From contig NC_092561.1 of assembly GCF_037975245.1 (NCBI RefSeq), positions 1,216,501-1,280,500 on the forward strand: a stretch of DNA of 64,000 nt, read 5' to 3'. This document shows, one piece after another, positions 1 to 64,000 of the stretch (position 1 is the first letter of the stretch; each line of letters begins with the position of its first letter). This DNA is from Apostichopus japonicus (lineage: Eukaryota > Echinodermata > Holothuroidea > Aspidochirotida > Stichopodidae). A program made the translations under genes and the position numbers. The notes under the pieces are model-generated. The model was not told where the DNA came from and searched no databases. It worked only from the letters and a program-made list of their open reading frames with translations.

Positions 1-1430
1 CAGATAGATTCACCCTCGTGATTAATGTATGTATCAATGGAACTCTCTTTCCCAAACCAACCACGCACCATTGAATCGCATTTGACGAAAGGCATTGACT
101 TCCAGGACATCATTGATGACTTTCCAAAGTTGAAATCCAGAAAAATATTAATTTGATGAATATGTCCTCGGTAACAGGGGAATAGTGTCCCCCCCCCCCC
201 TAACAATTGCGACCTATGCCTCGGTATTGTGATAATACGTGCCTGATTACAAGCTATCTTAGACTTATATCGCTTTGGATCATCAGCTTGTAGTGCAGAT
301 TAGTATTTAGCGACAACTTTTTACACTTGGCTCATATCTTGCCCATGATATTTCAATATATAAATAGTTGCAATAACATCAAATAACTACAATCTACAGT
401 CATGAACGTAATTATAGTTATTTTGTTTAGGTTGTGTACTTAAAGGCCAACCCATATCAAAGCAAAGTACACACTCAGTGGGAGTATACTATCCCTTCAA
501 ATATACCGCTCAACCCCCCCCCCCCCCACCACAAACTTTTTATTTAGACCTAATTATATACCGAATTTATAAGTATGATAATTTATAAGTATGCTATTCT
601 GTATGATTTGGTTTCTTATCATGGGGACAACCCAGACTGTCTAACATGGGGGGGGGGGCGGCATCAACGCCCGGTTCACAGTCTCACGCCCTCTCCTTTA
701 TAGGATCCTGAATCCGCCCTTAATGTAGAAGAAATTGACTGTCGGGCTGGTATCAAGTATATACACAATGTATTCATCGTCCTTCTTGCATATATTACAC
801 AGTAAATAAATAAGATTTGAAACAATGGCACATTTAAATATACAGTTTTGTAAAGTTTAGATTAAAAATAACTTTCTAAAATATTTACATAATTTATTAC
901 ATTTTATGATTATATTAAAACGAAGCCAATGTGACAATGTTGACTTACATGTTGCAATTAGATAACTAGGACCGCTCGACGTGACCTCATTAACCTTTCT
1001 TGTAGAGGTACTCGTGATGAACAGCTCCCAACTACCAGCAAAATATTTTCAACATTCATGAAGGATAAACCAACCATCTTTATTAATCTTTGTGATATAT
1101 GGGACCTGCCATGACCTCTCACAAACCCAACCCTACATCCACCACCCTCCCATCTTCCAACAGCCATCAGAAGTAAAACTAGACCATCACCAATGGCCCT
1201 TGTAGTAGGGACCACTATGATGAACATTTCTTTCACAAGAATTGTCCTTTTCATATCAGAAGATACACAGCTTTTGTGTACTATACTATAAACGACTTAA
1301 GCAAGTCGACCCAAACTAGACCACCAGCTCTAGTTCACCATTCACTTTGCAGTGTTCTAAAAAAAAATTCTAAACGTACTCAGATATACCATCCTAAATG
1401 TTCCTTCTTTTCAGCAATTTTCGCTATTTT
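1..1430. other. no gene recognised; C/G homopolymer tracts
   Basis: No convincing coding exon on either strand. Visible features are a C run at 189-200, a C run at 514-527 and a G run at 648-658, in AT-rich DNA. The longest open frame (958-1254, minus) has no recognisable motif and no good splice context. Confidence 0.5.
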
Positions 1431-1720
1431 CCATAGCCTCATGTCCCTTACCGGCTGCCACTCAAGTTAATCAGTATTTTCGTGAGGATTGTTCTTAGAT
1501 CGCTAATAGTAATCAGATTTACCTTCCTAGATGTTCTATATCTGCAGGTCTGTTCGCAAGTTTACATAGCCTAACGCGCCAAAGACACTCAAAGTGTTAC
1601 ACAGCCTCATGTCCCAAATGGGACACACCTAATTTAACATAGCCTCATGCCCGGAAAGGCATACTTTGTGTTAGGTATCCTCATGCACCAAGAGGTCATT
1701 TCGTGTTGCACAGTAATATG
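1431..1720. repeat. degenerate direct repeat, about 45-60 bp period
   Basis: The phrase 'catagcctcatg' or 'cagcctcatg' followed by a C-rich word recurs with variations near 1433, 1566, 1601, 1637 and 1677. The intervening text is also related ('aaaggca', 'tgtgttaggt'). This reads as a decayed minisatellite. No coding content is seen. Confidence 0.45.
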
Positions 1721-2509
1721 ACACCAAGGAAACAAATTTAAACTAAAGCATGTGAGTATAAAATATTTGCATCTTCAAGAATAACACTCTACATATTGCA
1801 ATAGATGGTAAATTTTAGTAGTAATTAAACCCCTATAAAACTTAGGATTATATGTTAGTTCTATATGTTATGTAACATCAGATCCAACACATACAGCAAC
1901 ACATGTCACCTGATCAGGGCAACAGTAATAATCAGAGCATTTGACAGGACAAGGCAACTGTTACTGATAATGTTCATACTCAATGGGTACCTGCCCTTGG
2001 CTGAAAAGTTAAACATTTCAACTCTGATACACAATAACATTAAAGCCAGCAGGCCTTTGTGATTCCTTGCCATACAAGTTGCTCAAACTTCCAAATAGCT
2101 GACTAATGTAGAGCAAGTGAGTTAAATTTTTCCAAGAATTATATGAGAACCAGAATAGTTCAAGAGATTTCCCGCTCTTATTTGTAGCACTTCCTTGTGG
2201 AAATCAACCATTTAATCCACTGGTAAGGATTTCTTCAGTGTAGCATTTTCATTCTAAACTGGGTCAATATCCAGAAAGAACAGACTTCCTATGTGAAATT
2301 TAGACAATAGATGTATGAATAAAAAACATTTTCTTTACCCATTTTGAGCTAGCTCTGCTGCCAACCGTCCCTTTAATAATTGTTATTAATGAATGAGAGT
2401 TCTACATAACATTGTTATACTCTGTGAAATATGTTCACAACTTACTGCCAAAGAAAAAGTTCTAGTCCTCTCTAGTTCTACTACTCTAGTATAAATCACA
2501 GAGAAAATG
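1721..2509. other. no gene recognised
   Basis: AT-rich sequence with no supportable exon, RNA gene or repeat structure. Confidence 0.4.
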
Positions 2510-3200
2510 ACCAATTTTCACACCATTTGAGATAACCAGTTACCCCTTGAGTCAATTTCTCCCCCTCCCCACCATTTGAGATAACCTGTTGATCCCTTGA
2601 AGTTCAGAGGTTAAAAGCTGATAAGGGCCCCTTGAGTGTGTTTAAAGCAAGGCTATCAACTCTTTGAAGCAGATTCCATTTCCTAGATGATTGTTTTTTT
2701 TTTAAGACCAATAGAGCCCCTCCACTAAACTAAACTGAACTTGACCAAACCATATGTTCACCAAAAGAAATTTATAGCATTGGAGAATTCGTTGATTAAT
2801 TGCAGCTTACCTTTTGGAGTTACCATGTTTAAAAGGTTTTTAGAAATTGACACCTGTTGATCTCATTTAACCTTTGACCTCTACCAATTTCAATAGGGTT
2901 CTACATACTAAGTATGAAGTTCAAGAAAGATGTACTTCTTGAATTATCCCGCTTACAAGATTTTCAGACTTTTGACTTAAATGTTGACCGCAAAATAACT
3001 TTTAACCTCCACCAATATCAAAAGGGTTCTTGTTTACACCAAGCTGGAGCTGCATAACATGTATGAAGTTCAAAAAATAACTTTTTGAGTTGTTTTAGAT
3101 CAAACTTAGACCCCTGATCCCAAGTGACCAGTGAACTTCACAGAAAACAAATAGGGTTCTTACACTCAGCAAGACAGATTCACATACCAAGTAAGAAGTT
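2510..3200. repeat. degenerate dispersed repeat, several partial copies
   Basis: 'caccatttgagataacc' occurs twice (about 2521 and 2570). A longer module ('cctctaccaatttcaatagggttct...aagtatgaagttc') then recurs in diverged form near 2876, 3006 and 3130, each with 'agggttct' and 'gaagttc' about 40-60 bp apart. This resembles old interspersed repeat DNA seen in marine invertebrate genomes. I cannot assign a family. Confidence 0.4.
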
Positions 3201-3976
3201 CTGTTCAAAAGCAAGTGTCACATACACGCAAACTCACATGCCATCACCAATGGCATAGCTTCCTCCTGCCACCGGGCAAGGAATAAAAAGGTAAACCTCT
3301 AGGATTTTTCATTCTCCATATACTTGCCAGACTTTGAAGATGGAACAAATTAAAAGATTACAATACTACCAGTGATACAGACGAAATTTAACCTCTACTC
3401 CAACTCTGAAGTCAAACGTTGGACTAGCTCTCCCACTACTCTTATGAAAAGGCATGCTCAGAATGTCATATTGTGGTTGGTAACTGACCACTGCAGACTA
3501 CAGAAAGTACCAACAGATATGTTATGAAAGCTTCTTTCATTTTCTGACCTCTGGAAATATCCAGTGACCCACCAAAGATCTTCCAGGCCCCCATTTGGGT
3601 CCATAGTTTGCGGACCACGAGTCTAGGCTACAGTATCCTCAGTGTATGAGCGTTTCATTGTGTACTGCACTCTGCCAAGCTCCAACGAGGGCATGGTTAG
3701 AATACAACACACATTGTTACAACAATGGTCCAGCCAGCTTAGGCCAACGAAAGAAAATTAGCCACCGATCTTGCACTATTAAATTGGGTAAGGTCTTAGG
3801 CTGGAACATCCCTATCAAACTTCCCAACACATTGCTCAGTCTTGGTAGGATAACACTTTGAATCAATCTGGTACTTTGCTCGCACCAATGCTTTCTTCTG
3901 CCCCTTGTAGGAAATGAATAGACAACCCCTCTTGACTTAGGAAAACCACACACACTTTTGAAAATCGTCCGTGGGT

Positions 3977-6900
3977 TCAAGATTTCCACATATGAGGACA
4001 GACTCTTTGATGCTGTCTCTGGTACGTGGCAGCTGAAAACGTCTTTCCGCAGTACATGCAGGCAAAGGGTTTCACCCTCATGTGAATTCTTTCATGCTTG
4101 GCTCTGTTTCCTGCATCAGAGAAGGGTTTGAAACAAATACGACACTGATATGGTTTCACCCCTGTGTGTATCCTCTCATGTCTTACCAACGAACTGACAT
4201 GAAGGAAGCATTTCTTACAGACGGGACATCTATGCTCTCGGTTTTCGCTTGACGATTCCATAGAAGAGGATTTCACAGTTTTCTTGGAGGACCTGGCAAG
4301 TTTTTTTGATTCTTGGAGTCTGAAACTTAGGCTCCTATTTGCGGCTAAGGAAGGTTTCAAATGATCGATGATAGATTTAGCCACTCTAGAAGTGCAAGCT
4401 GTCGGGTGGGACGCTGTCATAGAATTTCTGGTCACACTGGCTTTCGATGACGAATTGTAAGACATGCCTATGGGACTCGAATCTGATGTGGTTCCCCTTG
4501 AGTTGTTGATCTCTGTGATGAGAAAACGTAGAGAATGAAGACCTTTTACTAAATGTGGTTCATGTGTATTTTACAACTGTGATAGCATTAGCTGCATATT
4601 ATTTAGGTAATGGCCAATGTTTTTCTTGTAATTGATTAAACATGATTAAACATGAGTGTAGGTTTTATCACTGTCTCTGTGCACAAAACGTTTCTTTAAA
4701 GCATCAACACATTTGTGTAGCATGTATAAATCAACCTTGCTCGGCACAAACTTACGACAATAACTGATGTATAACTGGGAGGACACTTACCGACCTTACC
4801 ACTCGTGTGTTGGTAGTTTAAAATGTCGCTTTGTTTCACGTAATTTCTCTGACTTTCCTGATATTCACCGCCACCGTCGTCGTCGTCGTCTTTGTTGCTC
4901 GATTGCTCAGGGAAAGACTCGATGTCTGCGATGACTGCAAACTTTTCGTCTTCCTGGCTCTCTTGGCAAGCTTGGTAGTTCTCCTCCGGACTTTGAAAGT
5001 CTGTCTGATCTCCATCTTGTCGCCGATCGCTCTCTGCATAAACATCTTCAAGGATATCATCTGTTTCTTCTTCCTTGACTGCCAGAGCAAACGAAGAAAA
5101 AGAGTTATACCCGGGCCAAGATTTCATTCAAAATTCTGGGACGGAACTTTCACAGCAATGTTGTAAAACAAACTTGACCTTTTGGTCGTCAGGATCAGTC
5201 TGTTAAATATTTTGCTGCAGTGAGTGGAGTGTTGCAGTACGCTGCAGTTGTTGTCCCAATTGGTATTGAACAAAGGTAGCTTAATTAAAGAGATTACAGG
5301 GATTAAATTTCAAAAAAAAAAAACCATGGTCTAAACTTAATAATCAAAATACTGAACCAGGCTTTTCGTCTATATATGGCAACAAATATCTCAGTGAAAG
5401 GGTTGAGAGCATTAATGCATATCTGCTCACCGCACTGATTGTGCACTTCATATTTCTACAGCCCTCATATTCAAAGTAGGATTTGAGACCCTTTTTAGAG
5501 ACAACAAAAAAAGTTGGAGTGTCACCTAAAGAGATTAAAAAATGCTGTTTTTGCAGGAAAAATATGGAGAAATCTTGAACATAAATAGCTTCAAAAGTTG
5601 GAAAATATAACACCACTCTGCAACTATGCAGCTTGAATCATATCAAAACTTCCCTTAGCCCCATTTCCCAAGGCCACAACATAAACCACTGTAGGTGTTG
5701 CCTTGATGATGAAGGTTAAAAACTAGGCATTAAACAAGAAAGTTTGGATACCAGAGTTCTAACTGAATTACTCACTCGTTAAATATTTGTTAAAGACCAA
5801 GTCCCCGTGAGTCAATAGAGCCGAGTGCCACCATACCCTTAGCAATGATACTCACTTACTGTATTAGTTCTAGACCATGGTCCTCTGAGGAACCATAAAA
5901 ATGACTGACAGTTGTTCCAGCTGTTGCATTGCTGGATGTCGCAAAGCCTACAAGTGAGAATAAAAACCCCATTTCAGTGCATCCTAAGTACTTATACTCA
6001 CTTATAATTGTTACACCCTGGTCCTCCATGTCTTGAGACTGCTTTACATTCGTGTCTCTCTCAACTGAAATCTTCTTTTCAGGCTCAGGTGCCCAAGATG
6101 AAGAAGACTGGCCTACTTCTTCTCCTCCTCCTAAATTTCTCTCATTTTCAGTATGGTTGTAAACTGAGTGATCAAATTACAAGACATAACCAAAAATATG
6201 TTTATTGACCAATATTCTATGTCTGCACTTAACTAGGAAATAAATTGCAAGCAACTTGAAACATAGTAAAAACATATTCCAGCAGAACTGCTTCCTCTCA
6301 CTGCCACATGCCACTCTTCACCTATATCACTATGGTTACTATAGCAACATTTCCTAACAAAGTTTATATGGTCCCTCTTAAAATAACAAGCAAGAATCAA
6401 ACCATGATTCCTAAATGTAAATTATAATAAGGCTCTCTAACTGTGAATAATATCAACAGCATCGTCGGGGGGGGGGGGTGGGGAGGGAATGAGGGGGAAT
6501 GGGATGCAGGCTCCATATTCCAAACTGCTAAATTGAGTGCCAATTTACAATGAAACATCCAGTGAAATTCTACTTAAGAAAAGGAACATCAATCTACAAA
6601 AATACATTCCCTCTGGGGATCAAATTATTGGATTGGAATTTCTGAATCTCAAACCAGCCAAGTTTCCTTCATTTTGTAAAACAGAGTCGACTTTACCTTC
6701 TGCTTCATACATGACATTGTTGCCATGGTGATCTTCATCAAAACCATCTTCAGTATGTGGTAGACAGCTTGTGTAACCAGAGATGTATATTATACCTAAA
6801 TGGATAAAACAGTTGCCAACAGCATTTGGTTATTAAACTTAATCAATATCAGATCTAGCCGATAAACTCCTTTCCTTACAAATTAAATTGAAAGGAAACA

Positions 6901-9900
6901 CAAACCCAAACATCATGATTGGTCTATTCCACAGAGATAAAACTGTGAGATGCACCCTATAAAGCTCTTATTCCATTCAGGTGATATCAAAGATAATAAT
7001 ACTAATAATAATAAGCAAATATTTATAGAGCGCTTTATGCAAAGGCCTCAAAGCGCTTAAACAAGTACACAAATATGCAAGTCAAATCACTGTAAATTTT
7101 GGAATAAATGAGTTTTTAAGAGACGCTTAAAACAGTCAACCCATGGTGCATTGCGAATTGAAGATGGTAGATTGTTCCAGAGATGAGGTGCAGCAGAGAT
7201 GAAGGCTCTTTCTCAATAAAACTTTGTGTTTGGGGTATGGCTGGTGGCAAAAAGACACTTTGTAGACGAGCGAAGTTGGCGTTGAGGATGATACTGAGGA
7301 ATTAAATTTGTAATGTAACCAGGGGCAAGGGAGTGTTGTGATTTGTACGTTAAGAGGAGGAGCTTATAAATTGACCGATGTTTTACTGGAAGCCAATGGA
7401 GTGATTGAAGCACTGGAGATATGTGATCATGACGCGATGAACATGATATTAACCGGGCAGCAGAATTCTGAACAGTTTGAAGTTTTTTCAGTGTAGAACA
7501 GATTTAATGTTCCTTCACACACAACTTGCTGAAGACTTGATCAAGTCCAAATATGACATCACCGAGCCATGCATGCTTCATTTTCTTCATTTTTACGTAT
7601 TTATTAAAACGTTTTACAATCTGCCCAAAGGTTTTATTAATGCTGAATCAGAAGCTTCTAACATGACCTAAAGATGACATTGGTTTAGTAACAGTTTACA
7701 TTGTAATTATGAAAAGAAGGAATGTTGTGAAACACAATAAAGAATGTTACAGGAATCAGAACCTAGTGTCATAAATGACATCACAGATTTACACAAAATG
7801 ACAGCTTCCGGGCAAGACTTATAAACGAGGATATCTCCCAAACGGAACAAGATATTTCAGGAGGGAGAGGTTGCTCTTCACGAGGATGTCTGTCAGATAA
7901 GCCAAAGATGATGGTTGGGTTTGTGTCCCATTTTCAAGTCATGTACAGAGCTGACCTATAATAATAATAACATCTGCTTGTTATACAATCTGCGACGGCC
8001 ACTATCGATATATCAGAAAAGGTCCAGTACTGATTTCATCTATTGCTTAACGGAGTCACAATCTTCCAGACTCTGGACTGGTCTAGCTGATATTACATCA
8101 CAGACTACGCTACCTCCCCAATCGGATTAACATTTTTCTTAGCTGGTTGGAAGAGTTGTTCTTCACAAAGATCTCTGTCACATAAATGGAAGAAGATTAG
8201 TTGAGTTTGTGTCTCCTGTAAGTTAATCCAGTTGCTTGTGTTGATAAAGTAACTAACCTCTGTGAACATACAACTATAATTCTAGTATATATCATTTGAC
8301 AATAAAATGAAGAGAATAGATCCACTAGAGTCGGACTAGACAATGCATCAACCAAAAAGTCTAGAGATCACAGAGCAACAAACACAATGTGGAAATGTAT
8401 GATCTGCATATATCTCACATTTTACTCACAAGGAGAGTCAACCTTCCTATCACCAGCCGAATTTCACTCCTCCTCCCAAGGATCGGTTAGAACACATGGT
8501 ACATTGTGCATTCCTGTCCCTCCCACTAACCTTTCTGCTCCCCAGTGACAAAAGCTAGTTTCAGTATGCAGGCTCTCCAGTCTGATATTATATAACCGAC
8601 ACATCTGCATTTGAAATATCCATGGAACAACTGTCAATGACCTCAAACATGATGACAAAGCCACTTCTCTTTAAACCCTGTACCTCTAAACCAGGGTTGT
8701 CAACCTTTTGCAGAAGAGGGCCACATGGAATGATTATGATGAAAGAGGGGGCGGTATGAACCCTACGCTCAATTTTTCGATTTTTTGCCCGAAGCCGAAG
8801 GCAACAAAATGTGAGCACTGCGCGCAGAGCGAACTGATTTATTTTACCCTCTGATAAAACAGATGAATAAAGTCCAACCGCCCCCCCACCCTCCGCTGAG
8901 AGTGTCACACAAACTGACCTGTATGCAGTTTTTTGGACCCAGAAGATTCGAATGATTGATTATATAGCTTCAAATTGTTATCAATAAATCTGCTCACTAA
9001 AATTTTGCACCATAGAGCATCTCTGGTGGGCTGGACGCAACCCTGCGGGGGGCCGGACTGTGGCCTGCTGGCCATAGGTTGGACAACCCTGCTCTTAACA
9101 GTACCTTGGTACACTACTGTAGCTGAATACTTACAATCTCCATAAACTGTAAAAGTGATCTTTTCTTTAGGCATCAGCTTAAGATCTAAATTTTGTTGGA
9201 AGATAGAACCGTGGACCAAGGTACAGAGGAGAACTTCAACCTCCTCTGTTTTCATCACTACCTGAGAGAAACTGCCTGGCCATATCTTACCTGCAATACA
9301 ATATTTATAATGAGCATAATGAATACTGTACCTTCTGGAAGGTTATTGCACAACAGAGTTTTTAAATTGTCTTCAAGACGGGTAAAGAAAGAATAAACCA
9401 ATGCCTACAAGACATTCACGGCAAATGTGGTAAGGTCTAGAAACAACTCTCAATATCCACTTTATCCAGGGATGAATAAAATTTAAATTCCAGTCTTATA
9501 AACTGCAAGAAACATGGCAAGGAAAGCCGAAGAGACTTTTCATGATAATAATAATAATAATTGTCTTCGTCGTAATAATAAGTAGTCTTACAGAGTCCAA
9601 CTAAACAGGTTGCACAAGTTAAAGTGATCAATTAATAACACTTCCAAACAAAAGACTCCTTATTAAGAAAAGTCACCCAGGAAAGAACCTGGGTACAAAA
9701 ACCAAACAACCAAACGACTGATCCGCTCTCAACCCCAGTCCCCTTGCATCGAGACTGTGGCTGTGTAATCATCGTCAGGTTTGTATTCACAAAAATAATG
9801 TTAATGCTAGTTAGGCATAAGATACATGGTAAATGTATGAACATTATGTATGTTATGAGTTATTTTTCCACTTTTTTATCTGCAAAAAGCAGCAACTTTC

Positions 9901-12093
9901 AAACAAAAGGGAAAGCTTTAATGCCAAGCTTCAACTGTTCATGAAATTCGTTGATTTTAAATGAACCAGAAGTGAGTTCCACAAGTCAGGAGGAGTAGTG
10001 TGTCAGAAGCTGCGATCACCCAAGGTCATCATGCAAGCCAATGGGATTTGAAGCTGGAAAAAGTGGTGTGCTTGAAGAGCTCTGTGTGCAACTCTTAGAT
10101 GAAGAATAATTTCGTATATGCTGTCAGGTACCATACTGTACTTTATGGCTGGGAAGAGAAGAGTTTTGAAATTGTAGCTGGAAGTTGAATCTTATTCCTA
10201 AAGTGTTGAGGATAGTGATCCTGTCTGACCTAGAAACAATTCTTGCTAGATGCTGCATTTCTGGATAATTGTCATCGTAGCCTACTTTTGATAATTCTAG
10301 TTTGAGTGAGAATAAACAAATAACTGTATTTTTTTTACGGACCATTCAAGTCAATGTCCTTACTACCTATGACTTTGGTTTTTGTGTTTTGTTCTCCCAT
10401 GGTCCACTTGTGATAATTCTAGTTTGAGAGATCATAAACAAATAACAATAAGTGACGTCTATCAGCTTAACCTACCAAACTCACTCCTACTCTCCATTGA
10501 TGCCAGTGAGAGATGAACTTCTTCATTCAGCACTTTGGTGCAGGGGACACCTGGCTTTAAGGTTAACCCTGCAATGAACACAGAAAAAGAGCAAGAAAGA
10601 TAAAACAGGAGCCTCGATCATATTCACATGATTTTTTTAGTATTTCATTCAATAGGCCATTTTAATAGTTTTGACTTTCTTCAGTTTCAAAATCTATTGA
10701 ACTCAATGCAAAATGACCAGTGGCGTAGGAAGGTACTTTTGGGTGGGGGGGCTGAAGACTGATGGCCGGCCTGGGGGAGGGGTCTAAAGGGAGGGGGTGT
10801 CCCCCTCCCCTTTGGAATTTTTTTGCATTTCCAGATGGCCTCAGATGCAATTTGGTGCAATATAGCACACTTCAACACCCACTCCATTTTGTAAACTTAA
10901 TTTTGTATTTTCACCTGGCCTTAGATGCAATTTGGTGCTCCAAATGAGATTTTTTTTCTCATTTGGAAATGAAAAAGGGGTTTTCTGACTTGCGGAGCGG
11001 GGCGGCGGAATGATACTTCCGCCCCTCCACATTTTTCACTGGGGGGCTGGCGCCCCCCAGCCCCCCTGGTTCCTACGCCCTTGAAAATGACAGATGACAT
11101 GACAACAGCCAAAAAGTTTTATCATAAAATTTGATCAAGATAAAACCTCTGAGTGATACTAACCGAGCAAATTTAAGCTGCATTTCGTATATTATCTGTA
11201 AATATTTCATCAGAAGACTAAGAAATGACCAGATATGTGTCACTCTTTAGATGCATGTGCCAGTGACACTATCATTGTTATTTTGCAGAAGAAAACATAC
11301 ATTTGAAGATTCCTTTGATTACCAGAACAGATCAGTACAGAAGTATAAACACTTTTGTCAGTCATGGACATAATGAATTATACATTTGTTATTGTTAACT
11401 AAAGCAAGAATTTGTTTCTGTTTTCTAAACTTGAAATTCCCTTTGATAAATATATGTCACATTCTGTATTTTTCCATTTTCTCATCCCATTTCTGTGACT
11501 TTTCCGTTTTATAAGAATTAACAATATGTGCTTACCTTCATACCGCTGGCAACCACATGATCATGCGCAACAGAAATTAACATAACTCATGTTAACTCCC
11601 TAGTAACAAACAAAATTAGTGTTTTCTCATGTAAGGTTTTGGGATCACTAGTTTACCCATGTGTTTTTTATCACAGCTAGGGTGCTAGTTGTAGGTACTT
11701 GCAAGTTGGCTTACCTTGCAAATATCTGGGTTTTTAATGTTGAAAATGATCAAACAACAAGGCATGCCTTCCTTGTTATTTCATCACTTTCAACAGGATT
11801 TCTTAACACGGCAATGAAATCCTGTTTTCCAGTTCTACTTTCGTTTTGGTGATATTTGTCTGTTTTCCATAACACGGAAACCTTATGGCTTATATTATTG
11901 TTTGACTTGGCCACTCTGAGACGAAGAGCACAATTCAATCTGACTGACTGAAAACACGTTCTGGATGAAACTAAGAAGCAATGTCAATGGAATTGCAATT
12001 TCAATCCATACTTACTGTTAATCCTCATGTCTACACAATTGCTTGTGTAAAACAGAGTAAAATTTTTCAAACTAAAAACTTACCCCAAATCAT
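3977..12093 (-). CDS. nucleoplasmin-like domain / C2H2 zinc-finger protein, 7 coding exons
   Basis: Exons on the minus strand: 12084-12093, 10476-10568, 9135-9257, 6697-6795, 6002-6163, 4791-5078 and 3977-4512. All six introns are phase 1 with GT-AG ends, and the joined length is 1311 nt, giving 436 residues and a TGA stop. Residues 1-85 read as a nucleoplasmin-like fold: a start MIWGLTLKPG, then LLCTL, a basic LMPKEKITF stretch and a closing YISGY. This matches the N-terminal domain of FKBP39/46-type and nucleoplasmin proteins, which bind histones. Acidic stretches follow near 89-97, 163-180 and a D5 run. Three zinc fingers lie at about 354-374, 382-402 (both C2H2 with an H/C-type linker) and 410-430, the last ending Cys instead of His (C2HC). 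The inferred role is a nuclear chromatin or DNA-binding protein. The start exon codes only 10 nt, and an AG at its 5' side allows an upstream untranslated exon. The very short first exon is the least certain join. Confidence 0.72.
5860..5947 (-). other. probable cassette or decayed exon of the zinc-finger gene
   Basis: An acceptor (CACTTGTAG) and a strong donor (GTAAGTGAG) bound 88 nt of open frame, encoding a Ser/Thr-rich stretch that ends SSEDHGLELI. Its end resembles the end of the neighbouring exon 6002-6163 (MEDQGVTII). The length is not a multiple of three. Inclusion between exons 6002-6163 and 4791-5078 would shift the frame and stop early in the next exon. It may be a duplicated exon now out of phase, or a regulated frame-breaking exon. 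Confidence 0.4.
6467..6503 (+). other. G-rich tract with G-quadruplex potential
   Basis: A run of 12 G, then GGGG, GGG, GGGGG and GGG separated by 1-5 nt, on the strand opposite the zinc-finger gene, inside its intron between exons 6697-6795 and 6002-6163. The pattern meets the usual four-run G-quadruplex rule. No function is shown. Confidence 0.5.
6990..7495 (-). mobile_element. 5'-truncated LINE fragment, RT C-terminal part
   Basis: Read on the minus strand, this encodes the typical C-terminal region after the reverse transcriptase domain of CR1/L2/Jockey-like LINEs: QTVQNSAARLI, LHWLPVKHR, YKLLLLTYKSQHSLAPGYI, then APHLWNNLPSSIR, ending at a stop near 7087. One in-frame stop lies just before ERAFISAAP, so it is dead. 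The 3' end runs into an ATT/TAA-rich tail near 6995-7015, as in many LINEs. It sits in an intron of the zinc-finger gene, in the same orientation. Confidence 0.8.
7860..8225. repeat. two diverged direct copies of an 80-bp segment
   Basis: Positions 7861-7940 and 8141-8225 share an ordered set of words (gagaggttgctcttcac / aagagttgttcttcac, then gttgggtttgtgtc / gttgagtttgtgtc). The family is unknown. It lies in an intron of the zinc-finger gene. Confidence 0.4.
8692..9091. mobile_element. hAT-like MITE (400 bp)
   Basis: Terminal inverted repeats start CAGGGTTGTCAACCTTTTGC and, from the other end, CAGGGTTGTCCAACCTATGG. Flanks are CTCTAAAC (8684-8691) and CTCTTAAC (9092-9099), an 8-bp target duplication with one mismatch. 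CAG-type ends and an 8-bp duplication are hAT hallmarks. There is no transposase frame inside, so it is non-autonomous. It ends 43 nt from the donor of zinc-finger gene exon 9135-9257. Confidence 0.8.
10288..10450. repeat. short direct repeat, two copies of about 36 bp
   Basis: 'gataattctagtttgag' followed by 'ataaacaaataac' occurs at 10289-10323 and again at 10412-10447. The copies are 123 bp apart, just downstream (gene sense) of zinc-finger gene exon 10476-10568. Confidence 0.5.
10718..11083. mobile_element. hAT-like MITE (366 bp)
   Basis: The ends are CAGTGGCGTAGGAAGG and, inverted, CAAGGGCGTAGGAACC. The flanks AAAATGAC (10710-10717 and 11084-11091) form a perfect 8-bp target duplication. 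Inside are two imperfect copies of a module with 'agatgcaatttggtgc' and G- and C-rich tracts near both ends. No transposase. It lies in intron 1 of the zinc-finger gene. Confidence 0.85.
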
Positions 12094-12562
12094 TTTCCTC
12101 TGCAAGAGTGGCCTGTCACTATTCAAATATGATAAGTAAGTTTTGTTCCAGATGTAGATAATTTAGATGCCAAGTTTTTGTGATCTGTTTACGAAACACA
12201 AATGGTAAAAGAGAGAAAGTATTACATCCAAAGCACTGTTAATTAATAAATATAACATTATGTTATGAAACATGGAAGGTGATAGATACTGTAAGGCATT
12301 GTTCTTAACAGTCAAGGTTGATCAAGTCATTTTTTTTCTCATTTAAATAATTTACTGCACCAACCAAATTCAGAGAGCTAACATTCAGTATCTTAGTACT
12401 AAATGGGAGGGCCTAAGTATAAGTAAGTATGTCGTTCTTAACACAATGAAATACATATATGGGTAGTTGTTTCAGACAGGGTAGCAGTATGATGAAGAAA
12501 AGCAGTGGAAAGCACGTCTGTGGCATAACTTCAAATAAACACTAGCGGACGTGTACATATAT

Positions 12563-13360
12563 GGTTTCAGTTGTTCTCCGCACACGGTAATTTCCGCACA
12601 TTACTTTCCGCTGAAAAAATTCTTGTGCGGAAAACAACTTTTTCTTCCACTTACCTGTACACTATATTTTTCCTCAATTTAAGGATACCAAATTCAGGTT
12701 GATGAAAATTACATGAGAAAGTATCAAAGAACGTCGATAAGGATGGCTATGACTGAGTTTACAGGTATGTCAGAACAGTTACAGTAAGCTGCTTATAATT
12801 TACAGGAGGCTTGGGGTGTTTGTAATTAGGGATTACTTAAGGAAGTATGAGGCATAATATTATATAACCCTTTATATTCTCACTCTGTACTCTGTTCTTG
12901 TTAAGGTGGAAATATCACAAAAGATACCCCACCCCCCCCTGCCGGCCCCCTAAAGGATGAAACTTAGCAGACCAAATTGTCACGGCAGCTCACCTTTTTT
13001 TCACCTTCATGCCATATCGAAAACTACAACCAAATAAGGTGGCACTGTTTAACTAAAATTAAACTTTGTGCTTACAGCCTATGCTAGTGCTTACAGCCTA
13101 AGCTACAACCCAAGCTACAGTATCCTAATAATCATCTAGTCTTGGAGCTACATTTTATCCTGCTAAAGTCAAATGCTATCTTCTCCATCCTCCTAAATCC
13201 TTCCATGTGCCAAATCATCTCAGTAAGCCATTCTGCTCCTCCCAAAAAAAAAACGGTACTTTCCGCTGAAAAAAACGTTGTTTTCCGCTGACAAATTTGT
13301 GTGTGGAAAACACCGTTTTGTTTCAGCGGAAAGTAACGTGTGCGGAGAATAACGGTACCC
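12563..13360. mobile_element. non-autonomous DNA element with long inverted repeats
   Basis: The left end has TTCTCCGCACAC then TTACTTTCCGCTGAAAA. The right end, inverted, has TTCTCCGCACAC then GTTACTTTCCGCTGAAAC. Further 'ttccgctga' and 'gcggaaaac' words are nested inside each end, so the termini are complex inverted repeats. CATATAT flanks both sides (12556-12562, 13361-13367), a possible 7-bp target duplication but low complexity. No transposase frame was found, and the superfamily is not assigned. Confidence 0.6.
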
Positions 13361-15364
13361 CATATATACAGTATCAAGCCTTTCCTTTTCCCTAAGTATT
13401 CACAGAACAGGTTAGCTTTATGAATTTTGATCCCTGAAGCATAGTACTGTAGTAGCTTCCAATTAAATTTTCCTGATGCAAATGCAGGCCACCATCAATG
13501 TGATCTGCAAAATGGGGAAGAGGATAAGGGGTGGGGGCTCCCCCATACCTTTTGAGAAAAAAAACAGGAATTTTGACACCCCCTAAATGCAAATAGATAG
13601 AATGCACATGTCATAGATTGCTGTAATAATGTATAATTTGATGGTAACTCCATTGAGTAAAATGCTCAGGCTGTGTGTGAACCTTTTAAATTGCTACTTT
13701 AATTTTGAGATCCATAACTCAGCCAGATTCAAGATTTTGACTAGTATGTACGGAACGGCAGGTTTGTGACATCACATGCAGCTCTAACCCCCCGGGTCAC
13801 CTGGGAGCTCTGCTGAGGGGTGATGCAGAGATGTGGACAGGGTTCCTAACAGTAAACACAAATACTTCAATAAAGAACTTGCATAAGCTTAAAGTACAGA
13901 GTGGAAGCAAATTTTATGTGTTTGAAACAGCTGTTTTCTTGCCAGGAAACAGAATGAAATGTCAATGAATAACACTACAGTACAAAAAAAATTATGCTGA
14001 ATGTGACATGACACAACTGAAAATAACCCAGCAGTGTACTGTGTATGTCTAATCAAAACACTAGGCCTACAGTATATTAGCCATCTTACAGTAAGAAACA
14101 GACATTTCATAATTATACCCATTCCTACTCAGGATGACCACTTACAGTAACCTTCCGATTCTATGGGTAGGAGTGTACCCCAGCATAAGATATAACACTG
14201 GCTAGCCTATGTACAGGTATGTGTAAAAGTTTTGATTGAAATTGGACTTTGTTAGACATAAGCCTAATTATGATATTAAGCGAGTTCCCCACCACTTGAA
14301 ACACATTTTAAAATGTACATTGCAGTTCTAGATACACCCAATTCCTTGTTCAAATATCGAATAGATCTGTGAATGAAGCGTTTCGTGAAACCGCTCCATG
14401 CATCAGACAACCCTGAATTGTTATAGCTGGTAAATTACTGAAAAGACTAGCCTAGAACAACTTACTTTTATATATTTCTTACACAATTAATACTTCTTGT
14501 TCATCATATAACCCATAGATCCCGAAATAATCGCTTTATAAAAATGAATAACTGTTTAGTGACAGGCAGATCTCGTCACAGAACAGTGTCTCCAGCTGGC
14601 TTTGTTTTCTTGGAAAACTACTATTTTGTGTAGGATTTAAAACACGAGGTAGTAGGTTATTAAAATATTACCCATGCCAATTTCGTGTATCCAATAGATC
14701 TTTAAAGAAACTTGAGCTGATATTCATGTCCTAACATTCATTATGTAATTTCTTATTATTTTAAGAAGCCTACGTAATATTCATATCCCTATTATCACCC
14801 AAAAAAAAAAAAATTGAATATGGGAACTCCATGCCTGCGTGATGCACACAGATGTGATATGTCGATTAAATCGATTTAACAACTGTTAACATGCTTTTAA
14901 GATATGCTGCCAAATTTGACACATTCGTGGCTTTTGTCGGATGGATCGAACGGAAGACCTACTTAAAAATAGACCTTTGCTACACAGTGTCTCTGGCATT
15001 ACAATTGTGTAAAATCTCGGTTCAATTGAGGAGCAGTTATTCTCCAATTCCCACACTCAGGTCACCATATTGCACTTAAACATTTCGAAACAATAAAAAA
15101 AAAGGTGTTCATACAGCCTACATTTAGGTGTTGAGTATTGACAGGCGAAAATTGAATTTTGGGCATCATTCGTTTCCAATTCTAGTTATAAAGGCATTGC
15201 CAGTAGTCCTGTGTCATTTGCTTGTTTGGTAGAAATTCATTTTTCGATGATTTCGTCTGAAAATGTGTTATTTCCTGTAAAATACGCAAAAAAAAGGGAT
15301 ATTGTGTGCACGGAACCTTTTTCGGGACATTTAGCCTACATGTGCTATTTTTTATTTTTAGAAA
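13361..15364. other. intergenic, no gene recognised
   Basis: AT-rich spacer between the divergently oriented zinc-finger gene and the sulfotransferase array. A poly-T stretch with TTTTTAG lies directly before the gene A start codon (about 15346-15361), so gene A could have an untranslated upstream exon spliced there. I see no other exon. Confidence 0.4.
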
Positions 15365-18300
15365 ATGGAAAACTGTGTTTGTGAGGTCCCGTTACTACGT
15401 AGTGCTTTTTTGGTTTTTCTGGCTTTTTCTACCATAGTGTACGTTCTTCTTCAAGGTAAGTTTATTTCTATTTTTAAATCAGATTAACATTTCAATTTAT
15501 TTTAAATGTAGAAGAGAAATAAAATGCAACTGTAGAAGCCTTGTAGTAAGTACGTTCTAGATGTGAGCGTACTTGTCTTCGTTAAGTTTTTACTGGAATT
15601 GGGCTTTTCGAATATAGTTTAGATGATACTATAGGCATAGGAGTCGGGGTGGATCGAGGGGTGGGGGTGCAGGCCCCTCCCAACAAAATATATCCGTCAA
15701 AGTTCGGGCAATTGAATACGCTGGTATTGTTTCGGGAACTTCAAAAAATGAAGGGAGAAAAAATAATTATTATAATGTTTGCAATACTCTTGTTTGATGA
15801 CAGTTAGTAGTTCCGTATCAAAAACCTCAGCGCTAGGTAATTACACTAACGTTCTAAGCTTGCCCGACCGATCTGTCACCGATATTGTGGAGTTCTGATA
15901 CAGTTCGCACTCCATGCTCTCCTTCTGTGTCAATGACGACATTGTAATATGTATCACTGATGGCATTCCATATGACGAATTTGAATTTCAAAGGTGAGGG
16001 GCATCTCACCAGTGTATTTTTATACTGGTTACATTTCTCTGGCAAATAATTACAGCCCCCCCCCCCCCCCCACACACACACATTCAAAATGAGCTCCAAC
16101 GCAAATGGATGCTACTGCAAGATTACTGACTCGTGCTTAGACTGATTCTTGTACTCGTACCAAATAGGGGTTATACCGTACTTGTGTTCATGATATTGTA
16201 CACATAGGCCCTACTCATGTTGTTGTGGTACTAGTACTACAAGTGTGGTAACTACATATTGTGTTGAATGTTTCATTTAGTTCCAAAACATGCCATTTTG
16301 ATGGTATTTAGACATAATACGATAGATGGTATATACCTTTATAGTGGACTTGACATACCAATGTAGCCTTTCTAAAAAATATTGAATCCATTATACAGCT
16401 TTTTTTACACTCTTTAAATAATTATGATTTTTTCATGTATTATCACAACCGAAACCTGGATTAATGACCAAATATATACATGTAGTATGTTAAACATTGA
16501 TGATTACAATTGTTGTCACAATGACAGAGTTGATTGAAAGGGTGGTGGCGTTGATATTTATGTTAGAAATCATCATAAGTTAAGCAATGATTTAAGTTGA
16601 TTATGGATAAATCTGAATCTATTTTCAGTGACGTCCTGAATGCAAATCGTGACAACATTATTATCGGTGTTGTATACATAAACCCTGGTGGTGATTTTCA
16701 TTCCTACAATCATAATATTAGTAACCGCCTGGAAGTAATTTCGGCCGAAACAAAAAACTTGTTTTATAGCTGGTGACTTTAATGTTGACCTTTTAAAATC
16801 AGCTTGCCATCCCATTCCTAAACACCTTATATTAACATGTATATAATCCAACGATCGACAAGATTACGAGAATTTTACGTCTATATCCTTAATCGATCTC
16901 TCATCTTTTTTTTACAAATAGTCATCGTACTAACGTGCAGAGTGGTATTATAATAACCGATATTTCTGATCATTATCCTATTTTCTGCTGTTAGCAAAAC
17001 TCTATTCATAAAATATAATTCTTCTTCGAGTGTTATTAATTATACTAGTGTCCGGAACACTTCGAAATGAGCTGTTGTCTAAAGATCGGACATATGTTAT
17101 CAATCATCAGAATGCAGATTCTGTATTTAAAAAGATATAAAATTAAATAAAACTGTTAGCAAACTGCTTATCTACTAAAGAGCCTATGTAAGAATTTGTA
17201 AAAGTAAGTTGGCCTGACGTTTGGATCCTAGCAGGATCTTCTTCAGAGGTTAAATGACAAGAAACAGTAACAGAAGGTACAAAAACACGCACAGAATACA
17301 AACAGGTTAATGAGCATGATGAACACAAAGAGATAGATGTAAGGGGATTAGTAGACAGGGGATGGAGAGAAGAAGAAACCAACGGGGGAAGAGGAGAGGT
17401 AGGAGATGAACTGTAGAGGGACAAGAAGAGGATTAAGGGAAGAGGAAAGGGAATAAACTAGAGAAGGACAAAGACAGAAATGTGTGGAAAAATAGGGTGG
17501 AAAAGAGCTGTGAGAAAAGGAGTGACGGGGAGAAGACAAGGGGAGATGGGGGGGGGGGAATGGAGGGGGAACAGAAAAAAGTTAGTCACGTCCTTTCCTG
17601 AATGTTAAGCCCATCAGGTTGAATGGTGCGAAGGCGTTTCATCCAGTCTCTCTCTGCTGATTCGTACTAGGTCAGGACGGCTACCCGAGGATTCAATCCC
17701 CTGTAGCGACATGCCATTAATGGTATGTTTCGAAAGGTTAAGGTGTTCTCCAACCGGGGTCTCAGTCTTCATGGTGTTGATTGTGGATCTGTGATAAAAT
17801 GAAAGGGAACAGAAAGATTATCAGAAATATTCACAGTGTTCCATACATTACCCATAGTGCACCTCTGTTTTACGACTCTGACATATTTTCGACCTTTACA
17901 GTCATCAACTTGGGAGTTTTATGTATAAATTTTATCTCAGACTCTTACAATTTAAATACGGTCGAATTCGACCACACCGGCTTAGCTATGCCACTGGTTA
18001 ACATAATCGATGAATCCGGTACACTTTTATCCATTGACCTTGAAACTCATCGCAGTAGTTAGCTAATAGTTTAATATTATTTATTTACTATTTTCACTAT
18101 AGTTTTTGTCATTCATCCCGCTTTGTGTCTTCTTTTTTTTCATCAGAATCTTCCTTTACATTTCTAAAATTCCAGTGGACAAACAGGTCTTTCACTAAAC
18201 ATAACAAGTTTAATATCGCATCATGGCGCAATAAGGAATTACCCCAATTTACAGATAATTCGACAGGTCCTTCTAACGCCGAGAAGGTACCCTTCATTGA

Positions 18301-21300
18301 CCGGCTCGTTCAAACTGATGCGGCAACTCCGTCTGAGAGATTGGTCGGGGCCAACTTCCTGAACAATCGTACAAAAACCAACGAGATGGATTTATCTGAA
18401 GTGGTAATCAAATCATCCATCCATCCATCCATCCATCCATCCATCCATCCATCCATCCATCCATCCATCCATCCATCCATCCATCCATCCATCCATCCAT
18501 CCATCCATCCATCCATCCATCCATCCATCCATCCATCCATCCATCCATCCATCCATCCATCCATCCATCCATCCATCCATCCATCCATCCATCCATCCAT
18601 CCATCCATCCATCCATCCATCCATCCATCCATCCATCCATCCATCCATCCATCCATCCATCCATCCATCCATCCATCCATCCATCCATCCATCCATCCAT
18701 CCATCCATCCATCCATCCATCCATCCATCCATCCATCCATCCATCCATCCATCCATCCATCCATCCATCCATCCATCCATCCATCCATCCATCCATCCAT
18801 CCATCCATCCATCCATCCATCCATCCATCCATCCATCCATCCATCCATCCATCCATCCATCCATCCATCCATCCATCCATCCATCCATCCATCCATCCAT
18901 CCATCCATCCATCCATCCATCCATCCATCCATCCATCCATCCATCCATCCATCCATCCATCCATCCATCCATCCATCCATCCATCCATCCATCCATCCAT
19001 CCATCCATCCATCCATCCATCCATCCATCCATCCATCCATCCATCCATCCATCCATCCATCCATCCATCCATCCATCCATCCATCCATCCATCCATCCAT
19101 CCATCCATCCATCCATCCATCCATCCATCCATCCATCCATCCATCCATCCATCCATCCATCCATCCATCCATCCATCCATCCATCCATCCATCCATCCAT
19201 CCATCCATCCATCCATCCATCCATCCATCCATCCATCCATCCATCCATCCATCCATCCATCCATCCATCCATCCATCCATCCATCCATCCATCCATCCAT
19301 CCATCCATCCATCCATCCATCCATCCATCCATCCATCCATCCATCCATCCATCCATCCATCCATCCATCCATCCATCCATCCATCCATCCATCCATCCAT
19401 CCATCCATCCATCCATCCATCCATCCATCCATCCATCCATCCATCCATCCATCCATCCATCCATCCATCCATCCATCCATCCATCCATCCATCCATCCAT
19501 CCATCCATCCATCCATCCATCCATCCATCCATCCATCCATCCATCCATCCATCCATCCATCCATCTATCTATCTATCTAGTTGAAATTGTAGAACTCGCG
19601 CCTTGCGCTTTATATGCAGACACCCTAACCACTATGCTATGGACGCTGATTGTATGTCCATAGGTTCGACACTGGTAAGGAAGGTCGTAATTCGACTGTA
19701 GGCGGATTGTAATACCATTACACAAGTTTCATTGTGGAACTTTCGTGTGGACCTAAAATTATAGAGCTACTAATTTATAGCCCAACCGCCCTTACAAAGC
19801 ATCATTTCATGTTTTTCCTGGAGATCATGTTCACTAAATCCGGCCACCCCCCACTCTTCTACGTGGGAGTGGCTTCAACGACCCGAGGGCTAATCCCCTC
19901 CGTATTAAACTGATGGATCCACCACTCGGAAGTTTCGAACCCTGCAGGTCTATTGTTTGTATGCAAAACTAACCATAACATGCTGTTAGCACAAAGTTGA
20001 ATTCAATACACTGTAATATGTTGCAGATTGTAACTCGCTGTGGTTTTAACGTCTGTGAAGTTAATGGTATTTAAAATTCAAGAAACGTTTCACAATAACA
20101 TTTTAAACAAAGTCAACGCGTGTTAGCTGAGCACGATTCTCATTGGGTTTATGCTACCAAGTGTTTTATCAGGGAGTTGTTTCCATAACAACTCCCTGGT
20201 TGTATCTAACTAAATCTGGTACAGGCGTAGAAAGGTATCGTATATAGTGTAGGCTACTGTGGTGACGTTGCAAATATATCACATGTTCTTTAACTGGGTC
20301 GTAGATGCCACGTACATGTATGCAGGGTATAATAATGGGTTAGATTGATTATCCGAAGTAACGAACTAATTATAAAGTGGAATGCACGCATGTATTTTCT
20401 TTATGGAACACTTATACTCTGACGTAAACTACATACTTCCATAATACGTTTATGTTGTGTCCAGCAGTTTTCACATTAATTTTGATGTAGAAATATTTGT
20501 ATTGTCACAGTGAAATAACTGGTACAATAATAGGGAATTCATTTATTCTCTCTCTCCACCTCTCTGTTTTTTGTATTTATAATTCTAGTTTGAATGTGGT
20601 GAAACGTGCCAGGAAATAATTCAGCAACACAGACAGCGGATCCTACAAGATTCTTGTCATAAGAAACCTATCAATGGTCCGCCCTCTCTATGGAACAAAA
20701 CTACAGGTCACTTAAATCCATCGGAAATGAGAAGACTTGGACATATATATCCTATACACAGTATGGGTGTTTTATTCTGTACTGTACCGAAAGGTGGGTC
20801 CAGTACATGGAAAAAACTCATGTTAGCCGCGATCGGACGCATTGAGACCCCCGAGAGTTACAAGGGAGACATTCACCCATTGTTTCACAATGTTGTCAAA
20901 TCTTTAGGTAAATATAGTGTTAACGAAACCGAAGAAATGCTCAAGACGTACAACAAGTTTGTTATCGTCAGAGACCCAATGCAACGGATGTTATCACTCT
21001 TTCTTGATAAAGTTGTTCGAAAGCACAAATTAAAATTTAACGAAAGTCAATTTGAGGGATTTTTAAAATTTATTCTGAAGACTCCGAATAGATTTCAATC
21101 AGTAGGATTCGATGAACATTGGACGCATACTTCGTATTTATGTTTACCTTGTGATATCAATTACAACTTCATTGGACGTTTGGAAACTTCTCAAAGAGAT
21201 ACCAAATATATTTTTGATCATTTTCTTCAAAAAGCCAAAGTTAATTACAGTTTGACATTACGACCTACGAAACATGAAACCAACAGCACAGCTCCCGAAA

Positions 21301-21425
21301 AGAAAAGTCATTATTTTTCACAAGTGGATCGGGAAATCCTCCACGCAATTGTAAAAAAATATGGTATAGATTACGACAATTTTGGATATGATAGAAACAT
21401 GTATCGTCTTTTCAAAAACCTATAG
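15365..21425 (+). CDS. carbohydrate sulfotransferase gene A (array edge copy), 3 exons
   Basis: Exons 15365-15455, 18147-18403 and 20589-21425 join with phases 1 and 0 into about 394 residues. Exon 1 codes a short tail and one hydrophobic span (about 11-29), predicting a Golgi type II anchor. Exon 2 is a stem with N-glycosylation sequons NRS, NST and NRT. Exon 3 is the Sulfotransfer_2 (HNK-1ST/CHST8-14 type) domain: the 5'-phosphosulfate loop [10 protein letters not shown], the 3'-phosphate motif [15 protein letters not shown], then [17 protein letters not shown] and a C-terminal DYDNFGYD. These enzymes move sulfate from PAPS to glycan hydroxyls; the acceptor cannot be read from sequence. Oddities: exon 1 is unrelated to those of B-G although its splice phase matches, intron 1 holds LINE and Penelope-like pieces, and intron 2 has a giant ATCC tract. 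Catalytic motifs are intact. Confidence 0.8.
16445..17150 (+). mobile_element. LINE remnant, endonuclease part, intron 1 of gene A
   Basis: Reading frames broken by stops still show the apurinic-type endonuclease signature of non-LTR retrotransposons: ETWINDQIY near 16450, [10 protein letters not shown] near 16540, [12 protein letters not shown] near 16665, GDFNVDLLK near 16775 and a decayed ISDHYPI near 16960. It is older and longer at the 5' side than the copies in genes B-F, which retain only the end of this domain. Confidence 0.75.
17180..17800 (-). mobile_element. Penelope-like element fragment, GIY-YIG C-terminal part
   Basis: On the minus strand, about 17795-17590 encodes [17 protein letters not shown], a middle segment with [11 protein letters not shown], then RTIQPDGLN and a stop. 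This is the usual end of the GIY-YIG endonuclease of Penelope-like elements. Further along the minus strand is a purine/pyrimidine-biased stretch with a G12 run, then a frame reading [14 protein letters not shown] near 17210-17255. It replaces the LINE reverse transcriptase segment that other units keep. Confidence 0.7.
17800..18065 (+). mobile_element. LINE remnant, C-terminal part, intron 1 of gene A
   Basis: An open stretch reads [19 protein letters not shown], matching the post-RT 'HTAPLF' region of CR1/L2-like LINEs. It is the 3' continuation of the fragment at 16445-17150 and aligns with 28680-28930 in gene B. Confidence 0.65.
18415..19562. repeat. perfect (ATCC)287 microsatellite
   Basis: About 1148 bp of uninterrupted ATCC units, followed by (ATCT)4 at 19563-19578. 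It starts 11 nt after the exon 2 donor of gene A. Sister genes have only a short 'tctatctatct' here. The tract has no stop in any forward frame (Ile-His-Pro-Ser repeats; Met-Asp-Gly-Trp on the reverse), which makes long but meaningless open frames. Exact copy number may reflect assembly limits. Confidence 0.95.
19586..20001. mobile_element. 416-bp insertion in intron 2 of gene A, possibly tRNA-related SINE
   Basis: AGTTGAA occurs at 19579-19585 and again at 19995-20001, bracketing sequence absent from genes B-F, whose intron reads straight through one AGTTGAA. Inside, the minus strand near 19630-19645 has TAGCATAGTGG, a full match to the pol III A-box consensus, followed by GAGTTC. The plus strand near 19662 has GGTTCGACAC, a full B-box core. 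The parts do not form one clean tRNA, so the class is uncertain. Confidence 0.5.
20170..20198. mobile_element. 29-bp hairpin insertion in intron 2 of gene A
   Basis: Two perfect 12-nt arms (CAGGGAGTTGTT and its complement) surround the loop TCCAT. Flanks are GTTTTAT and GTTGTAT, and genes B-F carry a single GTTATAT at the same place with no hairpin. This looks like insertion with a 7-bp target duplication. It is too short to code anything. Confidence 0.65.
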
Positions 21426-21790
21426 TAAGGGCGCATAGTGCAGTGGTTGAATTATTATGATTTATAAAACAATGGATTTATATTACATTTACAATATCAA
21501 CAACATTGGTACGATCCACCTATTTACTAGAGTTCTTTGGAATTTTTCTTATACATTATCATTTATAAATTCAGAATTGCATTTAATTACAACAACAAAA
21601 CTTCTTGCCTTTTAATGGAGACGGGTTTTTTAATTTGGGTTTGCTTCTTGAAATGACAGAAATTGATTTATTTTGAGGTTTTAATACGATCATTTAACTT
21701 AGTAGAGTTCTTCGGTATTTGTCTCATACATTATTAGTTATAAATAATTTGCCTTAAATTACAAAAAAAAAAGTGAGGACTTATATATAA

Positions 21791-21946
21791 AAGTCCAAAA
21801 AGCATAACACACGCATTCCGTATGTGACCAATTACAATCCACTCATCAAATCCTTTATGAGCTCTATTAAACATTCCAATGAACAACGATACAGACTGGA
21901 TTATGAACTATTTGGCTACAATAAAGATGTCAATTCCATGAAATGA
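21791..21946 (+). pseudogene. relic C-terminal exon of a sulfotransferase, after gene A
   Basis: A 51-codon frame starting after a TAA and ending in TGA reads NPLIKSFMSSIKHSNE, then YRLDYELFGYNKDV. 'Y..DYELFGY' is the conserved C-terminal end of CHST-type sulfotransferases and aligns with DYDNFGYD at the end of the live genes. It lies 365 nt past the gene A stop and looks like the tail of a lost, diverged paralogue. Its codons include AATAAA at 21920-21925, which could serve as the poly(A) signal of gene A. Confidence 0.6.
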
Positions 21947-22398
21947 TTCTTGTTTTAAAAGTTCTCATTATTTAAGCAACTCGCTAAACAATACTTTGAT
22001 CAAGTAACTTTTTTAGTTTGATTCGTTATTTTTTATTTACTTATTTTTTTTTAAAGTTATATTGCATCGACTTATTTCTTTACAAGCTGAGGGACAGGGT
22101 GGGGTTCACTCGGGCACCGAAACATGGTTGTTCATGATGAAATCTGAACGATTCATTTAGAATAATGTTTACGTTCTTTTCAAAACACCGAGGGTCGTTG
22201 CTTATGCACATTTCATTTAGAATGTATCATTTGAGCTGTGATCGTTTGTTGTTCTTGTTCTTGTTGCTTTTGGTTAAATATCCTTTAAAATGAACAATTA
22301 TTGTCATTGTTACATATACAGTTATTTCTCTAGGTTAACAAGTCACTGTTTATAGTCACATATGCTTTCCAAGTGGACAGAGACGTAAGTATTACAGG

Positions 22399-22410
22399 TC
22401 ACGTGACGTC
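22399..22410. promoter_or_regulatory. palindromic E-box overlapping a CRE-like half site
   Basis: TCACGTGA overlaps TGACGTC about 1.07 kb upstream of the first copy of the gene B start codon. Repeated at 24186, 39392, 54733 and 62391. Motif match only; binding is not shown. Confidence 0.3.
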
Positions 22411-22467
22411 TGTTCATCAGTTCAGCTGAATCAATCTTGAGACTTGTGAATCAGTCTGCGCTCTCAT

Positions 22468-22507
22468 CAGGGAGCTGTTACTCTAACGTTACAGAAGCAG
22501 CTCCCTG
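22468..22507. mobile_element. 40-bp hairpin insertion
   Basis: Ends are CAGGGAGCTG and CAGCTCCCTG (perfect 10-nt inverted repeats) around a 20-nt near-palindromic core with AACGTT. Flanks are CTCTCAT and CTCCCAT. The units after genes B and D have one CTCCCAT and no hairpin (around 31850 and 47184). Confidence 0.65.
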
Positions 22508-23464
22508 CTCCCATTCTAAATCGTTCGGTTCGGTATAGTAGCCCTGGCTCCGACCATTGTGGTCGTATTTGTATCTGTTTTGTATTCGTATTTTATGCAC
22601 TTTATGCATGTACGTATCGTTATGTGGGAATCTTCTCGGTATTGAGACCTCGTTTGTAACCATTTTCGTTTAAGTGCATATGTTTCTCTGTTTAGTAGTA
22701 TTGAGGACTTCATGACGATGTTTTGTCTGTACCGTGGCTGATTGTAGAAGTAGACTATACGAAATCTACTCAGCGCTCGTTCTTTACTCGTTTATCGATG
22801 TGTTATATTCTCTGCAAGTACTAGCGAGATTCGAGCCTCGTCGTTACTAACACACAACCATCCAAGCCACATTTGTTTATATACCGCCACCAGTCCACAG
22901 TAGGGAATATTTGGGCGCCCCCCCGGAATCTTTAGACTGAGTTGGCGTTACAATATATATCATCCACCCCACCCCCTTCCCCCAACCCCCATAAATTTTG
23001 GTTGGAAGAAGAAAGCCTATAGGGAAAGAATATTCCTGATGATTCCCTTCTTGTAACATATATTTTATTTTCTTGATACTCGCTTCAATCGCCCCTAGAG
23101 AGACCATCAGCCTGGCTCCTCTATTCCCCTGCCCTTTCTCTTCACTGTAGCCAATACCAGTATACCCCCCTCCCCCTGCATTAGAAATAACAAATAACCT
23201 GACTCTCACACACACTTCTGTAAACTGATCGAATCCGGAACAGGAAATGCATTGATCGATCGAATCAACGACTGCTTAGTTATTGGTACATGTATACATG
23301 CAGGACGGACGTATACATACATGTTTCTTCAATTGGGCAATAACTTGTTTAACAGATATGAGAAGAACTAAAACTAAAATTGAGAATTAAGGAAAGAGTG
23401 ACATTATTTCAGTGCTTTCGATCATATTCGGTGATATTTGAATCACAAAGTTATAGCTAAAATA

Positions 23465-23573
23465 ATGGAGTACATATCATTTAGTTCGTTTCAATGCCGC
23501 GCCAAGCCTGTCTTATTTGTGATTATCATATGTTCCTGTACACTTTGGCTGGCATTCACATCGGTTAGTCGGG
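23465..23573 (+). other. upstream alternative exon 1 of gene B
   Basis: Starts ATGGAGTACATATC, codes 36 residues plus one base (MEYISFSSFQCRAKPVLF then a hydrophobic span) and ends at a GTGAGT donor, phase 1. It is the first of two tandem copies of this exon upstream of gene B; the second is 25258-25366. Splice phase fits exon 2 at 29026. It could give gene B a second promoter, or be silent. Confidence 0.7.
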
Positions 23574-24254
23574 GTGAGTATTCTATATCAGTTTAACAAG
23601 TGTTTAAATATTTATGCCTGGTATACGTAATGTATTCACTGTCTGTTGTATCACTGCTAATTGACTTAATATCCTAGTCATGTGTACCGTGTACAGGCGG
23701 ACGTAGCCAGAAATTTGAAAGAGGGCCGAGAGCAGAATATTAAAAGGGAGCATTATTTAAGCAACTCGCTAAACAATACTCTGATCAAGTAACTTTTTTA
23801 GTTTGAATCGTTATTTTTTATTTACTTATTATTTTTTTTTAAGTTATATTGCATCGACTTATTTCTTTACAAGCTGAGGGACAGGGTGGGGTTCACTCGG
23901 GCACCGATACATGGTTGTTCATGATGAAATCTGAACGATTCATTTAGAATAATGTTTACGTTCTTTTCAAAACACCGAGGGTCGTTGCTTATGCACATTT
24001 CATTTAGAATGTATCATTTGAGCTGTGATCGTTTGTTGTTCTTCTTCTTGTTGCTTTTGGTTAAATATCCTTTAAAATGAACAATTATTGTCATTGTTAC
24101 ATATACAGTTATTTCTCTAGGTTAACAAGTCACTGTTTATAGTCACATATGCTTTCCAAGTGGACAGAGACGTAAGTATTACAGGTCACGTGACGTCTGT
24201 TCATCAGTTCAGCTGAATCAATCTTGAGACTTGTGAATCAGTCTGCGCTCTCAT

Positions 24255-24294
24255 CAGGGAGCTGTTACTCTAACGTTAGAGAAGCAGCTCCCTG
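24255..24294. mobile_element. 40-bp hairpin insertion (duplicated copy)
   Basis: Copy of the hairpin at 22468 carried along by the 1.79-kb duplication. Here the core CTCTAACGTTAGAG is a perfect palindrome, so nearly the whole 40 bp folds back. Confidence 0.65.
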
Positions 24295-25257
24295 CTCCCA
24301 TTCTAAATCGTTCGGTTTGGTATACTGTAGCCCTTGCTCCGACCGTTGTGGTCGTATTTGTATCTGTTTTGTATTCGTATTTTATGCACTTTATGCATGT
24401 GCGTATCGTTATGTGGGAATCTTCTTCGGTATTGAGGCCTCGTTTGTAACCATTTTCGTTTAAGTGCATATGTTTCTCTTTTTAGTATTATTGAGGACTT
24501 CATGACGATGTTTTGTCTGTACCATGGCTGATTGTAGAAGTAGACTACGAAATCTACTCAGCGATCGTTCCTTACTCGTTTATTATGTGTTATATTCTCT
24601 GCAAGTACTAGCGAGATTCGAGCCTCGTCGTTACTAACACACAACAATCCTAGCCACATTTGTTTATATACCGCCACCAGTCCACAGTAGGGAATATTTG
24701 GGCGCCCCCACCGGAATCTTTAGACTGAGTTTGCGTTACAATATATATCATCCACCCCACCCCCTTCCCCCAACCCCCATAAATTGTGGTTGGAAGAAGA
24801 AAGCCTATAGGGAAAGAATATTCCTGATGATTCCCTTCTTGTAACATATATTTTATTTTCTTGATACTCGCTTCAATCACCCCTAGAGAGACCATCAGCC
24901 TGGCTCCTCTATTCCCCTGCCCTTTCTCTTCACTGTAGCCAATACCAGTATACCCCCCTCCCCCTGCATTAGAAATAACAAATAACCTGACTCTCACACA
25001 CCCTTCTGTAAACTGATCGAATCCGGAACAGGAAATGCATTGATCGATCGAATCAACGACTGCTTAGTTCTTGGTACATGTATACATGCAGGACGGACGG
25101 ACGTATATACATACATGTTTCTTCAATTGGGTAATAACTTGTTTAACAGATATGAGAAGAACTAAAACTAAAATTGAGAATAAAGGGAAGAGTGACATTA
25201 TTTCAGTGCTTTCGATCATATTCGGTGATATTTGAATCATATAGTTAGAGCTAAACA

Positions 25258-28200
25258 ATGGAGTACATATCATTTAGTTTGTTTCAATGCCGCGCCAAGC
25301 GTGTCTTATTTGTGATGATCATATGTTCCTGTACACTTTGGCTGGCATTCACATCGGTTAGTCGAGGTGAGTATTCTATATCAGTTTAACAAGTGTTTAA
25401 ATATTTATGCTGGTATGCGTAATGTATTCACTGTCTGTTGTATCACTGCTAATTGACTTAATATCCTAGTCATATGTACCGTGTACAGGCGGACGTAGCC
25501 AGAGATTTGAAAGAGGGCAGAGAGCAGAATTTTCAAAGGGAGCATTATTACACTTAAAGGAGCACCATGATGTACAACGTGCCCTCACGTTGCAGGAAAT
25601 AAACAATAATAAGTGAATTGTATTACGTAGCAGATGAACTTTCAGGGCAAAGATTGAGAAGGGTCTCTTAGCTTCTTTCAACCTAAAAGAGGGCTTCAAT
25701 GATATTTCTTGCTATTTGTTAAATATTATTTTTCGGGTACTCAAAGGGGGGGTGGGCGATCGCTCCAATTGCTCCCCCTCCCCCTGGGTATACGTCCCTG
25801 GTTCTATATATATTATTCTAACGATGTTCCTTGAATTAGAATTATTATCATAATAGTTTTACACATATCAGCAGAACGTTTTGAGTTTTGAGAGGGTCAT
25901 TTAATGGAGTAAGCACCACTGTAACTTGTAATTTTCGTTATATTAGGCTACTTCTTTTAAAGTTCATTTATACCAAACAGCATAGAATGTTTATCATAAC
26001 ACATCCAAGTGCGGATATATTTGCGCTAAGTAGTGACATCCCTGGGGTAAACCTATGTCAGACAAGTTGGCAAATCATAAAGTGACATCCGAAATCAATT
26101 TGCATGATATTTGCTTCGTTAAAACTTTAAGGGGCCATATTGATGATAACTATCAAATTATATTAGGCCAAAATAAGGAGTAAGTTTTTTTTTTTTTTTT
26201 TCTTAATACGTAAATCAATGAACGGAATGATTTATAAGAAGTTAATAACAGGCAAAGCAATGATATTGAAATAATGAGTACGCGCGGCCAATTAGTGAAA
26301 TAAAGGGAAGTTACCATGTGCAGTAGGCTAGACTGTCAACCTGGGAATGACATGATATTACATAGCGACAAACGCCAAATATATATAGTAGTCAACAATC
26401 AGCAGTGGCGTGAGTAATGGTGGGGAGGGGTGGCTCTCCATTTCTTTCATGTCACCCCCACCTCCATCGTCAGTCGCACAATAGACATATACTTATATAC
26501 CTAATTTATAAACTCAATATGCCACAGACTGCACCAATGCACACCCCCCCCCCCCCTCCTCATCAAACACACCTATACATGGAAATCGGCTTCAACGACC
26601 TTAGAGCCAGTCCACCTTCTTTATCATTTCCCTGTTCTGCCACTGTCTCTTCAGTAACAGCTATAACTCACCCCTATCCCTGCACCTCAACCGACTATAT
26701 AGCCCCACTACCGGCTTTGACATCATCTGCATGTCACGGATTACGTTAATACACGTTAATACACTATTCCGTGTGGTACGGTAAGTATTCCATATCAAAG
26801 AATAGCAAATGGTTCTATACTAACCAAGCAAGTATTGTACATAACGCGCGTGAGTTTACCCGTGTCTATTGTTCGACAACTCCCACAGTCCTACTCACTC
26901 CACTGTCAGTGCTTTCAAGTATTGTTCGTAGCCGCATAGACAATGACCATTCTTCAGCTATTGTCTGTTCTTCCTGCCTGAATACAATGGCTTCTCTGAA
27001 TAAGCCTAACAGCATAGACAATGCAGACGACTATGGTAGGCCATAGGGAAATAATTGCTGATTAAATGTCTGTAAGAATTAAAATTCTATTTAACACTAG
27101 CTTTAAATAAATTAATACCGGCATTAAATAGTATTAATACTGGCATTAAATAACATTAATATACCGCCATTAAATAGACCATCTTTGTTTAGTTGGCACT
27201 GCAACTTTAGTTGCCTTATGGTATAATATGCAATATTATTGACAAGCTTCCTTACACGTTTCCAGCTCTTGCGCCAGGCGCTAAACTTGCCCCGTTAGTT
27301 CATCCATCTTCATTCAGGAGTCTTCCAAACTTTCATAGCGTAATGCTCTTCGAAGATTAATCTAACGATCGACAAGATTACGAGAATTTTACGTCTTTAT
27401 CCTTAATCGATAATTTTTTTTTACAAATAGTCATCGTACTAATGTGCAGAGTGGTACTATATTAACCGATATTTCTGATCATTATCCTATTTTCTGCTGT
27501 TAGAAAAACTCTATTCATAAAACATAATTCTTCTAAGAGTGTTGGTTACTTTAATTATACTAGTGTCAGGATGAATTCGAGGTGAGCTGCTGCCTAAAGA
27601 TCGGACAGATGTTATCAATCATCAGAATGCAGATTTTGCCTATTTCAAGTTTTCTGTATATAAAAAGATTTACTCAGACGTTCATAAGGTTGCGTACACT
27701 AAAAATGCTTAGGATATGAATCATCTGGCTAGAAACAGCAGGTCTCTAACTATGGGCATGTTTGCATATCACCTTCTGTATCTAAATTATTTGAACGTTT
27801 CACGTACAATAGAATATCTAATTTTATCCATAATCATATATATCCTAAACACATTTAAGTATGGCTTTCGTAAAGATTATTCTACAGATATGGCAGCAGT
27901 TAATCTATAGTCGATAAAATTGCAACAGCATTATACAAAATACTTTCAGAATAGGAATCCTCATTGATCTCTCACAAGAGGTATTTGATACCAATGACTA
28001 CATAATTCGTTGAAATAAACTGCTTATGGTTAACGAGGGGTCGCCTTTGACTGCATGGATTGCTAGTTACTTGAGGAACAGTATGTCCCCAAGTTGGTGT
28101 CCCCCAAGGATCTATCATTGGGACACTATATTTCCTTTCTATATATTAATGATGTTCATTTAACATCCGAAAAAAGGCAAAATTTATTACCTTTGCTGAT

Positions 28201-30794
28201 GATACAACATTTAGTTTTTTCCAAAACAAGCCATTTTTAAAGGTTGTAATTTTTACATGCAGAGGAGGAATTTAAAAATATTTTCACTTGGCTTAATGCA
28301 AACAAGTTATCTTGAAATATATATATTTTTGATAATGAAAAGGTACAATGAAAGTAATATTTCATTAATTCTAATTGGGGGGCACGTCAATTATTCCTCA
28401 TCATGCACAAAATTCCTGGGAAATTTTAATTGACAACAAACTGCATTGTAAAGAGTTACTTCTTACGTTGAAAACAATAGTCTGTGCAATTGGTATTATT
28501 TACAAAACCAAGAACTTTCTCTCTTCATAAAAATGTGCTCATGATGCGCTGATCATTCTTTAAGTACCCCCTCCTACCCCCCCCCCCCCGCCACGTCTTA
28601 ATAATAGCTTATGACTATGGGGGAACGCCAACAACACTCATTTAAATAATCCGCATCCCATAGTGAAAAAGAAATAAGAAAAAGGGAACAGAAAGATTAT
28701 CAGATATATTCACAGTGTTCCATACAATACCAATAGTGCACCTCTGTTTTAGGAGTCTGACATATTTTCGAGCTTTACAGTTATCAACTTGGGAGTTTTA
28801 TGTATAAATGTTATCTCAGACTCTTACCAATATGGTCGAATTCGACCGCACTGGCCTAGCTCTTCCACTGGTTAATATAATAAATGAATCAGGTACATTT
28901 TTATCCATTGTCTTTGAAACTCATCGCAGCAGTTAGCCAATAGTGTAATATTATTTATTTATTTACTATTTTCACTATAATTTTGGTCATTCATCCCGCT
29001 TTGTGTCTTCTTTGTTTTTCATCAGAAACTCCCTTTACATTTCTAAATTTCCAGTGGGCAAACAGGTCTTTCACTAGACATAACAAGTTTAATATCGCAT
29101 CATGGCGCAATAAGGATTTACCACAAATTACAGATAATTCGACAGATCCTTCTAACGCCGAGAAGGTACCCTTCAATGACCGGCTCGTTCAAACTGATGC
29201 GGCAACTCCGTCTGAGAGATTGGTCGAGGACAACTTACTGAATAATCGCACAAAAACCAACGAGATGGATTTATCTGAAGTGGTAATCAAATTATCTTTC
29301 TATCTATCTAGTTGAATTTAATACCATGTAATATGTTGCAGATAGTAACTCGCTATATGGTTGTAACGTCTATCAAGTTAATGGTATTTGAAATTCAAGA
29401 AACGTTCACAATAACATTTTAAACAAAGTCAATTGTTAGCTATAGCGCGATTCTCATTGGGTTTATGCTACCAAGTGTTATATCTAACTAAATCTGTTAT
29501 AGGCGTAAAAATGTATCGTATAGTGTAGGCTACTGTAATGATATGCAAATACTGATTGCAAATATATCCCGTTGTTCTATAACTGGGTGGTAGATGCCAC
29601 GTACATGCATGTAGGGTAATAATGGGTTAGATTGATTAACCAAAATAACGAACTAATTATAAATTGGGATGAACACATGTATTTTCTTTATGGAACGCTT
29701 AAAATCTGATCTTGATGTTGTTAAAGTACAGTCCAGCAGTTTTAAAATGAATTTTGATGTAAAAATATATGTACTGTCACAGTGAAATAACTGGTACAAT
29801 AATAGGGAATTCATTTATTCTCTCTCTTTGTAGGCAGCCATGATGTATGTAGTAACATCGTGTCAAAACTTGTTGATACTTATGGCCTTCATTGCCATTA
29901 TGTTAAAACAATGCATTCTGACAGATAGAATATTGATTTTTGTTTTAATAATTCTAGTTTGAATGTGGTGAAACGTGCCAGGAAATAATTCAGCAACACA
30001 GACAGCGGATCCTACAAGATTCTTGTCATAAGAAACCTATCAACGGTCCGCCCTCTCTATGGAACAAAACTACAGGTCACTTAAATCCATCGGAAATGAG
30101 AAGACTTGGACATATATATCCTATACACAGTATGGGTGTTTTATTCTGTACTGTACCGAAAGGTGGGTCCAGTACATGGAAAAAACTCATGTTAGCCGCG
30201 ATCGGACGCATTGAGACCCCCGAGAGTTACAAGGGAGACATTCACCCATTGTTTCACAAGGTTGTCAAATCTTTAGGTAAATATAGCGCTGACGAATCCG
30301 AAGAAATGCTCAAGACGTACAACAAGTTTGTTATCGTCAGAGACCCAATGCAACGGATGTTATCACTCTTTCTTGATAAAGTTGTTCATAAGCATAAATT
30401 AAAATTTAACGAAAGTCAGTTTGAGGGATTTTTAAAATTTATTCTGAAGAGTCCGAATAGATTTCAATCAGTAGGATTCGATGAACATTGGACGCATACT
30501 TCGTATTTATGTTTACCTTGTGATATCAATTACAACTTCATTGGACGTTTGGAAACTTCTCAAAGAGATACCAAATATATTTTTGATCATTTTCTTCAAA
30601 AAGCCAAAGGTAATTACAGTTTGACATTACGACCTACGATACATGAAACCAACAGCACAGCTCCCGAAAAGAAAAGTCATTATTTTTCACAAGTGGATCG
30701 GGAAATCCTCCACGCAATTGTAAAAAAATATGGTATAGATTACGACAATTTTGGATATGATAGAAACATGTATCGTCTTTTCAAAAACATATAG
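25258..30794 (+). CDS. carbohydrate sulfotransferase gene B, 3 exons
   Basis: Exons 25258-25366, 29026-29282 and 29958-30794 give 400 residues; an alternative exon 1 lies at 23465-23573. Layout: cytosolic tail 1-15, membrane anchor about 16-33, glycosylated stem 37-122, catalytic domain 123-400. The 5'-PAPS loop PKGGSS is at 189-194, the 3'-phosphate Arg and Ser (RDPMQRMLS) at 250 and 258, the CLPC pair at 307/310, and RLET at 319-322. Exon 3 is type 1 (KVVHKHKLKF, RPTIHETNST). The sequon at the usual SVNES position is lost (SADES). Predicted Golgi sulfotransferase with unknown acceptor. Intron 2 holds a second strong acceptor upstream of the exon 3 one. Confidence 0.85.
25486..25800. mobile_element. 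MITE-like element in intron 1 of gene B
   Basis: Left end CAGGCGGACGTAGCCAG, right end inverted CAGGGACGTATACCCAG, giving imperfect terminal inverted repeats, with G7 and C-rich tracts near the right end. hAT-like ends, but no clear target duplication. Fixed at the same place in every unit from B to G. Confidence 0.55.
27085..27182. repeat. degenerate 22-25 bp tandem repeat in intron 1
   Basis: Three to four copies of a TTAATACCGGCATTAAATA-like unit. Equivalent tracts lie near 34714-34807 (C), 42400-42508 (D), 50055-50147 (E) and 57715-57803 (F), with small differences in D. Confidence 0.6.
27361..28930 (+). mobile_element. decayed non-LTR retrotransposon in intron 1 of gene B
   Basis: Order of motifs on the plus strand: end of the endonuclease (LIDN near 27405, DISDHYPI near 27470), RT block YGFRKDYSTDMAAV near 27860-27900, IDLSQEVFDTND near 27965, GVPQGSIIG near 28100, catalytic FADDTT at 28192-28209, then the post-RT SAPLF region near 28735. 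Frameshifts and stops break it throughout. CR1/L2/Jockey-type, same orientation as the gene. Confidence 0.8.
29834..29962 (+). other. decoy acceptor and 40-codon hydrophobic frame before exon 3 (genes B-F)
   Basis: TTCTCTCTCTTTGTAG is a strong acceptor 124 nt upstream of the true exon 3 start, followed by ATGATG and 40 codons (MMYVVTSCQNLLILMAF, then more hydrophobic residues) that end at TGA just inside exon 3, out of frame with it. Gene A lacks this block. Use of this acceptor would spoil the main frame. Confidence 0.35.
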
Positions 30795-31161
30795 TGAGGG
30801 CGCGTAGTGTAGTGGTTGAATTATTATGATTTATAAAACAATGGATTTATATTAACATTTACAATATTAACAACTTTCGTACGATCCACCTATTTACTAG
30901 AGTTATTTTCAATTTTTCTTATACATTATCATTTATAAATTCAGAATTGCATTTAATTACAACAACAAAACTTCTTGCCTTTTAATGGAGACGGGTTTTT
31001 TAATTTGGGTTTGCTTCTTGAAATGACAGAAATTGATTTATTTTGAGGTTTTAATACGATCATTTAACTTAGTAGAGTTCTTTGGTATTTGTCTCATACA
31101 TTATTAGTTATAAATATTTTGCCTTAAATTACAAAAGAAAAAGGTGAGGACTTATACATAA

Positions 31162-31317
31162 AAGTCCAAAAAGCATAACACACGCATTCCGTATGTGACT
31201 AATTACAATCCACTCATCAAATCCTTTATGAGCTCTATTAAACATTCCAATTAACAACGATACAGACTGGATTATGAACTATTTGGCTACAATAAAGATG
31301 TCAATTCCATGAAATGA
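31162..31317 (+). pseudogene. relic C-terminal sulfotransferase exon, after gene B
   Basis: Same relic as at 21791 (YRLDYELFGYNKDV end). Here GAA has become TAA within 'SNEQR' (31251), an extra in-frame stop, supporting non-function. Confidence 0.6.
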
Positions 31318-31694
31318 TTCATGTTTTAAAAGTTCTCATTATTTAAGCAACTCGCTAAACAATACTTTGATCAAGTAACTTTTTTAGTTTGATTCGTTAT
31401 TTTTTATTTACTTATTATTTTTTTTTAAGTCATATTGCATCGACTTATTTCTTTACAAGCTGAGGGACAGGGTGGGGTGCACTCGGGCACCGATACATGG
31501 TTGTTCATGATGAAATTTGAACGATTCATTTAGAATAATGTTTACGTTTTTAAAACACCGAGGGTCGTTGCTTATGCAAATTTCATTTAGAATGCATCAT
31601 TTGAGCTGTGATCGTTTGTTGTTCTTTTTTTCTTCTTTGGGTTAAATATCCTTTAAAATGAACAATTATTGTAATCGTTACATATACATATTTA

Positions 31695-31723
31695 CTAGAG
31701 AAATAGACAAGCTATTTCTCTAG
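31695..31723. repeat. perfect 12-nt hairpin, type 1 unit
   Basis: CTAGAGAAATAG and CTATTTCTCTAG flank the loop ACAAG. Other units have only the right arm (TTATTTCTCTAGG), so the left arm looks like a snap-back copy of existing sequence. Confidence 0.7.
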
Positions 31724-31757
31724 GTTAACATGTCACTGTTTTAGTCATATATGCTTT

Positions 31758-31798
31758 CCACGTGGACAGTGACGTTATATTATAGGTCACATGACGTC
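31758..31798. promoter_or_regulatory. E-box/CRE-like cluster, type 1 promoter
   Basis: CCACGTGG (31758-31765) and TGACGTTA lie 22-29 nt upstream of TCACATGACGTC. In type 2 promoters the first site is CCAAGTGG and the second is TCACGTGA, so each type has one CACGTG at a different place. The same arrangement recurs at 47092-47132. Confidence 0.3.
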
Positions 31799-32802
31799 TG
31801 CTCACCAGCTCAGCTGACTCAATCTCATGACTTGTGAATCAGTCTTCGCTCCCATTCTTAATCGTTCGGTTCGGTATAGAAGCCCTGGTTCCGACCATTG
31901 TGGTCGTATTTGTATCTGTTTTGTATTCGTATTTTATGCACTTTATGCATGTGCGTATCGTTATGTGGGAATCTTCTTCGGTATTGAGGCCTCGTTTGTA
32001 ACCATTTTCGTTTAAGTGCATATGTTTCTCTTTTTAGTATTATTGAGGACTTCATGACGATGTTTTGTCTGTACCATGGCTGATTGTAGAAGTAGACTAC
32101 GAAATCTACTCAGCGATCGTTCCTTACTCGTTTATTATGTGTTATATTCTCTGCAAGTACTAGCGAGATTCGAGCCTCGTCGTTACTAACACACAACAAT
32201 CCTAGCCACATTTGTTTATATACCGCCACCAGTCCACAGTAGGGAATATTTGGGCGCCCCCACCGGAATCTTTAGACTGAGTTGGCGTTACAATATATAT
32301 CATCCACCCCACCCCCTTCCCCCAACCCCCATAAATTGTGATTGGAAGAAGAAAGTCTATAGGGAAAGATTTTCCTGATGATTCCCTTCTTGTTGCATAT
32401 ATTTTATTTTCTTGATATTCGCTTCAATCGCCCCTAGAGAGACCATCAGCCTGGCTCCTCAATTCCCCTGCCCTTTCCCTTCACTGTAGCCAATACCAGT
32501 ATACCCCCTCCCCCTGCATTAGAAATAACAAATAACCTCACTCTCACACACACTTCTGTAAACTGATCGAATCCGGAACAGGAAATGCATTGATCGATCG
32601 AATCAACGACTGCTTAGTTATTGGTACATGTATACATGCAGGACGGACGTATACATACATGTTTCTTCAATTGGGTAATAACTTGTTTAACAGATATGAG
32701 AAGAACTAAAACTAAAATTGAGAATTAAGGAAAGAGTGACATTATTTCAGTGCTTTCGATCATATTCGGTGATATTTGAATCATAAAGTTATAGCTAAAA
32801 CA

Positions 32803-35800
32803 ATGGAGTACATATCATTTAGTTCGTTTCAATGCCGCGCCAAGCCTGTCTTATTTTTGATTATCATATGTTCCTGTACACTTTGGCTGGCATTCACATC
32901 GGTTAGTCGAGGTGAGTATTCTATATCAGTTTAACAAGTGTTTAAATATTTATGCTGGTATACGTAATGTATTCACTGTCTGTTGTATCACTGAATTGAC
33001 TTAATATCCTAGTCATATGTACCGTGTACAGGCGGACGTAGCCAGAGATTTGAAAGAGGGCAGAGAGCAGAATTTTCAAAGGGAGCATTATTACACTTAA
33101 CGGAGCACCATGATGTACAAAGTGCCCTCACGTTGCAGGAAATAAACAAAAATAAGTGAATTGTATTTACGTAGCAAACGAACTTTCAGGGCAAAGATTG
33201 AGAAGGGTCTTTTAGCTTCCTTCAACCTGAAAGAGGGCTTCAATGATATTTCTTGCTTTTAGTTAAATTTTATATTTTGGGGTACTCAAAAGGGGGGGGT
33301 GGGCGATCGCTACAATTGCCCCCCCCTCTCCCTGGGTACGTCCCTGGTTCTAAATATATTATTCTAACGATGTTTCTTGAATTAGAATTATTATCATAAT
33401 AGTTTTACACATATCAGCAGAACGTTTTGAGTTTTGAGAGGGTCATTTAATGGAGTCAGCACCACTGTAATTGTCGTTATATTAGGCTACTTCTTTTAAA
33501 GTTCATTTATACCAAACAGCATAGAATGTTTATCATAACACATCCAAGTGCGGATATATTTGCGCTAAGTAGTGACATCCCTGGGGTAAAACCTTTTGTC
33601 AGCCAAGTTGGCAAATCATAAAGTGACATCCGAAATCAATTTGCATGATATTTGCTTCGTTAAAACTTTAAGGGGCCATATTGATGATAACTATCAAATT
33701 ACATTAGGCCTAAACATGGAGTAAGTCTTTTATTTTCTTGCCGAGTAAAGCTGGGTTGTTTGTTTTCTTAATACGTAAATAAATGAACGGAATAATTGAT
33801 AAGAAGTTAATAACAGGCAAAGCAATGATATATGAAAGAATATTACAGTGAATGCATCAGATTTGTGAGTACGCACGGCCAATTAGTGAAATAAAGGGAA
33901 GTTACCATGTGCAGTAGGCTAGACTATCAACCTGGGAATGACATGATATTACATAGCGACAAACGCCAAATATATATAGTAGTCAACAATCAGCAGTGGC
34001 GTGAGTTATGGTGGGGAGGGTGGCTCTCCATTTCTTTCATGTCACCCCCACCTCCATCGTCGGTCGAAGGAAATAGTTACATTCTATCGGGGACTGGAAT
34101 CACTCCTTGCACAATAGACATATACTTATATACCTAATTTATAAACTAAATATGCCACAGACTGCACCAATGCACCCTCCCCCCCCCCCCCCTCATCAAA
34201 CACACATACATGGAAATCGGCTTCAACGACCCCAGAGTCAGTCCACCTCCTTTCTTATTTCCCTGTTCTGCCACTGTCTCTTCAGTAACAGCTATAACTC
34301 ACCCCTATCCCTGCACCCCAACCAACTATATAGCCACTACCGGCTTTGACATCATCTGCATGTCACGGATTACGTTAATACACGTTAATACACTATTCCG
34401 TGTGGTACGGTACGTATTCCATACTAAAGAATAGCAAATGGTTCTATACTAACCAAGCAAGTATAGTACATAACGCGCGTGAGTTTACCCGTGTCTATTG
34501 TTCGACAACTCCCACAGTCCTACTCACTCCACTGTCAGTGCTTTCAAGTATTGTTCGTAGCCGCATAGACAATGACCATTCTTCAGCTATTGTCTGTTCT
34601 TCCTGCCTGAATACAATGGCTTCTCTGAATAAGCCTAACAGCATAGACAATGCAGACGACTATGGTAGGCCATACGGGAAATAATTGCTGATTAAATGTC
34701 TGTAAGAATTAAAATTCTATTTAACACTAGCTTTAAATAAAATTAATACCGGCATTAAATAGTATTAATACTGGCATTAAATAACATTAATACCGCCATT
34801 AAATAGACCATCTTTGTTTAGTTGGCACTGCAACTTTAGTTGCCTTATGGTATAATATGCAATATTATTGACAAGCTTCCTTACACGTTTCCAGCTCTTG
34901 CGCCAGGCGCTAAACTTACCCCGTTAGTTCATCCATCTTCATTCAGGAGTCTTCCAAACTTTCATAGCTTAATGCTCTTCGAAGATTAATCTAACGATCG
35001 ACAAGATTACGAGAATTTTACGTCTTTATCCTTAATCGATAATTTTTTTTTACAAATAGTCATCGTACTAATGTGCAGAGTGGTACTATATTAACCGATA
35101 TTTCTGATCATTATCCTATTTTCTGCTGTTAGAAAAACTCTATTCATAAAACATAATTCTTCTAAGAGTGTTGGTTACTTTAATTATACTAGTGTCAGGA
35201 TGAATTCGAGGTGAGCTGCTGCCTAAAGATCGGACAGATGTTATCAATCATCAGAATGCAGATTTTGCCTATTTCAAGTTTTCTGTATATAAAAAGATTT
35301 ACTCAGACGTTCATAAGGTTGCGTACACTAAAAATGCTTAGGATATGAATCATCTGGCTAGAAACAGCAGGTCTCTAACTATGGGCATGTTTGCATATCA
35401 CCTTCTGTATCTAAATTATTTGAACGTTTCACGTACAATAGAATATCTAATTTTATCCATAATCATATATATCCTAAACACATTTAAGTATGGCTTTCGT
35501 AAAGATTATTCTACAGATATGGCAGCAGTTAATCTATAGTCGATAAAATTGCAACAGCATTATACAAAATACTTTCAGAATAGGAATCCTCATTGATCTC
35601 TCACAAGAGGTATTTGATACCAATGACTACATAATTCGTTGAAATAAACTGCTTATGGTTAACGAGGGGTCGCCTTTGACTGCATGGATTGCTAGTTACT
35701 TGAGGAACAGTATGTCCCCAAGTTGGTGTCCCCCAAGGATCTATCATTGGGACACTATATTTCCTTTCTATATATTAATGATGTTCATTTAACATCCGAA

Positions 35801-38417
35801 AAAAGGCAAAATTTATTACCTTTGCTGATGATACAACATTTAGTTTTTTCCAAAACAAGCCATTTTTAAAGGTTGTAATTTTTACATGCAGAGGAGGAAT
35901 TTAAAAATATTTTCACTTGGCTTAATGCAAACAAGTTATCTTGAAATATATATATTTTTGATAATGAAAAGGTACAATGAAAGTAATATTTCATTAATTC
36001 TAATTGGGGGGCACGTCAATTATTCCTCATCATGCACAAAATTCCTGGGAAATTTTAATTGACAACAAACTGCATTGTAAAGAGTTACTTCTTACGTTGA
36101 AAACAATAGTCTGTGCAATTGGTATTATTTACAAAACCAAGAACTTTCTCTCTTCATAAAAATGTGCTCATGATGCGCTGATCATTCTTTAAGTACCCCC
36201 TCCTACCCCCCCCCCGCCACGTCTTAATAATAGCTTATGACTATGGGGGAACGCCAACAACACTCATTTAAATAATCCGCATCCCATAGTGAAAAAGAAA
36301 TAAGAAAAAGGGAACAGAAAGATTATCAGATATATTCACAGTGTTCCATACAATACCAATAGTGCACCTCTGTTTTAGGAGTCTGACATATTTTCGAGCT
36401 TTACAGTTATCAACTTGGGAGTTTTATGTATAAATGTTATCTCAGACTCTTACCAATATGGTCGAATTCGACCGCACTGGCCTAGCTCTTCCACTGGTTA
36501 ATATAATAAATGAATCAGGTACATTTTTATCCATTGTCTTTGAAACTCATCGCAGCAGTTAGCCAATAGTGTAATATTATTTATTTATTTACTATTTTCA
36601 CTATAATTTTGGTCATTCATCCCGCTTTGTGTCTTCTTTGTTTTTCATCAGAAACTCCCTTTACATTTCTAAATTTCCAGTGGGCAAACAGGTCTTTCAC
36701 TAGACATAACAAGTTTAATATCGCATCATGGCGCAATAAGGATTTACCACAAATTACAGATAATTCGACAGATCCTTCTAACGCCGAGAAGGTACCCTTC
36801 AATGACCGGCTCGTTCAAACTGATGCGGCAACTCCGTCTGAGAGATTGGTCGAGGACAACTTACTGAATAATCGCACAAAAACCAACGAGATGGATTTAT
36901 CTGAAGTGGTAATCAAATTATCTTTCTATCTATCTAGTTGAATTTAATACCATGTAATATGTTGCAGATCGTAACTCGCTATATGGTTGTAACGTCTATC
37001 AAGTTAATGGTATTTGAAATTCAAGAAACGTTCACAATAACATTTTAAACAAAGTCAATTGTTAGCTATAGCGCGATTCTCATTGGGTTTATGCTACCAA
37101 GTGTTATATCTAACTAAATCTGTTATAGGCGTAAAAATGTATCGTATAGTGTAGGCTACTGTAATGATATGCAAATACTGATTGCAAATATATCCCGTTG
37201 TTCTATAACTGGGTGGTAGATGCCACGTACATGCATGTAGGGTAATAATGGGTTAGATTGATTAACCAAAATAACGAACTAATTATAAATTGGGATGAAC
37301 ACATGTATTTTCTTTATGGAACGCTTAAAATCTGATCTTGATGTTGTTAAAGTACAGTCCAGCAGTTTTAAAATGAATTTTGATGTAAAAATATATGTAC
37401 TGTCACAGTGAAATAACTGGTACAATAATAGGGAATTCATTTATTCTCTCTCTTTGTAGGCAGCCATGATGTATGTAGTAACATCGTGTCAAAACTTGTT
37501 GATACTTATGGCCTTCATTGCCATTATGTTAAAACAATGCATTCTGACAGATAGAATATTGATTTTTGTTTTAATAATTCTAGTTTGAATGTGGTGAAAC
37601 GTGCCAGGAAATAATTCAGCAACACAGACAGCGGATCCTACAAGATTCTTGTCATAAGAAACCTATCAACGGTCCGCCCTCTCTATGGAACAAAACTACA
37701 GGTCACTTAAATCCATCGGAAATGAGAAGACTTGGACATATATATCCTATACACAGTATGGGTGTTTTATTCTGTACTGTACCGAAAGGTGGGTCCAGTA
37801 CATGGAAAAAACTCATGTTAGCCGCGATTGGACGCATTGAGACCCCCGAGAGTTACAAGGGAGACATTCACCCATTGTTTCACAAGGTTGTCAAATCTTT
37901 AGGTAAATATAGTGTTAACGAATCCGAAGAAATGCTCAAGACGTACAACAAGTTTGTTATCGTCAGAGACCCAATGCAACGGATGTTATCACTCTTTCTC
38001 GATAAAGCCGTTGGAAAGCACATATTAAAATTTAACGAAAGTCAGTTTGAGGGATTTTTAAAATTTATTCTGAAGAGTCCGAATAGATTTCAATCAGTAG
38101 GATTCAATGAACATTGGACGCATACTTCGTATTTATGTTTACCTTGTGATATCAATTACAACTTCATTGGACGTTTGGAAACTTCTCAAAGAGATACCAA
38201 ATATATTTTTGATCATTTTCTTCAAAAGGCCAAAGGTAATTACAGTTTGACATTTCATACGAAGCATGATACCAACAGCACAGCTCCCGAAAAGAAAAGT
38301 CATTATTTTTCACAAGTGGATCGGGAAATCCTCCAGGCAATTGTAAAAAAATATGGTATAGATTACGACAATTTTGGATATGATAGAAACATGTATCGTC
38401 TTTTCAAAAACATATAG
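32803..38417 (+). CDS. carbohydrate sulfotransferase gene C, 3 exons
   Basis: Exons 32803-32911, 36652-36908 and 37584-38417 give 399 residues. Exon 1 carries AKPVLFLIII at the anchor; exon 2 is identical to that of B, D, E and F. Exon 3 is type 2: KAVGKHILKF, GFNEHW and the shorter TFHTKHDTNST, one residue less than type 1. The PAPS loop is [12 protein letters not shown] as in A, B and D. A unique change is LQAIVKK where others have LHAIVKK near the C-terminus. All catalytic motifs are intact and no stop or frameshift is seen. Its promoter is of type 1 because it lies downstream of gene B. Confidence 0.85.
33029..33346. mobile_element. MITE-like element in intron 1 of gene C
   Basis: Orthologous to 25486-25800, with the same CAGGCGGACGTAGCCAG start and ACGTCCCTG end. 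It differs by a few bases and homopolymer length. Confidence 0.55.
34990..36560 (+). mobile_element. decayed LINE in intron 1 of gene C
   Basis: Near-identical to the copy in gene B, including YGFRKDYSTD near 35490 and FADDTT near 35820. Inherited by unit duplication, not a new insertion. Confidence 0.8.
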
Positions 38418-38782
38418 TGAGGGCGCATAGTGTAGTGGTTGAATTATTATGATTTATAAAACAATGGATTTATATTACATTTACAATATCAACAACTTTC
38501 GTACGACCCACCTATTTACTAGAGTTCTTTGGAATTTTTCTTATACATTATCATTTATAAATTCAGAATTGCATTTAATTACAACAACAAAACTTCTTGC
38601 CTTTTAATGGAGACGGGTTTTTTAATTTGGGTTTGCTTCTTGAAATGACAGAAATTGATTTATTTTGAGGTTTTAATACGATCATTTAACTTAGTAGAGT
38701 TCTTCGGTATTTGTCTCATACATTATTAGTTATAAATAATTTGCCTTAAATTACAAAAAAAAAGGTGAGGACTTATACATAA

Positions 38783-38938
38783 AAGTCCAAAAAGCATAAC
38801 ACACGCATTCCGTATGTGACTAATTACAATCCACTCATCAAATCCTTTATGAGCTCTATTAAACATTCCAATGAACAACGATACAGACTGGATTATGAAC
38901 TATTTGGCTACAATAAAGATGTCAATTCCATGAAATGA
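38783..38938 (+). pseudogene. relic C-terminal sulfotransferase exon, after gene C
   Basis: Open across its 51 codons with the YRLDYELFGY motif and internal AATAAA, as after gene A. Confidence 0.6.
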
Positions 38939-39460
38939 TTCATGTTTTAAAAGTTCTCATTATTTAAGCAACTCGCTAAACAATACTTTGATCAAGTAAC
39001 TTTTTTAGTTTGAACCGTTATTTTTTATTTACTTATTATTTTTTTTAAGTTATATTGCATCGACTTATTTCTTTACAAGCTGAGGGACAGGGTGGGGTTC
39101 ACTCGGGCACCGATACATGGTTGTTCATGATGAAATCTGAACGATTCATTTAGAATAATGTTTACGTTCTTTTCAAAACACCGAGGGTCGTTGCTTATGC
39201 ACATTTCATTTAGAATGTATCATTTGAGCTGTGATCGTTTGTTGTTCTTGTTCTTGTTGCTTTCGGTTAAATATCCTTTAAAATGAACAATTATTGTAAT
39301 TGTTACATATACAGTTATTTCTCTAGGTTAACAAGTCACTGTTTATAGTCACATATGCTTTCCAAGTGGACAGAGACGTAAGTATTACAGGTCACGTGAC
39401 GTCTGTTAATCAGTTCAGCTGAATCAATCTTGAGACTTGTGAATCAGTCTGCGCTCTCAT

Positions 39461-39500
39461 CAGGGAGCTGTTACTCTAACGTTACAGAAGCAGCTCCCTG
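39461..39500. mobile_element. 40-bp hairpin insertion, type 2 unit
   Basis: Same as 22468-22507, with flanks CTCTCAT / CTCCCAT. Upstream of the gene D promoter region. Confidence 0.65.
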
Positions 39501-40459
39501 CTCCCATTCTAAATCGTTCGGTTCGGTATAGTAGCCCTGGCTCCGACCATTGTGGTCGTATTTGTATCTGTTTTGTATTCGTATTTTATGCACTTTATGC
39601 ATGTACGTATCGTTATGTGGGAATCTTTTTCGGTATTGAGACGTCGTTTTTAACCACTTTCGTTTAAGTGCATATGTTTCTCTTTTTAGTATTATTGAGG
39701 ACTTCATGACGATGTTTTGTCTGTACCATGGCTGATTGTAGAAGTAGACTACGAAATCTACTCAGCGCTCGTTCTTTACTCGTTTATCTATGTGTTATAT
39801 TCTCTGCAAGTACTAGCGAGATTCGAGCCTCGTCGTTACTAACACACAACCATCCAAGCCACATTTGTTTATATACCGCCACCAGTCCACAGTAGGGAAT
39901 ATTTGGGCGCCCCCACCGGAATCTTTAGACTGAGTTTGCGTTACAATATATATCATCCACCCCCACCCCTTCCCCCAACCCCCATAAATTGTGGTTGGAA
40001 GAAGAAAGCCTATAGGGAAAGAATATTCCTGATGATTCCCTTCTTGTAACATATATTTTATTTTCTTGATACTCGCTTCAATCGCCCCTAGAGAGACCAT
40101 CAGCCTGGCTCCTCTATTTCCCTGCCCTTTCTCTTCACTGTAGCCAATACCAGTATACCCCCCTCCCCCTGCATTAGAAATAACAAATAACCTCACTCTC
40201 ACACACGCTTCTGTAAACTGATAGAATCCGGAACAGGAAATGCATTGATCGATCGAATCAACGACTGCTTAGTTCTTGGTACATGTATACATGCAGGACG
40301 GACGTATATACATACATGTTTCTTCAATTGGGTAATAACTTGTTTAACAGATATGAGAAGAACTAAAACTAAAATTGAGAATTAAGGAAAGAGTGACATT
40401 ATTTCAGTGCTTTCGATCATATTCGGTGATATTTGAATCATAAAGTTATAGCTAAAACA

Positions 40460-43400
40460 ATGGAGTACATATCATTTAGTTCGTTTCAATGCCGCGCCAA
40501 GCGTGTCTTATTTGTGATGATCATATGTTCCTGTACACTTTGGCTGGCATTCACATCGGTTAGTCGGGGTGAGTATTCTATATCAGTTTAACAAGTGTTT
40601 AAATATTTATACTTTATATACTTTATGTATTCACTGTCTGTTGTATCACTGAATTGACTTAATATCCTAGTCATATGTACCGTGTACAGGCGGACGTAGC
40701 CAGAGATTTGAAAGAGGGCAGAGAGCAGAATTTTCAAAGGGAGCATTATTACACTTAACGGAGCACCATGATGTACAAAGTGCCCTCACGTTGCAGGAAA
40801 TAAACAAAAATAAGTGAATTGTATTTACGTAGCAAACGAACTTTCAGGGCAAAGATTGAGAAGGGTCTTTTAGCTTCCTTCAACCTGAAAGAGGGCTTCA
40901 ATGATATTTCTTGCTTTTAGTTAAATTTTATATTTTGGGGTACTCAAAAGGGGGGGGTGGGCGATCGCTACAATTGCCCCCCCCCCCTCTCCCTGGGTAC
41001 GTCCCTGGTTCTAAATATATTATTCTAACGATGTTTCTTGAATTAGAATTATTATCATAATAGTTTTACACATATCAGCAGAACGTTTTGAGTTTTGAGA
41101 GGGTCATTTAATGGAGTCAGCACCACTGTAATTGTCGTTATATTAGGCTACTTCTTTTAAAGTTCATTTATACCAAACAGCATAGAATGTTTATCATAAC
41201 ACATCCAAGTGCGGATATATTTGCGCTAAGTAGTGACATCCCTGGGGTAAAACCTTTTGTCAGCCAAGTTGGCAAATCATAAAGTGACATCCGAAATCAA
41301 TTTGCATGATATTTGCTTCGTTAAAACTTTAAGGGGCCATATTGATGATAACTATCAAATTACATTAGGCCTAAACATGGAGTAAGTCTTTTATTTTCTT
41401 GCCGAGTAAAGCTGGGTTGTTTGTTTTCTTAATACGTAAATAAATGAACGGAATAATTGATAAGAAGTTAATAACAGGCAAAGCAATGATATATGAAAGA
41501 ATATTACAGTGAATGCATCAGATTTGTGAGTACGCACGGCCAATTAGTGAAATAAAGGGAAGTTACCATGTGCAGTAGGCTAGACTATCAACCTGGGAAT
41601 GACATGATATTACATAGCGACAAACGCCAAATATATATAGTAGTCAACAATCAGCAGTGGCGTGAGTTATGGTGGGGAGGGTGGCTCTCCATTTCTTTCA
41701 TGTCACCCCCACCTCCATCGTCGGTCGAAGGAAATAGTTACATTCTATCGGGGACTGGAATCACTCCTTGCACAATAGACATATACTTATATACCTAATT
41801 TATAAACTAAATATGCCACAGACTGCACCAATGCACCCTCCCCCCCCCCCCCTCATCAAACACACATACATGGAAATCGGCTTCAACGACCCCAGAGTCA
41901 GTCCACCTCCTTTCTTATTTCCCTGTTCTGCCACTGTCTCTTCAGTAACAGCTATAACTCACCCCTATCCCTGCACCCCAACCAACTATATAGCCACTAC
42001 CGGCTTTGACATCATCTGCATGTCACGGATTACGTTAATACACGTTAATACACTATTCCGTGTGGTACGGTACGTATTCCATACTAAAGAATAGCAAATG
42101 GTTCTATACTAACCAAGCAAGTATTGTACATAACGCGCGTGAGTTGACCACACTGATCTGTACAGATCAGTGGTTGACCCGTGTCTATTGGACCGTTTGG
42201 ACGATGTGGGTTCGATAACTCCTACAGTTCTATTTACTCCACTTTCATTGCTTCTAAGTATTGTTCGTAGCCGATGTCCTTTCTTCAGCTATTGTCTGTA
42301 ATCCTGCCTAAATACAATGGCTTCTCTGAATAAGCCTAACAGCATAGACAATGCAGGCGACTATGGTAGGCCATACGGGAAATAATTGTTGATTAAATGT
42401 CTGTACGAATTAAAATTCTATTTAATACCAGCATTAAATAAAATTAATACCGGTATTAAATAGTATTATTACTGGCATTAAATAACATTAATACCGCCAT
42501 TAAATAGACCATTTTTGTTTAGTTGGCACTGCAACTTTAGTTGCGCTATATGGTATAATATGCAATATTATTGACAAGCTTCCTTACATGTTTCCAGCTC
42601 TTGCGCCAGGCGCTAAACTTGCCCCGTTAGTTCATCCATATTCATTCAGGAGTCTTCCAAACTTTTCATAGCGTAATGCTCTTCGAAGATTAATCTAACG
42701 ATCGACAAGATTACGAGAATTTTACGTCTTTATCCTTAATCGATAATTTTTTTTTTACAAATAGTCATCGTACTAATGTGCAGAGTGGTACTATATTAAC
42801 CGATATTTCTGATCATTATCCTATTTTCTGCTGTTAGAAAAACTCTATTCATAAAACATAATTCTTCTAAGAGTGTTGGTTACTTTAATTATACTAGTGT
42901 CAGGATGAATTCGAGGTGAGCTGCTGCCTAAAGATCGGACAGATGTTATCAATCATCAGAATGCAGATTTTGCCTATTTCAAGTTTTCTGTATATAAAAA
43001 GATTTACTCAGACGTTCATAAGGTTGCGTACACTAAAAATGCTTAGGATATGAATCATCTGGCTAGAAACAGCAGGTCTCTAACTATGGGCATGTTTGCA
43101 TATCACCTTCTGTATCTAAATTATTTGAACGTTTCACGTACAATAGAATATCTAATTTTATCCATAATCATATATATCCTAAACACATTTAAGTATGGCT
43201 TTCGTAAAGATTATTCTACAGATATGGCAGCAGTTAATCTATAGTCGATAAAGTTGCAACAGCATTATACAAAATACTTTCAGAATAGGAATCCTCATTG
43301 ATCTCTCACAAGAGGTATTTGATACCAATGACTACATAATTCGTTGAAATAAACTGCTTATGGTTAACGAGGGGTCGCCTTTGACTGCATGGATTGCTAG

Positions 43401-46127
43401 TTACTTGAGGAACAGTATGTCCCCAAGTTGGTGTCCCCCAAGGATCTATCATTGGGACACTATATTTCCTTTCTATATATTAATGATGTTCATTTAACAT
43501 CCGAAAAAAGGCAAAATTTATTACCTTTGCTGATGATACAACATTTAGTTTTTTCCAAAACAAGCCATTTTTAAAGGTTGTAATTTTTACATGCAGAGGA
43601 GGAATTTAAAAATATTTTCACTTGGCTTAATGCAAACAAGTTATCTTGAAATATATATATTTTTGATAATGAAAAGGTACAATGAAAGTAATATTTCATT
43701 AATTCTAATTGGGGGGCACGTCAATTATTCCTCATCATGCACAAAATTCCTGGGAAATTTTAATTGACAACAAACTGCATTGTAAAGAGTTACTTCTTAC
43801 GTTGAAAACAATAGTCTGTGCAATTGGTATTATTTACAAAACCAAGAACTTTCTCTCTTCATAAAAATGTGCTCATGATGCGCTGATCATTCTTTAAGTA
43901 CCCCCTCCTACCCCCCCCCCCCGCCACGTCTTAATAATAGCTTATGACTATGGGGGAACGCCAACAACACTCATTTAAATAATCCGCATCCCATAGTGAA
44001 AAAGAAATAAGAAAAAGGGAACAGAAAGATTATCAGATATATTCACAGTGTTCCATACAATACCAATAGTGCACCTCTGTTTTAGGAGTCTGACATATTT
44101 TCGAGCTTTACAGTTATCAACTTGGGAGTTTTATGTATAAATGTTATCTCAGACTCTTACCAATATGGTCGAATTCGACCGCACTGGCCTAGCTCTTCCA
44201 CTGGTTAATATAATAAATGAATCAGGTACATTTTTATCCATTGTCTTTGAAACTCATCGCAGCAGTTAGCCAATAGTGTAATATTATTTATTTATTTACT
44301 ATTTTCACTATAATTTTGGTCATTCATCCCGCTTTGTGTCTTCTTTGTTTTTCATCAGAAACTCCCTTTACATTTCTAAATTTCCAGTGGGCAAACAGGT
44401 CTTTCACTAGACATAACAAGTTTAATATCGCATCATGGCGCAATAAGGATTTACCACAAATTACAGATAATTCGACAGATCCTTCTAACGCCGAGAAGGT
44501 ACCCTTCAATGACCGGCTCGTTCAAACTGATGCGGCAACTCCGTCTGAGAGATTGGTCGAGGACAACTTACTGAATAATCGCACAAAAACCAACGAGATG
44601 GATTTATCTGAAGTGGTAATCAAATTATCTTTCTATCTATCTAGTTGAATTTAATACCATGTAATATGTTGCAGATCGTAACTCGCTATATGGTTGTAAC
44701 GTCTATCAAGTTAATGGTATTTGAAATTCAAGAAACGTTCACAATAACATTTTAAACAAAGTCAATTGTTAGCTATAGCGCGATTCTCATTGGGTTTATG
44801 CTACCAAGTGTTATATCTAACTAAATCTGTTATAGGCGTAAAAATGTATCGTATAGTGTAGGCTACTGTAATGATATGCAAATACTGATTGCAAATATAT
44901 CCCGTTGTTCTATAACTGGGTGGTAGATGCCACGTACATGCATGTAGGGTAATAATGGGTTAGATTGATTAACCAAAATAACGAACTAATTATAAATTGG
45001 GATGAACACATGTATTTTCTTTATGGAACGCTTAAAATCTGATCTTGATGTTGTTAAAGTACAGTCCAGCAGTTTTAAAATGAATTTTGATGTAAAAATA
45101 TATGTACTGTCACAGTGAAATAACTGGTACAATAATAGGGAATTCATTTATTCTCTCTCTTTGTAGGCAGCCATGATGTATGTAGTAACATCGTGTCAAA
45201 ACTTGTTGATACTTATGGCCTTCATTGCCATTATGTTAAAACAATGCATTCTGACAGATAGAATATTGATTTTTGTTTTAATAATTCTAGTTTGAATGTG
45301 GTGAAACGTGCCAGGAAATAATTCAGCAACACAGACAGCGGATCCTACAAGATTCTTGTCATAAGAAACCTATCAACGGTCCGCCCTCTCTATGGAACAA
45401 AACTACAGGTCACTTAAATCCATCGGAAATTAGAAGACTTGGACATATATATCCTATACACAGTATGGGTGTTTTATTCTGTACTGTACCGAAAGGTGGG
45501 TCCAGTACATGGAAAAAACTCATGTTAGCCGCGATCGGACGCATTGAGACCCCCGAGAGTTACAAGGGAGACATTCACCCATTGTTTCACAAGGTTGTCA
45601 AATCTTTAGGTAAATATAGTGTTAACGAATCCGAAGAAATGCTCAAGACGTACAACAAGTTTGTTATCGTCAGAGACCCAATGCAACGGATGTTATCACT
45701 CTTTCTAGATAAAGTTGTTCATAAGCACAAATTAAAATTTAACGAAAGTCAGTTTGAGGGATTTTTAAAATTTATTCTGAAGAGTCCGAATAGATTTCAA
45801 TCAGTAGGATTCGATGAACATTGGACGCATACTTCGTATTTATGTTTACCTTGTGATATCAATTACAACTTCATTGGACGTTTGGAAACTTCTCAAAGAG
45901 ATACCAAATATATTTTTGATCATTTTCTTCAAAAAGCCAAAGGTAATTACAGTTTGACATTACGACCTACGATACATGAAACCAACAGCACAACTCCCGA
46001 AAAGAAAAGTCATTATTTTTCACAAGTGGATCGGGAAATCCTCCACGCAATTGTAAAAAAATATGGTATAGATTACGACAATTTTGGATATGATAGAAAC
46101 ATGTATCGTCTTTTCAAAAACATATAG
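40460..46127 (+). CDS. carbohydrate sulfotransferase gene D, 3 exons
   Basis: Exons 40460-40568, 44359-44615 and 45291-46127 give 400 residues. Exon 3 is type 1 (KVVHKHKLKF, RPTIHETNSTT) and keeps the SVNES sequon lost in B. The methionine at residue 169 in its sisters is Ile here (ATT), which leaves the frame open but makes an exon-only reading appear to start later, at 45465. PAPS motifs [10 protein letters not shown] and [10 protein letters not shown] are intact. Intron 1 includes a divergent patch (about 42140-42670) with a 22-bp palindrome. Exon 1 has AKRVLFVMII. Predicted Golgi type II glycan sulfotransferase. Confidence 0.85.
40687..41007. mobile_element. MITE-like element in intron 1 of gene D
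   Basis: Orthologous to 25486-25800; differs from its sisters mainly in C- and G-run length. Confidence 0.55.
42151..42172. repeat. 22-bp perfect palindrome, gene D intron 1 only
   Basis: CACTGATCTGT followed at once by its exact reverse complement, inside a segment that replaces 'gagtttacccgtgtc' of sister units. No spacer, so it can extrude as a cruciform or mark a fill-in event. Confidence 0.8.
42694..44268 (+). mobile_element. decayed LINE in intron 1 of gene D
   Basis: Same element as in gene B; the YGFRKDYSTD and FADDTT motifs are conserved because the units are recent copies. Confidence 0.8.
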
Positions 46128-46494
46128 TGAGGGCGCGTAGTGTAGTGGTTGAATTATTATGATTTATAAAACAATGGATTTATATTAACATTTACAATAT
46201 TAACAACTTTCGTACGATCCACCTATTTACTAGAGTTCTTTTCAATTTTTCTTATACATTATCATTTATAAATTCAGAATTGCATTTAATTACAACAACA
46301 AAACTTCTTGCCTTTAAATGGAGACGGGTTTTTTAATTTGGGTTTGCTTCTTGAAATGACAGAAATTGATTTATTTTGAGGTTTTAATACGATCATTTAA
46401 CTTAGTAGAGTTCTTTGGTATTTGTCTCATACATTATTAGTTATAAATATTTTGCCTTAAATTACAAAAGAAAAAGGTGAGGACTTATACATAA

Positions 46495-46650
46495 AAGTCC
46501 AAAAAGCATAACACACGCATTCCGTATGTGACTAATTACAATCCACTCATCAAATCCTTTATGAGCTCTATTAAACATTCCAATGAACAACGATACAGAC
46601 TGGATTATGAACTATTTGGCTACAATAAAGATGTCAATTCCATGAAATGA
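46495..46650 (+). pseudogene. relic C-terminal sulfotransferase exon, after gene D
   Basis: Same 51-codon relic. It lacks the extra stop seen after gene B although the surrounding unit is also type 1. Confidence 0.6.
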
Positions 46651-47028
46651 TTCATGTTTTAAAAGTTCTCATTATTTAAGCAACTCGCTAAACAATACTT
46701 TGATCAAGTAACTTTTTTAGTTTGATTCGTTATTTTTTATTTACTTATTATTTTTTTTTTAAGTCATATTGCATCGACTTATTTCTTTACAAGCTGAGGG
46801 ACAGGGTGGGGTGCACTCGGGCACCGATACATGGTTGTTCATGATGAAATTTGAACGATTCATTTAGAATAATGTTTACGTTTTTAAAACACCGAGGGTC
46901 GTTGCTTATGCAAATTTCATTTAGAATGCATCATTTGAGCTGTGATCGTTTGTTGTTCTTTTTTTCTTCTTTGGGTTAAATATCCTTTAAAATGAACAAT
47001 TATTGTAATCGTTACATATACATATTTA

Positions 47029-47057
47029 CTAGAGAAATAGACAAGCTATTTCTCTAG
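47029..47057. repeat. perfect 12-nt hairpin, type 1 unit
   Basis: Identical to 31695-31723 (arms CTAGAGAAATAG / CTATTTCTCTAG, loop ACAAG). A marker of type 1 units. Confidence 0.7.
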
Positions 47058-48140
47058 GTTAACATGTCACTGTTTTAGTCATATATGCTTTCCACGTGGA
47101 CAGTGACGTTATATTATAGGTCACATGACGTCTGCTCACCAGCTCAGCTGACTCAATCTCATGACTTGTGAATCAGTCTTCGCTCCCATTCTTAATCGTT
47201 CGGTTCGGTATAGAAGCCCTGGCTCCGACCATTGTGGTCGTATTTGTATCTGTTTTGTATTCGTATTTTATGCACTTTATGCATGTGCGTATCGTTATGT
47301 GGGAATCTTCTTCGGTATTGAGGCCTCGTTTGTAACCATTTTCGTTTAAGTGCATATGTTTCTCTTTTTAGTATTATTGAGGACTTCATGACGATGTTTT
47401 GTCTGTACCATGGCTGATTGTAGAAGTAGACTACGAAATCTACTCAGCGATCGTTCCTTACTCGTTTATTATGTGTTATATTCTCTGCAAGTACTAGCGA
47501 GATTCGAGCCTCGTCGTTACTAACACACAACAATCCTAGCCACATTTGTTTATATACCGCCATCAGTCCACAGTAGGGAATATTTGGGCGCCCCCCCCCC
47601 GGAATCTTTAGACTGAGTTGGCGTTACAATATATATCATCCACCCCACCCCCTTCCCCCAACCCCCATAAATTGTGATTGGAAGAAGAAAGTCTATAGGG
47701 AAAGATTTTCCTGATGATTCCCTTCTTGTAACATATATTTTATTTTCTTGATATTCGCTTCAATCGCCCCTAGAGAGACCATCAGCCTGGCTCCTCAATT
47801 CCCCTGCCCTTTCCCTTCACTGTAGCCAATACCAGTATACCCCCTCCCCCTGCATTAGAAATAACAAATAACCTCACTCTCACACACACTTCTGTAAACT
47901 GATCGAATCCGGAACAGGAAATGCATTGATCGATCGAATCAACGACTGCTTAGTTCTTGGTACATGTATACATGCAGGACGGACGTATATACATACATGT
48001 TTCTTCAATTGGGTAATAACTTGTTTAACAGATATGAGAAGAACTAAAACTAAAATTGAGAATTAAGGAAAGAGTGACATTATTTCAGTGCTTTCGATCA
48101 TATTCGGTGATATTTGAATCATAAAGTTATAGCTAAAACA

Positions 48141-51100
48141 ATGGAGTACATATCATTTAGTTCGTTTCAATGCCGCGCCAAGCCTGTCTTATTTGTGATT
48201 ATCATATGTTCCTGTACACTTTGGCTGGCATTCACATCGGTTAGTCGAGGTGAGTATTCTATATCAGTTTAACAAGTGTTTAAATATTTATGCTGGTATA
48301 CGTAATGTATTCACTGTCTGTTGTATCACTGAATTGACTTAATATCCTAGTCATGTACCGTGTACAGGCGGACGTAGCCAGAGATTTGAAAGAGGGCAGA
48401 GAGCAGAATTTTCAAAGGGAGCATTATTACACTTAACGGAGCACCATGATGTACAAAGTGCCCTCACGTTGCAGGAAATAAACAAAAATAAGTGAATTGT
48501 ATTTACGTAGCAAACGAACTTTCAGGGCAAAGATTGAGAAGGGTCTTTTAGCTTCCTTCAACCTGAAAGAGGGCTTCAATGATATTTCTTGCTTTTAGTT
48601 AAATTTTATATTTTGGGGTACTCAAAAGGGGGGGGTGGGCGATCGCTACAATTGCCCCCCCCCTCTCCCTGGGTACGTCCCTGGTTCTAAATATATTATT
48701 CTAACGATGTTTCTTGAATTAGAATTATTATCATAATAGTTTTACACATATCAGCAGAACGTTTTGAGTTTTGAGAGGGTCATTTAATGGAGTCAGCACC
48801 ACTGTAATTGTCGTTATATTAGGCTACTTCTTTTAAAGTTCATTTATACCAAACAGCATAGAATGTTTATCATAACACATCCAAGTGCGGATATATTTGC
48901 GCTAAGTAGTGACATCCCTGGGGTAAAACCTTTTGTCAGCCAAGTTGGCAAATCATAAAGTGACATCCGAAATCAATTTGCATGATATTTGCTTCGTTAA
49001 AACTTTAAGGGGCCATATTGATGATAACTATCAAATTACATTAGGCCTAAACATGGAGTAAGTCTTTTATTTTCTTGCCGAGTAAAGCTGGGTTGTTTGT
49101 TTTCTTAATACGTAAATAAATGAACGGAATAATTGATAAGAAGTTAATAACAGGCAAAGCAATGATATATGAAAGAATATTACAGTGAATGCATCAGATT
49201 TGTGAGTACGCACGGCCAATTAGTGAAATAAAGGGAAGTTACCATGTGCAGTAGGCTAGACTATCAACCTGGGAATGACATGATATTACATAGCGACAAA
49301 CGCCAAATATATATAGTAGTCAACAATCAGCAGTGGCGTGAGTTATGGTAGGGAGGGTGGCTCTCCATTTCTTTCATGTCACCCCCACCTCCATCGTCGG
49401 TCGAAGGAAATAGTTACATTCTATCGGGGACTGGAATCACTCCTTGCACAATAGACATATACTTATATACCTAATTTATAAACTAAATATGCCACAGACT
49501 GCACCAATGCACCCTCCCCCCCCCCCCCCCTCATCAAACACACATACATGGAAATCGGCTTCAACGACCCCAGAGTCAGTCCACCTCCTTTCTTATTTCC
49601 CTGTTCTGCCACTGTCTCTTCAGTAACAGCTATAACTCACCCCTATCCCTGCACCCCAACCAACTATATAGCCACTACCGGCTTTGACATCATCTGCATG
49701 TCACGGATTACGTTAATACACGTTAATACACTATTCCGTGTGGTACGGTACGTATTCCATACTAAAGAATAGCAAATGGTTCTATACTAACCAAGCAAGT
49801 ATAGTACATAACGCGCGTGAGTTTACCCGTGTCTATTGTTCGACAACTCCCACAGTCCTACTCACTCCACTGTCAGTGCTTTCAAGTATTGTTCGTAGCC
49901 GCATAGACAATGACCATTCTTCAGCTATTGTCTGTTCTTCCTGCCTGAATACAATGGCTTCTCTGAATAAGCCTAACAGCATAGACAATGCAGACGACTA
50001 TGGTAGGCCATACGGGAAATAATTGCTGATTAAATGTCTGTAAGAATTAAAATTCTATTTAACACTAGCTTTAAATAAAATTAATACCGGCATTAAATAG
50101 TATTAATACTGGCATTAAATAACATTAATACCGCCATTAAATAGACCATCTTTGTTTAGTTGGCACTGCAACTTTAGTTGCCTTATGGTATAATATGCAA
50201 TATTATTGACAAGCTTCCTTACACGTTTCCAGCTCTTGCGCCAGGCGCTAAACTTACCCCGTTAGTTCATCCATCTTCATTCAGGAGTCTTCCAAACTTT
50301 CATAGCGTAATGCTCTTCGAAGATTAATCTAACGATCGACAAGATTACGAGAATTTTACGTCTTTATCCTTAATCGATAATTTTTTTTTACAAATAGTCA
50401 TCGTACTAATGTGCAGAGTGGTACTATATTAACCGATATTTCTGATCATTATCCTATTTTCTGCTGTTAGAAAAACTCTATTCATAAAACATAATTCTTC
50501 TAAGAGTGTTGGTTACTTTAATTATACTAGTGTCAGGATGAATTCGAGGTGAGCTGCTGCCTAAAGATCGGACAGATGTTATCAATCATCAGAATGCAGA
50601 TTTTGCCTATTTCAAGTTTTCTGTATATAAAAAGATTTACTCAGACGTTCATAAGGTTGCGTACACTAAAAATGCTTAGGATATGAATCATCTGGCTAGA
50701 AACAGCAGGTCTCTAACTATGGGCATGTTTGCATATCACCTTCTGTATCTAAATTATTTGAACGTTTCACGTACAATAGAATATCTAATTTTATCCATAA
50801 TCATATATATCCTAAACACATTTAAGTATGGCTTTCGTAAAGATTATTCTACAGATATGGCAGCAGTTAATCTATAGTCGATAAAATTGCAACAGCATTA
50901 TACAAAATACTTTCAGAATAGGAATCCTCATTGATCTCTCACAAGAGGTATTTGATACCAATGACTACATAATTCGTTGAAATAAACTGCTTATGGTTAA
51001 CGAGGGGTCGCCTTTGACTGCATGGATTGCTAGTTACTTGAGGAACAGTATGTCCCCAAGTTGGTGTCCCCCAAGGATCTATCATTGGGACACTATATTT

Positions 51101-53757
51101 CCTTTCTATATATTAATGATGTTCATTTAACATCCGAAAAAAGGCAAAATTTATTACCTTTGCTGATGATACAACATTTAGTTTTTTCCAAAACAAGCCA
51201 TTTTTAAAGGTTGTAATTTTTACATGCAGAGGAGGAATTTAAAAATATTTTCACTTGGCTTAATGCAAACAAGTTATCTTGAAATATATATATTTTTGAT
51301 AATGAAAAGGTACAATGAAAGTAATATTTCATTAATTCTAATTGGGGGGCACGTCAATTATTCCTCATCATGCACAAAATTCCTGGGAAATTTTAATTGA
51401 CAACAAACTGCATTGTAAAGAGTTACTTCTTACGTTGAAAACAATAGTCTGTGCAATTGGTATTATTTACAAAACCAAGAACTTTCTCTCTTCATAAAAA
51501 TGTGCTCATGATGCGCTGATCATTCTTTAAGTACCCCCTCCTACCCCCCCCCCCCGCCACGTCTTAATAATAGCTTATGACTATGGGGGAACGCCAACAA
51601 CACTCATTTAAATAATCCGCATCCCATAGTGAAAAAGAAATAAGAAAAAGGGAACAGAAAGATTATCAGATATATTCACAGTGTTCCATACAATACCAAT
51701 AGTGCACCTCTGTTTTAGGAGTCTGACATATTTTCGAGCTTTACAGTTATCAACTTGGGAGTTTTATGTATAAATGTTATCTCAGACTCTTACCAATATG
51801 GTCGAATTCGACCGCACTGGCCTAGCTCTTCCACTGGTTAATATAATAAATGAATCAGGTACATTTTTATCCATTGTCTTTGAAACTCATCGCAGCAGTT
51901 AGCCAATAGTGTAATATTATTTATTTATTTACTATTTTCACTATAATTTTGGTCATTCATCCCGCTTTGTGTCTTCTTTGTTTTTCATCAGAAACTCCCT
52001 TTACATTTCTAAATTTCCAGTGGGCAAACAGGTCTTTCACTAGACATAACAAGTTTAATATCGCATCATGGCGCAATAAGGATTTACCACAAATTACAGA
52101 TAATTCGACAGATCCTTCTAACGCCGAGAAGGTACCCTTCAATGACCGGCTCGTTCAAACTGATGCGGCAACTCCGTCTGAGAGATTGGTCGAGGACAAC
52201 TTACTGAATAATCGCACAAAAACCAACGAGATGGATTTATCTGAAGTGGTAATCAAATTATCTTTCTATCTATCTAGTTGAATTTAATACCATGTAATAT
52301 GTTGCAGATCGTAACTCGCTATATGGTTGTAACGTCTATCAAGTTAATGGTATTTGAAATTCAAGAAACGTTCACAATAACATTTTAAACAAAGTCAATT
52401 GTTAGCTATAGCGCGATTCTCATTGGGTTTATGCTACCAAGTGTTATATCTAACTAAATCTGTTATAGGCGTAAAAATGTATCGTATAGTGTAGGCTACT
52501 GTAATGATATGCAAATACTGATTGCAAATATATCCCGTTGTTCTATAACTGGGTGGTAGATGCCACGTACATGCATGTAGGGTAATAATGGGTTAGATTG
52601 ATTAACCAAAATAACGAACTAATTATAAATTGGGATGAACACATGTATTTTCTTTATGGAACGCTTAAAATCTGATCTTGATGTTGTTAAAGTACAGTCC
52701 AGCAGTTTTAAAATGAATTTTGATGTAAAAATATATGTACTGTCACAGTGAAATAACTGGTACAATAATAGGGAATTCATTTATTCTCTCTCTTTGTAGG
52801 CAGCCATGATGTATGTAGTAACATCGTGTCAAAACTTGTTGATACTTATGGCCTTCATTGCCATTATGTTAAAACAATGCATTCTGACAGATAGAATATT
52901 GATTTTTGTTTTAATAATTCTAGTTTGAATGTGGTGAAACGTGCCAGGAAATAATTCAGCAACACAGACAGCGGATCCTACAAGATTCTTGTCATAAGAA
53001 ACCTATCAATGGTCCGCCCTCTCTATGGAACAAAACTACAGGTCACTTAAATCCATCGGAAATGAGAAGACTTGGACATATATATCCTATACACAGTATG
53101 GGTGTTTTATTCTGTACTGTACCGAAAGGTGGGTCCACTACATGGAAAAGAATCATGTTAGCCGCGATTGGACGCATTGAGACCCCCGAGAGTTACAAGG
53201 GAGACATTCACCCATTGTTTCACAAAGTTGTCAAATCTTTAGGTAAATATAGTGTTAACGAATCCGAAGAAATGCTCAAGACGTACAACAAGTTTGTTAT
53301 CGTCAGAGACCCAATGCAACGGATGTTATCACTCTTTCTCGATAAAGCCGTTGGAAAGCACATATTAAAATTTAACGAAAGTCAGTTTGAGGTATTTTTA
53401 AAATTTATTCTGAAGAGTCCGAATAGATTTCAATCAGTAGGATTCAATGAACATTGGACGCATACTTCGTATTTATGTTTACCTTGTGATATCAATTACA
53501 ACTTCATTGGACGTTTGGAAACTTCTCAAAGAGATACCAAATATATTTTTGATCATTTTCTTCAAAAGGCCAAAGGTAATTACAGTTTGACATTTCATAC
53601 GAAGCATGATACCAACAGCACAGCTCCCGAAAAGAAAAGTCATTATTTTTCACAAGTGGATCGGGAAATCCTCCACGCAATTGTAAAAAAATATGGTATA
53701 GATTACGACAATTTTGGATATGATAGAAACATGTATCGTCTTTTCAAAAACATATAG
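48141..53757 (+). CDS. carbohydrate sulfotransferase gene E, 3 exons
   Basis: Exons 48141-48249, 51992-52248 and 52924-53757 give 399 residues. Exon 3 is type 2 (KAVGKHILKF, TFHTKHDTNST) with a changed 5'-PAPS loop: PKGGSTTWKRIM instead of [19 protein letters not shown] is closer to the general family pattern. It also has FEVFLKF in place of FEGFLKF. Exon 3 protein is identical to gene F. Exon 1 has AKPVLFVIII. Catalytic motifs and splice sites are intact. Confidence 0.85.
48365..48683. mobile_element. MITE-like element in intron 1 of gene E
   Basis: Orthologous to 25486-25800. The preceding flank has lost two bases (catgtacc against catatgtacc). Confidence 0.55.
50328..51900 (+). mobile_element. 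decayed LINE in intron 1 of gene E
   Basis: Same element as in gene B; no unit-specific rearrangement seen. Confidence 0.8.
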
Positions 53758-54122
53758 TGAGGGCGCATAGTGTAGTGGTTGAATTATTATGATTTATAAA
53801 ACAATGGATTTATATTACATTTACAATATCAACAACTTTCGTACGACCCACCTATTTACTAGAGTTCTTTGGAATTTTTCTTATACATTATCATTTATAA
53901 ATTCAGAATTGCATTTAATTACAACAACAAAACTTCTTGCCTTTTAATGGAGACGGGTTTTTTAATTTGGGTTTGCTTCTTGAAATGACAGAAATTGATT
54001 TATTTTGAGGTTTTAATACGATCATTTAACTTAGTAGAGTTCTTCGGTATTTGTCTCATACATTATTAGTTATAAATAATTTGCCTTAAATTACAAAAAA
54101 AAAAGTGAGGACTTATACATAA

Positions 54123-54278
54123 AAGTCCAAAAAGCATAACACACGCATTCCGTATGTGACTAATTACAATCCACTCATCAAATCCTTTATGAGCTCTATT
54201 AAACATTCCAATGAACAACGATACAGACTGGATTATGAACTATTTGGCTACAATAAAGATGTCAATTCCATGAAATGA
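54123..54278 (+). pseudogene. relic C-terminal sulfotransferase exon, after gene E
   Basis: Same relic, open over 51 codons, with YRLDYELFGY and AATAAA. Confidence 0.6.
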
Positions 54279-54801
54279 TTCATGTTTTAAAAGTTCTCAT
54301 TATTTAAGCAACTCGCTAAACAATACTTTGATCAAGTAACTTTTTTAGTTTGAACCGTTATTTTTTATTTACTTATTATTTTTTTTTAAGTTATATTGCA
54401 TCGACTTATTTCTTTATAAGCTGAGGGACAGGGTGGGGTTCACTCGGGCACCGATACATGGTTGTTCATGATGAAATCTGAACGATTCATTTAGAATAAT
54501 GTTTACGTTCTTTTCAAAACACCGAGGGTCGTTGCTTATGCACATTTCATTTAGAATGTATCATTTGAGCTGTGATCGTTTGTTGTTCTTGTTCTTGTTG
54601 CTTTCGGTTAAATATCCTTTAAAATGAACAATTATTGTAATTGTTACATATACAGTTATTTCTCTAGGTTAACAAGTCACTGTTTATAGTCACATATGCT
54701 TTCCAAGTGGACAGAGACGTAAGTATTACAGGTCACGTGACGTCTGTTAATCAGTTCAGCTGAATCAATCTTGAGACTTGTGAATCAGTCTGCGCTCTCA
54801 T

Positions 54802-54841
54802 CAGGGAGCTGTTACTCTAACGTTACAGAAGCAGCTCCCTG
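54802..54841. mobile_element. 40-bp hairpin insertion, type 2 unit
   Basis: Same as 22468-22507, with 7-bp flanks CTCTCAT / CTCCCAT. Confidence 0.65.
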
Positions 54842-55800
54842 CTCCCATTCTAAATCGTTCGGTTCGGTATAGTAGCCCTGGCTCCGACCATTGTGGTCGT
54901 ATTTGTATCTGTTTTGTATTCGTATTGTATGCACTTTATGCATGTACGTATCGTTATGTGGGAATCTTCTTCGGTATTGAGACGTCGTTTTTAACCACTT
55001 TCGTTTAAGTGCATATGTTTCTCTTTTTAGTATTATTGAGGACTTCATGACGATGTTTTGTCTGTACCATGGCTGATTGTAGAAGTAGACTACGAAATCT
55101 ACTCAGCGCTCGTTCTTTACTCGTTTATCTATGTGTTATATTCTCTGCAAGTACTAGCGAGATTCGAGCCTCGTCGTTACTAACACACAACCATCCAAGC
55201 CACATTTGTTTATATACCGCCACCAGTCCACAGTAGGGAATATTTGGGCGCCCCCACCGGAATCTTTAGACTGAGTTTGCGTTACAATATATATCATCCA
55301 CCCCCACCCCTTCCCCCAACCCCCATAAATTGTGGTTGGAAGAAGAAAGCCTATAGGGAAAGAATATTCCTGATGATTCCCTTCTTGTAACATATATTTT
55401 ATTTTCTTGATACTCGCTTCAATCGCCCCTAGAGAGACCATCAGCCTGGCTCCTCTATTTCCCTGCCCTTTCTCTTCACTGTAGCCAATACCAGTATACC
55501 CCCCTCCCCCTGCATTAGAAATAACAAATAACCTCACTCTCACACACGCTTCTGTAAACTGATAGAATCCGGAACAGGAAATGCATTGATCGATCGAATC
55601 AACGACTGCTTAGTTCTTGGTACATGTATACATGCAGGACGGACGTATAAACATACATGTTTCTTCAATTGGGTAATAACTTGTTTAACAGATATGAGAA
55701 GAACTAAAACTAAAATTGAGAATTAAGGAAAGAGTGACATTATTTCAGTGCTTTCGATCATATTCGGTGATATTTGAATCATAAAGTTATAGCTAAAACA

Positions 55801-58800
55801 ATGGAGTACATATCATTTAGTTTGTTTCAACGCCGCGCCAAGCGTGTCTTATTTGTGATGATCATATGTTCCTGTACACTTTGGCTGGCATTCACATCGG
55901 TTAGTCGGGGTGAGTATTCTATATCAGTTTAACAAGTGTTTAAATATTTATGCTGGTATACGTAATGTATTCACTGTCTGTTGTATCACTGAATTGACTT
56001 AATATCCTAGTCATATGTACCGTGTACAGGCGGACGTAGCCAGAGATTTGAAAGAGGGCAGAGAGCAGAATTTTCAAAGGGAGCATTATTACACTTAACG
56101 GAGCACCATGATGTACAAAGTGCCCTCACGTTGCAGGAAATAAACAAAAATAAGTGAATTGTATTTACGTAGCAAACGAACTTTCAGGGCAAAGATTGAG
56201 AAGGGTCTTTTAGCTTCCTTCAACCTGAAAGAGGGCTTCAATGATATTTCTTGCTTTTAGTTAAATTTTATATTTTGGGGTACTCAAAAGGGGGGGTGGG
56301 CGATCGCTACAATTGCCCCCCCCCCCTCTCCCTGGGTACGTCCCTGGTTCTAAATATATTATTCTAACGATGTTTCTTGAATTAGAATTATTATCATAAT
56401 AGTTTTACACATATCAGCAGAACGTTTTGAGTTTTGAGAGGGTCATTTAATGGAGTCAGCACCACTGTAATTGTCGTTATATTAGGCTACTTCTTTTAAA
56501 GTTCATTTATACCAAACAGCATAGAATGTTTATCATAACACATCCAAGTGCGGATATATTTGCGCTAAGTAGTGACATCCCTGGGGTAAAACCTTTTGTC
56601 AGCCAAGTTGGCAAATCATAAAGTGACATCCGAAATCAATTTGCATGATATTTGCTTCGTTAAAACTTTAAGGGGCCATATTGATGATAACTATCAAATT
56701 ACATTAGGCCTAAACATGGAGTAAGTCTTTTATTTTCTTGCCGAGTAAAGCTGGGTTGTTTGTTTTCTTAATACGTAAATAAATGAACGGAATAATTGAT
56801 AAGAAGTTAATAACAGGCAAAGCAATGATATATGAAAGAATATTACAGTGAATGCATCAGATTTGTGAGTACGCACGGCCAATTAGTGAAATAAAGGGAA
56901 GTTACCATGTGCAGTAGGCTAGACTATCAACCTGGGAATGACATGATATTACATAGCGACAAACGCCAAATATATATAGTAGTCAACAATCAGCAGTGGC
57001 GTGAGTTATGGTAGGGAGGGTGGCTCTCCATTTCTTTCATGTCACCCCCACCTCCATCGTCGGTCGAAGGAAATAGTTACATTCTATCGGGGACTGGAAT
57101 CACTCCTTGCACAATAGACATATACTTATATACCTAATTTATAAACTAAATATGCCACAGACTGCACCAATGCACCCTCCCCCCCCCCCTCATCAAACAC
57201 ACATACATGGAAATCGGCTTCAACGACCCCAGAGTCAGTCCACCTCCTTTCTTATTTCCCTGTTCTGCCACTGTCTCTTCAGTAACAGCTATAACTCACC
57301 CCTATCCCTGCACCCCAACCAACTATATAGCCACTACCGGCTTTGACATCATCTGCATGTCACGGATTACGTTAATACACGTTAATACACTATTCCGTGT
57401 GGTACGGTACGTATTCCATACTAAAGAATAGCAAATGGTTCTATACTAACCAAGCAAGTATAGTACATAACGCGCGTGAGTTTACCCGTGTCTATTGTTC
57501 GACAACTCCCACAGTCCTACTCACTCCACTGTCAGTGCTTTCAAGTATTGTTCGTAGCCGCATAGACAATGACCATTCTTCAGCTATTGTCTGTTCTTCC
57601 TGCCTGAATACAATGGCTTCTCTGAATAAGCCTAACAGCATAGACAATGCAGACGACTATGGTAGGCCATACGGGAAATAATTGCTGATTAAATGTCTGT
57701 AAGAATTAAAATTCTATTTAACACTAGCTTTAAATAAAATTAATACCGGCATTAAATAGTATTAATACTGGCATTAAATAACATTAATACCGCCATTAAA
57801 TAGACCATCTTTGTTTAGTTGGCACTGCAACTTTAGTTGCCTTATGGTATAATATGCAATATTATTGACAAGCTTCCTTACACGTTTCCAGCTCTTGCGC
57901 CAGGCGCTAAACTTACCCCGTTAGTTCATCCATCTTCATTCAGGAGTCTTCCAAACTTTCATAGCGTAATGCTCTTCGAAGATTAATCTAACGATCGACA
58001 AGATTACGAGAATTTTACGTCTTTATCCTTAATCGATAATTTTTTTTTACAAATAGTCATCGTACTAATGTGCAGAGTGGTACTATATTAACCGATATTT
58101 CTGATCATTATCCTATTTTCTGCTGTTAGAAAAACTCTATTCATAAAACATAATTCTTCTAAGAGTGTTGGTTACTTTAATTATACTAGTGTCAGGATGA
58201 ATTCGAGGTGAGCTGCTGCCTAAAGATCGGACAGATGTTATCAATCATCAGAATGCAGATTTTGCCTATTTCAAGTTTTCTGTATATAAAAAGATTTACT
58301 CAGACGTTCATAAGGTTGCGTACACTAAAAATGCTTAGGATATGAATCATCTGGCTAGAAACAGCAGGTCTCTAACTATGGGCATGTTTGCATATCACCT
58401 TCTGTATCTAAATTATTTGAACGTTTCACGTACAATAGAATATCTAATTTTATCCATAATCATATATATCCTAAACACATTTAAGTATGGCTTTCGTAAA
58501 GATTATTCTACAGATATGGCAGCAGTTAATCTATAGTCGATAAAATTGCAACAGCATTATACAAAATACTTTCAGAATAGGAATCCTCATTGATCTCTCA
58601 CAAGAGGTATTTGATACCAATGACTACATAATTCGTTGAAATAAACTGCTTATGGTTAACGAGGGGTCGCCTTTGACTGCATGGATTGCTAGTTACTTGA
58701 GGAACAGTATGTCCCCAAGTTGGTGTCCCCCAAGGATCTATCATTGGGACACTATATTTCCTTTCTATATATTAATGATGTTCATTTAACATCCGAAAAA

Positions 58801-61415
58801 AGGCAAAATTTATTACCTTTGCTGATGATACAACATTTAGTTTTTTCCAAAACAAGCCATTTTTAAAGGTTGTAATTTTTACATGCAGAGGAGGAATTTA
58901 AAAATATTTTCACTTGGCTTAATGCAAACAAGTTATCTTGAAATATATATATTTTTGATAATGAAAAGGTACAATGAAAGTAATATTTCATTAATTCTAA
59001 TTGGGGGGCACGTCAATTATTCCTCATCATGCACAAAATTCCTGGGAAATTTTAATTGACAACAAACTGCATTGTAAAGAGTTACTTCTTACGTTGAAAA
59101 CAATAGTCTGTGCAATTGGTATTATTTACAAAACCAAGAACTTTCTCTCTTCATAAAAATGTGCTCATGATGCGCTGATCATTCTTTAAGTACCCCCTCC
59201 TACCCCCCCCCCCGCCACGTCTTAATAATAGCTTATGACTATGGGGGAACGCCAACAACACTCATTTAAATAATCCGCATCCCATAGTGAAAAAGAAATA
59301 AGAAAAAGGGAACAGAAAGATTATCAGATATATTCACAGTGTTCCATACAATACCAATAGTGCACCTCTGTTTTAGGAGTCTGACATATTTTCGAGCTTT
59401 ACAGTTATCAACTTGGGAGTTTTATGTATAAATGTTATCTCAGACTCTTACCAATATGGTCGAATTCGACCGCACTGGCCTAGCTCTTCCACTGGTTAAT
59501 ATAATAAATGAATCAGGTACATTTTTATCCATTGTCTTTGAAACTCATCGCAGCAGTTAGCCAATAGTGTAATATTATTTATTTATTTACTATTTTCACT
59601 ATAATTTTGGTCATTCATCCCGCTTTGTGTCTTCTTTGTTTTTCATCAGAAACTCCCTTTACATTTCTAAATTTCCAGTGGGCAAACAGGTCTTTCACTA
59701 GACATAACAAGTTTAATATCGCATCATGGCGCAATAAGGATTTACCACAAATTACAGATAATTCGACAGATCCTTCTAACGCCGAGAAGGTACCCTTCAA
59801 TGACCGGCTCGTTCAAACTGATGCGGCAACTCCGTCTGAGAGATTGGTCGAGGACAACTTACTGAATAATCGCACAAAAACCAACGAGATGGATTTATCT
59901 GAAGTGGTAATCAAATTATCTTTCTATCTATCTAGTTGAATTTAATACCATGTAATATGTTGCAGATCGTAACTCGCTATATGGTTGTAACGTCTATCAA
60001 GTTAATGGTATTTGAAATTCAAGAAACGTTCACAATAACATTTTAAACAAAGTCAATTGTTAGCTATAGCGCGATTCTCATTGGGTTTATGCTACCAAGT
60101 GTTATATCTAACTAAATCTGTTATAGGCGTAAAAATGTATCGTATAGTGTAGGCTACTGTAATGATATGCAAATACTGATTGCAAATATATCCCGTTGTT
60201 CTATAACTGGGTGGTAGATGCCACGTACATGCATGTAGGGTAATAATGGGTTAGATTGATTAACCAAAATAACGAACTAATTATAAATTGGGATGAACAC
60301 ATGTATTTTCTTTATGGAACGCTTAAAATCTGATCTTGATGTTGTTAAAGTACAGTCCAGCAGTTTTAAAATGAATTTTGATGTAAAAATATATGTACTG
60401 TCACAGTGAAATAACTGGTACAATAATAGGGAATTCATTTATTCTCTCTCTTTGTAGGCAGCCATGATGTATGTAGTAACATCGTGTCAAAACTTGTTGA
60501 TACTTATGGCCTTCATTGCCATTATGTTAAAACAATGCATTCTGACAGATAGAATATTGATTTTTGTTTTAATAATTCTAGTTTGAATGTGGTGAAACGT
60601 GCCAGGAAATAATTCAGCAACACAGACAGCGGATCCTACAAGATTCTTGTCATAAGAAACCTATCAATGGTCCGCCCTCTCTATGGAACAAAACTACAGG
60701 TCACTTAAATCCATCGGAAATGAGAAGACTTGGACATATATATCCTATACACAGTATGGGTGTTTTATTCTGTACTGTACCGAAAGGTGGGTCCACTACA
60801 TGGAAAAGAATCATGTTAGCCGCGATTGGACGCATTGAGACCCCCGAGAGTTACAAGGGAGACATTCACCCATTGTTTCACAAAGTTGTCAAATCTTTAG
60901 GTAAATATAGTGTTAACGAATCCGAAGAAATGCTCAAGACGTACAACAAGTTTGTTATCGTCAGAGACCCAATGCAACGGATGTTATCACTCTTTCTCGA
61001 TAAAGCCGTTGGAAAGCACATATTAAAATTTAACGAAAGTCAGTTTGAGGTATTTTTAAAATTTATTCTGAAGAGTCCGAATAGATTTCAATCAGTAGGA
61101 TTCAATGAACATTGGACGCATACTTCGTATTTATGTTTACCTTGTGATATCAATTACAACTTCATTGGACGTTTGGAAACTTCTCAAAGAGATACCAAAT
61201 ATATTTTTGATCATTTTCTTCAAAAGGCCAAAGGTAATTACAGTTTGACATTTCATACGAAGCATGATACCAACAGCACAGCTCCCGAAAAGAAAAGTCA
61301 TTATTTTTCACAAGTGGATCGGGAAATCCTCCACGCAATTGTAAAAAAATATGGTATAGATTACGACAATTTTGGATATGATAGAAACATGTATCGTCTT
61401 TTCAAAAACATATAG
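55801..61415 (+). CDS. carbohydrate sulfotransferase gene F, 3 exons
   Basis: Exons 55801-55909, 59650-59906 and 60582-61415 give 399 residues. Exon 3 protein is identical to gene E (PKGGSTTWKRIM, KAVGKHILKF), so E and F are the most recent duplicates. Exon 1 differs from E: SLFQRRAKRVLFVMII, with Cys11 replaced by Arg, adding positive charge next to the membrane anchor and favouring a type II topology. Motifs and splice signals are intact. It breaks the strict type 1/type 2 alternation, as the second type 2 gene in a row. Confidence 0.85.
56027..56346. mobile_element. MITE-like element in intron 1 of gene F
   Basis: Orthologous to 25486-25800; homopolymer lengths again differ. Confidence 0.55.
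57987..59560 (+). mobile_element. decayed LINE in intron 1 of gene F
   Basis: Same element as in gene B, near-identical to the gene E copy. Confidence 0.8.
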
Positions 61416-61780
61416 TGAGGGCGCATAGTGTAGTGGTTGAATTATTATGATTTATAAAACAATGGATTTATATTACATTTACAATATCAACAACTTTCGT
61501 ACGACCCACCTATTTACTAGAGTTCTTTGGAATTTTTCTTATACATTATCATTTATAAATTCAGAATTGCATTTAATTACAACAACAAAACTTCTTGCCT
61601 TTTAATGGAGACGGGTTTTTTAATTTGGGTTTGCTTCTTGAAATGACAGAAATTGATTTATTTTGAGGTTTTAATACGATCATTTAACTTAGTAGAGTTC
61701 TTCGGTATTTGTCTCATACATTATTAGTTATAAATAATTTGCCTTAAATTACAAAAAAAAAAGTGAGGACTTATACATAA

Positions 61781-61936
61781 AAGTCCAAAAAGCATAACAC
61801 ACGCATTCCGTATGTGACTAATTACAATCCACTCATCAAATCCTTTATGAGCTCTATTAAACATTCCAATGAACAACGATACAGACTGGATTATGAACTA
61901 TTTGGCTACAATAAAGATGTCAATTCCATGAAATGA
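61781..61936 (+). pseudogene. relic C-terminal sulfotransferase exon, after gene F
   Basis: Same relic, open over 51 codons, near-identical to the copy after gene E. Confidence 0.6.
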
Positions 61937-62459
61937 TTCATGTTTTAAAAGTTCTCATTATTTAAGCAACTCGCTAAACAATACTTTGATCAAGTAACTT
62001 TTTTAGTTTGAACCGTTATTTTTTATTTACTTATTATTTTTTTTTAAGTTATATTGCATCGACTTATTTCTTTATAAGCTGAGGGACAGGGTGGGGTTCA
62101 CTCGGGCACCGATACATGGTTGTTCATGATGAAATCTGAACGATTCATTTAGAATAATGTTTACGTTCTTTTCAAAACACCGAGGGTCGTTGCTTATGCA
62201 CATTTCATTTAGAATGTATCATTTGAGCTGTGATCGTTTGTTGTTCTTGTTCTTGTTGCTTTCGGTTAAATATCCTTTAAAATGAACAATTATTGTAATT
62301 GTTACATATACAGTTATTTCTCTAGGTTAACAAGTCACTGTTTATAGTCACATATGCTTTCCAAGTGGACAGAGACGTAAGTATTACAGGTCACGTGACG
62401 TCTGTTAATCAGTTCAGCTGAATCAATCTTGAGACTTGTGAATCAGTCTGCGCTCTCAT

Positions 62460-62499
62460 CAGGGAGCTGTTACTCTAACGTTACAGAAGCAGCTCCCTG
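62460..62499. mobile_element. 40-bp hairpin insertion, type 2 unit
   Basis: Same as 22468-22507; located in the gene G promoter region. Confidence 0.65.
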
Positions 62500-63458
62500 C
62501 TCCCATTCTAAATCGTTCGGTTCGGTATAGTAGCCCTGGCTCCGACCATTGTGGTCGTATTTGTATCTGTTTTGTATTCGTATTGTATGCACTTTATGCA
62601 TGTACGTATCGTTATGTGGGAATCTTCTTCGGTATTGAGACGTCGTTTTTAACCACTTTCGTTTAAGTGCATATGTTTCTCTTTTTAGTATTATTGAGGA
62701 CTTCATGACGATGTTTTGTCTGTACCATGGCTGATTGTAGAAGTAGACTACGAAATCTACTCAGCGCTCGTTCTTTACTCGTTTATCTATGTGTTATATT
62801 CTCTGCAAGTACTAGCGAGATTCGAGCCTCGTCGTTACTAACACACAACCATCCAAGCCACATTTGTTTATATACCGCCACCAGTCCACAGTAGGGAATA
62901 TTTGGGCGCCCCCACCGGAATCTTTAGACTGAGTTTGCGTTACAATATATATCATCCACCCCCACCCCTTCCCCCAACCCCCATAAATTGTGGTTGGAAG
63001 AAGAAAGCCTATAGGGAAAGAATATTCCTGATGATTCCCTTCTTGTAACATATATTTTATTTTCTTGATACTCGCTTCAATCGCCCCTAGAGAGACCATC
63101 AGCCTGGCTCCTCTATTTCCCTGCCCTTTCTCTTCACTGTAGCCAATACCAGTATACCCCCCTCCCCCTGCATTAGAAATAACAAATAACCTCACTCTCA
63201 CACACGCTTCTGTAAACTGATAGAATCCGGAACAGGAAATGCATTGATCGATCGAATCAACGACTGCTTAGTTCTTGGTACATGTATACATGCAGGACGG
63301 ACGTATAAACATACATGTTTCTTCAATTGGGTAATAACTTGTTTAACAGATATGAGAAGAACTAAAACTAAAATTGAGAATTAAGGAAAGAGTGACATTA
63401 TTTCAGTGCTTTCGATCATATTCGGTGATATTTGAATCATAAAGTTATAGCTAAAACA

Positions 63459-63567
63459 ATGGAGTACATATCATTTAGTTTGTTTCAACGCCGCGCCAAG
63501 CGTGTCTTATTTGTGATGATCATATGTTCCTGTACACTTTGGCTGGCATTCACATCGGTTAGTCGGG
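63459..63567 (+). CDS. carbohydrate sulfotransferase gene G, exon 1 only (partial)
   Basis: Codes 36 residues plus one base, the same protein as gene F exon 1 (SLFQRRAKRVLFVMII), and ends at a GTGAGT donor, phase 1. Exons 2 and 3 would lie about 3.8 and 4.8 kb downstream, outside the window, so the array continues. Confidence 0.8.
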
Positions 63568-63684
63568 GTGAGTATTCTATATCAGTTTAACAAGTGTTTA
63601 AATATTTATGCTGGTATACGTAATGTATTCACTGTCTGTTGTATCACTGAATTGACTTAATATCCTAGTCATATGTACCGTGTA

Positions 63685-64000
63685 CAGGCGGACGTAGCCA
63701 GAGATTTGAAAGAGGGCAGAGAGCAGAATTTTCAAAGGGAGCATTATTACACTTAACGGAGCACCATGATGTACAAAGTGCCCTCACGTTGCAGGAAATA
63801 AACAAAAATAAGTGAATTGTATTTACGTAGCAAACGAACTTTCAGGGCAAAGATTGAGAAGGGTCTTTTAGCTTCCTTCAACCTGAAAGAGGGCTTCAAT
63901 GATATTTCTTGCTTTTAGTTAAATTTTATATTTTGGGGTACTCAAAAGGGGGGGGGGGTGGGCGATCGCTACAATTGCCCCCCCCCCTCTCCCTGGGTAC
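63685..64000. mobile_element. MITE-like element in intron 1 of gene G (cut by window end)
   Basis: Same left end as 25486; the window stops a few bases before its expected right end. The G run is the longest of all units (12 G). Confidence 0.5.

Follow-up and report, generated by a model that had tools for sequence, protein, structure and literature searches.

A predicted sea cucumber gene joining a nucleoplasmin-like domain to three Krüppel-type zinc fingers

Gene model and genomic setting

We analysed a 64,000-nucleotide stretch of genomic DNA from Apostichopus japonicus (the window), in which seven predicted exons on the minus strand, running from 12093 down to 3977, join into a single open frame of 1344 nt (447 codons plus the stop). 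The frame begins with a nucleoplasmin-like (NPL) domain and ends with zinc fingers, and the sequence around the gene is AT-rich and contains repeats. The exons, rebuilt from splice signals and from the NPL frame, are the following.

12084..12093, minus strand: exon 1, coding part, 10 nt; MIW and the first base of a G codon; donor in the best 0.4%
10476..10568, minus strand: exon 2, 93 nt; N-terminal NPL strands with a His-x-Ser motif (VHLS)
9135..9290, minus strand: exon 3, 156 nt; central NPL strands; weak acceptor
6697..6795, minus strand: exon 4, 99 nt; final strand of NPL (IIYISGY), with the first acidic stretch
6002..6163, minus strand: exon 5, 162 nt; linker; weak acceptor; the least secure internal exon
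4791..5078, minus strand: exon 6, 288 nt; acidic linker that opens with a SUMO-like IKEE and contains five Asp in a row; 4800 is an alternative donor
3977..4512, minus strand: exon 7, 536 nt with the stop; basic Ser-rich linker, then three C2H2-type fingers

The six introns all have GT-AG ends and lie in phase 1, and each of the five internal exons is a multiple of three in length. The initial annotation had likewise placed every intron in phase 1, a uniformity that is partly built into the model because junctions were picked so as to keep the frame. Its joining of seven exons into one frame is borne out by the rebuilt model, but its length of 437 codons is not; some junctions must therefore differ, for instance at the exon 6 donors 4791 and 4800, which lie nine bases apart, are both phase 1 and score 4.7 and 5.2. 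It had also proposed that phase 1 introns permit exon gain and skipping. The arithmetic of this proposal holds, but the NPL domain is spread across exons 1–4 and its fold would be broken by the loss of exon 2, 3 or 4, which leaves only exons 5 and 6 as plausible cassettes.

Five TGG-G/GT-like sites at which a start exon could end lie between 10569 and 18300. An in-frame ATG precedes two of them, and exon 1 is the one site at which it is accompanied by a GTAAGT donor. The candidate at 18246, which has an in-frame ATG and a poor donor, was rejected, as were the other three, which have no ATG. Between 12084 and 12900 there may be an intron in the 5′UTR: position 12655 is followed by a GTAAGT donor, and an acceptor in the best 8.6% of AG sites would make 12099 the first exon base. 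The TATA-like sequence AATATAAAGGG is found near 12878. Past the stop codon, the nearest poly(A)-like signal is ATTAAA at 2377, 1.6 kb away, which counts against the model. The window holds no further copy of the gene that tblastn could find at E up to 1, since this search returned exons 2–7 alone, exon 1 being too short for detection. The whole window contains no Rfam family at the gathering score and no tRNA.

Several other features share the window. A tandem array occupies 20500–64000 and reaches the window end. Its spacing is about 7.62–7.71 kb, except that the first two copies lie 9.37 kb apart, and it comprises six copies of an open frame of 277–278 codons that are 97–100% identical in DNA and 94–100% in protein. 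One copy, scanned directly, matches Sulfotransfer_2 (PF03567) with E=9.5e-40. A 5′ exon is likely for these copies because their first Met does not come until residue 46, and in one copy until residue 58. Between this array and the NPL gene, 291 copies of the tetranucleotide CATC (99% matching) fill 18414–19577 and coincide with a GC skew of –0.67. The minus strand also carries an open frame at 7213–7503 in which we see a likeness to the terminal part of a LINE-type reverse transcriptase; Pfam gave it no match at E up to 1.

Support for the exons as one gene

Splice sites were scored with a matrix and ranked among the 3,715 GT and 3,519 AG sites of the minus strand. All six donors fall in the best 4% of GT sites, with that of exon 4 in the best 1.7%. 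Four of the six acceptors (exons 2, 4, 6 and 7) fall in the best 2.4% of AG sites, those of exons 6 and 7 in the best 0.8%, and the remaining two are weak, being matched or beaten by 20% of AG sites for exon 3 and by 26% for exon 5.

A codon score was trained on exons 2, 3, 4 and 7 together with the sulfotransferase frame at 20589, and compared with a null of stop-free non-coding windows taken from the flanks. None of 62 null windows reached the score of exon 6, and 30 of 770 reached that of exon 5, which thus stands above 740 of them; the null windows overlap and are hence not independent. The score fails to single out the frame in these two exons. When stops are removed, an alternative frame of exon 6 ties with the frame used (0.107), and an alternative frame of exon 5 scores 0.114 against 0.031. 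These alternatives hold two and five stops, respectively, whereas the frames used hold none. Because the codon score fails to pick the frame, exon 6 is backed mainly by its open frame and its good splice sites. Exon 5 is weakly supported.

On this gene model, a single transcript would hold all seven exons. The weak exon 5 raises the alternative of two adjacent genes on the same strand, one for an NPL protein (exons 1–4 or so) and one for a zinc-finger protein, fused by the prediction. An in-frame ATG (MSYN) ahead of the fingers in exon 7 could serve as the start of the second protein. However, the phase fits at all six junctions, and a break would have to lie behind exon 4, 5 or 6; only 533, 923 and 278 nt, respectively, separate these exons from the next, and the exon 4 donor and the exon 6 and 7 acceptors are among the good sites ranked above. 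We therefore regard two fused genes as quite unlikely.

Intron 5 contains a candidate 88-nt exon (5947–5860) whose acceptor is in the best 0.9% and whose donor is in the best 3.1%. Its length is not a multiple of three, so its use would shift the frame ahead of the fingers. These sites lend something to the idea that the locus is a decayed pseudogene, or a gene giving mainly a truncated product through this exon. The codon score of the candidate is nevertheless like that of non-coding sequence, the 447 codons run without a stop or a frameshift, and two of the three fingers keep standard ligands, the third ending in Cys. Decay or predominant truncation is accordingly very improbable.

The nucleoplasmin-like domain, linker and zinc fingers

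In the spliced protein, the Pfam family NPL (PF17800) matches residues 2–95 with E=1.6e-14, covering positions 1–93 of the 94 in the profile. The match scores 54.9 bits against a curated cut-off of 23.4, lies at the N-terminus and belongs to a region that begins MIWG. Since the choice of junctions can fit a spliced sequence to a family, exons 2–7 were also scanned as plain contiguous translations. Exon 3 by itself, unspliced, matches NPL with E=2.2e-07 and exon 7 by itself matches zf-C2H2 with E=2.2e-10. No family matched exon 2 or exon 4 on its own (30 and 32 residues), and exons 5 and 6 alone gave weak, unrelated matches that all stay under their curated cut-offs. Joining exons 3 and 4 improves the NPL match to E=1.5e-10, and exons 1 and 2, taken together with the residue at their junction, reach E=0.018, under the curated cut-off. 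A chance match to NPL is ruled out by the values for the spliced protein and for exon 3 alone. A match of NPL pieces to PMI_typeI_C (E=0.1 and 0.048, under its cut-off) was set aside. The nucleoplasmin-like N-terminus named in the initial annotation is thus recovered as a family match, and its three C-terminal zinc fingers as three zf-C2H2 stretches, of which the third closes with Cys.

Five PDB chains match up to E=10, and four of these contain NPL; the fifth (E=1) bears the name of an unrelated protein. The four are plant FKBP53 (0.0028), plant FKBP43 (0.0033), Drosophila FKBP39 (0.014) and plant HDT1 (0.25), so that the likeness to HDT1 is weak and the three FKBP chains score better. Judged by these sequence matches, the N-terminal domain is of the FKBP/HD-tuin type and not that of a classical nucleoplasmin. 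The FKBP39 pore residues reported as strongly affected are Ser22, His24, Ser26, Asp62, Asn64, Tyr86 and His88 (PMC4414354). Four of these seven are kept here (His24, Ser26, Asp62 and Tyr86) and Ser22, Asn64 and His88 are not, in our own reading of the alignment, which takes the numbering of that paper as two above the protein numbering.

Behind the NPL domain, residues 96–290 are strongly acidic, with 49 D/E against 14 K/R and a run of five Asp. The charge then turns basic in residues 291–373 (5 D/E, 17 K/R), a stretch that extends into the first finger. SUMO-like motifs occur twice, as MKTE at 47 within the NPL domain and as IKEE at 174. The fingers lie at residues 365–385, 393–413 and 421–441, and two of the three follow the standard pattern C-X2-C-X12-H-X3-H. 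They are joined by the linkers TGVKPYQ and MRVKPFA. The usual Krüppel linker is TGEKPY, to which the first is close; the second is just partly consensus-like. The best chain for the fingers is ZNF568 (E=1.4e-60), and among the best 60 of 185 matches are ZNF and ZBTB chains. Their sequence likeness is to the Krüppel fingers of animals.

Relation to known proteins and proposed function

A 2015 survey describes three multi-domain arrangements of NPL, namely the NPL-FKBPs, the plant HD-tuins with a C-terminal zinc finger and the nucleoplasmins (PMC4414354). A paper of 2025 again gives three NPL classes, with the HD-tuins as a plant-specific class that has a “possible” zinc finger (PMC11993163), and NPL with a C-terminal zinc finger is also attributed to plant HD-tuins elsewhere (PMC5225439). 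The initial annotation had considered the pairing of such a domain with zinc fingers unusual. For NPL and a C-terminal finger as such this does not stand, as the plant HD-tuins of these three papers already carry the combination; three animal-type Krüppel fingers, on the other hand, do look new. Because the 2015 survey assigns the zinc-finger arrangement to plants (PMC4414354), NPL with three Krüppel fingers appears to be a novel arrangement. Thus NPL is already known in combination with C2H2, while the gene described here, as judged from its predicted protein, is one that fits none of the three NPL classes.

The plant HD-tuins (HD2/HDT) are described with the same order of NPL, acidic tract and C-terminal C2H2 finger (PMC4414354, PMC11993163), but they have one finger where the present protein has three of Krüppel type. 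As the type of finger differs, the animal order was probably assembled independently of the plant one. The NPL-FKBPs (Drosophila FKBP39, Arabidopsis FKBP43 and FKBP53, yeast Fpr4) provide the closest solved NPL domains by sequence, the three with a match lying between E=0.0028 and E=0.014, and share the acidic linker; they end, however, in an FKBP isomerase domain, and none is found in the spliced protein at E up to 1. Classical nucleoplasmins (NPM1-3, NLP) have acidic tracts in common with it and the same fold is expected, but no such family matched at E up to 1 and the fingers are an addition here. In Toxoplasma TgNF3, NPL and an acidic region are reported to be followed by a further C-terminal domain, as in our protein; the source calls that domain divergent, with an unknown function, and does not present it as zinc fingers. 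A sea urchin COMPASS-like chromatin protein was rejected as a relative, the accessible part of its description giving a Compass domain and a homeodomain and leaving nucleoplasmin unmentioned (PMC3784565). Among the open-licence papers listed by literature searches we recognised no animal protein with NPL and zinc fingers, although one may be in print elsewhere, and predicted entries of such proteins may well exist in sequence databases. A 113-residue piece compared with IMG/VR viral contigs gave one pattern match and no confirmed relative.

We consider it fairly probable that this is a real multi-exon animal gene and that it encodes an oligomeric, DNA-targeted nuclear chromatin factor. By analogy with related proteins, the N-terminal NPL domain would form an oligomeric ring, the acidic tract behind it would bind histones like the acidic tracts of other NPL proteins, and the three C-terminal Krüppel-type fingers would bind DNA. 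One oligomer would then carry several finger arrays and might bring its histone-binding acidic tails to chosen sites. We infer an oligomer with histone-holding tails and DNA-holding fingers because NPL relatives oligomerise and acidic tracts bind histones. The isolated NPL domain of FKBP39 is reported as a pentamer and HD2 as a dimer of pentamers (PMC4414354). Full-length FKBP39 is reported as a tetramer (PMC5225439), and for this reason it is unsafe to deduce the size of the ring. The acidic tract is said to be needed for histone binding in nucleoplasmins, with AtFKBP53 as an exception (PMC11993163), and an FKBP39 NPL construct is reported to bind histones (PMC4414354).

The main rival to a DNA-targeted chromatin factor is that NPL does no more than oligomerise an otherwise ordinary C2H2 transcription factor, as BTB or SCAN does, with no role as a histone chaperone. 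Animal C2H2 factors of the BTB-ZF and SCAN-ZF families have an N-terminal oligomerisation domain and Krüppel fingers in the last exon. The gene described here has NPL in the place of BTB or SCAN, and its layout is in line with such factors: the Krüppel fingers sit in a single last exon behind a phase-1 intron, and the N-terminal domain sits on separate symmetric exons. Without acidic tracts, the NPL domains of AtFKBP43, AtHDT2 and PfNPM are also described as not binding histones (PMC11993163). Against this, the NPL domain here is followed by a strongly acidic linker with its run of five Asp, as in histone-binding NPL proteins, and we hold a purely oligomerising role to be improbable. If the domain does merely oligomerise, it would be one more such domain for C2H2 factors.

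A more far-reaching form of the chromatin-factor reading, which we offer tentatively and regard as doubtful, is that the protein represents an undescribed animal NPL class beside the nucleoplasmins, NPL-FKBPs and HD-tuins. Such a class would consist of ring-forming histone chaperones with a multi-finger DNA address, which might load or remove histones at chosen sequences and would be convergent with the plant HD-tuins. Should transcripts confirm the gene model, both animals and plants would have NPL fused to DNA-binding fingers, and the animal protein would offer a simple test case for aiming a histone chaperone at specific DNA through fused fingers. The contact positions –1, 2, 3 and 6 of the fingers, read by hand, are H S S R in the first, D G N K in the second and A T Y Q in the third.
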